A DNA stretch of 61,313 nt from positions 1-61,313 of the forward strand of contig NZ_JACMOM010000291.1 in the NCBI RefSeq assembly GCF_014378035.1, in the 5' to 3' direction. The DNA comes from Aeromicrobium sp. Its GTDB lineage: Bacteria; Actinomycetota; Actinomycetes; Propionibacteriales; Nocardioidaceae. Made by a program: the position numbers and the translations under genes. Every line of letters starts with the position of its first letter. The first letter of the stretch is position 1. This document shows positions 1-61,313 of this stretch, one piece after another. Under the pieces are notes generated by a model. That model searched no databases. It was not told the DNA's origin and worked only from the letters and a program-made list of their open reading frames with translations.

Positions 1-1306
1 AGCCCATCACGTCGTACGCACCGCCGTAGGCCTTGCGGGTGATCACGGTGACGAGCGGGACGGTGGCCTCGGCGTAGGCGTAGATCAGCTTCGCGCCGCG
101 GCGGATGATGCCGTTCCACTCCTGGTCGGTGCCCGGCAGGAAGCCCGGCACGTCGACGAAGGTGAGCACCGGGATGTTGAAGGCGTCGCAGGTGCGCACG
201 AAGCGCGCGGCCTTCTCGGCGGCGTCGATGTCGAGGCAGCCGGCGAACTGCATCGGCTGGTTGGCCACGACGCCGACCGGACGCCCCTCGACCCGGCCGT
301 AGCCGATGATCACGTTGGGGGCGAAGAGCTCCATGACCTCGACGAACTCGCCGGGCTCGTCGCCATCAGGGTCGAGGACCGCGGTGATGACGTCGTGCAT
401 GTCGTAGGGCTGGTTCGGCGAGTCCGGAATGATCGTGTCGAGGCTGCGGTCGAGCTCGGAGATCTCCATGTCGGCACTGCCACCGTTGGGGGAGTCATGG
501 ACGACGCCCTCGTCGAGGTTGTTCTGCGGCAGGTAGGACAGCAGCGCCTTCACGTAGTCGACCGCGTCGTCCTCGTCGGTGGCCAGGTAGTGGGCGTTGC
601 CCGACTTGGTGTTGTGGGTGCGCGCGCCGCCGAGGTCCTCCATCGAGACGTCCTCGCCGGTGACTGTCTTGATGACGTCGGGGCCGGTGATGAACATCGC
701 CGAGGTCTGGTCGACCATGATCGTGAAGTCGGTGACGGCGGGGGAGTAGACGTGACCGCCGGCGTTGGTTCCCATGATCAGCGAGATCTGTGGGATGACG
801 CCCGAGGCGTGCACGTTGCGCTTGAAGATCTCGCCGTAGAGCCCCAGAGAGACGACACCCTCCTGGATGCGTGCGCCCGCCCCCTCGTTGATGCCGATGA
901 TGGGGCACCCGGACTTGAGAGCGAGGTCCATGACCTTGGTGATCTTTTCGCCGTAGACCTGGCCGAGGCTGCCGCCGAAGATGCTGAAGTCCTGGCTGAA
1001 CACGCAGACCTGACGGCCGTCCATCGTGCCGTAGCCGGTGATGACGCCGTCGCCGAGCGGGCGGTTCTTGTCCAGCCCGAAAGCCGTGCTGCGGTGGCGT
1101 GCGAGGGCGTCGAGCTCGACGAACGACCCCTCGTCGAGCAGCTGCTCGACCCGCTCACGGGCGCTCTGGCGGCCCTTCGCGTGCTGCTTCTCGGCAGCCC
1201 GGCCGGCAACATCGACGAGGACCTCGCTCTGCCGGCGCCTGAAGTCGTCCAGCTTGCCGGCGGTGGTGTGGAGCTCGGGGTGGGCTTCGATCTGCTCTTC
1301 AGTCAC
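1..1306 (-). CDS. Acyl-CoA carboxylase beta (carboxyltransferase) subunit, partial
   Basis: Carboxyltransferase subunit of a biotin-dependent acyl-CoA carboxylase, most like propionyl-CoA carboxylase beta. It moves the carboxyl group from carboxybiotin to an acyl-CoA in the cytoplasm. About 435 N-terminal residues are visible and the C-terminus runs off the left edge. I chose the GTG at 1304-1306, which opens [20 protein letters not shown]. Crotonase-fold segments typical of the family are clear: [33 protein letters not shown] and [12 protein letters not shown]. The gene is divergent from birA, whose product loads biotin on the partner alpha subunit, so the pairing makes functional sense. The same arrangement is known around accD5 in mycobacteria (from memory). 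The exact acyl-CoA preference cannot be read from this fragment. Confidence 0.93.
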
Positions 1307-1357
1307 GGGGGTCAGCGTAACGATTGGTGGTGCGGACCGGTATGTGAGGCTGTTCCC

Positions 1358-2167
1358 ATGCCTTATCGCGACCTGGATCGTCCGCCGCTCGACGCCTCGG
1401 TGCTGCGGGCGGCGCTGGTCGGTCCGGGCCGGTTCTGGGCAGACGTGGTCGTCACGGCCCAGACCGGCAGCACCAACGCCGACGTCGCCGCCGCGGCGCG
1501 GGCCGGGGCGCCCGAGGGCACCGTGCACACCACTGATCTGCAGACCGCCGGCCGCGGTCGGCTCGACAGGTCATGGCAGTCGCCTGCGGGGTCCGGGGTC
1601 ATCGTCTCGGTGCTGCTGCGACCCGATTCGGTGCCGGCGGGCCGTTGGGTGTGGCTCCCGCTGCTCGTCGGACTCGCGGTCGACGCGACGGTGCGTGGAT
1701 GCGGGGTCGAGTCGGGGCTGAAGTGGCCCAACGACGTCATGGTCGACGGTCGCAAGCTCGCGGGCATCCTGCTGGAGCGCATCGACACTCCCACCGGCTC
1801 CGCCGCCATCATCGGGGTGGGTCTCAATGTCACGCTTCGCCGCGACGAGCTGCCGGTCGACACCGCGACGTCGCTTGAGCTCGAGGGCGCGTCCGAGACC
1901 GACCGAACCATCGTGCTGCGGTCGTTCCTGCGCAACCTCGAAGCGTTGTACCGGGCCTGGTCCGCTGCCGAGGGCGACCCGACGTCAGGCATCCGAGAGT
2001 CGTACGTCCGCAGGTGCCTGACGATCGGTACCAGGGTCAGCGTCAGCCTCCCGGACGGTGGCGCGCTCGATGGCATGGCCACCGGCATCGACGACGCCGG
2101 GCGCCTGCTGGTCGGCGGAACGGCTGTCAGCGCCGGTGACATCACCCATGTCCGCTCCGCGACGTGA
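1358..2167 (+). CDS. birA: Biotin--[acetyl-CoA-carboxylase] ligase
   Basis: Activates biotin with ATP and attaches it to the lysine of biotin carboxyl carrier domains. The 269-residue protein starts at the ATG at 1358 ([12 protein letters not shown]). The reading frame stays open far upstream, but that part only mirrors the carboxylase gene on the other strand. Family motifs are present: QTGSTNADV near residue 32, [11 protein letters not shown] near 58-68 (the biotinyl-adenylate loop), and [21 protein letters not shown] near 120-140. There is no N-terminal helix-turn-helix, so this is a monofunctional class I ligase and not a biotin-operon repressor. It lies head-to-head with the carboxylase beta gene across about 50 bp. 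Confidence 0.95.
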
Positions 2168-2180
2168 CAACATTCGGTAC

Positions 2181-2693
2181 ATGAGCCTTCCACGCAAGCT
2201 GATGATCGACGGTGAACAGACCGTCGCGACGACCCGCACGCACGTCAAGGTGCTGCTCATCCCGTTCCTGATCCTGCTCGTCGTCGCGGGTGTCGGTGGG
2301 TTCCTGGCAGCGAAGGCCGGCGACTCGGGCAGCGGCTACGTCAGGTGGGCGATCCTCGCGATCGGCCTCGTGCTGATCGTCGTCGGCTCGATCGTGCCGT
2401 TCGCCACGTGGCTCGCCTGGACCTACACCCTCACCAACAAGCGGATCGTCGAGCAGAAGGGCCTCCTGACCCGCACCGGACGGGTCATCCCGTTGAGTCG
2501 TATCAATGATGTTGCTTTCGAGAAGAACCTCAACGACCGCATCCTCGGATGCGGGACGCTGATCATCCACGACGCCAGTGAGCAGGCCGGGCTCGAGCTC
2601 AGGGACATCCCACACATCGAGGCCTTCCACCGCACCGTCACCAATCTCGTGTTCGAGATGCATGACAAGACGGCACGTGATGAATCGGTCTGA
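2181..2693 (+). CDS. PH-domain (bPH2/YdbS-like) membrane protein
   Basis: Membrane protein of 170 residues with a bacterial pleckstrin-homology domain of the YdbS type. Two hydrophobic segments lie at about residues 27-46 and 55-80. They are followed by a bPH2 signature, YTLTNKRIVEQKGLLTRTG, and then IPLSRINDVAFEKNLNDRIL. The molecular function of such proteins is not established; they are usually placed with envelope or membrane-stress functions. The ATG at 2181 lies 14 bp after the birA stop and the end overlaps the cyclase gene by 14 nt, so birA, this gene and the cyclase are probably co-transcribed. Confidence 0.85.
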   Translation: MSLPRKLMIDGEQTVATTRTHVKVLLIPFLILLVVAGVGGFLAAKAGDSGSGYVRWAILAIGLVLIVVGSIVPFATWLAWTYTLTNKRIVEQKGLLTRTGRVIPLSRINDVAFEKNLNDRILGCGTLIIHDASEQAGLELRDIPHIEAFHRTVTNLVFEMHDKTARDESV

Positions 2694-3669
2694 GTTGCGC
2701 GACCACCTGGCCCGCCAGATCCTCGGCAGTGACCTCACGCTCACCAGCAGCGAAGTCGTCGCTCGAGGCGGGCTGAGCCTCGAGGAGGGCCAACGACTCT
2801 GGCGGGCGCTGGGTTTCCCCGACACCGGCGACGCGGTGGCGTACGGAGAGTCAGACGTCGCAGCGGTGGCGTCGGTCGTCGCGGCGATCGACGTCGGCGT
2901 CCTCGACGAGCAGACGGTCTTCCGCATGACCCGGGCACTCGGAAACACCATGTCGAGGCTCGCCGACTGGCAGGTCTCGACTCTCGTCGAGCAGGTCGAG
3001 CACGACGTCGAGGGAGGCAAGTCCGGCAGCCGGCTCGAGGCGGCGCTGGACCTCGCCCAGAACGCAGCCCCCGGCTTCGAGCAGCTGATGATCTACTCGT
3101 GGCGTCGTCACCTCGCCGCCGCCGCGGCCCGTATCGAGGCCCTCGGTGCGGCCGATGAAGAACTCCTCTCCACGATCATGACGGTGGGTTTCGCCGACCT
3201 CACACGCTTCACCTCGCTGTCCAACGACCTCGACGACAGCAGTCTCGGTGCGCTCGTCGAGAACTTCGAGACCCGTTGCGCCGACATCGTCACGGCGCAC
3301 GGCGGGCGGGTCATCAAGACCATGGGCGACGCCGTGCTGTTCGTGTGCAACGACCCCGCCGAGGGCACACGGACATCGCTCGACCTCGTCAACCAGATCG
3401 CCTTGCGCGATGACCTTCCTGACATCCGGGTCGGCCTGGCAACCGGATCGGTCATCAGCCGGCTCGGTGACGTGTTCGGGCCGCCGGTCAACCTCGCGGC
3501 GCGGCTCTCCCACGTTGCCCGCAGCAACCGGGTGCTGATCGATGCCGCCACGGCGTCGACCCTCGATGATGAGTTCGACCTCCGCACCTTGCCGCCGCGG
3601 CCCCTGCGCGGTTTCGGCAACCTCTCGCCGATCACGGTGAGTGAACGCCGCGCGTTCCGGTCCAGATAG
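2680..3669 (+). CDS. Class III adenylate/guanylate cyclase
   Basis: Cytosolic nucleotide cyclase of 329 residues, expected to make cAMP from ATP. The C-terminal catalytic domain begins near residue 166. It carries the two metal-binding aspartates (in FADLTRF and in KTMGDAVLF), and GPPVNLAARLSHVARSNRVL with the conserved Asn/Arg of the transition-state site. The N-terminal 160 residues are helical, with no membrane segment. They resemble the regulatory half of soluble mycobacterial cyclases such as Rv1264 (from memory; a pH-responsive enzyme). The ATG at 2680 overlaps the preceding gene by 14 nt and a GTG lies one codon upstream. purK follows only 9 bp later but seems to have its own promoter. 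Confidence 0.88.
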   Translation: MNRSELRDHLARQILGSDLTLTSSEVVARGGLSLEEGQRLWRALGFPDTGDAVAYGESDVAAVASVVAAIDVGVLDEQTVFRMTRALGNTMSRLADWQVSTLVEQVEHDVEGGKSGSRLEAALDLAQNAAPGFEQLMIYSWRRHLAAAAARIEALGAADEELLSTIMTVGFADLTRFTSLSNDLDDSSLGALVENFETRCADIVTAHGGRVIKTMGDAVLFVCNDPAEGTRTSLDLVNQIALRDDLPDIRVGLATGSVISRLGDVFGPPVNLAARLSHVARSNRVLIDAATASTLDDEFDLRTLPPRPLRGFGNLSPITVSERRAFRSR

Positions 3670-3672
3670 GCT
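3667..3672 (+). promoter_or_regulatory. Probable -10 box for leaderless purK
   Basis: TAGGCT fits the actinobacterial -10 pattern TAnnnT and ends exactly 6 nt before the purK GTG start. Transcription would then begin at or beside the start codon, giving a leaderless mRNA. The box overlaps the stop codon of the cyclase gene. Confidence 0.5.
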
Positions 3673-3678
3673 GAGGGG

Positions 3679-4806
3679 GTGCCCTCACCACAGCTCGCGG
3701 TCATCGGCGGAGGCCAGCTGGCCCGCATGATGCAGCAGGCCGCGATCGGCCTTGGCATCCACATCCGTCTGCTGGCCGAGGCGCCTGACGTCTCTGCCGC
3801 ACAGGTGGTCCCCGACCACGTCGTGGGCGACTACACGAACCTCGACACCCTGCGGTCGGTCGTCGCGGAGGCGCCGGTGGTGACGTTCGACCACGAGCAC
3901 GTCCCGCCAGAGCATCTGCGCGCGCTGCAGGCCGAGGGGCACGCGTGCCGCCCCGGCCCGCACGCGCTGCTCTTCGCCCAGGACAAGGCTGCGATGCGTC
4001 AACGACTCGGAGCGCTGGGGGTGCCCTGCCCGCGCAACGCCGCGATCAGCACCAGGGCCGACCTCGACCAGTTCGGCTACCCCGCGGTCGTGAAGACGAC
4101 CCGCGGCGGCTACGACGGCAAGGGTGTGTGGGTCGTGCACACGGCAGCTGATGCTGACGAGGCGTTCGCATCGGGACGGGTGCTGCTCGCCGAGGAGCTC
4201 GTCGACTTCCGCCGTGAGCTGTCGGCCCTCGTCGTGAGGTCGCCGTCCGGGGAGATGGCCAGCTACCCCGTCGTCGAGTCGCGCCAGGCCAACGGCGTGT
4301 GCGCCGAGGTCGTCGCCCCGGCCCCGGGACTCGACCCGACGCTCGACGCCGCGGCACGGGGCATCGCCGAACGCCTTGCCGCCGAGCTCGATGTCACCGG
4401 CATCTTGGCGGTCGAGCTGTTCGAGACCGCCGACGGTCGCCTTCTGGTCAATGAGCTCGCGATGCGTCCGCACAACACGGGTCACTGGACGATCGACGGT
4501 GCCCGCACGAGCCAGTTCGAGAATCATCTGCGGGCCGTGCTCGACCTGCCCCTCGGCCCGACAGGTGCTCGCGCGCCCTGGTCGGTCATGGTCAACATCC
4601 TGGGCGGTTCCGTGGCGGACCTCGAGGCCCAGCGCGCGTCGGTGCTCGCGGTCGAGCCCGACATCAAGATCCACCTCTACGGCAAGCCGGTGAAGGCTGG
4701 ACGCAAGGTCGGCCACGTCACGGCCTACGGCGACGATCTCGACATCGTCACAGCGCGGGCCAGACGTGCCGCGGCGATGTTCACCGACGGTGCCCCGCAG
4801 TCTTGA
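3679..4806 (+). CDS. purK: N5-carboxyaminoimidazole ribonucleotide synthase
   Basis: ATP-grasp enzyme of purine synthesis that joins bicarbonate to AIR, giving N5-CAIR, the substrate of PurE. The protein has 375 residues from a GTG start and opens MPSPQLAVIGGGQLARMM, the glycine-rich N-terminal motif of PurK. The ATP-grasp core includes KTTRGGYDGKGVWVV near residues 135-150 and the metal-binding NELAMRPHNTGHWTIDGA near 260. purE follows about 100 bp downstream on the same strand. The purK-purE pair beside birA and an acyl-CoA carboxylase gene is a widespread actinobacterial arrangement. Confidence 0.97.
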   Translation: MPSPQLAVIGGGQLARMMQQAAIGLGIHIRLLAEAPDVSAAQVVPDHVVGDYTNLDTLRSVVAEAPVVTFDHEHVPPEHLRALQAEGHACRPGPHALLFAQDKAAMRQRLGALGVPCPRNAAISTRADLDQFGYPAVVKTTRGGYDGKGVWVVHTAADADEAFASGRVLLAEELVDFRRELSALVVRSPSGEMASYPVVESRQANGVCAEVVAPAPGLDPTLDAAARGIAERLAAELDVTGILAVELFETADGRLLVNELAMRPHNTGHWTIDGARTSQFENHLRAVLDLPLGPTGARAPWSVMVNILGGSVADLEAQRASVLAVEPDIKIHLYGKPVKAGRKVGHVTAYGDDLDIVTARARRAAAMFTDGAPQS

Positions 4807-4905
4807 GCCGTCGGTGCCGATGTTCGCTCTCGGCGTCGTCGGGCCGGGCAGGTTCGGGCTGCTGCGCCGATAGTCTGAACGGCACCCACGGAACAGGAGC
4901 GCCTC

Positions 4906-5424
4906 ATGACAGATCTTCCCCGCGTCGGCATCATCATGGGATCAGACTCGGACTGGCCCACCATGCAAGAGGCAGCGACGGCCCTCGCAGAGTTCGACAT
5001 CGCCTACGAGGCTGACGTCGTCTCTGCGCATCGCATGCCAGAGGAGATGCTGGCCTACGGGCGCGATGCGCATGCCCGCGGCATCGAGGTCATCATCGCG
5101 GGCGCGGGCGGTGCCGCGCACCTGCCGGGCATGATCGCCGCGGTCACACCCCTGCCGGTCATCGGCGTGCCGGTCGCGCCCAAGCACCCCGACGGCATCG
5201 ACTCGTTGCTCTCGATCGTCCAGATGCCGGCCGGCGTGCCGGTGGCGACGGTGTCGATCGGCAACGCCCGGAACGCCGGTCTGCTGGCCGTGCGCATCCT
5301 CGCCGCCGGCGATGCCGACCTGACCGCCCGCATGCTGACGTTCCAGAAGGATCTTGCCGACACCGCTCGGGCCAAGGGCGAGAAGGTCCGCAACCCCACC
5401 GGCAAGGGTCTCGGGTTCCGCTAG
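4906..5424 (+). CDS. purE: N5-carboxyaminoimidazole ribonucleotide mutase
   Basis: Class I PurE of 172 residues; it converts N5-CAIR to CAIR in the purine pathway. The N-terminal [12 protein letters not shown] loop and [11 protein letters not shown] hold the substrate-binding and catalytic residues (Ser, Asp, His). [16 protein letters not shown] and IGVPVAPKH are also classic. The upstream gap holds TAGTCT about 30 bp before the ATG, a likely -10 box, and a CAGGAG ribosome-binding site. The TAG stop is nested in a CTAG shared with the convergent gene on the other strand, so the two coding regions overlap by 4 bp. Confidence 0.97.
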
Positions 5425-5927
5425 GCGCCTGTTGTCCGCGGCGACGGGTCAGTAGACCGCAGGAATGCCTTCGAGCAGTGAAAGAAGATCTGCGCGACCG
5501 CGACCTCGAGGATGATGGCGGGGCGGTGCCCCTTGACGACCATCTGATCGGCGTAGGGCGCATCGGCCAGCAGGGTTGCGCGCCCGTTGACGCGCAAGGT
5601 GTCGCCGCGTCCGGGAATGAGGAAGATGAGCCCGACGTGGGGGTTCTTCAGGATGTTGGCAAACCCGTCGGCCCTGCGGTTGACCGGTCGTTCAGGGATG
5701 GCGACCGTCGTGTCGTCGACGACGACAGCGAAGCCGGACGGGTCGCCCTTCGGCGAGACGTCGCAGCGGCCGTCGGCGTCGGACGTCGCGACCATGCAGA
5801 ACGGGGAGGCAGCGATCCAGTCGCGGTGCTCGGACGTGAACATCCGGCGGTCCTTGTCGAGGACCCGTTGGATCGGGGTGCCGAGCAGCTCGCGCAACGC
5901 GGCGTCAGTCGTGATCTCGATGTGCAT
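5421..5927 (-). CDS. Pyridoxamine 5'-phosphate oxidase-fold protein
   Basis: Predicted FMN- or F420-binding split-barrel protein of 168 residues. [20 protein letters not shown] near 43-62, then [20 protein letters not shown] and [23 protein letters not shown], follow the pattern of the PNPOx-like family (the MSMEG_1061 type). The specific reaction is unknown; relatives reduce or bind flavin- and F420-linked substrates. It is convergent with purE and shares the CTAG that carries both stop codons. No operon partner is obvious. Confidence 0.8.
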
Positions 5928-5949
5928 GCCAGCAGGCTCCGCGCGATCG

Positions 5950-6546
5950 TCAGGCCTCCTGCACGTAGGAGCTCAGGGATGTGAGCGTCGGCTGCGCGGG
6001 CGACGAGGCGAAGCCGAAACGCACGGCGGGAGTCACCGGTGCGAGCTCGCCGAGCTCGTCACCCTCCCAAGTGGCACGAGCATCGCGGAGCTTGTGCACA
6101 TCGCGGGCGGCGTACCACTCAGTACGCCCGTTGCCGGCCGATCCGTAGGTCTGCACGCCCGGCATCAGCCGGCTCGCGACCGGGCTGCAGACTCGAGCCC
6201 ACGCGGCCGTGCGGCGCAGCGGCGGCGGCACGGCGCGCAGCAGCGGCGCAACCCAGAGCCTGCTGCCGGGGGTGAAACGCAGCTGCATCGATCGGGTGTG
6301 CACCGACCAGTGATCGCCTCGTTCGACCGACACGGGCTCGATGCGCACCTCGTCGAAGGAGTAGGTCGAGGCGACGTAGTCAGCGATCTCCTGGCGGGGC
6401 GCGAGCAGGATGCGGTGGTTGTCGGCGTCCTCGACCATGACGTCGGCGAAGGACCCGAACGGCGTGTCGTCCCAGATGCCCACCACGATCCGGGTGCCGG
6501 ACGTCGTACCGATTCCGGCGATGTGGCCGGTGAAGGTGCGGATCAT
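5950..6546 (-). CDS. Conserved hypothetical protein
   Basis: Protein of about 198 residues when started at the second in-frame ATG (6544-6546), giving MIRTFTGHIAGIGTTSGTRI. A start seven codons upstream is also possible. No domain is recognised with certainty. The sequence is soluble-looking, rich in beta-prone stretches (RIVVGIWDDTPFGSFADVMV) and conserved in style with actinobacterial genes of unknown function. It has no membrane segment or signal peptide. It lies 22 bp upstream of the PNPOx-fold gene on the same strand, so the two may be co-transcribed. Its start faces the acyl-CoA dehydrogenase promoter. Confidence 0.7.
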   Translation of the reverse strand: MIRTFTGHIAGIGTTSGTRIVVGIWDDTPFGSFADVMVEDADNHRILLAPRQEIADYVASTYSFDEVRIEPVSVERGDHWSVHTRSMQLRFTPGSRLWVAPLLRAVPPPLRRTAAWARVCSPVASRLMPGVQTYGSAGNGRTEWYAARDVHKLRDARATWEGDELGELAPVTPAVRFGFASSPAQPTLTSLSSYVQEA

Positions 6547-6603
6547 GTCTCCAGTGTGTCCGATCACACGAAAGATCTGGTGCGGGTATTTCGTGAGGAG
6601 GGA

Positions 6604-6609
6604 TAGAAT
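6604..6609 (+). promoter_or_regulatory. -10 box of the acyl-CoA dehydrogenase gene
   Basis: TAGAAT lies immediately before and touches the palindromic operator at 6609-6628. The transcription start expected about 7 nt further on would fall inside that palindrome. This is a layout for repression by a bound TetR-type dimer. Confidence 0.5.
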
Positions 6610-6628
6610 TAGTAGGTCGTCCTACTAA
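6609..6628. promoter_or_regulatory. Palindromic operator, probable TetR-family site
   Basis: TTAGTAGGTCGTCCTACTAA is a perfect inverted repeat with 8-bp arms and a 4-bp centre, ending 11 bp before the acyl-CoA dehydrogenase start codon. The same 11-bp run TAGTAGGTCGT recurs at 40711-40721 in front of the TetR-family gene at 40052-40699. That makes this regulator the best candidate to bind here (inference). Confidence 0.7.
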
Positions 6629-6639
6629 ATGGAGTCCTC

Positions 6640-7800
6640 ATGTCCGACATGTTCGTCCTGTCCGAAGAGCACCAAGCCATTCGTGAGGCCGTTCGCGCGG
6701 TTGCCGAAGCCAAGATTGCGCCGTTCGCCGCCGACGTCGACGAGCAAGCTCGCTACCCCAAGGAAGCTGCCGCGGCGCTTCTCGCCGCCGACTTCCACGC
6801 CCCGCACGTGCCCGAGATGTACGGGGGAGCGGGCGCCGATGCTCTTGCCACCGTGCTGGTCATCGAGGAGATCGCGCGCGTCTGCGTGTCGTCGTCCCTG
6901 ATCCCCGCCGTCAACAAGCTCGGCTCCCTGCCCGTCATGATCGGCGGCGACGAGCAGATCAAGAAGACCTACCTCTCGCGCCTGGCCGCAGGGGAGGGCT
7001 TCTCCTACTGCTTGTCCGAGCCCGACGCCGGCAGTGATGCGGCCAACCAGAAGACCAAGGCAGTCCGCGACGGCGACGACTGGGTGCTCAACGGCGTCAA
7101 GCGCTGGATCTCTAACGCCGGCGTCTCGGAGTTCTACACGGTCCTCGCAGTCACCGACCCCGACAAGCGCACCAAGGGCATCAGCGCCTTCGTCGTCGAG
7201 AAGTCCGACGAGGGCGTCTCGTTCGGCGCGCCGGAGAAGAAGCTGGGCATCAAGGGGTCGCCCACCCGCGAGGTCTACCTCGACAACGTCCGCATTCCGG
7301 GTGATCGCATCATCGGCAAGGAGGGCACGGGGTTCGCCACCGCCATGAATACCCTCGACCACACCCGGGTGACGATTGCCGCGCAGGCCGTCGGCGTCGC
7401 GCAGGGTGCTCTTGATTACGCCCTCGGCTACATGCAGGAGCGCAAGCAGTTCGGCAAGAAGATCGCCGACTTCCAGGGGCTGCAGTTCATGATCGCGGAC
7501 ATGGGCATGAAGGTCGAGGCGGCGAGGCAGCTGACGTACGCGGCCGCCGGCCGCTCGGAGCGCGGCGACAAGGACCTGACCTTCTTCGGCGCCGCGGCCA
7601 AGGCATTCGCGTCCGACACCGCGATGCAGGTCACGACCGACGCCGTGCAGCTGCTTGGCGGCTACGGTTTCACTCGCGACTACCCCGTCGAGCGCATGAT
7701 GCGCGACGCCAAGATCACCCAGATCTACGAGGGCACCAACCAGGTTCAGCGCGTCGTGATGGCCCGCCAGCTCCTCAACGGGGTCCAGAGCAAGCTCTGA
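6640..7800 (+). CDS. Acyl-CoA dehydrogenase (FadE25-like)
   Basis: FAD-dependent acyl-CoA dehydrogenase of 386 residues, catalysing alpha,beta-desaturation of acyl-CoA in beta-oxidation or branched-chain degradation. Family features include YCLSEPDAGSDAANQKTKA near 125-143, the WISNAGVSEFY region, and the C-terminal IYEGTNQVQRVVMARQLL with the usual catalytic Glu. The ATG at 6640 has GGAG 5 nt upstream. The gene stands alone behind a palindromic operator. Its position next to purK-purE matches fadE25 of mycobacteria (from memory). A second, less similar acyl-CoA dehydrogenase lies at 28911-30107. Confidence 0.95.
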   Translation: MSDMFVLSEEHQAIREAVRAVAEAKIAPFAADVDEQARYPKEAAAALLAADFHAPHVPEMYGGAGADALATVLVIEEIARVCVSSSLIPAVNKLGSLPVMIGGDEQIKKTYLSRLAAGEGFSYCLSEPDAGSDAANQKTKAVRDGDDWVLNGVKRWISNAGVSEFYTVLAVTDPDKRTKGISAFVVEKSDEGVSFGAPEKKLGIKGSPTREVYLDNVRIPGDRIIGKEGTGFATAMNTLDHTRVTIAAQAVGVAQGALDYALGYMQERKQFGKKIADFQGLQFMIADMGMKVEAARQLTYAAAGRSERGDKDLTFFGAAAKAFASDTAMQVTTDAVQLLGGYGFTRDYPVERMMRDAKITQIYEGTNQVQRVVMARQLLNGVQSKL

Positions 7801-7855
7801 CCGACCCACTCACCCAGGCCCGACGCCACGGGTGTGACGTGTCGGGAGTGGCGAA

Positions 7856-7861
7856 TAGGGT
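7856..7861 (+). promoter_or_regulatory. Probable -10 box, leaderless VOC gene
   Basis: TAGGGT ends exactly 6 nt before the ATG at 7868 and no Shine-Dalgarno sequence is present, which suggests a leaderless transcript. Confidence 0.45.
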
Positions 7862-7867
7862 CTCACC

Positions 7868-8545
7868 ATGCCTCTCGTGACGTTCAAGAATCTGTGCCTC
7901 GACGCCAACGATGTGGCCGCGGTACAAGGATTCTGGGCTGAGGTGCTCGGTTGGACGCTCGAAGAGCTCGCGGACGACGAGGCGGTACTGCGCGGCGACG
8001 GTCCGGGTGAGGAGTTCTGGATCAACTGCGTCCCGGAGGCGCGCACCGTCAAGCAGCGGGTGCACCTCGATTTCCGGGCCGCATCTCTGGAGGCGTTCGA
8101 GGGCCTCGAGCAGCTGTCGCGGGCCGGAGAGTTCGCCTGGACAGTGTTCGCCGACCCCGAGGGTGGCGAGCTCTGCGTGTTCACGTACGACGACCCTCCG
8201 TCCGTCCTGCTCAAGGCCGTCGGAATCGACGCCGTCGACCACGTGGCCATCTCCGGGTGGTGGGAGGGTCTTCTCGGTGGCGTCCTCAGCCACGACGATG
8301 ACGGCTATTCATCACTCAGCGACATCCCCGGTTCCACCCTCGAGTCTTTCGACTTCGTGCCGGTCCCGGAGCCCAAGACCGTCAAGAACCGCATCCACTG
8401 GGACGTCACGTTGACCGGCGACGCCACTGTCGATGATCTGGTCGCCGCTGGTGCCACGCTGCTCCGGCCGCCCGACGACGGGCAGCGCTGGACGGTCATG
8501 GCCGACCCCGAGGGCAACGAGTTCTGCGTCTTCCCCCGGACGTGA
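7868..8545 (+). CDS. Two-domain VOC (glyoxalase-like) protein
   Basis: Protein of 225 residues made of two tandem vicinal-oxygen-chelate repeats of the glyoxalase_6 type. Each ends in a similar strand: VFADPEGGELCVFT near residue 96-109 and VMADPEGNEFCVFPRT at the C-terminus. The shared phrase ARTVKQRVHLDF in repeat 1 and PKTVKNRIHWDV in repeat 2 shows the internal duplication. Such proteins often act in small-molecule resistance or as metal-dependent lyases, but the substrate is not predictable. The gene is monocistronic by spacing, between the acyl-CoA dehydrogenase and dapE. Confidence 0.85.
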   Translation: MPLVTFKNLCLDANDVAAVQGFWAEVLGWTLEELADDEAVLRGDGPGEEFWINCVPEARTVKQRVHLDFRAASLEAFEGLEQLSRAGEFAWTVFADPEGGELCVFTYDDPPSVLLKAVGIDAVDHVAISGWWEGLLGGVLSHDDDGYSSLSDIPGSTLESFDFVPVPEPKTVKNRIHWDVTLTGDATVDDLVAAGATLLRPPDDGQRWTVMADPEGNEFCVFPRT

Positions 8546-8580
8546 CCGCGGCGCCGCTCGTCGCGTGATGGAATGAAGCA

Positions 8581-9657
8581 GTGAACCCCGCCCCACCGCC
8601 CGAGATCGACCTGACCTCCGATGTGGTCAGCCTCACCGCGGCGCTCGTCGACATCGCCTCGGAGAGCCTGGACGAGCAGGCGATAGCCGACGCGGTCGAG
8701 TCGGCCATGCGTGGGCTCGCGCATCTGGAGGTCATCCGCGATGGCCACACGATCGTCGCCCGCACGTCGCTCGGACGCCCGGAGCGCGTCGTCATCGCCG
8801 GACATCTTGACACCGTCCCGGTCAATGGCAACCTGCCCTCGCGGCTCGAGGGCGAGATCCTGCACGGGCTCGGCTCCTGCGACATGAAGGGAGGCGTGGC
8901 CATCGCCCTTCTGCTGGCAGCATCGGTCACCGAGCCGAGCCGCGACATCACCTTCGTGTTCTATGAGGCCGAGGAGATTGCCGCCGAGTTCAATGGCCTG
9001 GGACGCCTCGCCCGCGAGCGACCCGATCTGCTCGCCGGCGACTTCGCGATCCTGATGGAGCCGTCCAACGCGGGCGTCGAGGCCGGCTGCCAGGGCACGA
9101 TGCGCGTCGACATCCGCACCACCGGCGAGCGCGCGCACTCGGCGCGCGCCTGGATGGGCAGCAACGCCATCCACGCTCTGGCCCCGGTGCTCGACGGCCT
9201 CAACGCCTACGTGCCGCGACAGGTCGAGATCGACGGGTTGGTCTACCGCGAGGGCCTGAACGCCGTAGGCATCCGCGGAGGCGTGTCGGGCAACGTCGTG
9301 CCCGACGAGGCGGTCGTCACCATCAACTTCCGCTTCGCGCCCGACCGCACCGAAGAACAGGCCCACCGGCACCTGCAAGAGATCTTCGAGGGATTCGGTC
9401 TCACCGTCACCGACTCGGCGCCGGGCGCGATGCCCGGCCTCTCGCACCCCGCCGCAGCGGCGTTCGTCGACGCAGTCGGTGCCGAGGTGCACCCCAAGTT
9501 CGGCTGGACCGATGTCGCGCAGTTCACCCGGCTGGGCATCCCGGCGGTCAACTACGGGCCCGGCGACCCCCTGTACGCCCACAAGGCCGACGAGCACGTT
9601 CCCGTCGAGCACCTCCACCGGGTGCACGACCGACTCACCAGATGGCTGACAGCATGA
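8581..9657 (+). CDS. dapE: Succinyl-diaminopimelate desuccinylase
   Basis: M20-family di-zinc amidohydrolase of lysine and peptidoglycan-precursor synthesis; it releases succinate from N-succinyl-LL-DAP. The 358-residue protein starts at GTG 8581. Metal-binding motifs are visible: AGHLDTVP near residues 73-80 (His, Asp), GSCDMKGG near 99-106 (bridging Asp) and YEAEEIA near 127-133 (catalytic and metal Glu). The C-terminal His is in YAHKADEHVPVEHL. The dimerisation domain lies between. A TIGR00730/LOG-family gene follows, as in other actinobacteria. Confidence 0.94.
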   Translation: MNPAPPPEIDLTSDVVSLTAALVDIASESLDEQAIADAVESAMRGLAHLEVIRDGHTIVARTSLGRPERVVIAGHLDTVPVNGNLPSRLEGEILHGLGSCDMKGGVAIALLLAASVTEPSRDITFVFYEAEEIAAEFNGLGRLARERPDLLAGDFAILMEPSNAGVEAGCQGTMRVDIRTTGERAHSARAWMGSNAIHALAPVLDGLNAYVPRQVEIDGLVYREGLNAVGIRGGVSGNVVPDEAVVTINFRFAPDRTEEQAHRHLQEIFEGFGLTVTDSAPGAMPGLSHPAAAAFVDAVGAEVHPKFGWTDVAQFTRLGIPAVNYGPGDPLYAHKADEHVPVEHLHRVHDRLTRWLTA

Positions 9658-9724
9658 GCGAGCAACATCGAGTGGACAACAGGTGGCCTCGTTCGTATCT
9701 CTGGCCCTTCACGAGGGAGACAGC

Positions 9725-10465
9725 ATGACCGACACCAGCAAGCGTCCCGAGACCCATCAGAAGGGCCCGGTGCGCCTCAAGCGCGACCAGATGCCCGACA
9801 GCACGACCGACCAGCGGCTGCTCGACTCCCGCGGCCCCACCGACTGGGTCCACACCGACCCGTGGCGGGTGCTGCGCATCCAGGCCGAGTTCGTCGAGGG
9901 CTTCGGTGCGCTCTCCGAGCTGGGCCCCGCGGTGAGCATCTTTGGCTCGGCCCGCACCAAGCCTGACGACCCGATGTACGAGGCCGGGCGCCAGATCGCC
10001 GCGAAGCTGTGCGAACAGGGCTACGCCATCATCACCGGCGGTGGGCCTGGAGCGATGGAGGCGGCCAACCGCGGTGCCAGCGAGTGCGGCGGTGTGTCGG
10101 TCGGCCTGGGCATCGAGCTCCCGCACGAGCAGGGACTCAACGACTGGGTCGACATCGGCACCAACTTCCGTTACTTCTTCGTGCGCAAGACGATGTTCGT
10201 GAAGTATGCGCAGGGCTACATCGTGCTGCCGGGCGGTTTCGGCACCATGGACGAGCTCTTCGAGGCTCTGACGCTTGCGCAGACCGGCAAGATCACGTCC
10301 TTCCCGATCGTGCTGTTCGGCACCGAGTACTGGGGTGGGCTGATCGACTGGCTCCGGTCGACGATGCTCGCCGACGGCAAGGTCGGCTCACATGACATCG
10401 ACATGCTGCACCTGACGGACGACGTCGACGAAGCCGTGTCGTGGTTCATCGAGCAGGACGTGTAG
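9725..10465 (+). CDS. LOG-family (TIGR00730) Rossmann-fold protein
   Basis: Protein of 246 residues of the LOG / lysine-decarboxylase-like family. Characterised members hydrolyse cytokinin or other nucleoside 5'-monophosphates to free base and ribose phosphate. Two signature loops are present: TGGGPGAMEAANRGA near residues 105-119 and LPGGFGTMDELFEALTLAQT near 165-184, with the catalytic Arg/Glu region in between. The ATG at 9725 is preceded by GAGGGAGA, a good ribosome-binding site. It follows dapE by 67 bp on the same strand. The physiological substrate in this organism is unknown. Confidence 0.88.
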   Translation: MTDTSKRPETHQKGPVRLKRDQMPDSTTDQRLLDSRGPTDWVHTDPWRVLRIQAEFVEGFGALSELGPAVSIFGSARTKPDDPMYEAGRQIAAKLCEQGYAIITGGGPGAMEAANRGASECGGVSVGLGIELPHEQGLNDWVDIGTNFRYFFVRKTMFVKYAQGYIVLPGGFGTMDELFEALTLAQTGKITSFPIVLFGTEYWGGLIDWLRSTMLADGKVGSHDIDMLHLTDDVDEAVSWFIEQDV

Positions 10466-10536
10466 TCCACCTGCCGACGACTCCACGTGCGAGTGCCGAG
10501 TCCGAGACTGTCCTTGGCGGGTGGCACGATCCACGC

Positions 10537-11112
10537 ATGGCCCCCTCTGCGAGTCTCGGCGTCGTGCGTTGCCCCTGGGGCGACGATCCGGCCATGACCG
10601 CCTACCACGACGCCGAGTGGGGTCGCGAGCTCCGTGCCGACCGCGAGCTGTTCGAGCGGATGTCGCTCGAAGCCTTCCAATCGGGTCTCTCGTGGTTGAT
10701 CATCCTGCGCAAGCGCGACCGGTTCCGTGAGGTGTTCGCCGACTTCGCCCCAGACGTGGTCGCGAGCTTCGACCACGACGACGTCACGCGGCTGCTCGAC
10801 GACTCCGGCATCGTCCGCAACCGCATGAAGATCGAGGCGACGATCAGCAATGCCCGCACGCTCCTCGATCTCGGCGAGTCGTTCACCGACCTGCTGTGGT
10901 CGTTCGCGCCGCCGGCTCGCCCTGCCCCGCAGACCTTCGCCGACGTCCCCTCGACCACGGCAGAGTCGATCGCCATGGCCACGGCGCTGAAGAAGAGGGG
11001 TTTCCGCTTCTTCGGGCCCACGACCGCCTACGCCCTGATGCAGGCCACCGGCATGGTCAACGACCATCTCGAGCAGTGCGTTGCGCGCCACGGCTCCTAC
11101 ACGGGTGGGTGA
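10537..11112 (+). CDS. tag: DNA-3-methyladenine glycosylase I
   Basis: Base-excision repair glycosylase that removes 3-methyladenine from alkylated DNA. The 191-residue protein has the zinc-snap residues of the Tag family: Cys in VRCPWG and His in AYHDAEWG near the N-terminus, and His and Cys in MVNDHLEQCVARHG at the C-terminus. The LEAFQSGLSWLIILRKRDRF region forms the expected helix after EWG. The ATG at 10537 was chosen because it sits just before the conserved RCPWG. It follows the LOG gene by 71 bp. A second alkylation-damage protein (ATL) lies at 42.1 kb. Confidence 0.94.
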   Translation: MAPSASLGVVRCPWGDDPAMTAYHDAEWGRELRADRELFERMSLEAFQSGLSWLIILRKRDRFREVFADFAPDVVASFDHDDVTRLLDDSGIVRNRMKIEATISNARTLLDLGESFTDLLWSFAPPARPAPQTFADVPSTTAESIAMATALKKRGFRFFGPTTAYALMQATGMVNDHLEQCVARHGSYTGG

Positions 11113-11189
11113 GCCCCTCCAGCCACATCTGCACCACTCGTCAGGCGTGGCTCACCAGAATCGGTCTGTGTGACGCCTACGCTTCCTCC

Positions 11190-11783
11190 ATGGCCCCCCA
11201 CAGGAGAATTCCCCGCTCCCGCAGAGCACTCGGCGCAGTCGGGCTGCTCGTCTCTGCCGTCCTTGTCGCGACCGTCGGCCTCGTTGCCGCCTCCGTCCCG
11301 ATGCTCATCGTCTCCACCATCTATGCCGTGATCAGCGGCGTCGTGGCGGCTCGTCTGTTGTCCAGCGAGGTGGCGCACCTGCGGCTCGACTGGGCTCATG
11401 ACCGCGCCACGTTGGCCCAGGACAACCGCGTCACCGCGGTCGTACGCTCGCAGGAGAACGCTGCCTTCGCCACCCAGATGGGCTCCCGCATCCGTCTTCG
11501 CGAGGCACAGCTGGCCGAGCTGCGCGAGGGCCTCCTGACGACTGAGATCGACCTTGCCAGGTCACGCGAGCGTCTGTCGGCAGAGCGTGCCCGGTCCGCG
11601 GCGCTGGAGTCAGACGCCGACTCCGCTCGGTCCGACCTCGAGTCGGCGCGTGTCGACCTGAGGTCGGCGACCGATGCGCTCGCCGACAGCGAAAGTGCTC
11701 AGCTGCAAGCCCAGGCACAGATCCTCGCGTGGGAAGAGTCGGCTGCCGAGTCCAGCCGTCAACCCGGCCGCCGATACGCCTGA
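11190..11783 (+). CDS. Small membrane protein with coiled-coil tail
   Basis: Protein of 197 residues with no assignable family. Residues 1-15 are very basic (MAPHRRIPRSRRALG). They are followed by two hydrophobic helices, at about 15-35 and 37-56, and a long acidic/Ala-rich coiled coil from about 60 to 185 with regular Arg/Glu/Leu spacing (LREAQLAELREGLL). The topology predicted is a membrane hairpin with a long cytoplasmic coiled coil, as seen in some envelope scaffold proteins. It ends 25 bp from the convergent enoyl-CoA hydratase gene. Function unknown. Confidence 0.75.
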   Translation: MAPHRRIPRSRRALGAVGLLVSAVLVATVGLVAASVPMLIVSTIYAVISGVVAARLLSSEVAHLRLDWAHDRATLAQDNRVTAVVRSQENAAFATQMGSRIRLREAQLAELREGLLTTEIDLARSRERLSAERARSAALESDADSARSDLESARVDLRSATDALADSESAQLQAQAQILAWEESAAESSRQPGRRYA

Positions 11784-11808
11784 CCGACACCCGGAGAAGC
11801 CTCCCGCG

Positions 11809-12612
11809 TCACCGACCGGTGAAGGTGGGCTTCTCCTTGGCGAGGAAGGCCTTCACGGCAGCCAGATGGTCGTCAGACTGCCCGGTCAACGCCATCTTCT
11901 GCGCCTCGTTCTCCAGTGACGACGGCAGGTCGTGCGTCGCGGAGAAGGCGAGTGCGCGCTTGATCGAGGCAAGGGCCAGCGTCGGCCCATCAGCGAGCGC
12001 CCGCGCCAGCGTTGCGACCTCGGCATCGAAGTCGGCGTCGTCGACGACCTTCGTGGCGAGCCCCAGGGCATGTGCCTCGTCGGCACCGATCGTGCGAGGC
12101 TGCATCAGCAGCTGGGTGGCTCGGCCGTGCCCGACGAGCCGCGGCAGCGTCCAGGAGGCGCCGGTGTCGCACGACAGTGCGATACCGGCGAAGGCGAGGT
12201 TGAAGCCGGCGGAGCGACGCAGCACGCGGAAGTCGGCGGCGAACGCGAGCGACGCCCCGGCACCAGCGGCGATGCCGTTGACGGCGGCAATGACGGGCTT
12301 GGGCATCGTCGCGATCGCGGTGACCGTGGGGTTGTAGTGCTCGGCGACGGTGTCGAGCCGGCCGCCGGCGCCGTCGCCGGTGAGCTCGGCGACATGCTCC
12401 TTGAGGTCCTGGCCGACGCAGAAGGCCCGTCCGGTGCCTGTCAGGACGACGCAACGCACCGCGCTGTCGGCCGCGGCCTCGTGCATCGCGTCGCGGAGCG
12501 CCACCTTCGTCGCGAGCGTGAGACTGTTCATCGAATCGGGTCGGTCGAACGTCACCGTGCCCACACCATCGGCCACCTCGTAGGTGACCGGGGGTGTACT
12601 GGGATCGCTCAT
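11809..12612 (-). CDS. Enoyl-CoA hydratase/isomerase family protein
   Basis: Crotonase-fold protein of 267 residues, expected to hydrate or isomerise enoyl-CoA. The oxyanion-hole segments are GRAFCVGQDLKEHV near 65-78 and AVNGIAAGAGASLAFAAD near 110-127. The C-terminal half keeps GIALSCDTGASWTLPRLVG, the place of a catalytic Asp/Glu in related PaaG-type enzymes. The chosen ATG (12610-12612) has AGGAGG 6 nt upstream; longer in-frame extensions lack this. It is divergent from the DUF3117 gene. The exact reaction cannot be fixed from sequence. Confidence 0.9.
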   Translation of the reverse strand: MSDPSTPPVTYEVADGVGTVTFDRPDSMNSLTLATKVALRDAMHEAAADSAVRCVVLTGTGRAFCVGQDLKEHVAELTGDGAGGRLDTVAEHYNPTVTAIATMPKPVIAAVNGIAAGAGASLAFAADFRVLRRSAGFNLAFAGIALSCDTGASWTLPRLVGHGRATQLLMQPRTIGADEAHALGLATKVVDDADFDAEVATLARALADGPTLALASIKRALAFSATHDLPSSLENEAQKMALTGQSDDHLAAVKAFLAKEKPTFTGR

Positions 12613-12660
12613 GGCGTGCCTCCTGTGGGCTGCGGTCGGATGCCGCAAAGCCATAGGCGA

Positions 12661-12666
12661 TAATAG
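12661..12666 (+). promoter_or_regulatory. Probable -10 region of the DUF3117 gene
   Basis: A rare AT-rich patch, GATAATAG, lies 53 bp before the DUF3117 start in otherwise GC-rich DNA. It resembles TATAAT. No clear -35 is visible. Confidence 0.35.
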
Positions 12667-12718
12667 AAGACATGCTTCACGCCGTAGCGGCTGGAGCCCC
12701 AGGACGAGAGGGGAACTG

Positions 12719-12880
12719 ATGGCCGCCATGAAGCCACGGACCGGAGACGGGCCGATGGAGGTCACCAAAGAGGGACGATGCATCGTGATGCGCGTCCCGC
12801 TCGAAGGGGGCGGTCGCCTCGTGGTCGAGCTCAACAACGAGGAAGCCGCCACGTTGGGCGACGCGCTCAAAGCGGTCTGA
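12719..12880 (+). CDS. DUF3117 protein
   Basis: Small protein of 53 residues, MAAMKPRTGDGPMEVTKEGR at its start, a near-universal actinobacterial family of unknown function (Rv1211-like, from memory). It is almost entirely the domain, ending VVELNNEEAATLGDALKAV. The ATG at 12719 follows a GAGAGGGGA ribosome-binding site. The stop TGA overlaps the ATG of the next gene by one base (TGATG), so the two are translationally coupled. It lies near tag and sigE, as in mycobacteria. Confidence 0.88.
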   Translation: MAAMKPRTGDGPMEVTKEGRCIVMRVPLEGGGRLVVELNNEEAATLGDALKAV

Positions 12881-13236
12881 TGTACGGGCTGACCGTCCGT
12901 TGGTCGCTCGTGGACGCCCCCAAGGGCACGCTCAGGGCGTTGAGGGCATACGTCGAAGACGAGTCATTTGCCAAATTCGCCGGACTCGAAGGGCTGCGGT
13001 TCAAGATGTGGCGCGCCCACAAGGGTGAGTGGTTCGAGGGGTCCTACGTCTTCGTGTCCGACGCCACCCGCGCGGCCTTCCAGGCGGAGTTCGAAAAACG
13101 TGCCGCCAAGTCGCCCGGATCCAAGATCATCGGCTCGGCGCCCATCCTCATCGAGGCGTGCGAGATCGTGGGCGTCGTGAGAGGTCCCTCGGGCTTCCGC
13201 TCCTCATCGCACTTCGAGCACGACTCGAAGGACTGA
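12880..13236 (+). CDS. Hypothetical protein, possible YdhR-type dimeric barrel
   Basis: Protein of 118 residues, coupled to the DUF3117 gene by a TGATG overlap. Opening MYGLTVRWSLVDAPKGTLRA and middle GLRFKMWRAHKGEWFEGSYV resemble the ferredoxin-like alpha+beta barrel of YdhR/Dabb monooxygenase-like proteins, but the similarity is only in pattern. EFEKRAAKSPGSKIIG near residues 70-85 would be the second helix and strand. No signal or membrane segment. The C-terminal tail (SGFRSSSHFEHDSKD) is polar. The function is a guess. Confidence 0.7.
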   Translation: MYGLTVRWSLVDAPKGTLRALRAYVEDESFAKFAGLEGLRFKMWRAHKGEWFEGSYVFVSDATRAAFQAEFEKRAAKSPGSKIIGSAPILIEACEIVGVVRGPSGFRSSSHFEHDSKD

Positions 13237-13275
13237 CGCCCGCGGCCGTGAGCCGGTGGGCGGTGCAGGGTGCCG

Positions 13276-13902
13276 TCAGAGCAGTTGTGCGGCGAGCAGC
13301 CCGTCGCCCATGGGCAGCAGCACGCTGCGCAGGCGATCGTCGTTGGAGACCCGCTGCACGACCTCGCGGATCGCCGTCGTCTCTGGATCGCGCTGCGAAG
13401 GATCGGCGACACGGTCGTGCCACAGCGCGTTGTCGAAGACCACGATGCCGCCGGGCCTGACGAGCCGCAGGGCCTGCTCGAGGTACTCGCCGTACTCGAC
13501 CTTGTCACCGTCGAGGAAGACCATGTCGTAGCCGCCGTCGGTGAGGCGCGGCATGACGTCGAGCCCGGCACCGGCGATGAGCCGAAAGCGCTGCGGCGCG
13601 TAGCCCGCTTCGGTGAAGGTCTCGCGGGCAAGGCGCTGGTGCTCCGCCTCGAGGTCGACCGAGGTGAGCACCGCGTCGGGCTGCATGCCCCGCAGGAGCC
13701 ACAGGCCCGAAACGCCCGTACCGGTGCCGACTTCGGCGACCGACCTGGCCTGCAAGGCCGAGGCGAGGAAGGCGAGTACCGCTCCGGCGCCCGTACCGAC
13801 CGGCACGACGCCGACCTGGTCGGCGCGACGGCGGGCCGCCGCGAGGTTGTCGTCCTCGCTCAGGTAGTCCTCGGCGTAGGCCAGGCTGGCTGAGGTGGTG
13901 AT
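13276..13902 (-). CDS. O-methyltransferase (AdoMet-dependent), unusual start
   Basis: Class I methyltransferase of about 208 residues, like Rv1220c next to sigE in mycobacteria (from memory). The AdoMet site is VAEVGTGTGVSGLWLLRG near 55-72, followed by DAVLTSVDLEAEHQ and MVFLDGDKVEYGEYLEQAL with the acidic metal-binding positions. No ATG, GTG or TTG lies in frame between the start of the conserved domain and a distant ATG inside the sigE promoter region. The best start is an ATC at 13900-13902, with a perfect AAGGAG 6 nt upstream, giving ITTSASLAYAEDYLSEDD. A CTG at 13882-13884 is an alternative. The acceptor substrate is unknown. Divergent from sigE. Confidence 0.85.
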   Translation of the reverse strand: MTTSASLAYAEDYLSEDDNLAAARRRADQVGVVPVGTGAGAVLAFLASALQARSVAEVGTGTGVSGLWLLRGMQPDAVLTSVDLEAEHQRLARETFTEAGYAPQRFRLIAGAGLDVMPRLTDGGYDMVFLDGDKVEYGEYLEQALRLVRPGGIVVFDNALWHDRVADPSQRDPETTAIREVVQRVSNDDRLRSVLLPMGDGLLAAQLL

Positions 13903-13908
13903 CGTGGG

Positions 13909-13914
13909 CTCCTT
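13909..13914 (-). promoter_or_regulatory. Ribosome-binding site that decides an unusual start
   Basis: AAGGAG on the minus strand ends 6 nt before an ATC codon (13900-13902) in the reading frame of the O-methyltransferase, and no standard start codon is near. It is the reason for proposing ATC initiation. Confidence 0.5.
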
Positions 13915-14010
13915 GGTCGGTTCGTCTCCCGCACGACGTCGCGCAGGGCTCTCATCACAGACTAGTGGTGCTCGTGCGGCAGACCGGGGAGGCGACGCGC
14001 AAGAGATACG

Positions 14011-14036
14011 GGAACAGTCAGTCCGCTCTGTGCGTT
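14011..14036 (+). promoter_or_regulatory. SigE-type (ECF) promoter of sigE
   Basis: GGAAC at 14011-14015 and CGTT at 14033-14036 are separated by 17 bp. This matches the GGAAC-N17-CGTT consensus of actinobacterial SigE/ECF sigma factors. The site lies 30 bp before the sigE start codon, so sigE is very probably autoregulated. Confidence 0.75.
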
Positions 14037-14065
14037 CTCTCAGGTGAAAGGTCGACGATTGAGTC

Positions 14066-14632
14066 ATGAAGGTAGAAGACGTGGACACGGCAACACTCGA
14101 CTGGAACGACATCGTCGCGGATCACTCCGCCCGGGTCTACCGACTCGCCTACCGCCTGACCGGCAACCGGCAGGACGCCGAAGACCTCACCCAAGATGTG
14201 TTCATCCGCGTGTTTCGATCGCTCGACACCTACGAACCGGGCAACTTCCCCGGCTGGCTCCACCGCATCACGACCAACCTGTTCCTTGACCGGGTCCGTC
14301 GCAAGACCCGCCTGCGCATGGACGGTTTCGGAGAGGGCGCCGAGGACCGGTTGCTGAGCTCGGAGGTGCTGCCGGAGTCGGCAGTGCACGACGCCAACTT
14401 CGACCCCGACATCGAGTCGGCGCTCGCGTCGTTGTCCGATGAGTTCCGGGTGGCTGTCGTCCTCTGTGACATCGAGGGTCTGTCCTACGAGGAGATCGCC
14501 GATGTCCTGGGCATCAAGCTCGGCACCGTTCGCTCCCGTATCCACCGCGGCCGCACACAGCTTCGCGAGACACTCGCCCACCGTGCCCCCCGCAAGGGCC
14601 GCACGCGATTTGTGGGGCCGGTCGGCATCTGA
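14066..14632 (+). CDS. sigE: ECF RNA polymerase sigma factor SigE
   Basis: Extracytoplasmic-function sigma factor of 188 residues. Region 2 lies at about 20-90 ([20 protein letters not shown], then [20 protein letters not shown]) and region 4 at about 118-170 ([20 protein letters not shown] with [11 protein letters not shown]). It is placed next to an anti-sigma gene, which overlaps its TGA (TGATG), and near tatB and mrp. That matches the envelope-stress sigE locus of mycobacteria and streptomycetes. A GGAAC-N17-CGTT promoter just upstream points to positive autoregulation. It is expected to direct genes for cell-envelope and heat or detergent stress. Confidence 0.93.
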
Positions 14633-15474
14633 TGGCTCACCTGGGCGCCGACGTTGCCGCATTCGTGGACGGACAGCTGTCCGTTGCCACGATGCAGGAC
14701 GCCGAAGCCCACCTCGAGTCGTGCGACGAGTGCCGCAAGGCGGTGCGGCAGCAACGTATGGTCAAGTCGCGCATGAGCACCGTCGCTGCGCCCGAGCCGC
14801 CAGCGGCCCTCCTGGCCTCGCTCGCCGGGCTTGCCTGCGCCCCGCCCGCCCGCGACGGCTGGTGGTCGCGCCTGCGCCGCTCGACCTTCTTCCGCGCAGG
14901 GTTCGTGCTCGCCGGGGCATCATTCGCCGTCGTTGTCGCCGCGTATGCGGTGGGAGGTGCCGACCACCGCATCGGCGACCAGGTGTCGCCCCCGATGGAT
15001 CGCTACGTCACCGACTTCCACGGTGGCACGACGGTCCAGGCCGGCAACGTCATCAGCGAGTCCACGATGAGTGACCTCGGCGGCGCTGGCTGGCCCTGCC
15101 ACGTGACGCTGGCCGGGAGCCTGCGCCGGACGGCGGCGTCGTACACCGATCACGACGAGGTCGTCGCCCTGACCTACTCAGACGGCATCGCGAAGCTCAA
15201 TCTCTACGAGCAGAGCGGCGCCCTTGACCGGGAGGGTCTTGACGGCTTCAGGATGGCGAGGATGGGTGGTTCGCAGGTCTGGGTCCGTGACGGTGACCCG
15301 ATGCTCGTCACGTGGGACGACGAAGGTGTCGTCTACACCATCGTGACCGACGCCCGACGCGATCGGGTCGCGCGTGCGGTGGCCGAGCTGCCCAAGGGCG
15401 CATACGACGAGGGACCTGTCGACCGCATCGGTGACGGGCTCACCCGCATGACGGCGTGGGCCGACGCGGCCTGA
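14632..15474 (+). CDS. Anti-sigma-E factor (RseA-like) with zinc-finger domain
   Basis: Membrane-anchored anti-sigma factor of 280 residues that should hold SigE inactive. The zinc-associated anti-sigma motif is HLESCDEC (His27, Cys31, Cys34). A single membrane helix lies at about 88-110 (AGFVLAGASFAVVVAAYAVG). The extracytoplasmic part, about 110-280, resembles a MucB/RseB-type sensor half (YSDGIAKLNLYEQSGALDRE), so sensor and anti-sigma domains may be joined in one protein. Its ATG overlaps the sigE stop. No htrA-type protease gene follows, unlike the mycobacterial locus. Confidence 0.85.
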   Translation: MAHLGADVAAFVDGQLSVATMQDAEAHLESCDECRKAVRQQRMVKSRMSTVAAPEPPAALLASLAGLACAPPARDGWWSRLRRSTFFRAGFVLAGASFAVVVAAYAVGGADHRIGDQVSPPMDRYVTDFHGGTTVQAGNVISESTMSDLGGAGWPCHVTLAGSLRRTAASYTDHDEVVALTYSDGIAKLNLYEQSGALDREGLDGFRMARMGGSQVWVRDGDPMLVTWDDEGVVYTIVTDARRDRVARAVAELPKGAYDEGPVDRIGDGLTRMTAWADAA

Positions 15475-15512
15475 CGCACGAACACGAAGTGGCGTGACCC
15501 CGGACGGCTGAC

Positions 15513-15830
15513 TCAGGTCGACTCAGGATCGAACGGCGGTGTCTCGCCGGGCCGCAGGATGCGGGCTTCCTTGGTCGCGGCCGGGGTGGTGTCCTCGTCG
15601 AGGAAGTTGCGGCGCACCATCTCCCGCGGGTCGAGATCTTTGAGGTTGAGCCCTGAGAGGTCTTGGCCGATCTCGCGACCGAGGTCGTCCTTGGCGTTGT
15701 CGGCCATGCGGCGGAGTGTGCGTACGAATCCCCCTGCCTGCTTGGCGAGCTCGGGAAGCCTCTCGGGGCCGAACACGAGCATGGCGACAACGGCGATGAC
15801 GAACATCTCCGGCCATCCCATGCCAAACAT
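15513..15830 (-). CDS. tatB: Sec-independent protein translocase TatB
   Basis: Twin-arginine translocase subunit of 105 residues. The N-terminal membrane helix is MFGMGWPEMFVIAVVAMLVF, with the essential GPERLPELAKQAG hinge and amphipathic helix after it (residues 21-50). The rest is a charged cytoplasmic tail. TatB, with TatC, recognises twin-arginine signal peptides. The gene lies convergent to the anti-sigma gene, only 38 bp from its stop, and directly follows mrp on the minus strand with 9 bp between them. In mycobacteria tatB is read in the same direction as sigE (from memory), so the orientation has changed here. Confidence 0.93.
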   Translation of the reverse strand: MFGMGWPEMFVIAVVAMLVFGPERLPELAKQAGGFVRTLRRMADNAKDDLGREIGQDLSGLNLKDLDPREMVRRNFLDEDTTPAATKEARILRPGETPPFDPEST

Positions 15831-15839
15831 GGGAGGCTC

Positions 15840-16979
15840 CTACAACCGTCCGGCAGGTGCGAGGCCGAGCTGCATGCCGACGAGGCCACGGGAGCGACCG
15901 CTGAGCTGGTCAGCGACTCCCTGCAGGATCTTGGCGGCCTCGGAGTCGGGGTCGGTCTCGACGATCGGATCGCCGGAGTCTCCGCCCTCACGCAGGTGTT
16001 CGTCGAGGGGGATCTGGCCGAGCATCGGGACGTCGTAACCGAAGCGGGCCGTCAGCGTCTCGGCAACCTTGGCAGCTCCGCCCGATCCGAAGATCTCCAT
16101 GCGCTCCCCGCCGGGGACCTGGAGGTACGACATGTTCTCGAGGACGCCGACGACACGCTGATGCATCATCGAGGCCATCGTGCCGGCACGCTCGGCAATG
16201 ATCGCGGCGGCGGGCTGCGGTGTCGTGACGACGAGGACCTCGGCGTTGGGCAGGTGTTGGCCGAGGCTGATGGCCATGTCGCCGGTGCCGGGCGGCAGGT
16301 CGAGCAGCAGGACGTCGAGGTCGCCCCAGTAGACGTCGCTCAGCATCTGGACGAGCGCACGGTCGAGCATCGGCCCGCGCCACGCGACAACCTGGTCGCG
16401 ACGGGGCTTGAGCATGCCGATGCTGATGACCTTCATGCCCTTGACCGGGACGGGCATGATCATGTCCTCGACCTGGGTGGGGCGGAGGTCGCCGACGCCG
16501 AGCATGTCAGGGATGGAATGGCCGTAGATGTCGGCGTCGACGATACCGACCTTGAGCCCGCGCTTGGCCATGGCCAAGCCGAGGTTGACGGTGACAGTCG
16601 ACTTGCCGACCCCGCCCTTGCCCGAGGCGATGGCGAAGACCTTGGTGAGCGAGCCGGCCTGTGCGAAGGGGACCTCCCGCTCGGTGCGCCCGCCGCGCAG
16701 CAGCTCTTGCATGCTCTTGCGCTGTTCGTCGGTCATGACGCCCATGTCGACGACGACGGCGTGGGCCGGAGCGACGGTCGCGACTGCGGCGGTGATGTCG
16801 CGGGTGAGAGTGTCCTTGAGCGGGCATCCCGAGACGGTGAGCAGAAGACGGACCGTGATCTGCGCTTCCTCGATCGTGATGACGTCGACCATGCCGAGCT
16901 CGGTGATGGGTCGCTTGATCTCTGGATCGTTGACCGTGCCAAGTGCTTCGCGGATCTGTTCTTCGGTTACCACTGCCAT
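15840..16979 (-). CDS. mrp: Mrp/NBP35-family Fe-S cluster carrier ATPase
   Basis: P-loop ATPase of 379 residues thought to carry Fe-S clusters to apo-proteins. Residues 1-95 form a DUF59/MIP18 domain (EALGTVNDPEIKRPITELGM; a Cys is kept in TVSGCPLKD). The ATPase domain starts with the deviant Walker A IASGKGGVGKST near 117-128, followed by GIVDADIYGHSIPDML and LDLPPGTGDMAIS. The place where Mrp proteins commonly carry a CxxC (after ENMS) reads YLQVPGGERMEIFGSGG, with no cysteines. The ATG at 16977-16979 begins MAVVTEEQIREALG. It is transcribed with tatB. Confidence 0.92.
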   Translation of the reverse strand: MAVVTEEQIREALGTVNDPEIKRPITELGMVDVITIEEAQITVRLLLTVSGCPLKDTLTRDITAAVATVAPAHAVVVDMGVMTDEQRKSMQELLRGGRTEREVPFAQAGSLTKVFAIASGKGGVGKSTVTVNLGLAMAKRGLKVGIVDADIYGHSIPDMLGVGDLRPTQVEDMIMPVPVKGMKVISIGMLKPRRDQVVAWRGPMLDRALVQMLSDVYWGDLDVLLLDLPPGTGDMAISLGQHLPNAEVLVVTTPQPAAAIIAERAGTMASMMHQRVVGVLENMSYLQVPGGERMEIFGSGGAAKVAETLTARFGYDVPMLGQIPLDEHLREGGDSGDPIVETDPDSEAAKILQGVADQLSGRSRGLVGMQLGLAPAGRL

Positions 16980-17102
16980 GCCTTCATCGTACGCGGGTGG
17001 TCTGTGCGCAGCGCCCGGAGTGGGGCCCGACGGTGCTGCCTCACGGTGTGGAGGGCGCCAACCCCTGGGCCAACATCGTCGATCGCGTACGAAGCGGTGG
17101 TT

Positions 17103-17125
17103 CACGGTGCTGGCGCAGCACCGTG
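17103..17125. promoter_or_regulatory. Perfect 10-bp hairpin in the ABC-F leader
   Basis: CACGGTGCTG and its exact complement CAGCACCGTG flank a 3-nt loop, 125 bp upstream of the ABC-F start and downstream of the divergent mrp start. It could act as an attenuator for the ABC-F gene or bind a regulator; there is no T-run after it. A 12-codon ORF (17182-17220, MRRGAAPRWQSV) lies between it and the gene. Confidence 0.4.
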
Positions 17126-17249
17126 TCGTCGCGGTCGGTGCGCAGCTGCTCCGCCAGAGTCAGGCATCTTCGCGAACGAGGATGAGACGGGGTGCCGCGC
17201 CACGATGGCAGTCTGTCTGACGGTTCTGGAGGGGTGGAAGGATGTCCGG

Positions 17250-18932
17250 GTGGGACACCTCGACCTGAACACGATCGGCTACGTCCTGTCCGACGGACGA
17301 CCCGTGCTCGACGACGTCAGCCTCCGGGTCGGCGAGGGAGCGAAGGTCGCGCTGATCGGGCCCAACGGCAGCGGCAAGACGACGTTGACCCGTATCGCGG
17401 TGGGCGACCTCGACCCCCACGCTGGGGCGGTGACCGTCAGCGGTGGGCTCGGGGTGATGCGGCAGTTCATCGGGTCGGTGCGTGACGAGACGACGGTCCG
17501 TGACCTTCTCGTGTCGGTGGCGCCTCAGCCGGTGCGCGCGGCGGCGTCAGAGGTCGACCGCACCGAACAGCTGATGATGGAGCGCGACGAGGAACGCGAC
17601 CAGATGGCGTACGCGCAGGCGCTCGTCGACTGGGGTGACGCCGGTGGCTACGAGCACGAGGCGATGTGGGACATGTGCACCGTCTCGGCTCTGGGGATCC
17701 CGTTCCAGCAGGCCCAGTGGCGGCAGGTCACGACGCTGTCGGGTGGGGAGCAGAAACGGCTTGTCCTCGAGGCGCTGCTCCGGGGACCCGAACAGGTGCT
17801 GCTGCTCGATGAGCCCGACAACTATCTCGACGTCCCGGCGAAGCGATGGCTCGAGCAGCAGCTCGTCGACACCAGCAAGACCGTCCTCTTCGTGAGCCAC
17901 GACCGCGAGCTCATCGAGCGAGTTGCCGGGCGGATCGCGACGCTCGAGCCCGGCGCGGCCGGCAGCAGCCTGTGGGTGCACCCGGGACGATTCTCGACGT
18001 ACCTCCAGGCGCGCATCGATCGCAACGCGAAGCTCGAGGAACGTCGCCTCCGCTGGGACGAGGAGCGCGCCAAGCTCAAGGCGCTGGTCCTGATGTACCG
18101 GCAGAAGGCTGCCTACAACTCTGACATGTCGGCGCGCTACCAGGCTGCGCAGACCCGACTCGAACGCTTTGAGCGGGAGGGCCCGCCCGAGGCCGTGCCG
18201 CTTGCGCAGAACCTGCGGATGAAGCTCGAGGGCGGCCGCACGGCCAAGCGCGCCGTCGTCGCCGAGCACGTCGAGCTGAGCGGGCTGATGCAGCCGTTCG
18301 ACCTCGAGATCTGGTTCGGTGAACGGGTCGCGGTGCTCGGCAGCAACGGCTCGGGCAAGTCGCACTTCCTGCGGCTGCTGGCAGCGGGCGGGTCGCGTCC
18401 TGACCTCGAGCACGAGCCGGTCGGCGACGTCGTGCCGCCCCCTGTCGACCACACAGGAATGGCCCGGCTGGGGTCGCGCGTCCGTCCGGGCTGGTTCGCC
18501 CAGACCCACGAGCACCCGTCGCTGCTGGGGCGGACGCTGCTCGACATCCTGCACCACGGTGACGGGCATCGTCGGGGAATGGGACACGAGGGCTCGGCCA
18601 AGGCCCTGGACCGATACGGCCTGGCCAAGGCCGGCGACCAAGTCTTCGAGCAGCTGTCGGGTGGGCAGCAGGCGCGATTCCAGATCCTGCTGCTCGAGCT
18701 GTCACACGCGACGATGCTGCTGCTCGACGAGCCGACCGACAACCTCGATCTGGAGTCCGCCGAGGCGCTCGAGGATGCTCTTGCACGGTTCGAGGGCACC
18801 GTCGTCGCCGTGACCCACGACAGATGGTTCGCCCGAGGCTTCGACCGCTTTCTGGTGTTCGGTGCCGACGGCATCCTCCGCGAGACCGACGAGCCCGTGT
18901 GGGACGAACCGCGGGTCGATCGCGCCCGTTGA
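17250..18932 (+). CDS. ABC-F family ATP-binding protein
   Basis: Twin-ATPase soluble protein of about 560 residues without membrane domains, of the ABC-F class that acts on ribosomes in translation control or antibiotic protection. Nucleotide sites: Walker A GPNGSGKTT near 37-45 and GSNGSGKS near 364-371; signatures LSGGEQKRL and LSGGQQARF; Walker B regions LLDEPDNYLD and LLDEPTDNLD. Those Walker B motifs deviate from the usual DEPTNHLD. The linker between domains (about 255-335) is charged and helical. I chose the GTG at 17250 (VGHLDLNTIGYVLSDGRPVL), with GGAAGG before it; an ATG at 17205 would add 15 residues. The leader holds a strong hairpin. Confidence 0.87.
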   Translation: MGHLDLNTIGYVLSDGRPVLDDVSLRVGEGAKVALIGPNGSGKTTLTRIAVGDLDPHAGAVTVSGGLGVMRQFIGSVRDETTVRDLLVSVAPQPVRAAASEVDRTEQLMMERDEERDQMAYAQALVDWGDAGGYEHEAMWDMCTVSALGIPFQQAQWRQVTTLSGGEQKRLVLEALLRGPEQVLLLDEPDNYLDVPAKRWLEQQLVDTSKTVLFVSHDRELIERVAGRIATLEPGAAGSSLWVHPGRFSTYLQARIDRNAKLEERRLRWDEERAKLKALVLMYRQKAAYNSDMSARYQAAQTRLERFEREGPPEAVPLAQNLRMKLEGGRTAKRAVVAEHVELSGLMQPFDLEIWFGERVAVLGSNGSGKSHFLRLLAAGGSRPDLEHEPVGDVVPPPVDHTGMARLGSRVRPGWFAQTHEHPSLLGRTLLDILHHGDGHRRGMGHEGSAKALDRYGLAKAGDQVFEQLSGGQQARFQILLLELSHATMLLLDEPTDNLDLESAEALEDALARFEGTVVAVTHDRWFARGFDRFLVFGADGILRETDEPVWDEPRVDRAR

Positions 18933-18951
18933 CCCACCGCCGAGGGGGGGG

Positions 18952-19446
18952 TCAGGTCTTGTCGGAGTCGGGGTTCAGCTCCTGAACGAGGTTGCGGAGC
19001 TCGGAACGGATGAAGTCGCGCGTGGCGACCTCGCCGAGGCCCATGCGCAGGCTCGCCACTTCGCGGGAGAGGAACTCCATGTCGGCATTGGCCTGCGCGG
19101 TGGCGTCGCGTTCCTGCTCCTGCGTGACCCGGTCGCGGGCTTCCTGCCGGTTCTGCGCGAGCAGGATGAGCGGCGCGGCGTACGAGGCCTGGAGCGACAG
19201 GATCAGCGTGAGGAAGATGAATGGATAGGCGTCCCAACGCGGCCGGTCCGGGCCAAAGGATGCGTTCCAACCGACCCAGATCACGACGAAGACCGTCATC
19301 CACGCGATGAACGTGGCCGTGCCCAGGAATCGAGCGGTGGACTCAGCGAATCGTCCGAACCGTTCGGGGTCGGGCTCCCGCCGGGGACGGGTGCGGATGC
19401 CGCGCCGGACCTCGCGCGGCTGGTCGAGGCGTGCGCGTTCAGCCAT
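18952..19446 (-). CDS. DUF1003 membrane protein
   Basis: Protein of 164 residues with the DUF1003 core. Two membrane helices lie at about 42-60 (TATFIAWMTVFVVIWVGWNA) and 75-97 (FIFLTLILSLQASYAAPLIL), followed by LAQNRQEARDRV and a charged coiled-coil-like tail. The function of the family is unknown. The start overlaps the end of the CBS-domain gene by 8 nt, so the two form one transcript and probably act together; the same pair lies near mrp in mycobacteria (from memory). A run of eight G residues separates its stop from the convergent ABC-F gene. Confidence 0.88.
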   Translation of the reverse strand: MAERARLDQPREVRRGIRTRPRREPDPERFGRFAESTARFLGTATFIAWMTVFVVIWVGWNASFGPDRPRWDAYPFIFLTLILSLQASYAAPLILLAQNRQEARDRVTQEQERDATAQANADMEFLSREVASLRMGLGEVATRDFIRSELRNLVQELNPDSDKT

Positions 19447-20719
19447 GGGCGACCACCCCCGCCGTGTCGTCTCCCGGCTGCTGTTCCCTGTCCTGCTCGC
19501 GCCAGCCCTCAGGAAGCAGGTGGTCGAGCACGTCGTCGATGGTCACCGCCCCAAGGAGGTGGGCGTTCTCGTCGACGACCGGCAGCGCCACCATGTTGTA
19601 GGCGGCGAGCAGGTTGGCCACGTGCTCGAGGCTCGCGTCGGGACGAGGCCAGTCGATGTCGTTGTCGACGATCGTGCCGACCAAGGTCGAGGGCGGTTCG
19701 CGCAGCAACGCCTGGAAGTGCACGACACCCAAGAACTTGCCGGTCGGCGTCTCGAGCGGCGAGCGGCACACGTAGACCATGGAGGCCAGCGCCGGAATGA
19801 TCTCGGGCTCCCGCACGCGGGCGAGAGCCTCCGCCAGCGTTGCATCGGCGGACAGCACGATCGGCTCGGTGGTCATCATGCCGCCGGCGGTGCGCTCTTC
19901 GTAGGTGAGAAGCCGGCGGACGTCCTCGGCGTCCTCGGGCTCCATCAGGGCGAGCAGCTGTTCGGCGGTGGCCGGTGGCAGCTCGGCGAGCAGGTCGGCA
20001 GCGTCGTCAGGATTCATCTCCTCGAGGACGTCGGCGGCGCGGTCGGGGTCGAGCACCCCGAGGATCTCGACCTGGTTCTTCTCCGGCAGCTCCTCGAGGA
20101 CGTCGGCCAGACGCTCGTCGTCGAGCTCGGTGACGACCTCCATGCGACGCTTCGGGGTGAGGTCGCGCAGCGCGTTGGCGAGGTCGGCAGCCCGCATCTC
20201 GTCCATCGTGGCAAGCAGGTGGGTGGCGCCCTGGCCTGTCTCCTCGGACGTGAGACCCGTGACCTGGTCCCACTCGAGCACCTGGTGTGGTCCGCGACGT
20301 CCGAAGCGCTTGCCGCCGCCCTGCACCGCGAGATCGCTGATGAACCAGTCGTGGCGCGGGTTCTGCTCCATGGCGAGGTCGTAGACCGTGCCGGGCGACC
20401 CGTCGGGCAGCGTCACGGTGCGATCCAGCAGCTCGTGGATGGCGAGGGTCTCTGTGCGTCGCTGCACGAACTTGCGAACGTTCAGGACGCCGGTGGTGAT
20501 GATCTGGCCCGAGTCGAGCGAGGTGACGCGGGTGATCGGGAGGAAGACGCGGCGGCGTCCGAGCACTTCGACGACGATGCCCAGAACACGTGGTCGTTGG
20601 GTGGGCGAGCGCACGGCGACGACGACGTCGCGCAACTTTCCGACCTGGTCGCCCGCGGGATCGAAGACCGCCTGACCGACGATGCGGGACAGGAAGACAC
20701 GGCTCGGGGTGACGCTCAC
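19439..20719 (-). CDS. PRC-barrel/MgtE_N/CBS domain protein
   Basis: Protein of 426 residues combining an N-terminal PRC-barrel-like domain (RIVGQAVFDPAGDQVGKLRD, residues 12-31), an MgtE intracellular N-domain of repeated helical hairpins at about 170-285 (LADVLEELPEKNQVEILGVL and similar), and a CBS pair at about 285-410 (MTTEPIVLSADATLAEALAR, then NMVALPVVDENAHLLGAVTI). It lacks the membrane channel of MgtE, so it looks like a free-standing Mg2+/nucleotide sensor half. Its GTG start is preceded by TAGAGT at a leaderless spacing of 6 nt. DUF1003 follows with an 8-nt overlap. Confidence 0.9.
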   Translation of the reverse strand: MSVTPSRVFLSRIVGQAVFDPAGDQVGKLRDVVVAVRSPTQRPRVLGIVVEVLGRRRVFLPITRVTSLDSGQIITTGVLNVRKFVQRRTETLAIHELLDRTVTLPDGSPGTVYDLAMEQNPRHDWFISDLAVQGGGKRFGRRGPHQVLEWDQVTGLTSEETGQGATHLLATMDEMRAADLANALRDLTPKRRMEVVTELDDERLADVLEELPEKNQVEILGVLDPDRAADVLEEMNPDDAADLLAELPPATAEQLLALMEPEDAEDVRRLLTYEERTAGGMMTTEPIVLSADATLAEALARVREPEIIPALASMVYVCRSPLETPTGKFLGVVHFQALLREPPSTLVGTIVDNDIDWPRPDASLEHVANLLAAYNMVALPVVDENAHLLGAVTIDDVLDHLLPEGWREQDREQQPGDDTAGVVAHG

Positions 20720-20725
20720 GGTCGA

Positions 20726-20731
20726 ACTCTA
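20726..20731 (-). promoter_or_regulatory. Probable -10 box, leaderless CBS-domain gene
   Basis: TAGAGT on the minus strand ends 6 nt before the GTG start at 20719, which is leaderless spacing. Confidence 0.45.
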
Positions 20732-20809
20732 CAGTCACATCCAGCGTGCAAACGGGACCTGATCGCCCTACCGTGAGACGTGAATCACACACCGTTTTCA
20801 AGGGGCAAC

Positions 20810-22345
20810 ATGACCATCGCACTACTCGACCGGCAGCACACCATCGCGAAGCCGGGGTTCAACCGCTGGCTCATCCCGCCGGCCGCGCTTGCCGTCCACC
20901 TGTGCATCGGACAGGTGTACGCGACCAGCGTCTACAAGACGTCGCTCGTCCAGAACTTCGACTCGAGCCTGACAAAGGTGGGCGTGATCTTCTCGATCGC
21001 CATCGTGATGCTCGGGGTGTCGGCCGCGATCTTCGGCACGTGGGTCGATTCGGGCGGACCACGCCGGGCAATGTTCACCGCGGCACTCTTCTGGGCGAGC
21101 GGATTCATGATCGGGGCGGCCGGTATCGCCACCGACCAGCTGTGGCTCGTCTACTTCGGCTACGGCTTCGTCGGCGGCATCGGCCTCGGCATCGGTTACA
21201 TCTCGCCTGTGTCGACGCTGATCAAATGGTTCCCCGACCGACCCGGCCTGGCGACGGGCATGGCGATCATGGGCTTCGGCGGCGGCGCGATGATCGCGAG
21301 CCCGCTCTCCTCCAAGCTCCTCGGCATGTTCGACGACTCCTACGACACCGCCACCGGCATTGCCTCGGGATCGGCTGTCGCCAAGCTCTTCGTGACCCTC
21401 GGGGTCATCTATCTCGTCGTGATGTTGTTCGGCGCGTGGCTCATCAGGGTGCCTGCTGACGGCTGGAAGCCTCGCGGCTTCGACCCGTCGAAGGTCAAGG
21501 TCAAGGCGCTGGTGACCACCGGGAACGTGTCGGCCGCCAACGCCATCAAGACGCCGCAGTTCTGGATGTTGTGGGTCGTGCTGTTCTGCAACGTCACCGC
21601 CGGCATCGGCATCCTCGAGCAGGCCTCGCCGATGATTCAGGACTTCTTCCGCGAGGGCTCGACGTCGACGGTCACGGTTGCTTCGGCGGCCGGTTTCGTC
21701 GGTCTGTTGTCGCTGTTCAACCTGGCCGGACGCTTCCTGTGGTCAACGACCTCCGATGTCGTGGGCCGCAAGAACATCTATGTCGTGTACCTCGGCGTCG
21801 GTCTGATCCTCTACGTCGTCCTCGCCTACAAGGGGTCGACCTCGACAACACTGTTCGCACTGGTCGCCGGCGTCATCCTGAGCTTCTACGGCGGTGGTTT
21901 CGCGACCGCCCCGGCCTACCTCCGCGATCTGTTCGGGACGTACCAGGTCGGCGCCATCCACGGGCGTCTGCTCACCGCGTGGGCGGCCGCGGGCGTCGCT
22001 GGGCCGTTGATCGTCAACCGGATCCTGGACTCGAAGGGCACCCCCGGCAAGCTGACGGCGTCCGACTACCGTCCGGCGCTCCTCACGATGGTCGTGATCC
22101 TGGCTGTCGGTTTCGTTGCCAACCTGCTGATCCGTCCGGTTGCCGACCGCTTCCATGAGGAGGGGACGCCGACCGCCGGCACCTCGTCCGGCACCATGTC
22201 TGGCACTTCCTCGCAGGCCGTTGCCGAGCACGATGTCGAGCCGGTCAAGCTCGGAGCGCTGATGTTCGTCGCGTGGATCGTCGTGGGCATACCGCTGGCG
22301 TACGGGGTGTACGAGACGGTCGTGAAGGCGGCCAACCTGTTCTGA
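20810..22345 (+). CDS. OFA-family MFS transporter (oxalate/formate antiporter type)
   Basis: Major facilitator of 511 residues with 12 predicted helices, of the oxalate:formate antiporter family. Typical parts: N-terminal WLIPPAALAVHLCIGQVYAT, then GIGYISPVSTLIKWFPDRPG near 125-145 and the second-half LFNLAGRFLWSTTSDVVGRK near 305. A C-terminal soluble stretch rich in Thr/Ser precedes a last helix. The ATG at 20810 has AAGGGG upstream; a GTG ten codons earlier (20780) sits 5 nt after TACCGT and could be a leaderless start. It is convergent with a molybdoenzyme gene of formate-dehydrogenase type 38 bp away, which fits a formate or oxalate role (inference). Confidence 0.88.
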   Translation: MTIALLDRQHTIAKPGFNRWLIPPAALAVHLCIGQVYATSVYKTSLVQNFDSSLTKVGVIFSIAIVMLGVSAAIFGTWVDSGGPRRAMFTAALFWASGFMIGAAGIATDQLWLVYFGYGFVGGIGLGIGYISPVSTLIKWFPDRPGLATGMAIMGFGGGAMIASPLSSKLLGMFDDSYDTATGIASGSAVAKLFVTLGVIYLVVMLFGAWLIRVPADGWKPRGFDPSKVKVKALVTTGNVSAANAIKTPQFWMLWVVLFCNVTAGIGILEQASPMIQDFFREGSTSTVTVASAAGFVGLLSLFNLAGRFLWSTTSDVVGRKNIYVVYLGVGLILYVVLAYKGSTSTTLFALVAGVILSFYGGGFATAPAYLRDLFGTYQVGAIHGRLLTAWAAAGVAGPLIVNRILDSKGTPGKLTASDYRPALLTMVVILAVGFVANLLIRPVADRFHEEGTPTAGTSSGTMSGTSSQAVAEHDVEPVKLGALMFVAWIVVGIPLAYGVYETVVKAANLF

Positions 22346-22383
22346 CTCACGGACCTGGCGCCGTCAGGTGGCGAGAAGGCTGG

Positions 22384-24738
22384 TCAGGACAGGTGCTTCG
22401 GCTGGGGGTGCTTCTTGTGCTCGTCGTCGGCTCCCACGCCATCTTGACCGCCACCAGGCGCGGAACGACCTGTGCCGAGTGGTACGAGCTTGATGATGAC
22501 TGACTTCGACGTCGGGGTGTTGCTCCCCGTCGCGGTCGAGTCCAGCGGCACCAACGGGTTGGTCTCGGGGTAGTAGGCAGCTGCCGACCCTCGAGGCGTG
22601 TCGTAGGCGACGATGCGGAAGTTCTCGGCAACCCGGTCGACGTCGTCGTCGTCCCACTTCGCCACCAGGTCGACGTGGTCGGCGTCGTGGAAGCCGAGGG
22701 CGGTGATGTCGTCCGGATGGACGAATACGACACGCCTCCCGTCCTTGATGCCGCGGTAACGGTCGCTCAGCCCGTAGATCGTGGTGTTGAACTGGTCGTG
22801 GCTGCGCAACGTCTGCAGCACGAGGTGGCCTTCCGGCACGTGCAGCACCTCCATCGGCACAGCCACGAACTCGGCCCTGCCCGACTTGGTCTTGAACGTC
22901 CGCGAGTCGCGTGGCGGGTGGGCGAGGACGAAACCGCCGGGCCGATCGACCTTGGCGGTGTAGTCCTCGCAACCGGCAACGACCCGCGAGATGTGGTCGC
23001 GGATGATGTCGTAGTCGTCGCGCATCGCAGCCCACCGGATGCCGTGGCGGTCACCGAGAGTCGCCTCGGCGATGCCTGCGACGATCGCGGTCTCGGAGCG
23101 AAGGTGCGGACTGGCGGGGTCGAGCGGGCCTCGTGACGCGTGCACGGCGCACACCGAGTCCTCGACCGAGACGAACTGCTCCTTGCCGCCGCGGATGTCC
23201 TGCTCGGTGCGTCCGAGGGTCGGCAGGATCAGCGCTGCCTCGCCGCAGACGAGGTGCGAGCGGTTGAGCTTGGTCGAGACCTGCACCGTCAGCGCCGCCC
23301 GACGCATGGCCTTGGACGTCACGTCGGTGTCGGGGGAGGCGTGGACGAAGTTGCCGCCGAGCCCCATGAAGAAGGAGGCTTTGCCGTCGCGAAGCGCACG
23401 GATCGAGTCGACGGTGTCGAGACCGTGCTCGCGCGGCGGGTCGAATCCGAACTCCTTCTGCATGGCGTCGAGGAAGTGCGCGGGCGGTCGCTCCCAGATG
23501 CCCATCGTCCTGTCGCCCTGCACGTTGGAGTGACCGCGGATGGGGAACAGCCCGGCACCGATCTTGCCGATGTCGCCGCGCGCGAAGGCCAGGTTGCAGA
23601 CCTCCTTGATCGTGGCGACGGAGTTGCGGTGCTGCGTCAGGCCCATCGCCCAGCAGTAGACCGTCTTGCTCGAGCCGCGGATCATCTCAGCGGCCTCGGT
23701 GATCAGTGCGCGGCTCAGGCCAGTGGCCTTCTCGACCTGCGCCCAGTCGACGTCGCTGACGTGCCTGGCCCACTCCTCGAAGCCGGTGGTGTGCGTGTCG
23801 ATGAAGTCGTGGTCGAGGGCGTCCCACTCCACGAAGAGCGAGCCGAGAGCCTGGAACAGTGCGAGGTCGCCGTTGAGCTTGATCGGCAGGTGCAGGTCGG
23901 CGATGTCGGTGCCCTTGCCGACGATGCCGCGGGGCAGCTGGGGGTTGCGGAAGTTGTGCAGCCCGGCCTCGCGCAACGGGTTGACGGCGATGATCTTCGC
24001 GCCGCGACGCTTCGCGATCTCGAGCGCCGACAGCATGCGGGGATGGTTCGTGCCGGGGTTCTGTCCCGCAATCAGGATGACGTCAGCCTCGTAGATGTCG
24101 CGCATCGTGATGCTGGCCTTGCCGATGCCGATCGACTCCTGCAGGGCAATGCTCGTTGACTCATGGCACATGTTCGAGCAGTCGGGCATGTTGTTGGTGC
24201 CGAACGCGCGGACGAACAGCTGGTAGGCGAACGCCGACTCGTTCGAGGCGCGACCGGACGTGTAGAAGATCGCCTCGTCGGGGGAGTCGAGGCCGTTGAG
24301 ATGCTCCGCGATCATTGCGAAGGCGTCGTCCCACTCGATCTCCTCGTAGTGCGTGCCACCGGGACGCTTGACGAGCGGGTGCGTGATGCGGCCCTGCTGG
24401 CCGAGCCAGTACTCGTCGTGCGCCTCGAGCTCGGCAATGCTGTAACGGGCGAAGAATGCCGGTGTGGCGCGCTTCTTGGTGGCCTCCTCGGCCACGGCCT
24501 TGGCACCGTTCTCGCAGAACTCCGCGGTCTGACGGTTCTCGGGGTCCGGATCGGGCCAGGCGCACGACATGCAGTCGAAGCCATCGGCCTGGTTGAGCTT
24601 GAGCAGCGTCTTGGCGGTGTTCTTCACGCCCATCTGCGTGATGGCACGCTTCATGGACACCCCTACGGCGGTGACGCCTGCCGCAGCGTTCTTGGGCTCG
24701 TGCACCTCGAGCTCGCGTTCGTCCGTGTTCTTGGCCAT
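22384..24738 (-). CDS. FdhF/YdeP-type molybdopterin oxidoreductase
   Basis: Large molybdopterin-guanine-dinucleotide enzyme of 784 residues, of the YdeP/FdhF-like alpha-subunit group. Features: a short DCMSCAWPDPDP cysteine pair near 54-65 in place of a full Fe-S N-domain; FYTSGRASNESAFAYQLFVR near 158-177; PDCSNMCHESTSIAL near 184-198 at the active-site position; LIAGQNPGTNHPRMLSALE; and the C-terminal cofactor-binding barrel with SHDQFNTTIYGLSDRYRG near 665. The ATG at 24736-24738 begins MAKNTDERELEVHE. The reaction may be formate oxidation or another two-electron transfer; no electron-transfer subunit or fdhD is adjacent. MoaE and MoeZ for cofactor assembly are elsewhere in the window. Confidence 0.88.
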   Translation of the reverse strand: MAKNTDERELEVHEPKNAAAGVTAVGVSMKRAITQMGVKNTAKTLLKLNQADGFDCMSCAWPDPDPENRQTAEFCENGAKAVAEEATKKRATPAFFARYSIAELEAHDEYWLGQQGRITHPLVKRPGGTHYEEIEWDDAFAMIAEHLNGLDSPDEAIFYTSGRASNESAFAYQLFVRAFGTNNMPDCSNMCHESTSIALQESIGIGKASITMRDIYEADVILIAGQNPGTNHPRMLSALEIAKRRGAKIIAVNPLREAGLHNFRNPQLPRGIVGKGTDIADLHLPIKLNGDLALFQALGSLFVEWDALDHDFIDTHTTGFEEWARHVSDVDWAQVEKATGLSRALITEAAEMIRGSSKTVYCWAMGLTQHRNSVATIKEVCNLAFARGDIGKIGAGLFPIRGHSNVQGDRTMGIWERPPAHFLDAMQKEFGFDPPREHGLDTVDSIRALRDGKASFFMGLGGNFVHASPDTDVTSKAMRRAALTVQVSTKLNRSHLVCGEAALILPTLGRTEQDIRGGKEQFVSVEDSVCAVHASRGPLDPASPHLRSETAIVAGIAEATLGDRHGIRWAAMRDDYDIIRDHISRVVAGCEDYTAKVDRPGGFVLAHPPRDSRTFKTKSGRAEFVAVPMEVLHVPEGHLVLQTLRSHDQFNTTIYGLSDRYRGIKDGRRVVFVHPDDITALGFHDADHVDLVAKWDDDDVDRVAENFRIVAYDTPRGSAAAYYPETNPLVPLDSTATGSNTPTSKSVIIKLVPLGTGRSAPGGGQDGVGADDEHKKHPQPKHLS

Positions 24739-24807
24739 TATCCGATTCTCCTCGTCATCCCTCATTCTTGCCCGGTCGGGCGCCGGACGCATTTTGCGGC
24801 GGCCCAC

Positions 24808-25263
24808 TCAGGAGGAGAGCAGGGGTGCGGTGTGGCCGATGCTGCTGTCGATGGCGCCCGCCACCGTCACCTGACCGGTGGGCACCAGGCGAATGACGAT
24901 GCACTCGCGACTCCATCTCTCGACGGCATGGTCCTTGTCGCCGAGGTTGAGGCGTCCCGTCCTGAGCGCCGTCGTGACGGAGTCCCAGTGCTCCGAGCCC
25001 GGGGCGACGACCTCCACAAGTGCTTCCGCCTCGGCGACGAGGGCTCGGGTCGACTTGCTGCGCAGCATCAGCGTGACAACGTGCTGGTCGGTGATACCGG
25101 GCAGTGGCTGCTCGGTGCCACCCGTGACCAAGCACACCGCGTCGCCGACCCACTCGTGCCACAGGGGCTGGGTGTGGCCGGCGTACGACACCCAGACGAG
25201 GCCGGACTTCTTGGCAAGCTCGGCGATCAGGGCAGTGGCGGCGTCACCGCCGGATCCGTTCAG
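24808..25263 (-). CDS. Hypothetical protein downstream of the esterase gene
   Basis: About 151 residues; no family recognised. The conserved-looking part runs ALIAELAKKSGLVWVSYAGH to IVIRLVPTGQVTVAGAIDSS. No membrane segment. No ATG or GTG lies suitably in frame: the closest candidate is a CTG (25261-25263) whose last two bases overlap the TGA of the esterase gene (CTGA), like an ATGA coupling. A longer version with a start inside the esterase gene is possible but would begin with Arg/Gly-rich shadow sequence. Probably co-transcribed with the esterase. The start is uncertain. Confidence 0.5.
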   Translation of the reverse strand: MNGSGGDAATALIAELAKKSGLVWVSYAGHTQPLWHEWVGDAVCLVTGGTEQPLPGITDQHVVTLMLRSKSTRALVAEAEALVEVVAPGSEHWDSVTTALRTGRLNLGDKDHAVERWSRECIVIRLVPTGQVTVAGAIDSSIGHTAPLLSS

Positions 25264-26324
25264 AGCTGGGCTGCCGTGACGTTGGTTGCCCGGGGGCGGT
25301 GTGACGACCGAGCCGGCGCGGCGACCGGCGGCGTGGCCGCAGCCTCCCGCGCAGCAAGACCGCGGACGAACGACCCGATCTCCTCGATGGCCGCGCGGGC
25401 CTCGGGCACCCATGCGGCCGCGGCCTGGAAGACGTGCACCTGGCGATCCCACACCTGCAGCTCGCACGCGACGCCGGCGGCGACGAGGCGGTTGGCCATC
25501 AGCTCGGCGTCGGCCATCAGCACCTCGCGCGAACCGACGTGGATCAGTGCCGGGGGCATGTCGGCCAATGGCATGTTGACCGGGCAGACGCGGGTGCCCT
25601 CGACGCCACGGCGGGTGTCCATGCGCAGCGAGACGTCAGTGAGCTTGGCGAGCGCGTGGATCGGGAACGTCTGGCAACGGTCGGCGTTGCGGTGCTCCTG
25701 CTTGTTGGTGGAGTCGAAGTCGAGCAGCGGTGAGATGGCCACGACGCCGGCGGGCTGTCCCCAGTGCTTGTCCATGACGGCACGCGCGACGCTGAAGGCG
25801 AGGTAGCCCCCGGCCGAATCGCCCGCAATGGTGATGTTCTCGGGACGATAGCCCTGGTCGAGGAGCCAGCGGAATGCATCGACGCCGTCAGCGACCGACT
25901 CGGAGATCGGCTCGTACGGCATCTGGCGGTAGCCGACGTTCAGGACGGGCTGCTTCGCGGCGAACGAGATGCGCGAGACCAGGCGGCGGTGGGTGTTGAG
26001 GCCGCAGGTGAGGAATGCGCCCCCGTGGAAGTACAGGATCGCGCCGTCGTTGCCACCGTGGATGTCGGAGACGCCCTTGGCCTGCAGCCACTCGCTGGAG
26101 GAGGTTGCGAGCTCGATCGAGCGCCACATCGTGCCCTCGTGGACAGGCAGCAGCCGAGCCGCATGCTCGATGACGTTGGGAGGAAAGATGTCAAAGGGCA
26201 GGTGCGCCCAGGCACCGAGCAGCGGCCGCACGGTGTGACGGAGGCCGAAACCCAGAAGACGCGACTGGATGCTCGCGCCGCGGAAGTACCGCGGCTCGGC
26301 GGCCAGTGTCAGGTGTGACGCCAT
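25260..26324 (-). CDS. Alpha/beta hydrolase, hormone-sensitive-lipase type esterase
   Basis: Carboxylesterase or lipase of 354 residues. The oxyanion-hole motif ILYFHGGAFLTCG is near 92-104, the nucleophile elbow TIAGDSAGGYLAFSVA near 162-177, and the C-terminal His is in DRQVHVFQ near 310. This set (HGGxF, GDSAGG) defines the HSL family. The N-terminal 80 residues form a cap-like region. The ATG at 26322-26324 has AAGGAGG upstream, which decides the start. It is divergent from a wax-ester/triacylglycerol synthase gene, so the pair may govern storage-lipid turnover (inference). Confidence 0.9.
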   Translation of the reverse strand: MASHLTLAAEPRYFRGASIQSRLLGFGLRHTVRPLLGAWAHLPFDIFPPNVIEHAARLLPVHEGTMWRSIELATSSSEWLQAKGVSDIHGGNDGAILYFHGGAFLTCGLNTHRRLVSRISFAAKQPVLNVGYRQMPYEPISESVADGVDAFRWLLDQGYRPENITIAGDSAGGYLAFSVARAVMDKHWGQPAGVVAISPLLDFDSTNKQEHRNADRCQTFPIHALAKLTDVSLRMDTRRGVEGTRVCPVNMPLADMPPALIHVGSREVLMADAELMANRLVAAGVACELQVWDRQVHVFQAAAAWVPEARAAIEEIGSFVRGLAAREAAATPPVAAPARSSHRPRATNVTAAQL

Positions 26325-26387
26325 GGTGGTCCCCTCCTTGCACGGTGCGACGATCATTTGCCAGTGTTTCACCTAGAGTGACGTGCG

Positions 26388-26397
26388 CCACATGTGG
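26388..26397. promoter_or_regulatory. CCACATGTGG palindrome in a divergent lipid promoter
   Basis: A perfect 10-bp palindrome, CCACATGTGG, sits in the 119-bp gap between the esterase and WS/DGAT genes. A short TCACCTAGAGTGA inverted repeat lies just to its left. These are possible operator sites for joint control of lipid synthesis and breakdown. Confidence 0.3.
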
Positions 26398-26443
26398 GCG
26401 TTAGCGTACTGCCAGCATCCCCCCAGCGCTGAAGGAATTGCCG

Positions 26444-27820
26444 ATGTCGTTCATGCCACCCACGGACTCGATGTTCTTGCTCGCCGAGTCCCGGGAGCAT
26501 CCGATGCATGTCGGTGGCCTCCAGCTGTTCGTCCCGCCCGAGGGTGTGGGGCCCGAGTTCGTGCGCGACATGATCCAGGCGTTCCGTCACACAGACAATG
26601 TCTCGCCGCTGTTCCGCAGGCGTCCGGCCGATCCGGTCGGGTCGCTCGGCAACACGTGGTGGAAGACCGACGAGACGATCGACTACGACCACCACGTGAG
26701 GCACTCGGCCGTGCCGCAGCCCGGTCGCATCCGCGAGCTGCTCCAGCTGACGTCGCGCTGGCACGGCTCTCTGCTCGACCGCCATCGGCCGCTGTGGGAG
26801 GCCCACATCGTCGAAGGGCTCGCAGACGGGCGCGTCGCGGTCTACACCAAGGTGCACCACTCGATGGTCGACGGAGTGTCGGCCCTGCGGCTGATGCAGC
26901 GAGCGCTCAGCGAAGACCCGGAGGCACGCGACTGCGTCCCCCCGTGGGCGCTGCCGTCGGCGAAGACGGCGGGTGGTGGCGGCGGTTTCGACCCGTGGGG
27001 CCTGATCCGCGCCGGAGCCGGTGCCGCGGGAGACATCGCGGGTCTCGTGCCGGCGTCGTTCAAGATCGCCAACCAGATCATCCGCGATGGTGACATCACG
27101 CTGCCCCGGGCGCCCAAGACGATTCTCAACGGTCCGGTCGGCGGCGCGCGTCGCTTCGCCGCTCAGTCGTGGGAGATCGAGCGCATCCAGCGGGTCGCCA
27201 AGTCGTCGGCCACGACCCTCAACGACGTCGTGCTGGCGATGGTGTCCGGGGCCCTGCGCGCGTACCTCCTGGAGCAGCACGCGCTTCCCGATGAACCGAT
27301 GACGGCGATGGTGCCGGTGTCACTCGCTCTGCGCGCAGAGTCAGCCGGCACCGAGAGCGGCGGGGGCAACTCGGTCGGAGCGATCGTGGTCAACCTCGCC
27401 ACCGACCGCGAGAGCGGACCGACTCGTCTGGAGGAGATCGCCTACTCCTCGCGGCAGGCCAAGAAGATCATGGGAGACCTGTCGCCGACGCAGATCCTGG
27501 CCTTCTCCGCGCTGCAGATGCTGCCCATCGCGCTGACGCCGGTGCCCGGCTTCGTCCGGTTCACCCGCCCGCCGTTCAACGTCGTCGTGTCGAACGTGCC
27601 GGGGCCGAAAAAACCGATGTACTTCAACGGCTCCCGCCTCGACGGCATGTACCCGGTCTCGATCGTGCTCGACGGACAGGCCCTCAACATCACTCTCACC
27701 AGCCGTGACAAGTACCTCGACTTCGGTTTGATTGGCTGTCGCCGCAGCGTCCCGCACCTGCAACGGCTGCTGATCCACCTCGAGTCCTCGTTGGCCGAGC
27801 TCGAGACCGCCTGGGGCTGA
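26444..27820 (+). CDS. Wax ester synthase/diacylglycerol acyltransferase (WS/DGAT)
   Basis: Acyltransferase of 458 residues that esterifies diacylglycerol or fatty alcohol with acyl-CoA, making storage lipid. The catalytic motif HHSMVDG is near 137-143. The N-terminus SFMPPTDSMFLLAESREHPM and the C-terminal FNVVVSNVPGPKKPMYFNGS near 375-395 are family hallmarks. The ATG at 26444 has GAAGGA about 7 nt before it; a TTG two codons earlier is less likely. Divergent from the HSL-type esterase. Confidence 0.93.
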   Translation: MSFMPPTDSMFLLAESREHPMHVGGLQLFVPPEGVGPEFVRDMIQAFRHTDNVSPLFRRRPADPVGSLGNTWWKTDETIDYDHHVRHSAVPQPGRIRELLQLTSRWHGSLLDRHRPLWEAHIVEGLADGRVAVYTKVHHSMVDGVSALRLMQRALSEDPEARDCVPPWALPSAKTAGGGGGFDPWGLIRAGAGAAGDIAGLVPASFKIANQIIRDGDITLPRAPKTILNGPVGGARRFAAQSWEIERIQRVAKSSATTLNDVVLAMVSGALRAYLLEQHALPDEPMTAMVPVSLALRAESAGTESGGGNSVGAIVVNLATDRESGPTRLEEIAYSSRQAKKIMGDLSPTQILAFSALQMLPIALTPVPGFVRFTRPPFNVVVSNVPGPKKPMYFNGSRLDGMYPVSIVLDGQALNITLTSRDKYLDFGLIGCRRSVPHLQRLLIHLESSLAELETAWG

Positions 27821-27823
27821 CCC

Positions 27824-27924
27824 CTCCCAGCGTCCGCGCTCCAGCGCCCCCGCTGGCAGGGACGCTCTTGAGGAAATGCGCCGCGCGTCGCCACAAGAGC
27901 GTCACTCCCAGCGCGGACGGGAGG
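27824..27924. repeat. Nested inverted repeats forming a predicted three-way junction
   Basis: In the 128-bp gap after the WS/DGAT gene, CGTCCGCGCT (27831-27840) pairs perfectly with AGCGCGGACG (27910-27919), extended by flanking CCTCCC/GGGAGG. Inside lie a 6-bp hairpin CCAGCG-CCCC-CGCTGG (27841-27856) and a perfect 10-bp hairpin GACGCTCTTG / CAAGAGCGTC (27861-27870, 27894-27903). It could be a structured terminator, an RNA element or a small palindromic repeat. It stops about 25 bp before the EamA start. Confidence 0.6.
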
Positions 27925-27948
27925 TTTGACGACCGGCACACTGTCGGG

Positions 27949-28821
27949 GTGAACGCCTTCCTTGCCGTCGTGGCCATCCTCGGCGTCTCGGCCTCGGGGC
28001 CGCTGATGGCCGGCACGGCCGCCCCTGCCCTGGCCATCGCGTTCTGGCGCAATGCCGCCGGGACCCTGGTGCTCGCTCCGTTCGCACTGACCCGCAACCG
28101 CGGCGAGCTGTTTACCCAGACGCGGCGCGGCTGGCTCACGACTGCTTTCGCAGGGGCCATGTTGGCCGCACACTTTGCCACCTGGGTCAGCGCGCTCAAG
28201 CTCACCACTGTCGCGGCCGCCACTGCGCTGGTGACGACGCAGCTCGTGTGGGTCGTGCTCATCGACCGGCTGCGCGGCATCCGCACGACGCGATCCGTGC
28301 TGCTCGGGATGGCGCTCTCGGTCGCAGGGGTTTTCGTCATCTCCGGGGTCGATTTCACCATCTCGACCCGTGCCCTGACGGGTGACCTCCTGGCGATTGC
28401 CGGAGGACTGTTCGCGGCGCTCTACCTGATGGCAGGCAGCGAGATCCGCGAGTCGTGGTCGACGACGGCCTACACATTCACCTGCTACGGCGTCTGCGCA
28501 GTCCTGCTGGCCCTGGTGTGCCTCGTCGGCGGCGTCGGGCTCGGCGGGTTCTCGACGAAGACGTGGCTGCTCATCGCCGCCGTGACGGTCAGCGCCCAGC
28601 TGTTGGGCCACTCACTGCTCAACCACCTGCTCGCCGTGATGAGCCCCGGTCTGATTTCCCTCCTGCTGCTCCTCGAGGTGCCGGGCGCGGCCCTGCTGGC
28701 CGGAATCTTCCTCGACCAGACCCCGCCAGCGGGCATCTACCTCGGCCTCGCGCTGATCCTGTCCGGGCTGGTCGTGGTCGTGGTTCGACGCCCGGCACCG
28801 GACGTCGTCCTCGCGGAGTGA
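27949..28821 (+). CDS. EamA/DMT-superfamily transporter
   Basis: Membrane protein of 290 residues with ten predicted helices arranged as two EamA (DUF6) repeats, the drug/metabolite transporter fold. First repeat: FLAVVAILGVSASGPLMAGT to about residue 125, with AIAFWRNAAGTLVLAP in helix 2. Second repeat: LLAIAGGLFAALYLMAGSEI onward, with MSPGLISLLLLLEVPGAALL near 228-247. The start is a GTG at 27949 that sets helix 1 at the N-terminus; the upstream gap holds a large inverted-repeat structure. Substrate unknown; relatives export metabolites or amino acids. Confidence 0.85.
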   Translation: MNAFLAVVAILGVSASGPLMAGTAAPALAIAFWRNAAGTLVLAPFALTRNRGELFTQTRRGWLTTAFAGAMLAAHFATWVSALKLTTVAAATALVTTQLVWVVLIDRLRGIRTTRSVLLGMALSVAGVFVISGVDFTISTRALTGDLLAIAGGLFAALYLMAGSEIRESWSTTAYTFTCYGVCAVLLALVCLVGGVGLGGFSTKTWLLIAAVTVSAQLLGHSLLNHLLAVMSPGLISLLLLLEVPGAALLAGIFLDQTPPAGIYLGLALILSGLVVVVVRRPAPDVVLAE

Positions 28822-28910
28822 GAGGTCGGTCACCAGGGCCTCGACAAGACGTCGTGGTTACCTCTCGGTAGAGTCAGGAGGTCACCCCCGCAGCAACCGT
28901 TGAGGAGCCC

Positions 28911-30107
28911 ATGATGGGTCGTCTTGTTTCCACCGAAGGCTTGACCGACATCCAGGAAGAGATCCTGAAGACGGTCCGCACGTTCGTCGAGAAGGAGATT
29001 CTTCCGGTCGCGACGGAGCTCGAGCACAAGGACGAGTACCCGACTGACATCGTCGAGGGCCTCAAGGACCTCGGCATCTTCGGCATCATGATCCCCGAGG
29101 AGTACGGGGGTCTGGGCGAGTCTCTCCTCACGTACGTGCTCGTGGTCGAGGAGATCGCTCGCGGCTGGATGAGCGTGTCGGGCGTCATCAACACGCACTT
29201 CATCGTGGCCTACATGCTGATGCACCACGGCACGGAGGAGCAGAAGCAGAAGTATCTCCCCAAGATGGCCACCGGCGAGATCCGCGGCTCGTTCTCGATG
29301 TCGGAGCCGTCACTGGGATCTGACGTTGCCGCCATCAAGACCAAGGCGGTCAAGGGCGACGACGGTGACTACACGATCAACGGCCAGAAGATGTGGCTGA
29401 CCAACGGTGGCTCGTCCAACCTGGTCGCCGTGCTGGTCAAGACCGACGAGGGCAACGACTCGGTCTACAAGAACATGACGGCGTTCCTGGTGGACAAGGA
29501 GGTCGGCTTCGGCGAGACCGCCCAGGGGGTCACCATCCCCGGCAAGATCGAGAAGATGGGCTACAAGGGTGTCGACACCACCGAGCTGATCTTCGAGGGC
29601 GCCAAGATCTCGGCCGACCAGATCCTGGGTGGCGAGCCGGGCAAGGGCTTCTACCAGATGATGGACGGCGTCGAGGTGGGTCGCGTCAACGTCGCCGCCC
29701 GTGCCGTCGGCGTGGCCAACCGCGCCTTCGAGCTCGGCATCGCCTACGCGCAGCAGCGCGAGACGTTCGGCAAGAAGATCGCCGAGCACCAGGCCATCCT
29801 GTTCCGTCTGGCCGAGATGGGCACCAAGGTCGAGACCGCTCACGCCATGGTCGTCAAGGCTGCACGGCTCAAGGATTCCGGCGTGCGCAATGACGTCGAG
29901 GCCGGCATGGCCAAGTACATCGCCGCGGAGTTCTGCAACGAGGTCGTGGCCGACTCGTTCCGCATCCACGGCGGCTACGGCTACTCCAAGGAGTACGAGA
30001 TCGAGCGCCTCTACCGCGAGGCCGCGTTCCTCCTGATCGGTGAGGGCACAGCTGACATCCAGAAGATGATCATCGGTCGTAGCCTGCTCAAGGACTACAA
30101 GCTCTGA
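28911..30107 (+). CDS. Acyl-CoA dehydrogenase
   Basis: FAD enzyme of 398 residues in the acyl-CoA dehydrogenase family. Seen: IPEEYGGLGESLLTYVLVVE near 60-80, FSMSEPSLGSDVAAIKTKAV near 128-147 (flavin/substrate loop), MWLTNGGSSN, and the C-terminal RIHGGYGYSKEYEIERLYRE and LIGEGTADIQKMIIGRSLL with the usual Glu of the EGT motif. Two ATG codons lie in a row (28911, 28914); GAGGAG precedes them. It opens a same-strand run (stress protein, MaoC hydratase, phosphatase, PHP), so it may act with the MaoC enzyme in acyl-CoA breakdown. Only distantly like the enzyme at 6.6 kb. Confidence 0.94.
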   Translation: MMGRLVSTEGLTDIQEEILKTVRTFVEKEILPVATELEHKDEYPTDIVEGLKDLGIFGIMIPEEYGGLGESLLTYVLVVEEIARGWMSVSGVINTHFIVAYMLMHHGTEEQKQKYLPKMATGEIRGSFSMSEPSLGSDVAAIKTKAVKGDDGDYTINGQKMWLTNGGSSNLVAVLVKTDEGNDSVYKNMTAFLVDKEVGFGETAQGVTIPGKIEKMGYKGVDTTELIFEGAKISADQILGGEPGKGFYQMMDGVEVGRVNVAARAVGVANRAFELGIAYAQQRETFGKKIAEHQAILFRLAEMGTKVETAHAMVVKAARLKDSGVRNDVEAGMAKYIAAEFCNEVVADSFRIHGGYGYSKEYEIERLYREAAFLLIGEGTADIQKMIIGRSLLKDYKL

Positions 30108-30138
30108 GTTGTCGACACGGCGCCGGGGAGGTGCGGGA

Positions 30139-30144
30139 TAGGGT
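30139..30144 (+). promoter_or_regulatory. Probable -10 box, leaderless stress-protein gene
   Basis: TAGGGT ends 6 nt before the ATG at 30151, the same layout as the box at 7856-7861. Confidence 0.45.
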
Positions 30145-30150
30145 CGAGGC

Positions 30151-30630
30151 ATGGCAGAGATCTTCTCGTTGGAATACCCGCAGTCGCTCGGCGTCTTCGA
30201 CAAGTATGCGCAGGCGCAGAAGGCCGTCGACTACCTGTCGGACAATGACTTTCCCGTGCAGAACGTCCTGATCGTCGGCACCGAGCTCAAGCAGATCGAG
30301 CGTGTCACGGGTCGTCTCACGAATGGCCGGGTCGCTGCGGCGGGCGCCATGTCGGGCCTGTGGATGGGCCTGTTCATCGGCATCTTGTTCGGCCTCTTCG
30401 CCGAGGAGAACGCCTGGCTGTCGACGGTCCTGAGCACGATGGCCATCGGGCTGGTGTTCGGCGTGGTGTGGTCACTGGTCGGCTACGCCGCCACGCGCGG
30501 CCAGCGCGACTTCAGCTCGGTGCAGAAGGTGGTCGCGACGAAGTACGAGGTGCTGGTCGAGCACAAGCACCTCGCCGCCGGCCAGGACATGCTCGCCACG
30601 ATGCCCGGTGAGGGCCCTCTCGTCAGCTGA
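30151..30630 (+). CDS. General stress protein 17M-like membrane protein
   Basis: Protein of 159 residues with the YflT/general-stress-protein-17M N-domain at 10-60 (LGVFDKYAQAQKAVDYLSDN, DFPVQNVLIVGTELKQIERV). Two membrane helices follow at about 65-85 and 92-112 (AGAMSGLWMGLFIGILFGLF, then VLSTMAIGLVFGVVWSLVGY). The C-terminal end returns to a soluble ferredoxin-like strand (KYEVLVEHKHLAAGQDMLAT). Function unknown; relatives in Bacillus belong to the general stress regulon. The ATG is preceded at 6 nt by TAGGGT, so the message may be leaderless and independent of the dehydrogenase. Confidence 0.82.
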   Translation: MAEIFSLEYPQSLGVFDKYAQAQKAVDYLSDNDFPVQNVLIVGTELKQIERVTGRLTNGRVAAAGAMSGLWMGLFIGILFGLFAEENAWLSTVLSTMAIGLVFGVVWSLVGYAATRGQRDFSSVQKVVATKYEVLVEHKHLAAGQDMLATMPGEGPLVS

Positions 30631-30701
30631 CCCTCGAAGCCGGCCGGGGTTCGCGTCGGACATGATGGTGGGCGATCAACCCCGCCTCCCGAGGAGCCCC
30701 C

Positions 30702-31232
30702 ATGCAGTTCGGTCGTAGCTACGAAGAGTTCGAGGTCGGCGCCACCTACAAGCACTGGCCCGGCAAGACCGTCACCGAGTACGACGACCATCTCTTCTGC
30801 TTGCTGACGATGAACCACCACCCCCTTCACCTCGACGCGAACTACGCCGAGAAGACCACCCAGTTCGGCAAGAACGTCGTGGTCGGCAACTACGTCTACT
30901 CGATCCTGCTCGGCATGAGCGTCGCCGACGTCTCCGGCAAGGCCATCGCGAACCCCGAGGTCGAGTCGCTGCGCCACGTCGCCCCCACGTTCCACGGCGA
31001 CACCCTCTACGGCGAGACCACGGTGCTCGAGAAGACCGAGAGCAGGAGCAAGGACGACCGGGGCATCGTCTACGTCGAGACGATCGGGTACAACCAGGAC
31101 GGGACGATCGTCTGCGTCTTCCGTCGTAAGGTCATGGTCCCCAAGGACAGCTACCTGACCGAGCGTGGCGGGGAGCAGCCGGGCCGACCGGTGCCGGTGC
31201 CGGACAAGAACTGGGCCGGCCCGCAGGCATGA
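30702..31232 (+). CDS. MaoC-family dehydratase
   Basis: Hot-dog fold hydratase of 176 residues, of the MaoC/mesaconyl-CoA hydratase type, expected to add water across an enoyl-CoA. The hydratase motif region is FCLLTMNHHPLHLDANYAEK near 36-55 (active-site Asp/His pattern D...NxHPLH), then GNYVYSILLGMSV near 66-78. GAGGAGC precedes the ATG. The TGA overlaps the next gene's ATG (ATGA). It lies 0.6 kb after an acyl-CoA dehydrogenase, fitting consecutive oxidation and hydration steps. The true substrate is not known. Confidence 0.88.
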   Translation: MQFGRSYEEFEVGATYKHWPGKTVTEYDDHLFCLLTMNHHPLHLDANYAEKTTQFGKNVVVGNYVYSILLGMSVADVSGKAIANPEVESLRHVAPTFHGDTLYGETTVLEKTESRSKDDRGIVYVETIGYNQDGTIVCVFRRKVMVPKDSYLTERGGEQPGRPVPVPDKNWAGPQA

Positions 31233-31834
31233 GCCCGGCGGGGACAGCAGCCGCTTCAAGAGATGGCGACGAGCTGTGGATCGTCCGCCACGGCGAGACT
31301 GAGTGGAGTGCGCGCGGGCAGCACACGTCGACCACCGACCTCGCGCTGACGGTCGACGGTGAGACGTCGGCGCGGTCGCTCACCGAGCGCCTCGCCCGCG
31401 TCGACTTCGTCCAGGTCCTGACGAGTCCGCGGCGTAGGGCGCGCGACACCGCCGCACTCGCCGGCTTCCCCGAGGCTGAGCCCGACGACGATCTTGCCGA
31501 GTGGGCCTACGGTGACTACGAGGGGTTGACGACCCCCGAGATCAGGGAGACCGTGCCCGGCTGGTCAGTCTGGACGCACCCCAGCCCGGGAGGCGAGACG
31601 GCGGACCAGATTGGCGCCAGGCTCGACCGGATCGTGACCCGAGCGAGGGCCGAGGACGGCAAGACCCTCGTGTTCGCGCACGGTCACTCGCTGCGAGTGC
31701 TTGCAGCGCGGTGGCTCGGGCTGCCGGTGCCGGACGGCAGGATCTTCCTCCTCGACACCGCGACGATCTCCGTTCTCGCGGTCGACAGGGGGACGCCCGT
31801 CATCCGTCTCTGGAACGCCACGTCGACCGACTAG
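31229..31834 (+). CDS. Histidine phosphatase family protein
   Basis: Phosphoglycerate-mutase-like phosphatase of 201 residues. The catalytic RHGETEW motif is in WIVRHGETEWSARGQH near 17-32; SPRRRARDTAALAG near 65-78 supplies the second Arg, and the second catalytic His is in VFAHGHSLRVLAARWL near 148-163. It starts at the ATG overlapping the MaoC stop by 4 nt, so they are coupled. The natural substrate (sugar phosphate, nucleotide or other) cannot be read. The TAG stop lies inside the -10-like TAGCCT of the next gene. Confidence 0.9.
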   Translation: MSPAGTAAASRDGDELWIVRHGETEWSARGQHTSTTDLALTVDGETSARSLTERLARVDFVQVLTSPRRRARDTAALAGFPEAEPDDDLAEWAYGDYEGLTTPEIRETVPGWSVWTHPSPGGETADQIGARLDRIVTRARAEDGKTLVFAHGHSLRVLAARWLGLPVPDGRIFLLDTATISVLAVDRGTPVIRLWNATSTD

Positions 31835-31837
31835 CCT
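31832..31837 (+). promoter_or_regulatory. Probable -10 box, leaderless PHP gene
   Basis: TAGCCT ends 6 nt before the GTG at 31844 and includes the stop codon of the preceding gene. Spacing fits leaderless transcription. Confidence 0.4.
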
Positions 31838-31843
31838 GATCGC

Positions 31844-32674
31844 GTGCGTATCGACCTCCACACCCACTCCAACCGCTCGGATGGCACCGACAGCCCGTCC
31901 GAGCTGGTCTCCAAGGCCGTGTCCGCGGGACTCGACGTGGTGGCTCTCACCGATCACGACTCCACTGCCGGGTGGGAGGAGGCCGAGCAGGCGGCGATGG
32001 ACGTCGGGCGCATCGAGCTGGTGCGGGGCATCGAAGTGTCGACCAAGCTCGACGGCAAGAGCATCCACCTTCTCGGTTACGAGTTCGACCCCACCGACGT
32101 GCCGCTGCTCGCCGAGCTCGACCGGGTGCTCACGGGGCGCAACAGCAGGCTTCCCGGGATCATCGCCAACCTCAACGCGATCGGCATCGACATCACGGCC
32201 GCCGAGGTCGACGCGAAGGCCAGCAACGCCAAGGCATCGGGTCGTCCGCACGTGGCCGACGTCCTGGTCGACAAGCGGGTGGTCGTTGACCGCGACGAGG
32301 CGTTCGACCTCTACCTCATGCCCGGACGTCCGGGCTATGTGCACCGCTACGCCGCAGACCTGCCCGACACCATCAGGCTCCTGAAGGCCGCCGGTGGCAA
32401 GACGGTGCTGGCGCACCCGTGGTCGCGCGGGAGTGATCGGGTGTTGACCCCGGCCCGCATCGCGGAGCTCGCTGACCTCGGGCTCGACGGTCTCGAGGTC
32501 GACCACAACGACCACGGGCTCGAGGCCCGTGCGCGCCTCGGCCAGCTGGCCCGCGAGCTCGGCCTCGTCCACACGGGCTCGAGCGACTACCACGGCACGG
32601 GCAAGTCGGCGAGGTTCAGCCTCGGATGCCACACCACCGCACGCGACCAGTTCGAGAGACTCCTCAGCCGCTGA
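31844..32674 (+). CDS. PHP-domain phosphoesterase
   Basis: Metal-dependent phosphoesterase of 276 residues of the TrpH/YciV type; relatives hydrolyse 3',5'-bis- or cyclic phosphates and 5' ends of RNA. PHP metal ligands are visible in order: DLHTHSNRSDG (4-14), LTDHDSTAGWEEA (36-48), RGIEVSTKLDGKSIHLLGYE (60-79), GRPHVADVL (131-139), LAHPWS (187-192), and VHTGSSDYHG near 242-251. The GTG at 31844 starts VRIDLHTHSNRSDG. It closes the gene run starting at 28.9 kb. Confidence 0.92.
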   Translation: MRIDLHTHSNRSDGTDSPSELVSKAVSAGLDVVALTDHDSTAGWEEAEQAAMDVGRIELVRGIEVSTKLDGKSIHLLGYEFDPTDVPLLAELDRVLTGRNSRLPGIIANLNAIGIDITAAEVDAKASNAKASGRPHVADVLVDKRVVVDRDEAFDLYLMPGRPGYVHRYAADLPDTIRLLKAAGGKTVLAHPWSRGSDRVLTPARIAELADLGLDGLEVDHNDHGLEARARLGQLARELGLVHTGSSDYHGTGKSARFSLGCHTTARDQFERLLSR

Positions 32675-32716
32675 CCCCCACCATTCGGCGCGTGTCTCAC
32701 CTGACGGTGACCAGAT

Positions 32717-32730
32717 CTCGAGAAATCGAG
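32717..32730. terminator. Weak hairpin between convergent genes
   Basis: CTCGA-GAAA-TCGAG, a 5-bp stem with a GAAA tetraloop, lies in the 110-bp gap between the PHP gene and the convergent reductase gene. A TCACC/GGTGA pair is just before it. It may end transcription, but there is no T-run. Confidence 0.3.
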
Positions 32731-32771
32731 TGCCCCGGGCGCCAATTCCTGATGAGGCGATCGCGTGGGGG

Positions 32772-32797
32772 CTAGGCGGAGGGGCTAGGCGGAGGGG
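32772..32797. repeat. Tandem 13-bp duplication at a stop codon
   Basis: CTAGGCGGAGGGG occurs twice in direct succession (32772-32784 and 32785-32797). The second copy holds the TAG stop of the minus-strand flavin reductase. The first copy duplicates the last codons and the stop outside the gene, so the protein is unchanged. Confidence 0.85.
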
Positions 32798-33513
32798 CCG
32801 AACTGCTCCACGCGGACCGTGTCGCTGCGTACCCCCGCCTCACCGAGGATGCGTCCGACGAAGCTCACGAAGCCGACCGAACCGCAGACGTACGCCCGCT
32901 CGGTGCCGACGGCGAGCTCGGCCAGCTCGTCGGGGTAGATGTGCGCCGCGACGCGCTCGGTGCCGTCTGGTTGAGGCTGGTTCTCGCGGGTCAGCGCGAT
33001 GAAGGCGCCATACTCCTCGAGCTCGTCGACGTACGGAAGCTTGGCACGGGTCTGCGCCGACGCGACAACCGTGAGCAGCGGGGTCGCACCGGTGCGCCGG
33101 GCGAACCGCATCATCGAGATGAACGGCACGACGCCCGAGCCGCCAGCGACGCAGATCGACGGCACCTGCCCGTCCCAGACGAACCATCCGCCGATGGGCC
33201 CGCGCAGCTCGAGCTCATCGCCCACGTCGGCGACGTCGTGCAGGAAGCCGGAAACCTCACCACGCGGCAGGCACTCGATCATCAGCTCGAGCAGTGGGTC
33301 GTCAGGATCGGAGGCGATCGAGTACGACCGTTGGGCGGTGTACCCGTCGGGTGCGCGCAGGCGGACGACGTAGTGCTGCCCCGGCAGGTGGGCGACCCGG
33401 TCGGCGACCTCCAGGCGGATCATGACGAGGGAGCCGGTTGGTCGCGAGATCTCGCGGACGATGCCGGTGGTCCAGCCGCCGGCCGGGGCGGCGGCGTCGG
33501 ACGCTGTGGTCAC
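32785..33513 (-). CDS. FAD/NAD(P)-binding oxidoreductase (ferredoxin reductase-like)
   Basis: Flavin reductase module of 242 residues without an iron-sulfur domain. The FAD motif is RSYSIASDPDDP near 62-73, the pyrophosphate loop PRGEVSGFLHDVADVGDELE near 81-100, and NAD(P) binding is shown by ICVAGGSGVVPFISMMRFA near 115-133 and AYVCGSVGFVSFVG near 213. The GTG at 33511-33513 overlaps the TGA of the sulfite-oxidase-like gene (GTGA), which decides the start. It probably passes electrons from NAD(P)H to or from the molybdoprotein encoded just upstream (inference from coupling). Confidence 0.88.
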   Translation of the reverse strand: MTTASDAAAPAGGWTTGIVREISRPTGSLVMIRLEVADRVAHLPGQHYVVRLRAPDGYTAQRSYSIASDPDDPLLELMIECLPRGEVSGFLHDVADVGDELELRGPIGGWFVWDGQVPSICVAGGSGVVPFISMMRFARRTGATPLLTVVASAQTRAKLPYVDELEEYGAFIALTRENQPQPDGTERVAAHIYPDELAELAVGTERAYVCGSVGFVSFVGRILGEAGVRSDTVRVEQFGPSA

Positions 33514-34124
33514 GCGTCGCCCTGGTAGCGCTGCTCGAGCCACGGGTCACCGCGGTCGTGGTAGCCGTTGCGCTCCCAGAACCCCTGCTCGTCGTGGTCG
33601 AGCAGCTGGATCCGGGTGATCCACTTGGCCGACTTCCAGAAGTACAGGTGCGGAACCAGCATCCGCACAGGTCCGCCATGCTCGGCCGTGAGCGGTGAGC
33701 CGTCGAACTCCCACACGACCCATGCCTTGCCGTCGCGGACGTCGTCGATCGGCAGGTTGGTCGTGTAGCCGGTCGTTGACGTCGCCAGGACGTGCGTCGC
33801 CTCGGACTTCGGTTGCGCCAGGGCGAGCAGCGTGTCGACGCTGACCCCCGTGAACGTCGTGTCGAACTTGGACCAGGTCGTGACGCAGTGGATGTCACCG
33901 TGGTAGCTCGATGCGGGGAGGGCGTGGATGCCGCGCCAGTCCCAGGTGGTGGGAGTCTGCACCAAGCCGTCGACGGTGAGCGACCACGTGTCGATGTCGA
34001 CGACCGGGGTGAGCTCGGCCGACAGGACCGGCCAGCCGCTGCCGGTGTCGTACTGCCCGGGCGCCAGACGGTCGTCGCCGCCGCGGCGGGCGCCACCGGT
34101 GAACCCGCGGGTGAAGCCCGGCAT
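33510..34124 (-). CDS. Sulfite oxidase-like molybdopterin oxidoreductase
   Basis: Mono-domain molybdoenzyme of 204 residues of the sulfite-oxidase/YedY fold. The Mo-ligating cysteine is in YHGDIHCVTTWSKFD near 73-87, and other conserved parts are WSLTVDGLVQTPTTWDWRGI near 46-65, GYTTNLPIDDVRDGKAWVVW, and GGPVRMLVPHLYFWKSAKWI near 148-167. No twin-arginine signal is seen, so it should be cytoplasmic, unlike MsrP/YedY. The ATG (34122-34124) overlaps the stop of the hydrolase gene (TGATG), and its own stop overlaps the reductase start. A two-component redox pair with the downstream FAD/NAD(P) reductase is likely. Substrate unknown. Confidence 0.9.
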   Translation of the reverse strand: MPGFTRGFTGGARRGGDDRLAPGQYDTGSGWPVLSAELTPVVDIDTWSLTVDGLVQTPTTWDWRGIHALPASSYHGDIHCVTTWSKFDTTFTGVSVDTLLALAQPKSEATHVLATSTTGYTTNLPIDDVRDGKAWVVWEFDGSPLTAEHGGPVRMLVPHLYFWKSAKWITRIQLLDHDEQGFWERNGYHDRGDPWLEQRYQGDA

Positions 34125-34963
34125 CAACGCTCCTGGGTGTGAGTGAGGAGGAAGGGGAGCCAGGCGTCCATCAGGCCCTGCGTGTTCTCGACGGCAGGGG
34201 AGTGCGCTGCGTCGGGAACAAGGTGAATCTCGGTACCGAGCAGGCGTGCCATGGAAGCCTGCAGGTCATGGGGCCACGCGTCGTCGTCAACCCCTCGACC
34301 CACCCAGCACGGCAGGCCGAGAGCCCCCACATCGTCGATGACGTCGGGGGCATCGAGCAGGAGAAGGGTCATGGCCTTCAGCGAGGCGGCGGAGTTGCTG
34401 GTGAAGCGGTGAGCGAGAAACCGGGTGATCTGTGCGGGTCGCTTGACACCTTGTTCGCGAAGCTGGTGGATCTGCAGCAGCGGGACCTTGCCGATCGCGG
34501 ACGCGATGCGCCTGAGGGGACGGGTGGGCGTGTCACCGAGCGCGCCAGGACCACTGCACAGCAAGCTCAAGGAGGTCCACCACTCCCGGGAGTCGAGCAC
34601 CGCGCGCTGCGCCACGAGCCCCCCGAAGGAGTGCCCGAGGAGGTGCGATACGGCGAAACGGGATGTGGCTCGCACCGCGAGCGCGTCGGCAGCGAAGCCG
34701 GCCAGGGAGTAATCGTCCTCGGCGGTGCCGGAGGTCTCGAACTGTCCGCGCTGGTCATATGCGGTCGCATCGAGCCCGGCCGCAGCCAGGAGGGGGAGGA
34801 CTGGGGTGAGGTCTTCCTTGCTGCCGGTCCAGCCGGGCACCAGCAGGACGTGGCCCGAAGCGTCGTCGGCGCGGATGACGTGCGCGGCGAACGGTCCTCG
34901 CGACGTCTGGATCGTGGTGGCCTCGACGCCGGGAGGCAGCTCGAGGGACCGTGGGACGCTCAT
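34124..34963 (-). CDS. Alpha/beta hydrolase
   Basis: Alpha/beta-hydrolase of 279 residues. Visible: HVLLVPGWTGSKEDLTPVLP near 38-57 (oxyanion region), DATAYDQRGQFETSGTAEDD near 65-84, the nucleophile elbow LLGHSFGGLVAQRAVLDS near 108-125, and the C-terminal HLVPDAAHSPAVENTQGLMD with the catalytic His. The ATG (34961-34963) overlaps the TGA of the upstream SDR gene as TGATG. It sits second in a four-gene operon with an SDR, a molybdoprotein and a flavin reductase. The substrate is unknown; ester or lactone hydrolysis is plausible. Confidence 0.88.
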   Translation of the reverse strand: MSVPRSLELPPGVEATTIQTSRGPFAAHVIRADDASGHVLLVPGWTGSKEDLTPVLPLLAAAGLDATAYDQRGQFETSGTAEDDYSLAGFAADALAVRATSRFAVSHLLGHSFGGLVAQRAVLDSREWWTSLSLLCSGPGALGDTPTRPLRRIASAIGKVPLLQIHQLREQGVKRPAQITRFLAHRFTSNSAASLKAMTLLLLDAPDVIDDVGALGLPCWVGRGVDDDAWPHDLQASMARLLGTEIHLVPDAAHSPAVENTQGLMDAWLPFLLTHTQER

Positions 34964-35721
34964 CAGCGGCCGCGCCTGGCGACCCGGGTCACCAAGGTCT
35001 TGGGGAGGTACTGGGCGAGGCCGGCGAGCACCTTGTAGCGGAGCGACGGGATGGAGACGGACTTGCGCTTGTCGAGATCCTTGAGAGAGGCCTTGACGAC
35101 ATTGTCGGCGTCGAGCCACATCCACCTGGGTACACCCGAGACGTCCATCTCACCCCGCTGGTGGAACTCGGTGCGCACGAAGCCCGGACAGAGGGCCTGC
35201 ACCGAGATGTTGACGTCGGCGTAGTGGATGTTGGCCCAGCGCGAGATGTTGACGAGCCACGCCTTGTGCGCGGAGTAGGCCCCGCGGGGCGTGAATGCCG
35301 CGACGCTGGCGACATTGATGATCTGCCCGCCCTTGCGCCCGGCCATCGTCTTGATCGCCGCGTCCATCAGGTGCATCGGCGCGCGCACCAGGAGGTCGAG
35401 CTGGCCGTCCTCGGCGGCGACGTCCGTGGTGCCGAACCAGCCGGCCAGCGAGGCCCCGGCGTTGTTGACGAGGAGATCGACGGGTCGAGTCGTGTCGGTG
35501 ACGACGTTGACCGCCGCTCGGACGCCCTCGGGAGCCGCGAGGTCGGCCGTGAGGACGTCGACGGTGACGTCGTGCTTGCTGCGGATCTGTGCCGCCACAG
35601 ACTCCAGCCGGTCGGTCGTACGAGCCACGATGACCAGGTCGAAACCGCGCTTCGCGAGCTCCCTCGCGAACGCATTGCCGATCCCTGAGGTTGCCCCGGT
35701 CACCAGCGCGCGACGTGTCAT
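34963..35721 (-). CDS. Short-chain dehydrogenase/reductase (SDR)
   Basis: NAD(P)-dependent oxidoreductase of 252 residues. Cofactor motif VTGATSGIGNAFARELAKRG near 7-26; VDLLVNNAGASLAGWFG near 80-96; catalytic YSAHK near 151-155 preceded by INVASVAAFTPRG with the Ser. ALCPGFVRTEF near 174 is the usual PG motif. The ATG at 35719-35721 was chosen because it opens directly into the Rossmann strand MTRRALVTG. First gene of the overlapping operon running down to 32785; divergent from the parA gene across 81 bp. Confidence 0.92.
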   Translation of the reverse strand: MTRRALVTGATSGIGNAFARELAKRGFDLVIVARTTDRLESVAAQIRSKHDVTVDVLTADLAAPEGVRAAVNVVTDTTRPVDLLVNNAGASLAGWFGTTDVAAEDGQLDLLVRAPMHLMDAAIKTMAGRKGGQIINVASVAAFTPRGAYSAHKAWLVNISRWANIHYADVNISVQALCPGFVRTEFHQRGEMDVSGVPRWMWLDADNVVKASLKDLDKRKSVSIPSLRYKVLAGLAQYLPKTLVTRVARRGR

Positions 35722-35802
35722 GGCCCAAGCATGCCAAACAACCGGGGACGGGGGTCGGTCGGGCGAACAGGTGAACCGCAGGTCAATGGCACAATAGGCC
35801 CC

Positions 35803-36579
35803 GTGACGACGACGATTGCGGTGGCCAACCAAAAGGGCGGAGTCGCCAAGACGACCACCGTGGTGTCGCTCGGAGCAGCGCTCGCCGAGCTGAAGCAGCG
35901 GGTCCTGCTGGTCGACGTCGACCCACAGGGCAGCCTCACATTCTCACTCGGCATCGACCCCGAAGACCTCGAGATCACCATCGCCGAGGTGCTGCTGGGC
36001 ACCGCGCGCCCCGACGACGCGATCGTCATCACCGATGATGGAATGCACCTGCTGCCCGCCAACATCACCCTCACCCAGGCCGAAGAGAGCCTCGTGGGTC
36101 GCACCGGTCGGGAGCAGCGCCTGCGCGTGGCGCTCGACAAGGTCGCCGACGACTACGACTGGATCCTGATCGACTGCCCGCCGACGCTCGGTGTGCTCAC
36201 GGTCGGCGCCCTCTCGGCGGCGCAGAAGGTGCTCATCCCGCTGCAGGCCGAGACGCTGTCGCACCGGGGCGTGGGCCAGCTGCTCGACACGATCTATGAC
36301 GTGCGCCAGTTCATCAACTCCTCGCTGGAGATCATGGGGGTGCTGCCCACGATGTATGACGGCCGCACCAAGCACGCCCAGAACGTCCTGCAGGCGATCC
36401 GCGACACGTACGACCTGCCGATCGTGACGCCGCCGATCCCCAAGACGATTCGGTTCGCCGAGGCGCCGGCGATCGGCCGATCGGTGTTGTCCACCGCCAA
36501 GAACCACAAGGGCGCCGAGGCCTACCGACAGGTGGCCGCCGGAATCCTGGCGGCCAGCGCGACGTCCCGAAAGAAGTAG
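35803..36579 (+). CDS. ParA/Soj-family ATPase (orphan)
   Basis: Deviant-Walker ATPase of 258 residues related to ParA/Soj. Motif IAVANQKGGVAKTTTVVSLG near 5-24, Walker A' VLLVDVDPQGSLTFSLG near 34-50, and LIDCPPTLGVLTVGAL near 123-138. Known ParA proteins position DNA or protein cargo on the nucleoid or membrane. There is no parB-like partner here, so a chromosomal partition role is unlikely; mycobacteria have a similar orphan gene near the same neighbours (Rv3213c, from memory). Start GTG 35803; CACAAT lies 7 nt upstream, possibly a leaderless promoter. Confidence 0.9.
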   Translation: MTTTIAVANQKGGVAKTTTVVSLGAALAELKQRVLLVDVDPQGSLTFSLGIDPEDLEITIAEVLLGTARPDDAIVITDDGMHLLPANITLTQAEESLVGRTGREQRLRVALDKVADDYDWILIDCPPTLGVLTVGALSAAQKVLIPLQAETLSHRGVGQLLDTIYDVRQFINSSLEIMGVLPTMYDGRTKHAQNVLQAIRDTYDLPIVTPPIPKTIRFAEAPAIGRSVLSTAKNHKGAEAYRQVAAGILAASATSRKK

Positions 36580-36608
36580 CGGGCGCTGATCCGCGGCACG
36601 CCTCGCCT

Positions 36609-36678
36609 CGAACGCAATCTCGCCAGCGGAGTCGTTCACCTGCATCACCGTAGAACTGCCCGAACGCAATGGCGAGAT
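36609..36678. repeat. Direct and inverted repeat pair upstream of the transpeptidase gene
   Basis: CGAACGCAAT occurs at 36609-36618 and 36661-36670, exactly 52 bp apart. The adjoining ATCTCGCCA (36617-36625) is the reverse complement of TGGCGAGAT (36670-36678). The cluster lies just upstream of the -10 at 36704 and could be a double operator. Confidence 0.5.
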
Positions 36679-36703
36679 CACCAGACGGTGGAGCGGTCGC
36701 CGT

Positions 36704-36709
36704 TAAGAT
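36704..36709 (+). promoter_or_regulatory. Probable -10 box of the L,D-transpeptidase gene
   Basis: TAAGAT ends 7 nt before the ATG at 36717, which opens the signal-anchor frame. The spacing suggests a leaderless transcript. Confidence 0.45.
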
Positions 36710-36716
36710 GGCTGGC

Positions 36717-37479
36717 ATGGCCAGGCACCGCCCGCTCCTAGAACAGGTCCGCAGTCGCGGCCGCATCGGTGTGCTCGCGCTGGCTTTCGGGGTCACGATC
36801 GCCGTGGGTGGCACGGCGATCGGCGCCCTGCCACAGCTGAAGGCCGACCGGGCGTGCGGGGCCGCGGCCGGCGGGGGGGGCCGGGGCGTCCCGCCCCCGG
36901 CCACAGCGGAAGGCCGCCCGGGCGCCGGCCGACACCGTGTCGGCCGCGAGTCCCGCCTCGATCGAGACGGCAACGCTCGACGCCATCGCAGTGCCCAGGG
37001 CGAAGCCCCAGGGCTCCACGCCCACGGAGGCGACAACATCACCGCGCGCTGCCATGAGCGCGACGAAGGTCGCTGCCCTCCCCGACGGCTCCGGCAGCGG
37101 CCGACGGATCGTGTTCGACCAGAGTGACCAGCGCGTGTGGCTCGTCGGCAGCGGCGGCGTCGTCAAGCGCACCTACCGGGTCTCGGGCAGCCGATTCGAC
37201 AATCTGCGTCCGGGTATGTTCTCGGTGCAGTCGCGCAGCCGCCACGCTGTCTCGTACGACTACTCGGGCAGCCTCGAGTACTTCGTCCGATTCGCCACCG
37301 GCGTCTCCGCGCCGATCGGTTTCCACGCGGTGCCTCGCGACAACGCCGGCACCCTCGAGCAGACGAAGGCCCAGCTCGGCACACCGCTGTCGGCTGGCTG
37401 CGTCCGGCAATGGAGACCCGACGCGATAGCCCTGTGGGACTTCGCGCCGGTGGGCACCACCGTCGTCGTCACGGACTAG
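36717..37479 (+). CDS. L,D-transpeptidase, frame broken at a G8 run
   Basis: YkuD-type L,D-transpeptidase that would cross-link peptidoglycan stems. The N-terminal export signal (MARHRPLLEQVRSRGRIGVL, then hydrophobic ALAFGVTIAVGGTAIGAL) is in one frame from the ATG at 36717. The catalytic domain (IGFHAVPRDNAGTLEQTKAQ and LSAGCVRQWRPDAIALW with the active Cys) is in another frame, ending at 37479. The two frames meet at GCGGGGGGGG (36871-36880): with seven G instead of eight they join into one protein of about 250 residues. A GTG at 36937 can start the catalytic half alone, but without export. Either a sequencing/assembly error, a mutation, or slippage-based switching. Confidence 0.8.
36873..36880 (+). 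repeat. G8 homopolymer at the frame change
   Basis: A run of eight G lies where the signal-anchor frame and the catalytic frame of the transpeptidase separate. Removal of one G restores one continuous frame. A second G8 run (18944-18951) lies in a non-coding gap. Confidence 0.8.
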
Positions 37480-37522
37480 AACCACCGGCCTGCAAGGCCG
37501 CCATCAGCACGGCTGGGGGAGG

Positions 37523-38986
37523 TCAGTCGTTCTTGGCGACCGGGGCCCCGCCGCGTGAGCGTGTGCGGCTGCGGTTGCGACGCGGACGCTGTGCAGACTC
37601 GCTGCCCTTGTCGCCCGACCCGGCGCTGTTGCCGTCTCCACCGCCGGACTGCGCTGACTTCTGCTCGCCGCCACGGCCCGCACGGTCGCCGCCGCGGCCA
37701 CCGCTGTTTCCGCTGCCGCCGCCGGAGCGGCCACGGCCTCCACGGTCGTCGTCCTTGCGGGGCTCGCGGGGTGATGCCGCCTTGGGCCGACCCTTGTCGT
37801 CGCGGCTGATGCCGAGGTCGTGGAACAGGTGGTCGGATGTCGAGTAGGTCTCCAGCGGCTCGTCGAACGGAAGGCCGAGAGCGGTGTTGATCATCTTCCA
37901 GCGCGCGAGGTCGGCCCAGTCGACGAACGTCACGGCGATGCCGGTGGCGCCCGCGCGGCCCGTGCGGCCGATGCGGTGGACGTAGGTCTTGTCGTCCTCG
38001 GGGCAGTTGTAGTTGATGACGTGCGAGATGCCGGCGACATCGATGCCGCGAGCCGCGACGTCGGTCGCGACGAGAATGTTGATCTTGCCCTCGCGGAATC
38101 GGGTGAGCGCCTTCTCGCGGGCAGGCTGCGCCATGTCCCCGTGCAGCGGAGACGCAGGGAATCCGCGGTCGATGAGCTCGTCGGCGACGCGCTGGGCGGT
38201 GCGCTTGGTCCGCGTGAACACCAGGACCTTGCCGACGTCGTCGGCCTGCAGGATGCGACCGACGATCTCGGCCTTGTCCATCTCATGTGCCTGCCAGACG
38301 AACTGTGCCGTGGCCGGCACCATCTGGGTGTCCTCGCCGGACTCGGCACGGATGTTCATGGGGTGGCGCATGTGCTTGCGGGCCAGCCCGACGATCGCGC
38401 CCGGCATGGTCGCCGAGAACAGCATCGTCTGGCGGGTCTCGGGCGTCTTGGCGAGGATCGACTCGACGTCGGGCAGGAAGCCCAGATCGAGCATCTCATC
38501 GGCCTCGTCGAGCACCAGCGACTTGACGTGCGAGAGGTCGAGCGCGCCGCGATTGGCCAGATCGAGCAGCCGACCGGGGGTGCCGACGACGATGTCGACT
38601 CCGGACTCGAGTGCGTCGAGCTGTGACTCGTAGGGGACGCCGCCGTAGATCGTGAGGTTGCGGGTGCCGCGTCGCTTGGAGGCGACGGCGATGTCACTGG
38701 CGACCTGGATCGCGAGCTCTCGGGTCGGCGCGACGATGAGGGCCTGCGGCTTGCCGGCGACGACCTGGTCGTAGTCGGCGTCGTGCGGGGCGACGGTGCG
38801 TTGGATGACCGGGATGCCGAAGGCAAGTGTCTTGCCGGTTCCGGTGCGCGCCTGACCGATGAGGTCAGTGCCCATCAGTGCCACGGAGAGGGTCATCTCC
38901 TGGATCGGGAACGGGTTCTCGATGCCAACGTCAATCAATGCGTCGGCGATCTCGGGCATGACGCCCAGATCTTTGAACGTAGTCAG
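37523..38986 (-). CDS. DEAD-box RNA helicase
   Basis: RNA helicase of about 487 residues. Motifs in order: Q-motif (PFPIQ with upstream TTFKDLG aromatic), ARTGTGKT, APTRELA, TPGRLLD, VLDEADEMLD, FSAT, LVFTRTKRTA, HGDMAQ, ATDVAARGIDV and HRIGRTGRAG. The C-terminal tail from about 400 is Gly/Arg/Ser-rich, an RNA-binding tail. The first ATG in frame (38957-38959) would cut off the aromatic residue of the Q-motif. The better start is a CTG at 38984-38986, reading (M)TTFKDLGVMPEIADAL. An in-frame TGA sits further upstream, as does a TAGAAT promoter near 39030. Expected role: mRNA or rRNA remodelling, often in the cold. Confidence 0.9.
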   Translation of the reverse strand: MTTFKDLGVMPEIADALIDVGIENPFPIQEMTLSVALMGTDLIGQARTGTGKTLAFGIPVIQRTVAPHDADYDQVVAGKPQALIVAPTRELAIQVASDIAVASKRRGTRNLTIYGGVPYESQLDALESGVDIVVGTPGRLLDLANRGALDLSHVKSLVLDEADEMLDLGFLPDVESILAKTPETRQTMLFSATMPGAIVGLARKHMRHPMNIRAESGEDTQMVPATAQFVWQAHEMDKAEIVGRILQADDVGKVLVFTRTKRTAQRVADELIDRGFPASPLHGDMAQPAREKALTRFREGKINILVATDVAARGIDVAGISHVINYNCPEDDKTYVHRIGRTGRAGATGIAVTFVDWADLARWKMINTALGLPFDEPLETYSTSDHLFHDLGISRDDKGRPKAASPREPRKDDDRGGRGRSGGGSGNSGGRGGDRAGRGGEQKSAQSGGGDGNSAGSGDKGSESAQRPRRNRSRTRSRGGAPVAKND

Positions 38987-39072
38987 GGTCTTCTCGAATT
39001 CTTCAGATTCGTGGATGTACCGGTCTCATTCTAACGTCTGCACCTGCCGCTCCCGCGCTACGCTGCGGAGTC

Positions 39073-39771
39073 ATGGCTTCCAAGGGCAGATCCACACCAT
39101 TCACCATCGACGATCCGGTCTACCGGACCGGGGTCATCGAGCTGCTCGGGTTGCTCGCCTACGGAGAGATGAGCGCCTTCGAGCGGCTCTCGGAGGATGC
39201 CAAGATGGCACCCGACCTGCCGACCAAGGTCGAGATCGTGGCGATGGCCACGGGCGAGTTCGGCCACTTCCTGCTTCTGCGCGACCGGTTGTCTGAGCTG
39301 GGCGAGGACCCGTACGAGTCGATGGCTCCGTTTGCTGCGACGTTCGAGCGTTTCCACCGGCAGACCGCGCCGTCCGACTGGCTGGAGGGACTCGTCAAGG
39401 CCTACGTCGGCGACGGCCTGGCCGCAGACTTCTACCGCGAGATCGCCGCCTACCTCGACGCGGAGACACGCGCCCTGGTGCTCGACACGCTGAGTGGTAC
39501 CGGCAACTCCGACTTCGTGGTCGGCGCCGTGTGCGGCGCCATCGCTTCTGAGCCGCGGGTCGGCGGGAGGCTGGCGCTGTGGGGTCGCAGGTTGATGGGC
39601 GAGGCGCTGAGCCAGGCGCAGATGGTCGTCGCCGAACGCGACGCACTGAGCGTCGTGCTGGTCGGCGGTGTCGACCACCCGGGCATGGACCTCGCCGGCA
39701 TCGGGCGGATGTTCACCCGCATCACCGAGGCCCATGCCAAACGCATGGCCAAGCTCGGCCTCGCCGCCTAA
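39073..39771 (+). CDS. Ferritin-like protein (tRNA-(ms2io6A)-hydroxylase-like family)
   Basis: Protein of 232 residues predicted to be a four-helix ferritin-like di-iron fold. Helix 1 holds VIELLGLLAYGEMSAFERLS (Glu near 32 and 37), helix 2 VEIVAMATGEFGHFLLLRDR (Glu and His near 62-66), the later pair includes YREIAAYLD near 121-129 and LMGEALSQAQMVVAERDALS near 176-195. The fold is like MiaE-type hydroxylases but the role is unknown. The gene is divergent from the DEAD-box helicase and convergent with DUF3107, as in the mycobacterial Rv3208-Rv3211 region (from memory). Confidence 0.8.
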   Translation: MASKGRSTPFTIDDPVYRTGVIELLGLLAYGEMSAFERLSEDAKMAPDLPTKVEIVAMATGEFGHFLLLRDRLSELGEDPYESMAPFAATFERFHRQTAPSDWLEGLVKAYVGDGLAADFYREIAAYLDAETRALVLDTLSGTGNSDFVVGAVCGAIASEPRVGGRLALWGRRLMGEALSQAQMVVAERDALSVVLVGGVDHPGMDLAGIGRMFTRITEAHAKRMAKLGLAA

Positions 39772-39809
39772 CCCCCCGTGGGCGGTGGATCGCCGCCGCA
39801 GGGTTGGGG

Positions 39810-40055
39810 TTACTTCGCGGCAGCAGCGTTGAGACCGAAGCCGACCTTGCGCTCGGAGTCGGACGTGAAGTCGAGGTAGGCGACCCTCGCAGCCGGCACC
39901 GCGACGGTGCGTCCCTTGTCATCGGTGAGGATGAACACCGAGTCGTCCTTGAGGGCCTTGCTCAGGGCGTCGAGCACAGCCTGAGGCTCGGCCTCGGTTG
40001 CCACTGACAGCTCACGGGCGGCGTACTGCACGCCAATCTTGACCTCCACGGTCAC
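39810..40055 (-). CDS. DUF3107 protein
   Basis: Small protein of 81 residues of the DUF3107 family (TB9.4 in mycobacteria, from memory). It opens MTVEVKIGVQYAARELSVAT and ends with VAYLDFTSDSERKVGFGLNA. Function unknown; the compact beta-rich pattern suggests a small binding protein. The GTG at 40053-40055 overlaps the TGA of the TetR-family gene by 4 nt (GTGA), with AAGGAG just upstream; a second GTG two codons on is also possible. Co-transcribed with the TetR regulator. Confidence 0.9.
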   Translation of the reverse strand: MTVEVKIGVQYAARELSVATEAEPQAVLDALSKALKDDSVFILTDDKGRTVAVPAARVAYLDFTSDSERKVGFGLNAAAAK

Positions 40056-40699
40056 TCATCTCCTTGAATGTTGTCGTCATCTTTGTCTCGGGGAAAACCG
40101 CCGATGCCTCGCCACGCGAGGCCGGCGACGAGCTGGACAGCTTCGCTGCGGGTGAGGGTCGAGTCCTGCGACAGCCAGTTGCGGGCGCCGACATGACCCA
40201 TGCCGACAAGGCTCACGGCCAGGAGGTGCGACGAGGCACTGGGCAGGCCGGTGTCCTCATGGATGACCTCGGCGATGGCGGCGGCCGACTCCTCGATGAC
40301 GCGGTCGATCTGCTCGCGAACCGACGGGTCGCTGGTGAGGTCAGACTCGAAGACCAACCGGAACGCCGCGCCCTGGTCGGCGACATAGTCGTACCACAGC
40401 TCCATCGTGGCCCGGACGCGCTTGCGGTTGTCGTTGGTGCTGGCCAGCGCCGTCTTGACCCCGGCGATGACGGTGTCGCAGGACGTCTCGAGCAACGCGA
40501 GGTAGAGGTCGAGCTTGCCGGGGAAGTGCTGGTAGAGCACTGGCTTGGAGACTCCGGCCCGCTCGGCGATCTCGTCCATCGAGGCGGAGTGGTAGCCCTG
40601 CTCGACGAAGACCTCGAGCGCGACGTCGAGAAGCTGGGCTCGACGCGCGGTCCGCGGCAGGCGGCTCGTACGCGGTCGTAGCGGGATGGCTTCAGTCAC
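40052..40699 (-). CDS. TetR-family transcriptional regulator (FasR-like)
   Basis: Regulator of 215 residues. The N-terminal helix-turn-helix lies at about 18-65 (RRAQLLDVALEVFVEQGYHS, then SMDEIAERAGVSKPVLYQHF). The rest is an all-helical ligand domain. Its setting beside DUF3107, moeZ and the ferritin-like gene matches the place of FasR, the acyl-CoA-responsive fatty acid synthesis regulator of mycobacteria (from memory; orthology inferred). The GTG at 40697-40699 lies 7 nt after TAGGAT. The promoter carries ACGACCTACTA, half of the perfect palindrome before the acyl-CoA dehydrogenase at 6.6 kb, so it may control itself and that gene. Confidence 0.9.
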   Translation of the reverse strand: MTEAIPLRPRTSRLPRTARRAQLLDVALEVFVEQGYHSASMDEIAERAGVSKPVLYQHFPGKLDLYLALLETSCDTVIAGVKTALASTNDNRKRVRATMELWYDYVADQGAAFRLVFESDLTSDPSVREQIDRVIEESAAAIAEVIHEDTGLPSASSHLLAVSLVGMGHVGARNWLSQDSTLTRSEAVQLVAGLAWRGIGGFPRDKDDDNIQGDE

Positions 40700-40706
40700 A
40701 CCCTGA

Positions 40707-40721
40707 ATCCTAGTAGGTCGT
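40707..40721 (-). promoter_or_regulatory. TetR gene promoter with operator half-site
   Basis: On the minus strand ACGACCTACTA (40711-40721) runs into TAGGAT (40707-40712), the -10 box, which ends 7 nt before the GTG. The 11-bp motif equals one half plus centre of the palindrome at 6609-6628; the other arm is not conserved here. Confidence 0.55.
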
Positions 40722-40843
40722 GCCCGACATGCGGACGGGCGGCGCGGCGACGGCCCCCAGCGGGAACAATGGGAGCCGGGCGCGTTGTTATGCCACCGTC
40801 CCCGTTCGGACTGCAGACAAAGAACCGCACCAAAGGAGAACCC

Positions 40844-42016
40844 GTGGTCGCCCCACTCGTGGAACCCGCCGCAGAACTCACGATCGACGAGGTGCGCCGC
40901 TACAGCCGCCACCTCATCATCCCCGACATCGGCATGTCAGGTCAGAAGCGCCTCAAGAATGCCAAGGTGCTCGTGATCGGAGCCGGCGGTCTGGGCAGCC
41001 CAGCGCTGCTCTACCTGGCGGCAGCAGGAGTCGGCACGCTCGGCATCATCGACGACGACGTGGCCGATGAGCCCAACTTGCTGCGCCAGGACATCCACGG
41101 GCAGTACGACATCGACAAGCCCAAGGCTGAGTCGGCCGCCGCGTCGGTCGCCGAGATCAACCCGCACGTCAGGACGATCGTCCACAACGTGCGCCTCGAC
41201 ACCGACAACGTCCTCGAGATCTTCGCCGACTACGACCTGATCGTCGACGGCACCGACAACTTCGCGACGCGCTACCTCGTCAACGACGCGGCAGTCCTGC
41301 TCGGCAAGCCCTACGTGTGGGGTTCGATCTACCGGTTCGAGGGCCAGGTGTCGGTGTTCTGGGCGCAGGAAGGGCCGCAGTACCGCGACCTCTACCCCGA
41401 GCCGCCGCCGGCCGGGATGGTCCCGTCGTGCGCCGAGGGCGGTGTTCTCGGTGTGCTCTGCGCATCGATCGGCTCGATCATGGTGACCGAGGCCATCAAG
41501 CTCATCACCGGCATCGGTGACCCGTTGATCGGCCGACTGATGGTCTACGACGCACTCGAGATGCGCTACTCGACCCTCAACATCCGTCGCGACCCCACCG
41601 GTGAGCCGATCACGGCGCTGATGGACGACTACGAGGCGTTCTGTGGCGCGATCAGCGAGGATGCGGCCGATGCGGCAGCCGGCTCGACGATCTCAGTCGC
41701 GACGCTCGATGGCTGGCTCAAGGAGCGTGCTGACGGTGGACGCGACTTCGTCCTGGTCGACGTCCGGGAGCCCAACGAGTACGAGATCAACAAGATCCCC
41801 GGATCGATCCTGATTCCCAAGGGCGAGTTCCTCAACGGCAAGGCGCTCGGGCAGCTGCCCGACGACCAGCAGATCGTGTTGCACTGCAAGTCGGGCGTCC
41901 GCTCGGCGGAGGCGCTCGCGGTGCTCAAGGGTGCGGGCTACAAGGACTCGGTGCACGTCGGCGGTGGCGTGGTGGCCTGGGTCAACCAGATCGACCCCAG
42001 CCAGCCCACCTACTGA
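40844..42016 (+). CDS. moeZ: Adenylyltransferase/sulfurtransferase MoeZ
   Basis: Two-domain protein of 390 residues that adenylates and then thiocarboxylates small sulfur-carrier proteins (MoaD, CysO, ThiS types). The N-terminal E1-like domain has VLVIGAGGLGSPALLYLAAA near 42-61, the conserved IDDDVADEPNLLRQ near 74-87, and a cysteine in PSCAEGGVLGVL. The C-terminal rhodanese domain at about 285-390 has the active loop HCKSGVRSAEAL with Cys347. The GTG at 40844 has AGGAG 6 nt upstream. Divergent from the TetR gene. It would support molybdenum-cofactor synthesis with MoaE at 58.9 kb and the molybdoenzymes here. Confidence 0.95.
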   Translation: MVAPLVEPAAELTIDEVRRYSRHLIIPDIGMSGQKRLKNAKVLVIGAGGLGSPALLYLAAAGVGTLGIIDDDVADEPNLLRQDIHGQYDIDKPKAESAAASVAEINPHVRTIVHNVRLDTDNVLEIFADYDLIVDGTDNFATRYLVNDAAVLLGKPYVWGSIYRFEGQVSVFWAQEGPQYRDLYPEPPPAGMVPSCAEGGVLGVLCASIGSIMVTEAIKLITGIGDPLIGRLMVYDALEMRYSTLNIRRDPTGEPITALMDDYEAFCGAISEDAADAAAGSTISVATLDGWLKERADGGRDFVLVDVREPNEYEINKIPGSILIPKGEFLNGKALGQLPDDQQIVLHCKSGVRSAEALAVLKGAGYKDSVHVGGGVVAWVNQIDPSQPTY

Positions 42017-42094
42017 CGAGAACCCAGCTCACCCCCACGTCTGTCACGGCGCGGGGGCGAGGTGGGGGAGCAGGGCTGGACGAAGGAGCGACGC

Positions 42095-42394
42095 GTGGAC
42101 GACGTCTTCGCCGAACAGGTGCTCTCCCTGGTGGAGCGCATCCCACCGGGGAAAGTGCTGTCCTACGGCGTCATCGCTGAGTTCCTCGGCGCTGGTGGGC
42201 CACGACAGGTGGGTCGCGTCATGGCGCTCGAGGGAGGCGGTGTGCCGTGGTGGCGCGTCGTGCGGGCGGACGGAAGCCTGACGGCTGCGCACGGCGTCGG
42301 AGCGCAGGAGCACTACGTCGACGAGGGCACACCGATGCGCTCGCGCGGCTCCGCCGTCGACATGCCGGCGGCTCTGTGGGACTTCAGCGCCTGA
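42095..42394 (+). CDS. Alkyltransferase-like (ATL) DNA-binding protein
   Basis: Protein of 99 residues with the MGMT DNA-binding domain (VFAEQVLSLVERIPPGKVLS, GVIAEFLGAGGPRQVGRVMA). The active-site loop that reads PCHRV in true O6-alkylguanine transferases is PWWRV here, with Trp in place of Cys. This defines ATL proteins, which bind alkylated DNA and flag it for nucleotide excision repair. The GTG at 42095 with AAGGAG before it is chosen; a longer start at 42062 is possible. It begins the run ATL, AdnA, AdnB, NudC. Confidence 0.9.
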   Translation: MDDVFAEQVLSLVERIPPGKVLSYGVIAEFLGAGGPRQVGRVMALEGGGVPWWRVVRADGSLTAAHGVGAQEHYVDEGTPMRSRGSAVDMPAALWDFSA

Positions 42395-42423
42395 CTGTCA
42401 CCCCTCTCTGGTGGGATGGGGTC

Positions 42424-45400
42424 ATGCCCGTCGAGTACCTCCTGGAAAAGCCAAGCGCCGAACCCCTCGTCGCTCCCGTGCTCGACCCCAGCCAGCAGGC
42501 CGTCGTCGATCACGCTTCAGGCCCCCTGCTCGTCCTCGCGGGCCCCGGCACCGGCAAGACCACGACGCTCGTCGAAGTGGTCGTCGGTCGCATCGACAAC
42601 CACGGCTACCGGCCCGAGGAGGTTCTCGTCCTCACGTTCAGCCGCAAGGCCGCCGACGAGATCCGCTCGCGCATCGCACGCCGGCTGACGCGCGCCAGCG
42701 CGGTCTCGTCCGCCATGACCTTCCACTCCTTCTGCTACGGGCTGGTGCGCGAGTTCGCCGACCCCGAGTCCTATGCCCGGCCGGTGCAGCTGCTGAGCGC
42801 GCCCGAGCAGGACGCCACGATCGCCGAGCTCGTCAAGGGCACCGGCGTCGACGAGTGGCCGGCGGCACTGCACGCCGGCCTCCGTACGCGCGGTTTTGCC
42901 CGTGAGCTGCAGCAGATCATGGCCACGGCGCGCTCCCTCGGCATGGACGCCGTCGACCTCGACGCCGTGGCGCGACGGGCCGCCCGCCCCGACTGGCTCG
43001 CGGCAGCGCGGTTCTTCGACCAGTACATCGGCGCCAGCGCCCTCGCCAACACCATTGACTATGCCGATCTGGTGTTCCAGGCGCTCGGCATCGCCTCAGA
43101 CCCTGAGCATGGCGACGTCCTGCGAGGGCGTTACCGCCTCGTCGTCGTCGATGAGTACCAGGACACCGACCCGCTCCAGGTGCAGCTGCTGGCGGCGATC
43201 GCCGGCAACGGTCGCGACCTCATCGTGGTTGGCGACCCCGACCAGTCCATCTACGCCTTCCGTGGTGCCGATGTCTCGGGCATCCTCGACTTCCCGCGCC
43301 GGTTCGCGACCCCGGCCGGGCCTGCGCCGACGTTGGCGCTGGGGTCGACCCGCCGGTTCGGCAAGAACATCCTCGAAGCGACGAGGTCCATCATCGACCG
43401 CATCGGCGTCGTCGGCAGTCTCGACCGTGTCGCCTTCGAGGCGTTCCGTCACGTCGCGTCCGAGTCCGACATCGACGGCGAGGTGGTGGTCGAGACCTAC
43501 GCGACGGCGGCCGCCGAGGCCGAGCACATCGCCTTGCGTCTGCGAGAAGCGCACCTCACTGGCGACCCCGTCACGGGCGACAAGGTGCCGTGGAACCAGA
43601 TGGCGGTGCTCGTGCGGTCCAGCGCCGCCCTCGCCAGGCTTCAGCGCACGCTGTCGGCCTCCGGCGTGCCGGTCGAGGTCGCCGGCGACGAGGTCCCGCT
43701 CGCTGCAGAGCCAGCCGTGCGCACCCTGCTGTCAGCGCTGTGGGTCGCCGAGCGAGTCAGCCAGGGCACCCCCATCGACGTCGAGCAGTCCATCGCGGTG
43801 CTGTCCGGCCCACTCGGACGCCTCGACGCCCCGGCACTTCGGCGGCTCGGACGCGCGCTGCGGCGCGCCGACGCCGATCGTGAGGGAGGCCCCAAGCCTT
43901 CCGCCGAGCTCATCGCCACTGCGCTGACCGCGCCCATCGAGCTGCCCGCTCCCGAGGGTCACGACCCCGCGACCGCCGAGGCCATCAGGCGCACGGCCGA
44001 CGTGGCGGCCCTCCTCGCCCGCGCGGCAGTGCAGATCGTCGGGCGCGAAGCGCCCGAACAGGTGCTCTGGACACTCTGGACGGGCACCGACTGGCCCTCC
44101 CGCCTGCGAGCGGAGTGGGAGTCAGGTGGTGAGAGCGCTCCGGGCGCCGACCACGACCTCGATGCGCTGTGCGCCCTCTTCCAACGGGCGGCGCGCACCG
44201 AGGAACAGCAGGGTCATCGCACGATCGCCAGCTTCGTCGCCGATCTGGAGTCACAACAGATCCCCGGTGACACCCTGGCCGACACCGGCGTGCGTGGCGA
44301 GGCCGTGCGGCTCATGACAGCTCACCGGTCCAAGGGCCTCGAGTGGCGCATCGTGGTGGTCGCCGGGGTGCAGGATGGTGCGTGGCCCGACGTCCGCTAC
44401 CGCGGATCGTTGCTGCAGTCCGACCGTCTCGGTCCGGACGGCGTTCGTCCGCCAGCCTCGCCGGCGAGCCTGGCCGCCGAGGAACGTCGCCTCTTCTACG
44501 TCGCCTGCACCAGGGCGACCCATCAGCTTGTCGTCACCGCCGTCGAGAGCGGGTCGGAGAGCGGCGACCAGCCGTCGAGGTTCGTCATCGAGCTGGCACG
44601 CCATGCCACCGTCCCGAACGTCAGGCGGCGCACACGTCCACCTCGGCCCATGTCATTGCGAGGCACGGTGGCCGAGCTGCGCTCGTTGGCCGAGTCGACC
44701 ACCAGCCCGCGCGTGCGCCTGCAGGCATCGCGCATGCTGGCAGCACTCGCCGCCCGCGATCTCTGGGGCACCAGGGGCGCCGACCCCGGCACGTGGTGGG
44801 GGGTCGCCGAGCTGTCCGAGGCTGAGCAGCCGATCACCGACCCCGACGCGCCGGTGCGCCTCTCCGGCAGCAGGGTGAGCTCCATCGTCAGCTGCCCGCT
44901 CAGCTGGTTCCTGTCTCATGAGGCCAACGGGCCCTCGGGCACCACCTCGGCGCAAGGCTTCGGCTCGATCGTGCACGCACTGGCCGCCGACGTCGTCCGT
45001 CGCGACGCCGACGCCGACCCTGTGGCCATGGGAGCCCGCCTCGACGAGGTGTGGCGGCGGCTGGAGTTCCCGGCCCGATGGGTGGGTGAACGCGAGCGGG
45101 TCGAGGCCCACCGGGCTCTCGAGCGCTTCGCGCGCTGGCACGCCACCCACGGTCGTCAGACGCTTGCCGCAGAGCACTCGTTCGTCACCGAGCTCGAGAT
45201 CGACGGCGTCAAGACCATCCTCCGCGGGTCGATGGACCGCGTCGAGCTCGACGTCGACGGCCTCGTGCACGTGGTCGACCTCAAGACCAGCAAGACCGTG
45301 CCCTCCTTCGCGGGCATTGCCGAGCACGCCCAGCTCGGCTTCTACCAGGTGGCGGTCGACCAGGGCGCCACCGCCGACCTTGCACCCGGCGCCCTGTCGG

Positions 45401-45654
45401 GCGGCGCCGAGCTGGTCCAGCTACGCAAACCGGCCGGTGCGCGCAATCCTGACGACCCCAAGGTCCAGTCCCAGGCCCCACCCGACGGGGTCGAGCCGTT
45501 CTTCGCCCTCGAGCAGATCAGGCAGTCGGTCACGGTCATCCGCGGTGAGCAGTTCCCGGCCACTCCGAGCCCGACCGCCTGCGGCTACTGCGAGTTCGCC
45601 CAGGCGTGCCCGGCCAGGCCCGCCGGTGCGGCCGTCGTCGGTGGTGGGCAGTGA
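42424..45654 (+). CDS. adnA: ATP-dependent helicase-nuclease subunit AdnA
   Basis: Large subunit of the AdnAB helicase-nuclease that resects double-strand breaks in mycobacteria and relatives. 1,076 residues. UvrD-like motor: Walker A AGPGTGKTT near 39-47, VVDEYQDTDPLQVQLL near 240-255, DQSIYAFRGAD, and RLMTAHRSKGLEW near 637. The C-terminal RecB-like nuclease has RGSMDRVELDVDG and VHVVDLKTSKT near 946-957. Four cysteines for an Fe-S cluster are visible: SIVSCPLSW near 824 and CGYCEFAQAC near the end. Its TGA overlaps the adnB GTG (GTGA), so the two are coupled. Confidence 0.95.
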   Translation: MPVEYLLEKPSAEPLVAPVLDPSQQAVVDHASGPLLVLAGPGTGKTTTLVEVVVGRIDNHGYRPEEVLVLTFSRKAADEIRSRIARRLTRASAVSSAMTFHSFCYGLVREFADPESYARPVQLLSAPEQDATIAELVKGTGVDEWPAALHAGLRTRGFARELQQIMATARSLGMDAVDLDAVARRAARPDWLAAARFFDQYIGASALANTIDYADLVFQALGIASDPEHGDVLRGRYRLVVVDEYQDTDPLQVQLLAAIAGNGRDLIVVGDPDQSIYAFRGADVSGILDFPRRFATPAGPAPTLALGSTRRFGKNILEATRSIIDRIGVVGSLDRVAFEAFRHVASESDIDGEVVVETYATAAAEAEHIALRLREAHLTGDPVTGDKVPWNQMAVLVRSSAALARLQRTLSASGVPVEVAGDEVPLAAEPAVRTLLSALWVAERVSQGTPIDVEQSIAVLSGPLGRLDAPALRRLGRALRRADADREGGPKPSAELIATALTAPIELPAPEGHDPATAEAIRRTADVAALLARAAVQIVGREAPEQVLWTLWTGTDWPSRLRAEWESGGESAPGADHDLDALCALFQRAARTEEQQGHRTIASFVADLESQQIPGDTLADTGVRGEAVRLMTAHRSKGLEWRIVVVAGVQDGAWPDVRYRGSLLQSDRLGPDGVRPPASPASLAAEERRLFYVACTRATHQLVVTAVESGSESGDQPSRFVIELARHATVPNVRRRTRPPRPMSLRGTVAELRSLAESTTSPRVRLQASRMLAALAARDLWGTRGADPGTWWGVAELSEAEQPITDPDAPVRLSGSRVSSIVSCPLSWFLSHEANGPSGTTSAQGFGSIVHALAADVVRRDADADPVAMGARLDEVWRRLEFPARWVGERERVEAHRALERFARWHATHGRQTLAAEHSFVTELEIDGVKTILRGSMDRVELDVDGLVHVVDLKTSKTVPSFAGIAEHAQLGFYQVAVDQGATADLAPGALSGGAELVQLRKPAGARNPDDPKVQSQAPPDGVEPFFALEQIRQSVTVIRGEQFPATPSPTACGYCEFAQACPARPAGAAVVGGGQ

Positions 45655-48600
45655 GCCACGTGCCGCTCATTCCTGACGTCGAGCGCCTCTGCGAAGTGCT
45701 GAAGGTGCCGTTCAGCGACGATCAGCTCGCTGCAATCACCGCACCGATGACCGCCCCGCAGTCGATCATCGCCGGAGCCGGATCGGGCAAGACCACCGTC
45801 ATGGCCGCCCGGGTGGTGTGGCTGGCCGGCCACGAGAAGGTCGACCCAGCCACGGTCCTCGGCCTGACCTTCACCAACAAGGCGGCGGCAGAGCTCGGCG
45901 TCAAGGTGCGCGACTCGCTCGCACTGGTGGGCGACTGGTCGGAGCAGGGCGAGCCCACCGTCTCGACGTACCACGCGTTCGCCGGCTCGCTGATCGCCGA
46001 GCACGGTCTGCGCATCGGCATCGAGCCCGACCTGCGCATCCTGTCCGATGCCACCCGGTTCCAGCTGCTCGCCCGCACAATCTCCGTCTACGACCTTCCC
46101 CTCGTCGAGGTGAGCACCCATGTGCCGACGCTCGTCAAGGACGTCATGGCGCTCGACGGCCAGCTGTCCGAGCACCTCATCACCACGGAGGCCCTCCGCG
46201 AGTTCGACCTCGCCCACATCGTCGAGCTCGAGAGCGGCCCCACGCTTCGCAAGATGCACGTCGACGCCATCGCGACGGCCCGCAAGCGCACCGAGCTCAG
46301 CCATCTCGTCGACCGCTACCGCCAGGCCAAGGTCGAGGCGGGGGTCATGGACTTCTCCGACCAGATGGCGTGGGGTGCCAGCATCGCCATGGTGCCCGGG
46401 GTCGGGGCGGCACTGCGCGAACGATTCAAGGTGGTCCTTCTCGACGAGTACCAAGACACCTCTGTCGCCCAGCGCGACCTGCTGGCCAACCTCTTCTCGG
46501 GCCCCGATCCGGAGTCAGGACGCGGGCACAGCGTCACGGCGGTCGGCGACCCGGCGCAGGGCATCTACGGGTGGCGAGGTGCTGCCGCCAGCAACCTCGC
46601 CGACTTCCTGCACGACTTCCCGCCCGCCGTCGGCCCGCCCGGCGAGCCGCACTCGCTCGACGTCAGCCGGCGGTGCGGAGCTGACATCATCGACATCGCC
46701 AACGAGGTCGCCTCGCCCTACTACGCGACATCGACGGTCGTCCGTCCACTCCGTGCGGCCGCGGAAAATGGCCCCGGCCACGTCGACGCTGCCCTCCACC
46801 TCACCGTCGGCGACGAGATCGACGCGATCGTGCACGGAGTGCTCGAGGTTCATGCTGCTGGCACACCATGGAAGGAGATCGCGATCCTCGTGCGCATCGG
46901 TGCCGAGAACGGGGCCATCGTCACGGCGCTGCGCGACATGGAGGTGCCGGTCGAGGTCGTCGGCCTCAACGGGCTCCTCGAACAGCCCGAGGTGCGCGAC
47001 CTGCTGGCGCTGCTCGAGGTCGTTGAGGACGTCACGGCCAACCCGTCCCTGCTGAGGCTCCTGACCGGTCCGCGCTGGCGCATCGGTCCGCGCGACCTCG
47101 CCCTCCTCGGGCGACGCGCCTCCACCCTCAGCGGCGGGCATCACGACACGGGCACCGAGGTCACCCTCGAAGGCGAGCTCGAGCGAGCCGTGGCGGGCAC
47201 CGATCCCACCGAGATCGTGTCGCTCGCCGACGCCCTCGACGATCTCGGATCTCTGCCCTACTCCGCCGACGCGCGGCACCGGTTCGGCGAGCTCGCGGGC
47301 ATCCTGGCGTCGGTGCGGCGCCACGTGGGCGAGCCGCTGCACACTCTCGCCCGACGCGCCATGACGACCCTCGACCTCGACCTCGAGCTGCAGTCCGGCT
47401 CGTCGCCGAGCGGTATGGACAATCTCGGGTTGCTCTTCGAGGCCATCGCAGGCTACGCCGAGAATGACCGCTTCGCTTCCCTGTCGGGGCTGCTGGCCTA
47501 CCTCGGTGCCGAGGAGCAGTACAACAAGGGCATGGAGGTCTCGGCGCCGTCGGAGGCAGACTCGGTCAAGCTGCTCACGGCGCACAAGTCCAAGGGGTTG
47601 GAGTGGGACGAGGTGTTCGTCCCGTTCCTTGCCAAGGGCATCTTCCCCGACGCGAAGGGCAGATCACGCTGGGTGTCGGTGGCGTCAGCGTTACCGGTGT
47701 CACTGCGCGGCGACCGCGAAGGGCTGGCAGACATCGACGACTGGACGTCCGCAGGCCTTGCGGCCTACAAGCAGGCCACCGCCGACGAGGCGCTCATGGA
47801 AGAGCGTCGCCTTGCCTATGTGGCCTTCACCCGAGCCCGGCACGGCCTCCACGTCAGCGGCCATCGCTGGGGCCGTACCCAGAAGAAGCCCCGCGAGGAG
47901 TCGGAGTTCCTCCTGACGGTCACCTCGTGGCTCGCCGTCCGTGATCGGCTGCCCCTCGTCTGGGCCCCCGAGCCGCTCGACGACACCAATCCCTACGCGG
48001 CACTCCTCGACGTGGTGCCGTGGCCGGCGCCCCTCACAGGTCTCGACCGCCGCCGGGAGGTCGCGGCACTAGTGCGTGCCCTGCGTTTCGGCGCAGACCC
48101 GGCCACGCCGCCGCCGGCCGACACGGAGGCGGCACAGGCCGACGAGCAGGCCGGACTCGACCGTCTCGGTGCCATCTCCACCGAGATCGACGACCTGCTC
48201 CTGGAGGCTGCTGTGGCTGCCGTGAACACGCGCGTCGTCCGGCTGCCCGGCACGCTGTCGGCCACCAACGCCATGGCTCTGGCCAACGACCGGGACGCGT
48301 TCATACGAGAGCTCGCCCGACCTGTGCCGCGCCGGCCCTCGACAGCCGCGCGCTTCGGCACCAGGTTCCACGCCTGGGTCGAGGAGCACTTCGGTCAGCG
48401 TGGCTTGTTCGATCCCACCGACCTGCCCGGTTCCGGCGACCGCGACGTCGTTGGCATCGAGTCCGACCCAGAGCTCGAGGCCCTCAAGCAGAGCTTCGTC
48501 GACGGGCCCTACGGCGGCAGCTCACCGTTTGCGGTCGAAGCGCCTTTCTCGATAGTCCTCGGTGGGCAGCAGGTCATCGGACGCATCGATGCGGTCTATC

Positions 48601-48836
48601 GCACGACCTCCGCCGACGGGCGTCACACGTTCGAGGTCGTCGACTGGAAGACCAACCAGCAGGCCAACGCTGACCCGCTGCAGCTGGCGATCTACCGACT
48701 GGCCTGGGCAGAGCTCAACGACCTCGACCCGGCACAGGTCACCGGCGCGTTCTACTACGTTCGACTCGGCGACGTGAAGCGGTTCGGCCAGCTGCCCGGC
48801 CGAGCCGAGCTTGAGCGGCGACTCGGACTAGCCTGA
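45651..48836 (+). CDS. adnB: ATP-dependent helicase-nuclease subunit AdnB
   Basis: Second subunit of AdnAB, 1,061 residues, thought to be the leading motor. UvrD-like motifs: IIAGAGSGKTTVMAARV near 40-56, VVLLDEYQDTSVAQRDLLAN near 260-280, GDPAQGIYGWRGAA near 300-313, KLLTAHKSKGLEWDEVFVPF near 640 and YVAFTRARHGLHVSGH near 723. The C-terminal nuclease domain has GRIDAVYRTT and FEVVDWKTNQQ near 993-1003, but no Fe-S cysteine set, as expected for AdnB. The GTG start overlaps the adnA stop by 4 nt. nudC begins one base after its stop. Confidence 0.95.
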   Translation: MSHVPLIPDVERLCEVLKVPFSDDQLAAITAPMTAPQSIIAGAGSGKTTVMAARVVWLAGHEKVDPATVLGLTFTNKAAAELGVKVRDSLALVGDWSEQGEPTVSTYHAFAGSLIAEHGLRIGIEPDLRILSDATRFQLLARTISVYDLPLVEVSTHVPTLVKDVMALDGQLSEHLITTEALREFDLAHIVELESGPTLRKMHVDAIATARKRTELSHLVDRYRQAKVEAGVMDFSDQMAWGASIAMVPGVGAALRERFKVVLLDEYQDTSVAQRDLLANLFSGPDPESGRGHSVTAVGDPAQGIYGWRGAAASNLADFLHDFPPAVGPPGEPHSLDVSRRCGADIIDIANEVASPYYATSTVVRPLRAAAENGPGHVDAALHLTVGDEIDAIVHGVLEVHAAGTPWKEIAILVRIGAENGAIVTALRDMEVPVEVVGLNGLLEQPEVRDLLALLEVVEDVTANPSLLRLLTGPRWRIGPRDLALLGRRASTLSGGHHDTGTEVTLEGELERAVAGTDPTEIVSLADALDDLGSLPYSADARHRFGELAGILASVRRHVGEPLHTLARRAMTTLDLDLELQSGSSPSGMDNLGLLFEAIAGYAENDRFASLSGLLAYLGAEEQYNKGMEVSAPSEADSVKLLTAHKSKGLEWDEVFVPFLAKGIFPDAKGRSRWVSVASALPVSLRGDREGLADIDDWTSAGLAAYKQATADEALMEERRLAYVAFTRARHGLHVSGHRWGRTQKKPREESEFLLTVTSWLAVRDRLPLVWAPEPLDDTNPYAALLDVVPWPAPLTGLDRRREVAALVRALRFGADPATPPPADTEAAQADEQAGLDRLGAISTEIDDLLLEAAVAAVNTRVVRLPGTLSATNAMALANDRDAFIRELARPVPRRPSTAARFGTRFHAWVEEHFGQRGLFDPTDLPGSGDRDVVGIESDPELEALKQSFVDGPYGGSSPFAVEAPFSIVLGGQQVIGRIDAVYRTTSADGRHTFEVVDWKTNQQANADPLQLAIYRLAWAELNDLDPAQVTGAFYYVRLGDVKRFGQLPGRAELERRLGLA

Positions 48837-48837
48837 C

Positions 48838-49707
48838 GTGGTGGACTACGCCTTCGATCACGCCCAGCACGACCGAGCTGCGCACCTCCGCAAGGACGAC
48901 GCCTGGCGTGCCGCCGACGTTGACACCCGGGTGCTTGTCATCGGTGGGGAGCACGTGGCGACCGTCGGCGGTCAGGGTCTGCGCTGGGTCACGATGTCCG
49001 AAGCCCCTGAAGGCGACTGGATCTTCCTCGGCATCAAGCACGACGTGCGATATGCCGCGGTGGTGGTGCAGACCGTGGCTCCGGAGCTCGAGCCCGTCAG
49101 CCTGCGGGTCCTCGGCCCGTCGATCACGCCCGACGAGGCGTCCCTCGCGGTGCATGCCGTCGGCATCGCGCGCTGGCACCAGATCCACCGGCACTGCGCG
49201 AGGTGCGGATCCGTCACCAACATCGTCGAGGCCGGCCACCAGCGCCTCTGCCCGGTCTGCGGGGCGCACCACTTCCCCCGTACGGACCCGGCCGTCATCA
49301 TGCTCATCACCGACGACCAGGACCGCGCCGTGCTGGGCCGACAGCCGAGCTGGCCCGAGGGTCGTTTCTCCACCCTCGCCGGTTTCGTCGAGCCGGGCGA
49401 GACCCTTGACGACGCGGTGCGCCGTGAGGTCATGGAGGAGGTCGGCCTGCAGGTGGGCGAGGTGGAGTACGCCGGAAGCCAACCCTGGCCGTTCCCGTCG
49501 AGCCTGATGCTCGGGTTCTTCGGCAAAGCGTTGACCTCCGACATCACCGTCGACCAGGACGAGATCGCGGAGGCCCACTGGTTCACGCGCGAGGAGGTCA
49601 CGGAGATGACGGCGTCGAGCGAGCTCCTGCTGCCGCCCAACGTCTCCATCTCGCGGTGGTTGCTGCAGCAGTGGCATGGCGGGACGATCCACGGCACCTG
49701 GGCCTAG
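48838..49707 (+). CDS. nudC: NAD(+) diphosphatase
   Basis: Nudix hydrolase of 289 residues that splits NAD(H) to NMN(H) and AMP and can remove NAD caps from RNA. Zinc ribbon: HCARCGSVTN and LCPVCGAHH near 120-145. Nudix box: AGFVEPGETLDDAVRREVME near 181-200 with EVGL after it. The NAD-type signature SQPWPFPSSLMLGF follows near 214-227. Start GTG 48838, one base after adnB. A head-to-tail link of adnB and nudC is known in mycobacteria (from memory). The N-terminal third is the less-conserved NUDIX-like domain. Confidence 0.95.
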   Translation: MVDYAFDHAQHDRAAHLRKDDAWRAADVDTRVLVIGGEHVATVGGQGLRWVTMSEAPEGDWIFLGIKHDVRYAAVVVQTVAPELEPVSLRVLGPSITPDEASLAVHAVGIARWHQIHRHCARCGSVTNIVEAGHQRLCPVCGAHHFPRTDPAVIMLITDDQDRAVLGRQPSWPEGRFSTLAGFVEPGETLDDAVRREVMEEVGLQVGEVEYAGSQPWPFPSSLMLGFFGKALTSDITVDQDEIAEAHWFTREEVTEMTASSELLLPPNVSISRWLLQQWHGGTIHGTWA

Positions 49708-49737
49708 CTCATCGGCTTGGCTCAGCAGTCTGGCTCA

Positions 49738-50571
49738 TCACCTGCCGGCGATGAGGGCTTCGACGACACGCACGCCGGGGAACCCCGGCGGTCGGTGCAG
49801 CGCAACGGTGTCGAACCCGGCGGTCTGTAGGGCCTGGGTGGCCTCGACAGCATCGGCGAAGTGCAGATGGATGCGACCACGCACGAACGGTGCAACCAAG
49901 GCCATCGCGAGCCGTTCGACTGCACCGTCGTTCTCGCTCGCGAGGTGCAGGTCGGAGAGGTAGACCCCACCGGCGTCGAACGTGCCGATCGCCTCCGCGA
50001 TGCGTGCCCAGAGCCCCTCGACGTCCGCGCGTGACAAATAGTTGAGGAGGCCCTCGGTGATGATGGCGACACCTTTGGTGGCATCGAGATCGCTCACGAC
50101 AGAGGCCAGGGACTGCGGGCCGACCTCACTGAGGGCGTCGATGTCGACGACCCGGTGGTGCGGCCCGAGGGCATCCATCGACGCGAGTGCCGACCGCTTG
50201 CGACGGGCCATGCCTGGAAGGTCGGCCTCGATGTACGTGATCCGGTCGCCGTGCATCCGTGCGTAACGCAACCCACGCGGCGACATGCCCGCCGCGATCT
50301 CCACGACCTGCGACACCCGGCCCGTCTCGATGGCGGAGGTGAGATGCGCGTCGATCAGCCGGTGACGGGCGAGCAGGACGTCCTCGAGGGAGCCGGGTCC
50401 GAGGGCCCTTCCGGCCGCCATCAACGGGCGGAGCGCATGGAACATGACATGGCCTGCCGGCGTCGCCAGCTCGGGCGGACCGAACGCGTGACGCGCCCAG
50501 ACATAGCCGGTGTAGTGCGCCGTTGGGCTGATGCTGTGCGATCCGGACCGGAGCACGGTGGGGAGGTTCAT
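49738..50571 (-). CDS. Leucine-carboxyl-methyltransferase-type SAM methyltransferase
   Basis: Class I methyltransferase of 277 residues of the LCMT/PPM1-like group, which is common in actinobacteria. AdoMet-binding: VVEIAAGMSPRGLRYA near 89-104; ITYIEADLPGMARRKRSAL near 110-128; and the hallmark AIITEGLLNYLSRADVEGLW near 170-189. The C-terminal part keeps LLNYL-type aromatic packing. Substrate unknown; relatives modify small acids or fatty compounds. It starts 24 bp after the stop of the mycoredoxin gene on the same strand, so the two may be co-transcribed. Convergent with nudC. Confidence 0.85.
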   Translation of the reverse strand: MNLPTVLRSGSHSISPTAHYTGYVWARHAFGPPELATPAGHVMFHALRPLMAAGRALGPGSLEDVLLARHRLIDAHLTSAIETGRVSQVVEIAAGMSPRGLRYARMHGDRITYIEADLPGMARRKRSALASMDALGPHHRVVDIDALSEVGPQSLASVVSDLDATKGVAIITEGLLNYLSRADVEGLWARIAEAIGTFDAGGVYLSDLHLASENDGAVERLAMALVAPFVRGRIHLHFADAVEATQALQTAGFDTVALHRPPGFPGVRVVEALIAGR

Positions 50572-50595
50572 GCGCGACGTACCCTTGCCGAGCGC

Positions 50596-50838
50596 CTACG
50601 AGGCGAGCTGCGCCTTGACCTGCGCGACTGACGGGTTGGTCAACGCAGTGCCGTCGGCGAAGACCAGGGTCGGGACAGTCTGGCTGCCACCATTGGCCTT
50701 CTCGACGATCAGCGCGGCCTCGGGCTGCGCCTCGATGTCGACCTCCTCGAAGTCGATGCCCTCGCGCTTGAGCTGACCTTTGAGGCGGTGGCAGTAGCCA
50801 CACCAAGGGGTGGAGTACATCGTGAACGTGCCGGACAT
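50596..50838 (-). CDS. mrx1: Mycoredoxin (glutaredoxin-like)
   Basis: Protein of 80 residues with a thioredoxin fold. The active site is CGYC (Cys13 and Cys16), followed by HRLKGQLKREGIDFEEVDIE, a cis-proline TVPTLVFADG near 55-64 and a terminal helix. Mycoredoxin reduces mixed disulfides with mycothiol. The reading frame is open far upstream, but the ATG at 50836-50838 has AAGGAG 8 nt before it and opens directly into the fold (MSGTFTMYSTPWCGYC). It is divergent from uvrD2 by 90 bp, as in mycobacteria (Rv3198A/uvrD2, from memory). Confidence 0.93.
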   Translation of the reverse strand: MSGTFTMYSTPWCGYCHRLKGQLKREGIDFEEVDIEAQPEAALIVEKANGGSQTVPTLVFADGTALTNPSVAQVKAQLAS

Positions 50839-50928
50839 GGAGTGTCTCCTTCGACGACTAGTCTTGATCATCTCAACATCACGCTTGATCCGCTCATTCC
50901 ACCACCCCCTTTCCTTCGAGGAGCGCGT

Positions 50929-52971
50929 GTGCCCGACGCCGACGACCTGCTGACCGGACTCGACCCCGAGCAGCGTGAGGTCGCGCAGGCTCTGCGCGGG
51001 CCGGTCAGCGTCGTCGCGGGAGCAGGCACCGGCAAGACGCGCGCCATCACGCACCGCATGGCCTACGGCGTGGCCACCGGGGTCTACAAGCCCACCGAGG
51101 TGCTGGCCGTGACGTTCACGACCCGGGCGGCCGGCGAGATGCGCACCCGGCTGCGCCAGCTGGGGGCCGAGGGGGTCCAGGCCCGCACCTTCCACTCGGC
51201 CGCTCTCCGGCAGGCACGCTACTTCTGGCCGCAGGTCTACGGTGGCGAGTTCCCCGAGGTCACAGCGTCGAAGTTCGGCCTCGTCGCCGAGGCGGCCCGT
51301 CGGCTCGGCCTCCGCACCGACACGCCCCTGCTGCGCGACCTCTCGTCCGAGATCGAGTGGGCCAAAGTCTCCAACATCCGTCCGTCCCAGTACGCCGCGG
51401 CAGCCGGTCCCGCGCGTCGCGAGGTGACCGATCTCGACCACTCGACCGTGGCCACGCTCATGACGGCCTACGAAGACGTCAAGCGCGACCGCGGCCGCAT
51501 CGACATGGAGGACATCCTCCTGGTCACCGCTGCGATCCTCGCCGACGACGAGCGGGTGGCTGCCCAGGTGCGCCAGCAGTACCGCTGGTTCGTCGTCGAT
51601 GAGTTCCAGGATGTCAACCCGCTGCAGTCGACCCTGCTCGAGCTGTGGCTGGGCGGCCGCAACGACATCTGCGTCGTGGGCGACCCCCGCCAGACCATCT
51701 ACTCGTTCGCCGGAGCCTCGCCCGAGATCCTCACGTCGTTCGCACGCCGCCACGAGGGTGCCGAGCGCTACGAGCTGGTGCGCAACTACCGCTCCACCCC
51801 GCAGATCGTCGCCGCGGCCAACGCGGTCTTCAGCAAGGTCGGGCCCACCGACGGTGTCCGCCTGCAGTCGCAGCAGGAGCCCGGCGACCCGGTCAGCTAC
51901 ACGGGTTACCCCGACGAGCAGGCCGAGGCCAACGCCGTGGCCAGCGAGATCGCACTGCTTCGCCGGCGAGGCGTCTCCTACAAGGAGATGGCCATCCTGT
52001 TCCGCATCAACGCCCAGTCCGAAGCCTTCGAGGAGGCGCTCGGAGAGCACGGAATTCCCTACGTCCTGCGTGGGGTAGAGGGGTTCTTCCGCCGAGCCGA
52101 GGTGCGCCAGGCCGTCGCGTTGCTGCGCGGCGCCGCCCGCGGTGGCGAGGGTGGAGGTGAGCTTGTCGCCGAGGTGCGCTCGATCTTCGCCAGCATGGCG
52201 CACAGCGACACCCCGCCGACCGGGGCCGGAGCAGTCCGCGATCGTTGGGAGTCGTTGCACGCCATCGTGTCGATGGCCGCCGACCTCGTGCTCGAGAACC
52301 CGGCGGCCGATCTCACAGCGCTGGTGGCCGATCTCGACCGGCGCTCCGACCAGGCCCATGCACCCGCCGCCGACGGCGTCACGCTCGCGACGCTGCACTC
52401 CGCGAAGGGTCTGGAGTGGGACGCGGTCTTCTGCATCGGCATGCACGAGGGCATGATGCCCAGCGTCCACGCCGACACTCCGAAGGCCGTCGAGGAGGAG
52501 CTGCGCCTGTTCTACGTCGGTATCACCCGTGCGCGCCACGACCTGATGATCTCGTGGGCCGTCACCCGCAACCGCGGGGGCCGCGGCCATCGCAGGCCCA
52601 CCAGGTTCCTCGACTCCCTGCTCCCCGCGGGCCATGAAGCGCGTGAGACCGCCGGGCAGCCACGCCAACGCAAGGTCGCCAAGTGCCGGGTCTGCCACAC
52701 CGTCCTCGCCGTCGTCGACCGCAAGCGAGGCAGGTGCGAAGACTGTCCCGCCACCTACGACGAAGAGCTCTACGAGACTCTCCGCGCTTGGCGCACAGAG
52801 CAGGCCACCGAGCAGGGCAAGCCCGCCTACGTCATCTTCACCGACGCCACCCTGCAGTCGATCGCTGAGGTCAAGCCGTCCGACTCCGACGCGCTTGCGC
52901 GGGTGCCTGGCATCGGCCCGGCCAAGATGGAGAAGTACGCCGACTCGGTGCTGGCGATAGTCCGGGCCTAG
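50929..52971 (+). CDS. uvrD2: ATP-dependent DNA helicase UvrD2
   Basis: SF1 helicase of 680 residues. Motor: VVAGAGTGKTRAITHRMAYG near 28-47, VVDEFQDVNPLQSTLLELWL near 223-242, RQTIYSFAGASPEI, TLATLHSAKGLEWDAVFCIG near 487-506 and LRLFYVGITRARHDLMISWA. A four-cysteine zinc motif, CRVCHTVLAVVDRKRGRCED with CP after it, is near 586-608 and an HRDC domain forms the C-terminus (VPGIGPAKMEKYADSVLAIV). That order (motor, Cys4, HRDC) defines UvrD2, an essential helicase in mycobacteria. The GTG at 50929 has GAGGAG upstream. Its TAG stop is nested in a CTAG with the convergent gene. Confidence 0.95.
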   Translation: MPDADDLLTGLDPEQREVAQALRGPVSVVAGAGTGKTRAITHRMAYGVATGVYKPTEVLAVTFTTRAAGEMRTRLRQLGAEGVQARTFHSAALRQARYFWPQVYGGEFPEVTASKFGLVAEAARRLGLRTDTPLLRDLSSEIEWAKVSNIRPSQYAAAAGPARREVTDLDHSTVATLMTAYEDVKRDRGRIDMEDILLVTAAILADDERVAAQVRQQYRWFVVDEFQDVNPLQSTLLELWLGGRNDICVVGDPRQTIYSFAGASPEILTSFARRHEGAERYELVRNYRSTPQIVAAANAVFSKVGPTDGVRLQSQQEPGDPVSYTGYPDEQAEANAVASEIALLRRRGVSYKEMAILFRINAQSEAFEEALGEHGIPYVLRGVEGFFRRAEVRQAVALLRGAARGGEGGGELVAEVRSIFASMAHSDTPPTGAGAVRDRWESLHAIVSMAADLVLENPAADLTALVADLDRRSDQAHAPAADGVTLATLHSAKGLEWDAVFCIGMHEGMMPSVHADTPKAVEEELRLFYVGITRARHDLMISWAVTRNRGGRGHRRPTRFLDSLLPAGHEARETAGQPRQRKVAKCRVCHTVLAVVDRKRGRCEDCPATYDEELYETLRAWRTEQATEQGKPAYVIFTDATLQSIAEVKPSDSDALARVPGIGPAKMEKYADSVLAIVRA

Positions 52972-53579
52972 ACCGTAGGGCGAGGCCGCACCGTCACGAC
53001 TGACGTCTGTCGGTCGTGCTCCACCTGCGGAGCACCGTCGACAATCAGGTCGGCTCGATCGCGCGTTCCGTCGCGGGCAAAGAATTCGTTCTCCATGTCC
53101 ATCCACTGCAAACAGAGGTCCCGGTGTGACTCGCCGTCGCGTGCGATGCTGCGCTCGAGGCGTCGCTCGGTGGGGGCCTGGACCCAGATGCGGTGAGCCA
53201 GCCGTTCGGTCGCCGCGGCCCGGGTGCAGGTGACGCCCTCGAGCAGGACGACCGGTGCCCACGGCGTCGTCCGTGCCCCGCGCACCGACGAGCCGAGGTC
53301 GTCACCGGCCCAGTCGCGCACCCCGTGCCGGGCGGCCAGCCCTCGTGAGAGCGGCCGCAGCACCTCGTCCTCCCAGCGCGGCCACCAGGTCTCGAGGTCG
53401 CCCCACGACACGAAGTCGTCGACCTTGATGATGGGCGCCCCGCCGATCGCCGCCAAGCGTCGGGCCAGCGTGCTCTTGCCCGACCCACCGGCCCCGTCGA
53501 TGCCGACGAGTCGTACACCGTCGACGGGCGGGCGTGAGCAGATCTCCGTCCAGAGCGTCGCGAGGGGCACGATGTCCAC
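52968..53579 (-). CDS. Uridine kinase-like P-loop protein
   Basis: Small P-loop kinase-like protein of 203 residues. Walker A VGIDGAGGSGKSTLARRLAA near 24-43, acidic KVDDFVSWGDLETWWPRW near 51-68, and VVLLEGVTCTRAAATERLAH near 110-129. The pattern is that of the phosphoribulokinase/uridine kinase superfamily. The substrate is unknown. The GTG at 53577-53579 starts VDIVPLATLWTEICSR. The stop shares a CTAG with uvrD2. It begins 15 bp downstream of the ABC1-family gene stop on the same strand, so it is likely in one transcript with it. Confidence 0.75.
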   Translation of the reverse strand: MDIVPLATLWTEICSRPPVDGVRLVGIDGAGGSGKSTLARRLAAIGGAPIIKVDDFVSWGDLETWWPRWEDEVLRPLSRGLAARHGVRDWAGDDLGSSVRGARTTPWAPVVLLEGVTCTRAAATERLAHRIWVQAPTERRLERSIARDGESHRDLCLQWMDMENEFFARDGTRDRADLIVDGAPQVEHDRQTSVVTVRPRPTV

Positions 53580-53593
53580 GCGTGGCGCAGGCC

Positions 53594-54952
53594 TCAGTGT
53601 TCGAGCTGGTCGGCGAACCCCGGCAGCGACTCCTGCAGGATCTCGCGGAACGGGGCCGTGGCGCCGAGCTGGCTCAGCACGCCGATGCCCCCGATCCACA
53701 CGCGGTGGATCAGCATGTACTGGGGCGGGAGGTTGATCTTCATCGCGGTGCCCATGCCCTCGGCGGTCGGGGCACTGACGCGCAACGTCTGTTCACGCAT
53801 CCACTCGCGGCTGAACGTGAATCGCTCGACCCGTGCCGGCTCGACGAAAGGGCCGATGTAGCGCTCGATGGTGTTGGGGTCGAGATCGGTACCCCGCTTG
53901 AGGAAGCCTTCCTCGCGGAGTCCGTCGCGCACGCTTTCGAAATCGCCATCGACCGCATGACGGAGAAGCCGTCCCATCGAGGCGGGCAGGCCTTCGGGAA
54001 GCCGCGCGACTGCGCCGAAGTCGACGACACCGAGGCGCCCGTCGGGCATGATGCGGAAGTTGCCGGGGTGCGGGTCGGCGTGCAGCATGCCCGCCCGCGT
54101 CGGACCAGCGAACAGAAATCGGACGTACGCCTCGCCGTAGCGGTCGCGCTCCTCCTGCGTGCCGTCGGTGATGATCTGCGCGAGAGAGTGGTCGCTCTCC
54201 AGCCACGTCGAGACCAACGCGTGCTCGGTATGGGCAAGGGGATGAGGGACGACGATCTCCGGGTCACCGTCGAACTCGGTGGCGAAGACGCTCTGCGCAC
54301 CGGCCTCCAGCGAGTAGTCGAGCTCCTCAGCAACCCGGTCCTGCAGCTCGCGGACGAGCGGCTTGACGTCAAGGCCGGGTGCGACGACGCCGAACAGCCT
54401 TGCCAGCCTGGCGATCTGCTTGAGGTCGGACGTCAATGCCTTCGCGGCTCCGGGGTACTGAAGTTTGACTGCCACCTCGGTTCCGTCGACCCACGTGGCG
54501 CGATGAACCTGGCCGATGGACGCTGCGGCGGCGGGCTTGTCATCGAAGGTGGTGAACTTCTGGCGCCAGTCGTGACCGAACTCCTCGGCCAGCACCCGGT
54601 GGACAGTGCCGGCAGGCATGGGCGGCGCAGAGTCCTGCAGCCTGACGAGGGTTTCGCGGTAGGGGGCGATGAACTCCTCGGGCAGGGCCGCCTCGAAGAT
54701 GCTCATGGCCTGGCCGAACTTCATGGCGCCACCCTTGAGCTGCCCGAGCACGCTGAAGATCTGGTCTGCCGTGCGCTTCTGCACCTCGCTCATGACGGCG
54801 TTGGCGGGTGCGCCAACCATCCGCTTGCCGAGCCCGAGGGTCGTACGTCCGGCAAATCCGACCGGCAACGATGCCAACCGCGCCGTGCGCAGGAAGGCGC
54901 TGCCGTTGAGCGGTCGGGCCTTGGCGGGCGGCTTTTCAGGGGTGTCGGACAC
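53594..54952 (-). CDS. ABC1/UbiB-family atypical kinase
   Basis: Protein of 452 residues of the ABC1 (ADCK/UbiB) family of atypical protein-like kinases or ATPases. The alanine-rich loop is PAAAASIGQVHRATWVDG near 140-157, the KxGQ motif is QLKGGAMKFGQAMSIFEAAL near 70-89, and the catalytic DPHPGNFRIMPDGRLGVVDF near 288-307 holds the DFG-like Asp. In other bacteria such proteins support quinone synthesis or membrane lipid homeostasis. I chose the GTG at 54950-54952 (VSDTPEKPPAKARPLNGSAF); TATCCT lies 6 nt before it, so it may be leaderless. A longer start is possible at 55033. Confidence 0.9.
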   Translation of the reverse strand: MSDTPEKPPAKARPLNGSAFLRTARLASLPVGFAGRTTLGLGKRMVGAPANAVMSEVQKRTADQIFSVLGQLKGGAMKFGQAMSIFEAALPEEFIAPYRETLVRLQDSAPPMPAGTVHRVLAEEFGHDWRQKFTTFDDKPAAAASIGQVHRATWVDGTEVAVKLQYPGAAKALTSDLKQIARLARLFGVVAPGLDVKPLVRELQDRVAEELDYSLEAGAQSVFATEFDGDPEIVVPHPLAHTEHALVSTWLESDHSLAQIITDGTQEERDRYGEAYVRFLFAGPTRAGMLHADPHPGNFRIMPDGRLGVVDFGAVARLPEGLPASMGRLLRHAVDGDFESVRDGLREEGFLKRGTDLDPNTIERYIGPFVEPARVERFTFSREWMREQTLRVSAPTAEGMGTAMKINLPPQYMLIHRVWIGGIGVLSQLGATAPFREILQESLPGFADQLEH

Positions 54953-54958
54953 CCCTTC

Positions 54959-54964
54959 AGGATA
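54959..54964 (-). promoter_or_regulatory. Probable -10 box, ABC1 gene
   Basis: TATCCT on the minus strand ends 6 nt before the GTG at 54952. GAAGGG between them could also serve as ribosome-binding sequence, though it is too close to the start. Confidence 0.4.
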
Positions 54965-54978
54965 GTCCGGATCCTCGA

Positions 54979-55866
54979 TCAAGCCGCGTTGAGCAGATCG
55001 CACGTGCACCGGTGATGGAAAGCGATCGGCCATGAGGCGCGGTCGTCGGGCCCCGGACCCACCGCGAGACAGCGGCCCAGCGTGCGCGGCGCCAGACCAT
55101 CGACGTGGGCCAGCACCTCGACCGCCAGCTCGAGGGCCGCGGCGTGGGCCGTGGTGGCGCTGATGGCCGGGGGAGTCATGGTGAGGGTGTGTCGGGCGAG
55201 CTGGCTGAGTATCGCGGGCCAGGCTCGGTCCCAGTCAGTCCGGTGCAGGTCGTGGCACGTGATGCAGGGTGTGCGGCCGGGGCGTACGAAGGGCCCCAGG
55301 CGCACGCGGTCCTCGTCGATGACGAGCGGCAAGTGGTCGACACCGTGGAGGATCGGACGCTCGAACACGGTGCGTGCGGGCTCACCGCAGGAGGCGATGA
55401 CCAACAGCTGCGGGTCTGTCGAGTCGAGGTCGACGACACCCGCCATGGTGAGGATCGATTGTGCGGCCTCGACGATGGGCCGGCTGGCAGCGTCATGATG
55501 GATGGCCACTCTGAACGTCGCGCGAGGAAGCAGCAGCGCGGGGTCGTTGCCGCCGACATCGGTGTGTCGTGCCTCCGGCTCGACGCCGCGACGACCGGGG
55601 GCGCTCCACCGTGACGCGTCGAACACTGCCCCGACCGACCGCAGCTCGTTCATCAGGAGCGCCACATCGACGGTCAGCTCAGGGATGCTCTCGCGGGCCA
55701 TCGCGGCGAGCCTGGCCACGTCGCGCGCACCGTCGGCAAGCCGTAGAAGCGGCAGCAACCCAGGCTGATCGCTGACAACGATGCCGGGGGAGGTGCCGAC
55801 CTGCAGATGAGTGATGTCTCGGCGCAGCAAAGGGGCGCCTGGTCGGATCGCTGGCCGGAAGGACAT
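54979..55866 (-). CDS. Orphan TOMM-leader-binding-like (cyclodehydratase-partner) protein
   Basis: Protein of 295 residues resembling the E1-like partner of YcaO cyclodehydratases (TOMM precursor leader-binding protein, ocin_ThiF-like). Evidence: N-terminal RPGAPLLRRDITHLQVGTSP with winged-helix style layout to about 80; a degenerate nucleotide-fold strand set at about 110-190; and a zinc-type cysteine pair in PCITCHDLHRTDWDRAWP near 200-217 matched by HHRCTCDLL at the very end. No YcaO, dehydrogenase or short precursor gene is near, so it stands alone. It precedes the ABC1 gene on the same strand. An equivalent gene exists in mycobacteria at this place (Rv3196, from memory). Function unknown. 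Confidence 0.7.
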   Translation of the reverse strand: MSFRPAIRPGAPLLRRDITHLQVGTSPGIVVSDQPGLLPLLRLADGARDVARLAAMARESIPELTVDVALLMNELRSVGAVFDASRWSAPGRRGVEPEARHTDVGGNDPALLLPRATFRVAIHHDAASRPIVEAAQSILTMAGVVDLDSTDPQLLVIASCGEPARTVFERPILHGVDHLPLVIDEDRVRLGPFVRPGRTPCITCHDLHRTDWDRAWPAILSQLARHTLTMTPPAISATTAHAAALELAVEVLAHVDGLAPRTLGRCLAVGPGPDDRASWPIAFHHRCTCDLLNAA

Positions 55867-56007
55867 GGCGACAGCGTGGCGTGCCCGCCGTCGACGCGCC
55901 CGGCTCCGTCCACAGGCAACAGAGTTCTTCGGCCGCAGTGCCCCACCCGCCTGCCGATCGGACGACGGGGTGTTGACTCGGCGGGAGGAAATGATCTGAC
56001 CACGAAC

Positions 56008-56040
56008 TGCGGAGGACCCGACAGTGTCGGATCCTCCGCA
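56008..56040. terminator. Strong hairpin terminator after the DUF5679 gene
   Basis: TGCGGAGGA (56008-56016) pairs with TCCTCCGCA (56032-56040), and CCGAC with GTCGG inside, with an AGT loop: 14 bp broken by one mismatch. It lies 41 bp downstream of the DUF5679 stop. No T-run follows on the minus strand, as is common in actinobacteria. Confidence 0.6.
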
Positions 56041-56080
56041 AAATTCGGGGAAGTGCGAGGCGCAAACCCCGCCGTTGGAC

Positions 56081-56239
56081 CTAGGCCTTGCCCAGGATCC
56101 GGTTCAACTTGGTGCCGCAGACCGGGCAGATGCCTTTGGCCATGCGGGTGCCCTTGTCACTGACGTGGACCTCTCCGGACGTCTCGCGCTTTTCCTTGCA
56201 CTTGACGCAGTAGAACTCGCCACTCCATGTTTCCGACAT
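56081..56239 (-). CDS. DUF5679 zinc-ribbon protein
   Basis: Very small protein of 52 residues, beginning MSETWSGEFYCVKCKEKRET. Two cysteine pairs, CVKC (11-14) and CPVC (38-41), form a zinc ribbon. The middle is GTRMAKGI and the end is GTKLNRILGKA. This matches the short DUF5679 family of actinobacteria, whose role is unknown. The ATG at 56237-56239 has a perfect AAGGAGG about 6 nt upstream. A strong hairpin lies 41 bp after the stop. It is divergent from the peptidase gene across a 312-bp gap that holds DnaA-box-like repeats. Confidence 0.88.
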   Translation of the reverse strand: MSETWSGEFYCVKCKEKRETSGEVHVSDKGTRMAKGICPVCGTKLNRILGKA

Positions 56240-56353
56240 TGCGGCCTCCTTGCCGATGTGGTTCTAATCACGGTCAGCGTACGCGGGGAGAGGCTGTTTC
56301 ACGCTCCGAAGGCCCCAATTGCCCCCGGCGAGTCGCGACGTGGACGCATCAAC

Positions 56354-56516
56354 TTATTCACCTCTTGTCCACGCTTGTGGATAACAATGGGGAAAAGTTG
56401 TGGGGAACGCCGAGCGAGCGTGTGGACGGGCGGTGGACAACACGACCGTTCTCCTTCGGAGTTCCTGCTGGCCGGTGCCGTCACCAGCGGTGATGCACGG
56501 TCCACCTTGTGGACGG
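56354..56516. other. Cluster of DnaA-box-like 9-mers
   Basis: The 312-bp gap 56240-56551 contains no gene. It holds seven 9-mers like TTATCCACA/TTGTCCACA: TTATTCACC (56354), TTGTCCACG (56365), TGTGGATAA (56376, a perfect box on the minus strand), TGTGGGGAA (56399), TGTGGACGG (56421), GGTGGACAA (56432, one mismatch) and TGTGGACGG (56508). The first half is unusually AT-rich for this genome. dnaA and dnaN are not nearby, so this is more likely a DnaA-binding or titration site, or a DnaA-regulated promoter, than the origin. Confidence 0.6.
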
Positions 56517-56551
56517 GCGCTTGCGTCAGCGGCGAGAGATACCGTTCTGCC

Positions 56552-57043
56552 ATGGGTGATGTCGAGATCCGCCGCAGCAGGAAGCGCACGCGTACGGTGC
56601 GCGCCTATCGCGAGGGCGACAAGACCATCGTGCTGATGCCGGCTCACCTCAGTCGGCCGGAGGAGGAGCGGCACGTCCGCAGTCTCATCGAGCGGCTGGA
56701 ACGGCGCGAGAAGCGGGTCCGGCCGAGTGACGACGAGCTGCTCGATCGTGCGGCGGCCCTGTCGCGCGAGTGGTTGGAGGGTCGAGCGGTGCCGGCGTCG
56801 GTGCGCTGGGTGTCCAACCAGAACTCACGATGGGGGTCGTGCACCAGCGCCGAGGGCAGCATTCGGCTGTCCGACCGGCTCAAGGGCATGCCCGAGTGGG
56901 TTGTCGACTACGTGCTGCTGCACGAGCTGGCGCATCTGATCGAGGCCAATCACAGCTCGCGATTCTGGGCCCTCATCGAGGCGTTCCCGCAGACGGAGCG
57001 GGCCAAGGGTTTCCTTGAAGGCGTGTCCTGGCAGCGGCGATGA
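56552..57043 (+). CDS. YgjP-type M48-like metallopeptidase
   Basis: Protein of 163 residues with the YgjP/DUF45 zinc-peptidase domain. The HExxH motif is VLLHELAHLIEANHSSRFWA near 129-148, with the third ligand His in NHSSRFW. The preceding NQNSRWGSCTSAEGSIRLSD near 90-109 is the family signature. It begins MGDVEIRRSRKRTRTVRAYR. Such proteins are thought to be small cytoplasmic proteases, substrate unknown. The gene is directly downstream of the DnaA-box-like cluster. The last 71 nt overlap the convergent NUDIX gene. Confidence 0.88.
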   Translation: MGDVEIRRSRKRTRTVRAYREGDKTIVLMPAHLSRPEEERHVRSLIERLERREKRVRPSDDELLDRAAALSREWLEGRAVPASVRWVSNQNSRWGSCTSAEGSIRLSDRLKGMPEWVVDYVLLHELAHLIEANHSSRFWALIEAFPQTERAKGFLEGVSWQRR

Positions 57044-57557
57044 GAGCACGCACCGAGTGGTCGGTGCTGTCCGGAAGGTTGTCGTGGTCGAACCAGGCCA
57101 GGTCGTCAGACTCCGCGCTGATCACCGGCTGAGCGTCGACGGTGGCCACCGCAACGTATTGCACGTCGAGATGGTGCGACGGCCTGATCGGCCCGCACGC
57201 CGGCACCTCGTGACGTGACAAGAGCGCGGGGACCGGATCGATGTGGAGGCCGTCGATGCCGCTCTCCTCGACGGCTTCCCGCAGGGCAGCGCCGACCAGC
57301 GAGGTGTCGCCGGGTTCGCAGTGTCCGCCGGTTTGAAGCCATCGCTTCATGACGTGGTGCAACGTCAGCAGGACCTGCCCGTGGTCGGCAGAGAAGATGA
57401 TGGCGCTGGCGGTGAGATGGTCGGGGTTGCACGTGCGGCTCATCGCGTCTGGGTGCTGCTCGAGGTGCTGCAGGTACAGGACTCGCAGGCGCGCCTGTTG
57501 CTGGTCGGGTGCGTGCCACTGTGCGAGCGCGTCGATCGCGTCGTCGCGCAGAATCAC
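56973..57557 (-). CDS. NUDIX hydrolase
   Basis: Nudix-fold protein of 194 residues. The Nudix box is GGHCEPGDTSLVGAALREAV near 77-96, continuing EESGI. A first strand is TASAIIFSADHGQVLLTLHH. The C-terminal end (residues 171-194) is encoded across the end of the peptidase gene on the other strand (71-nt overlap). The GTG at 57555-57557 overlaps the TGA of the DUF2342 gene (GTGA), so the two genes are translationally coupled. The substrate is unknown; relatives hydrolyse nucleoside diphosphate derivatives or damaged nucleotides. Confidence 0.87.
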   Translation of the reverse strand: MILRDDAIDALAQWHAPDQQQARLRVLYLQHLEQHPDAMSRTCNPDHLTASAIIFSADHGQVLLTLHHVMKRWLQTGGHCEPGDTSLVGAALREAVEESGIDGLHIDPVPALLSRHEVPACGPIRPSHHLDVQYVAVATVDAQPVISAESDDLAWFDHDNLPDSTDHSVRALIAAARTRLQGNPWPAPSAGTPR

Positions 57558-58867
57558 TCGGCGGGTCCGACCTTGCCGGTGCCGGTGCCGTCGTCGCCAT
57601 TACCGTCGCCGTCGAGCAGCTCGCCGATGGCCGCATCGAACTCATCGTCGCTGGGCGTGCGGTTCTCGCCTTGCGCGAAGCCGAGCGGATCGTCGAGGTC
57701 GGCCGCCGACGGCATGAGGTCGGGGTGGCTCCACGCCGCGTCACGCGCCTTCGCACCCTGGCGGTCGCGCAGTGCTGCCCAGAGCGTCGTGGCCTCGCGG
57801 AGCTTGCGCGGGCGGAGCTCGAGTCCCACCAGTGACGCGAAGGTCTGCTCGGCCGGACCGCCTGCCGCGCGCCGGCGACGCATGGCCTCGGCCAGAGGCG
57901 CGGCCGCGGGCATGCGGTCTTTGGTGGCCTCGGACACGACCTCATCGACCCAGCCCTCAACAAGGGCCAGCAGGGTCTCGAGCCGGTTGAGCGCCTTCTG
58001 CTGCTCGGGCGTGCGCTCGGGCTCGAACAAACCACCCGTGAGCGCTTCCTGGATCTCTTCGGGACGTGACGGGTCGAGTCCCTGCAGCTGCGACTGGATA
58101 GCCGAGACGTCGATGCGGGTGCCTCGGCCGAAATCCTCGATGGCGCCGACGAGAGCGGGACGCAGCCATGGGGAGTGCTGGAAGAGCCGGTGGTGAGCGC
58201 ACTCGCGAAGCGCGACGTAGAGGAGTACGTCGGAGGCCGGGTGCTCAAGACCTTCGCCGAATGCCTCGACTCCTGCCGGCAGAATTGCGGCGATGCGTTC
58301 GGTGCCCAGTGGCAGGCCGATGTCGGTGGAGGAGATGACCTCGCTGGCCAGCCCGCCCAACGCCTGACCGACCTGCTGACCGAACATCGCACCGCCGGCT
58401 TGCGAGAGCATGCCCATCAACGGCCCGGCCACGGCCTTGGCCTCCTCGGGGAGGGCGTCTGCCATGGCACTGACGACGTGCTCTGCGATCGGCTCGACGA
58501 GCGTCTGCCAGGTGCCGGCAGTGGCTTCGATCCACTCTGCCTTGCTCCAGGCCGCGGCGGTGGTGGCCCCCGCAGGGATGGAGGTGACGCCGTCGAGCCA
58601 GGTCTCTGCGAGGCGAACGGCGTCGTCGACGGCGCCCTTCTGGGCGGAGTTGGGCGACGGGTCGGGGCCTGCCGCGGCGAGCGTCTGGCGAGCGACGTCC
58701 TTGGCCAGCTCGAAGTTGACGCTGCCCTCGTGCGGGGCGAACATCTGCTGCATCTGTCCCATGATCTGGTTCATGTCGAACTGACCGCTGGAGAACGCCC
58801 CGAAGATCTGCTCCATCGGAGTGCCCGCGAACGGGTTCTTCGGCTCTTCGTTCTCATCCTCGGTCAT
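57554..58867 (-). CDS. DUF2342 zinc-metalloprotease-like protein
   Basis: Protein of 437 residues of the actinobacterial DUF2342 family (Rv3195-like, from memory). An acidic, Met/Gln-rich N-terminus (NQIMGQMQQMFAPHEGSVNF) is followed by a helical core with GMLSQAGGAMFGQQVGQALG. The putative metal site is VALRECAHHRLFQHSPWLR near 223-241. Here the first His of an HExxH is Arg (RECAH), so protease activity is doubtful. The end is acidic and Gly-rich. The ATG at 58865-58867 starts MTEDENEEPKNPFAG. Its stop overlaps the NUDIX start. Confidence 0.85.
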   Translation of the reverse strand: MTEDENEEPKNPFAGTPMEQIFGAFSSGQFDMNQIMGQMQQMFAPHEGSVNFELAKDVARQTLAAAGPDPSPNSAQKGAVDDAVRLAETWLDGVTSIPAGATTAAAWSKAEWIEATAGTWQTLVEPIAEHVVSAMADALPEEAKAVAGPLMGMLSQAGGAMFGQQVGQALGGLASEVISSTDIGLPLGTERIAAILPAGVEAFGEGLEHPASDVLLYVALRECAHHRLFQHSPWLRPALVGAIEDFGRGTRIDVSAIQSQLQGLDPSRPEEIQEALTGGLFEPERTPEQQKALNRLETLLALVEGWVDEVVSEATKDRMPAAAPLAEAMRRRRAAGGPAEQTFASLVGLELRPRKLREATTLWAALRDRQGAKARDAAWSHPDLMPSAADLDDPLGFAQGENRTPSDDEFDAAIGELLDGDGNGDDGTGTGKVGPAE

Positions 58868-58930
58868 GCGCCCACGATACCGGTGACAGCCCAAGCATTC
58901 GGGGCTTCTGCGCCTAGGCTGGTCTGCATC

Positions 58931-59374
58931 ATGACTTCCGTTCGCCTCCTCGACATCCGAGACACACCCCTGAGCCTCGACGAGGTCTACGCCGAGGTGA
59001 CCGATCCGGCCGCTGGCGGTATCTGCCTTTTCGTCGGCACGGTGCGCGAAGAGGACGAGGGGAAGCCCGTGTCGTCGCTCGGCTACTCGTCGCACCCCAC
59101 CGCCGTCGCGCGCCTGCGGGAGGTGGCCGAACGCATTGCGGCCGAGTGCGAGGTGGTGGCCCTCGCGGGCGTCCATCGGGTCGGCGACCTCGTCGTCGGA
59201 GACCTCGCGGTCGTCGTGGCGGCGTCGGCGGCGCATCGCGCGCAGGCCTTTGAGGCATGCCGACGACTGATCGACGAGCTCAAGACCGATGTGCCGGTGT
59301 GGAAGCACCAGACGTTCTCCTCCGGCGACGCCGAGTGGGTCGGGTCCGAGGGCGGGCCGGGCGGGCGGGCGTAG
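58931..59374 (+). CDS. moaE: Molybdopterin synthase catalytic subunit MoaE
   Basis: Large subunit of molybdopterin synthase, 147 residues; inserts sulfur from MoaD thiocarboxylate into cyclic pyranopterin phosphate. The catalytic lysine motif is VPVWKHQTFSSGDAEWVGSE near 123-142, and the early loop GGICLFVGTVREEDEG near 29-44 and HRVGDLVVGDLAVVVAASAA near 83-102 are also standard. A MoaD gene is not next to it; MoeZ (40.8 kb) could charge it. The molybdoenzymes at 22.4 kb and 33.5 kb would use the cofactor. TAGGCT lies 10 nt before the ATG. Confidence 0.92.
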   Translation: MTSVRLLDIRDTPLSLDEVYAEVTDPAAGGICLFVGTVREEDEGKPVSSLGYSSHPTAVARLREVAERIAAECEVVALAGVHRVGDLVVGDLAVVVAASAAHRAQAFEACRRLIDELKTDVPVWKHQTFSSGDAEWVGSEGGPGGRA

Positions 59375-59389
59375 GTTGCCGGCACTGAC

Positions 59390-59395
59390 TACTCT
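59390..59395 (+). promoter_or_regulatory. Probable -10 box, PDZ/Lon protease gene
   Basis: TACTCT ends 6 nt before the GTG at 59402, in line with a leaderless message. Confidence 0.4.
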
Positions 59396-59401
59396 TTGCG
59401 T

Positions 59402-60472
59402 GTGTCCGACCCGTCAACGCTGAGCCGTCGTTACTCGACCATGGTCGTTGCGGCGCTGGCACTCATTGCGCTGACGTGCGTCGCGTTCCTCGTGCCGGTG
59501 CCTTACGTCACGATGCGTCCCGGCCCGGCGTTCAACACGCTCGGCGACTTCGACGGCAAGCCGATGTTCACCTTCGGCAAGGACGTCAAGACCTACCCGA
59601 CGTCGGGGTCGCTGGACTTCACGACGGTGTCCGTCACGCGGGCCGACTCCCACGTGCCGCTGGCCGATGCGATCTCTGGCTTCTTCAACAGCGACGTCGC
59701 TGTCGTGCCGAAGTCGCTGATCTACCCTGACGATCAGTCGGCCACGCAGTCGACGGCTGAGTCTGCTGCTCAGCTCACCGGTTCCAAGGATTCGTCGCGC
59801 GTCGCCGCGCTGCGTGCGGCCGGCTACAAGGTCACCGGGACGACGACGATCGGCGGGGTCGTCAAGGGTGGTGCCGCCGCCGGCAAGCTTCGTGCGGCTG
59901 ACCTCGTGACGGCGGTCGACGGCACGAAGGTCTTGACCCCTGCAGACACCATCAAGGCCGTCGGTGCCCACAAGCCCGGCGACACCGTGCGCCTGACGAT
60001 CCGGCGCAAGGGCGTCACGCAGGACATCCCGCTGGTCACACGCCCCGACGCAAAGGATCCCTCCCTGCCGCGGGTCGGCGTCACGCTCGGCACCACCTAC
60101 CGCTACCCCTTCAAGATCGACAACAACGTCGGCCGCGAGATCGGTGGTCCGAGTGCGGGCACGATGTTCGCCCTGGCGATCTACGACAAGCTCACGCCCG
60201 GTGAGCTCACCGGCGGTCGCAAGGTCGCGGGTACGGGAGAAATGGCAGACGACGGCACGGTCGGCCCCATCGGAGGCATCCGGCAGAAGATGGCCGGTGC
60301 CTCGAAGGCCGGCGCCAAGATCTTCCTCGTCCCGGCTACCAACTGTTCCGAGGCCACCGACGGTGACGACGATGGCCTCATGCTGGTCAAGATCTCCACG
60401 CTCAAGGACGCGATCTCCTCGCTGGAAAAGCTGGCCAAGGACGCCAAGGCAACGGTGCCCTCATGCAGCTGA
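59402..60472 (+). CDS. YlbL-type PDZ/Lon-protease domain protein
   Basis: Membrane-anchored protein of 356 residues. Segment 1 is a membrane helix at about 15-35 (MVVAALALIALTCVAFLVPV), then a PDZ domain at about 125-220 (GVVKGGAAAGKLRAADLVTA, DTVRLTIRRKGVTQDIPLVT), then a Lon-type S16 peptidase domain at about 220-340 with the catalytic Ser in EIGGPSAGTMFALAIYDKLT near 243-262 and the Lys in GGIRQKMAGASKAGAKIFLV near 293. The GTG at 59402 is chosen; a TTG at 59396 is also in frame. It is coupled to the next gene by TGATG. Confidence 0.92.
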   Translation: MSDPSTLSRRYSTMVVAALALIALTCVAFLVPVPYVTMRPGPAFNTLGDFDGKPMFTFGKDVKTYPTSGSLDFTTVSVTRADSHVPLADAISGFFNSDVAVVPKSLIYPDDQSATQSTAESAAQLTGSKDSSRVAALRAAGYKVTGTTTIGGVVKGGAAAGKLRAADLVTAVDGTKVLTPADTIKAVGAHKPGDTVRLTIRRKGVTQDIPLVTRPDAKDPSLPRVGVTLGTTYRYPFKIDNNVGREIGGPSAGTMFALAIYDKLTPGELTGGRKVAGTGEMADDGTVGPIGGIRQKMAGASKAGAKIFLVPATNCSEATDGDDDGLMLVKISTLKDAISSLEKLAKDAKATVPSCS

Positions 60473-60972
60473 TGCCTGACTCTCCTCTGCGGCGGGTTGC
60501 GCTCGAGGTCGAGGCGCACGTCACCGCTGAGGGCTGGGACCAGAAGCCGCGCCTGTTCGCGCTCGTCACCACCGCAGATCTCATCGCCCACGAGCCCGAT
60601 CTCGCCAAACAGCTCGACCCGCAGCCGGGCGGCATCACGCCCGTCGAGCAGGAGCTTCCCGACGATCGTGAGCTGGAGGACCTCTTGACCGACATCGTCT
60701 GGCCCGAGTCGGTCACGGGTTGCGCAGTCGTCGTCGAGCGCATCATGCTCCCACCCGAGGCGGAGGAGTCCCTTCCGGACGACCCCGACGAGCTGTTCGC
60801 CGTCGCCGCGGCGCACCCCGACCGACGAGAAGTACGTCTCGTTGCGGCAGTTACCCGTGACGGTGCCGCACACAGCGCCGTTCGCGTCCGTACGCCAGAG
60901 GACGCAGAGCTGCTTGAAGGTCCCGATCTGGTCCCCGGGCTGATCGAGCACCTTCGCCGGACTCTGGCATAG
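60472..60972 (+). CDS. PPA1309-family protein
   Basis: Protein of 166 residues of the PPA1309 family, which is restricted to actinobacteria and of unknown function. It opens MPDSPLRRVALEVEAHVTAE and GWDQKPRLFALVTTADLIAH, the conserved N-terminus; acidic segments (EQELPDDRELEDLL) follow, and REVRLVAAVTRDGAAHSAVR closes the domain. The ATG at 60472 overlaps the previous stop (TGATG), preferred over an in-frame ATG 9 nt upstream. It sits between the PDZ/Lon protease and UPF0182 genes, a typical actinobacterial order. Confidence 0.85.
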   Translation: MPDSPLRRVALEVEAHVTAEGWDQKPRLFALVTTADLIAHEPDLAKQLDPQPGGITPVEQELPDDRELEDLLTDIVWPESVTGCAVVVERIMLPPEAEESLPDDPDELFAVAAAHPDRREVRLVAAVTRDGAAHSAVRVRTPEDAELLEGPDLVPGLIEHLRRTLA

Positions 60973-61001
60973 AGTCTAATCACCGCCTAACCAGGAGCCA
61001 C

Positions 61002-61313
61002 GTGAGCGACATTTTTGGAACACCCCGACCCCGGCAGCCCAGCAAGGGCTCCGACAGTCGCAAGCGCGTGCTCGTCCCAACGTTGGTCACCCTCGCGGTT
61101 CTCCTCTTCCTTGGCTCGATCTTCACCAGCGTCTGGACTGACCGGCTCTGGTTCAAGTCCGTCGGCTACGGCGACGTCTTCCGCAGCGTGCTCCTGGCGA
61201 GGGTCGCCCTGTTCTTCATCCTCGGGCTGATCTTCGGTCTCTTCGTGGTGGCCAACCTCTACGTCGCCTACCGCTCGCGCCCCGAGACGGTGCCGATGCG
61301 ACGCGACGACCCC
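61002..61313 (+). CDS. UPF0182 membrane protein, partial
   Basis: The first 104 residues of a large membrane protein of the UPF0182 family (Rv3193c-like, from memory). The GTG at 61002 follows CCAGGAG. The visible part has a basic N-terminus (GTPRPRQPSKGSDSRKRVLV), one membrane helix (LVTLAVLLFLGSIFTSVW), the family phrase TDRLWFKSVGYGDVFRSVLL and a second helix (VALFFILGLIFGLFVVANLY). The rest lies beyond the right edge. The function of the family is not known; some members have been linked to envelope processes. Confidence 0.9.
   Translation, partial: MSDIFGTPRPRQPSKGSDSRKRVLVPTLVTLAVLLFLGSIFTSVWTDRLWFKSVGYGDVFRSVLLARVALFFILGLIFGLFVVANLYVAYRSRPETVPMRRDDP

Follow-up and report, generated by a model that had tools for sequence, protein, structure and literature searches.

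A conserved 20-bp palindrome at an Aeromicrobium acyl-CoA dehydrogenase promoter as putative operator of a Sco5413-related MarR regulator of isobutyryl-CoA genes

The palindrome at positions 6609–6628 of the analysed stretch of Aeromicrobium DNA (61,313 nucleotides, called the window throughout) is most plausibly the operator of a MarR regulator related to Sco5413 of Streptomyces coelicolor, whose putative binding would regulate the acyl-CoA dehydrogenase gene acd together with genes of isobutyryl-CoA metabolism. Based on comparisons of promoters and gene neighbourhoods within the genus and across the class, we assign this reading a probability of roughly 0.8. That the palindrome is a real operator is almost certain; judged by sequence comparison, its conserved targets are valine/isobutyryl-CoA genes and the regulator co-localised with them is a MarR protein. 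The features of the window that bear on this reading are as follows.

6604–6609, plus strand: −10-like hexamer TAGAAT, touching the operator (read from the sequence).
6609–6628, no strand assigned: operator, 20-bp palindrome TTAGTAGG-TCGT-CCTACTAA (read from the sequence; conserved in genus and class).
6640–7800, plus strand: acd, short-chain-type acyl-CoA dehydrogenase, the proposed controlled gene (Pfam acyl-CoA dehydrogenase domains).
40052–40699, minus strand: FasR-like TetR gene, taken to have no relation to the operator (best NCBIfam model FasR, 240.2 bits, cut-off 330).
40711–40721, plus strand: second copy of TAGTAGGTCGT, in the fasR-like promoter; a half-site only, judged coincidental and outside the operator system.

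The palindrome consists of perfect 8-bp arms around a 4-nt centre, and its 3′ end lies 11 nt from the ATG of acd (6640). The last base of TAGAAT (6609) is at the same time the first base of the palindrome, and the acd transcription start is predicted at ~6615–6617, inside the operator. An earlier sequence-only reading of the window had described a perfect 8-bp-arm palindrome at the expected acd start, which is borne out by the arms and the abutting hexamer, with the start itself predicted rather than mapped. The closest solved structures to the acd protein are labelled acyl-CoA dehydrogenase, followed by short-chain and butyryl-CoA dehydrogenases; its best named relatives come from Nocardioides and Aeromicrobium, and we infer its substrate from the protein family. 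Orthologs of acd are present in 39 of 41 genomes of the genus. All 21 acd operators found in the genus with up to four mismatches touch or contain a TANNNT hexamer, which lies 5 nt before the operator in 15 promoters and in the other six only inside it, 14 nt from its start; that second arrangement is in part inherent in the consensus and thus weaker evidence.

The relaxed operator consensus of the genus, derived from orthologous dehydrogenase promoters, is TTASTAGGWCGWCCWASTAA. With up to three mismatches, this pattern occurs at exactly three places in the source genome (a 4.23-Mb draft assembly of 400 contigs, with completeness of 90.5% and contamination of 7%): before acd in the window, ~33 bp before the start of hbd on contig C356, and on contig C276 in the intergenic region between the divergent genes marR and icmF, the latter cut by the contig end. 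A control pattern gave 6 and 7 hits in the same genome, so that the evidence lies in the positions at conserved genes, not in the hit count. A strict search for the 8-4-8 palindrome with three mismatches returned one further place in this genome, with more hits for the control than for the real pattern; this place is the marR/icmF intergenic region, and it carried weight only after the genus comparison.

Within the genus, second sites of the operator led to icmF, encoding fused isobutyryl-CoA mutase (1931.7 bits against a cut-off of 1500 for the protein of genome G029), to hbd, encoding 3-hydroxybutyryl-CoA dehydrogenase (445 bits, cut-off 319), and to the MarR gene divergent from icmF. The 20-position consensus with at most two mismatches has matches in 24 of 41 genomes, compared with a single control hit in all of them. 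Promoters were scored over 250 bp upstream of each gene and 40 bp inside it, at a threshold of four mismatches and with one match per genome, extra matches being dropped in G013 (marR, icmF) and in G002, G028 and G060 (hbd). At this threshold the operator is present at icmF in 37 of 37 genomes, within 250 bp of marR in 30 of 38, the source genome included, directly before acd in 21 of 39, and before hbd in 18 of 35 (36 genomes had an hbd match; G027, with partial matches, was dropped). In 18 genomes acd has no direct site; in eight of these it comes immediately after hbd, which carries the site in seven, leaving 11 of the 39 acd genes with neither a direct nor an operon site at up to four mismatches. 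None of 2,220 randomised upstream regions (1,110 shuffled and 1,110 Markov-resampled) reached the same threshold.

These positions also bear on whether the element could act without any protein regulator, through an RNA hairpin or simply as part of the promoter. In favour of this, the 8-bp inverted repeat is perfect, has a 4-nt loop and lies near the predicted transcription start; however, with the predicted (not mapped) start inside the repeat, the transcript would not contain the two arms together, and the copy in the source genome 94 bp before icmF lies between divergent genes. Symmetric conservation is, moreover, typical of protein sites, which counts against a hairpin. The hairpin was rejected from its position, and we regard an element without a protein regulator as very improbable.

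Several further observations were made at these and related promoters. Two operator copies stand 20–26 bp apart in loci L099, L105, L107, L109, L110, L178, L383, L384 and L388, a spacing suggestive of cooperative binding on adjacent turns. Another palindrome, built around TACTAGAACGTTCTAGT, occurs in three genomes of the genus (L309, at G011:C1:680936; G005:C1:2576384; G019:C1:1489777). The L309 copy is flanked by a LacI-like regulator gene and an oxidoreductase-like gene, both named by eye, and is possibly the LacI-like regulator's own operator. Four Nocardioides genomes (L010, L012, L017, L023) carry a different, GTAC-rich inverted repeat at the orthologous dehydrogenase instead; the start of the divergent gene there is TetR-like by eye, and another regulator may have taken over. 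In Streptomyces and Kitasatospora dehydrogenase promoters (L027–L029, L041, L046, L063), a TTACTTAACGGTARTTAG element is conserved, unlike the operator studied here.

Across the class, the pattern WTASTWGGACGTCCWASTAW with at most one mismatch was found in 100 of 246 genomes, and the control in none. Neighbouring genes were read for 71 sites in 70 loci, comprising 70 of the 75 distinct places listed together with one genus site (L411); the places left out belong to G175 and G341, which were not fetched, and to G000, G005 and G018, which were known already. Among the matches listed, 68 of the 71 sites precede icmA, icmF, mmsA, ilvE, an acyl-CoA dehydrogenase gene or hbd, a figure that describes rather than tests the regulon, since the site classes were partly chosen after the neighbours had been seen. 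By gene, again among the matches listed, 33 sites precede icmA, 16 icmF, seven ilvE, seven mmsA, four an acyl-CoA dehydrogenase gene and one hbd, with three others, one of which faces an E1 dehydrogenase gene. The icmA product is a methylmalonyl-CoA-mutase-type large subunit (566 residues in L373), and the substrate of this split mutase is inferred from its family. The ilvE protein of L371 is a branched-chain transaminase (421.8 bits, cut-off 250), and the mmsA protein of L381 scores 661 bits against a cut-off of 448.5; in the five wide mmsA stretches, mmsA is followed by an acyl-CoA dehydrogenase gene. The site stands directly upstream of ilvE in seven loci among the matches listed (L371, L398–L400, L403, L406 and L409). 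Most of these class targets are steps on the valine route through isobutyryl-CoA.

The sequence-only reading had connected the palindrome to a different regulator. It reported that the 11-mer TAGTAGGTCGT recurs exactly at 40711–40721, in the promoter of a TetR gene, and this is confirmed in the sequence: ~12 bp separate the second copy from the downstream GTG start of the minus-strand gene at 40052–40699. FasR, to which that reading had likened the protein, is indeed its best NCBIfam model, and the gene adjoins moeZ (40844–42016), which passes its own model cut-off; the score of 240.2 bits, however, stays below the FasR cut-off, so that FasR-like is as far as the name goes. If this protein bound the shared 11-bp element, it would link fatty-acid breakdown to its own promoter. 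An exact match shared by two promoter regions within the window speaks for such a link, as does the likeness of the protein to FasR, which in Mycobacterium tuberculosis reportedly senses long acyl-CoA (PMC7382501). FasR of Mycobacterium, a TetR activator of fas-acpS, thus resembles the present case in its acyl-CoA biology and through the FasR-like gene in the window; it differs in belonging to another family than the proposed binder and in the lack of the operator at fasR.

With one mismatch allowed, at least two matches to the 11-mer occurred in 2 of 100 shuffles of the window, and the pair within the window, taken alone, is mildly unusual. The exact 11-mer is nevertheless present in four copies in the 4.23-Mb genome against six for its reversed control, corresponding to ~0.06–0.09 expected per 61 kb, so that the proposed excess over chance hardly holds; judged by eye from the open frames, the two copies beyond the window seem to be part of coding sequence. 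Orthologs of fasR were found in 39 of the 41 genus genomes, and 30 were fetched and tested. No operator-like site was found in the 250 bp upstream of any of these 30, none of which has a match with five or fewer mismatches; the best matches have 6–9, compared with at most four at 37 of 37 icmF genes. At fasR the 11-mer overlaps a −10-like TAnnnT element just before the GTG start, in a variable region where other species have TACTCT, TAGGCT or TACGCT, and it is not conserved among the 30 orthologs compared.

Genes for fas, acpS or acc, which the sequence-only reading had expected, for a FasR-like regulator, from a genome search for the palindrome with two to three mismatches, were found neither in the source genome, where the sites are those at acd, hbd and marR/icmF only, nor behind any of the 68 assigned class sites among the matches listed. 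The sharing of the 11-mer is therefore judged a coincidence, on the basis of a genome frequency not above that of the control and of fasR ortholog upstream regions without the operator; the link between FasR and acd was rejected on the same two grounds, and regulation of these promoters by the FasR-like protein has only the slightest chance of being correct. What stands of the earlier proposal is an acd operator in an acyl-CoA breakdown regulon; what falls is the regulon shared with the FasR-like TetR gene. A second repeated word, TAGTAGG, which occurs five times in the window against 0.17 expected, was also dropped: two copies are the palindrome arms, one is the fasR half-site, and the remaining two are internal to long open frames. 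The case illustrates that an 11-mer occurring twice in a window can be misleading and that comparing orthologous promoters sets this right.

The regulator that accompanies the operator is a MarR protein. In the source genome, its gene is on another contig than acd and is divergent from icmF, with an operator variant between the two. The protein matches the Pfam MarR model with 44.9 bits (cut-off 24.6), and its top match among solved structures is 4b8x (E = 6.5e-41 over 141 residues, 71 of 141 identical), labelled 'possible MarR-transcriptional regulator', which shares the same HPTSVTN helix. We take 4b8x to be Sco5413 of S. coelicolor, the described MarR protein to which the Aeromicrobium protein is closest. 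A MarR gene is found beside or near the site in at least 14 families (f1, f3, f7, f17, f21, f22, f23, f30, f32, f34, f36, f37, f43 and f45), with a gene order that differs between families.

Among the matches listed, a MarR gene of the Sco5413-related subfamily falls within the examined stretch at 21 of the 71 sites. In wider stretches of 9–20 kb it was present in 17 of 20; 19 of these 20 had been chosen because the short stretch lacked a MarR gene, and 16 of the 19 then showed one. This includes all seven wider f23 stretches and four of five wider mmsA stretches, the f7 copies lying 3.6–7.5 kb away and being 39–46% identical. No MarR gene of this type was found within ~10 kb of two icmF sites (f41) and one mmsA site (L422, L423 and L427). 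The genes marR, icmF and hbd are grouped together, with two sites, in one further genus of the family (L323/L412). In family f22, represented by three loci among the matches listed, marR is upstream of icmA with the site between them; in the one read gene by gene (L373), a small gene also lies between marR and icmA. Eight of 14 marR loci in family f3 have the site close by, next to the mutase gene downstream of marR, and six are without it.

The MarR recognition helix starts with HPTSVT in 82 of 92 distinct copies. MarR copies of f2 with HATSVTPLVK (L327, L334) have no site in their stretches, and six f3 copies with HPTSVT likewise have no site close by. Within the genus, marR lacks a site within 250 bp in eight of 38 genomes. 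In G012, G016 and G060 it is, by coordinates, still the near divergent neighbour of icmF, and in G059 it is 2.9 kb from icmF; in G006, G007, G018 and G061 it lies elsewhere. G095 and G107 have neither icmF nor the site beside marR, and G007 has marR but lacks both an icmF match and a site before acd or hbd. From this recurring neighbourhood, we consider the MarR protein very probably the binder of the operator.

Alternatively, another class-wide regulator could bind, such as the Rrf2-type protein of f23 or a different conserved TetR or MarR protein, with the MarR neighbourhood being incidental. In f23 the Rrf2 gene and icmA are directly adjacent and divergent, the operator occupying the space between them (L402, L405, L407, L410 and others), and the Rrf2 gene is present in 17 short f23 loci and in all seven wide f23 stretches. 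A TetR-like gene adjoins icmF in G018 and G061 (L179, L180), where the MarR gene lies elsewhere, and marR is not always beside the site. On the other hand, the same seven f23 stretches contain a MarR gene 2–4 kb away, which makes Rrf2 less likely as the binder even in f23, and tblastn gave no match to this Rrf2 protein in the examined loci outside f23, most of them short. The recurrence of the MarR neighbourhood in at least 14 families with different gene orders also argues against an incidental association, and we regard control by such another regulator as unlikely.

The proposed MarR regulator can be compared with several known systems. CouR-type MarR repressors sense CoA thioesters, with CouR itself responding to p-coumaroyl-CoA; CouR is also of the MarR family, and 6c28 is a weak sequence match to the Aeromicrobium protein (5.1e-06). 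BkdR of Streptomyces, a regulator of the Lrp type, regulates branched-chain catabolism. BkaR of Mycobacterium, a TetR protein, is described as controlling branched-chain keto-acid or amino-acid catabolism. BkaR and BkdR are like the proposed MarR regulator in their control of branched-chain catabolism and differ from it in protein family.

For Sco5413, the title of a 2013 report speaks of a widespread actinomycete MarR regulator of unknown function. A ChIP-seq study reports SCO5413 among the genes bound upstream in vivo by NdgR, which regulates genes of branched-chain amino acids (PMC4340878), and SCO5415 is annotated as methylmalonyl-CoA mutase (PMC6629963). In further papers, SCO5413 appears as a cited reference (PMC3737563, PMC9739823, PMC4162614), in a tree legend (PMC12838073) and in the regulator table of a carbon-catabolite study (PMC4848846). 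No operator or regulon for SCO5413 or SCO5415 was found in the literature covered, most subscription journals lying outside that coverage.

In the mechanism we propose, a MarR dimer on the palindrome would cover the −10 and start region of acd and block RNA polymerase, and MarR would also repress icmF and hbd. Degradation of valine or isobutyrate would produce an acyl-CoA, most likely isobutyryl-CoA or n-butyryl-CoA, that would free MarR from the operator. Upon release, isobutyryl-CoA would be rearranged to butyryl-CoA, which would then be oxidised through crotonyl-CoA and acetoacetyl-CoA. Judging from the operator position, the habit of the family and the targets, the regulator probably acts as a repressor; on the same grounds, the odds that its ligand is isobutyryl- or butyryl-CoA are about even.

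More broadly, we lean towards a Sco5413-type MarR protein as a class-wide actinobacterial sensor of the isobutyryl-CoA pool, which would use one strongly conserved 20-bp operator to control a valine/isobutyrate regulon of shifting membership between families. This regulon would comprise isobutyryl-CoA mutase, short-chain acyl-CoA dehydrogenase, 3-hydroxybutyryl-CoA dehydrogenase, methylmalonate-semialdehyde dehydrogenase and branched-chain aminotransferase. In Streptomyces, polyketide synthesis draws on butyryl-CoA and methylmalonyl-CoA, so such a sensor, if real, would govern the supply of precursors in that genus as well. A candidate operator, a regulon and a testable ligand would thereby become available for a widespread MarR family with a solved crystal structure and, according to its authors' title, an unknown function. 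The node that it would control, at which isobutyryl-CoA is converted to butyryl-CoA, connects the breakdown of amino acids with acyl-CoA building blocks, among them those of Streptomyces antibiotics.
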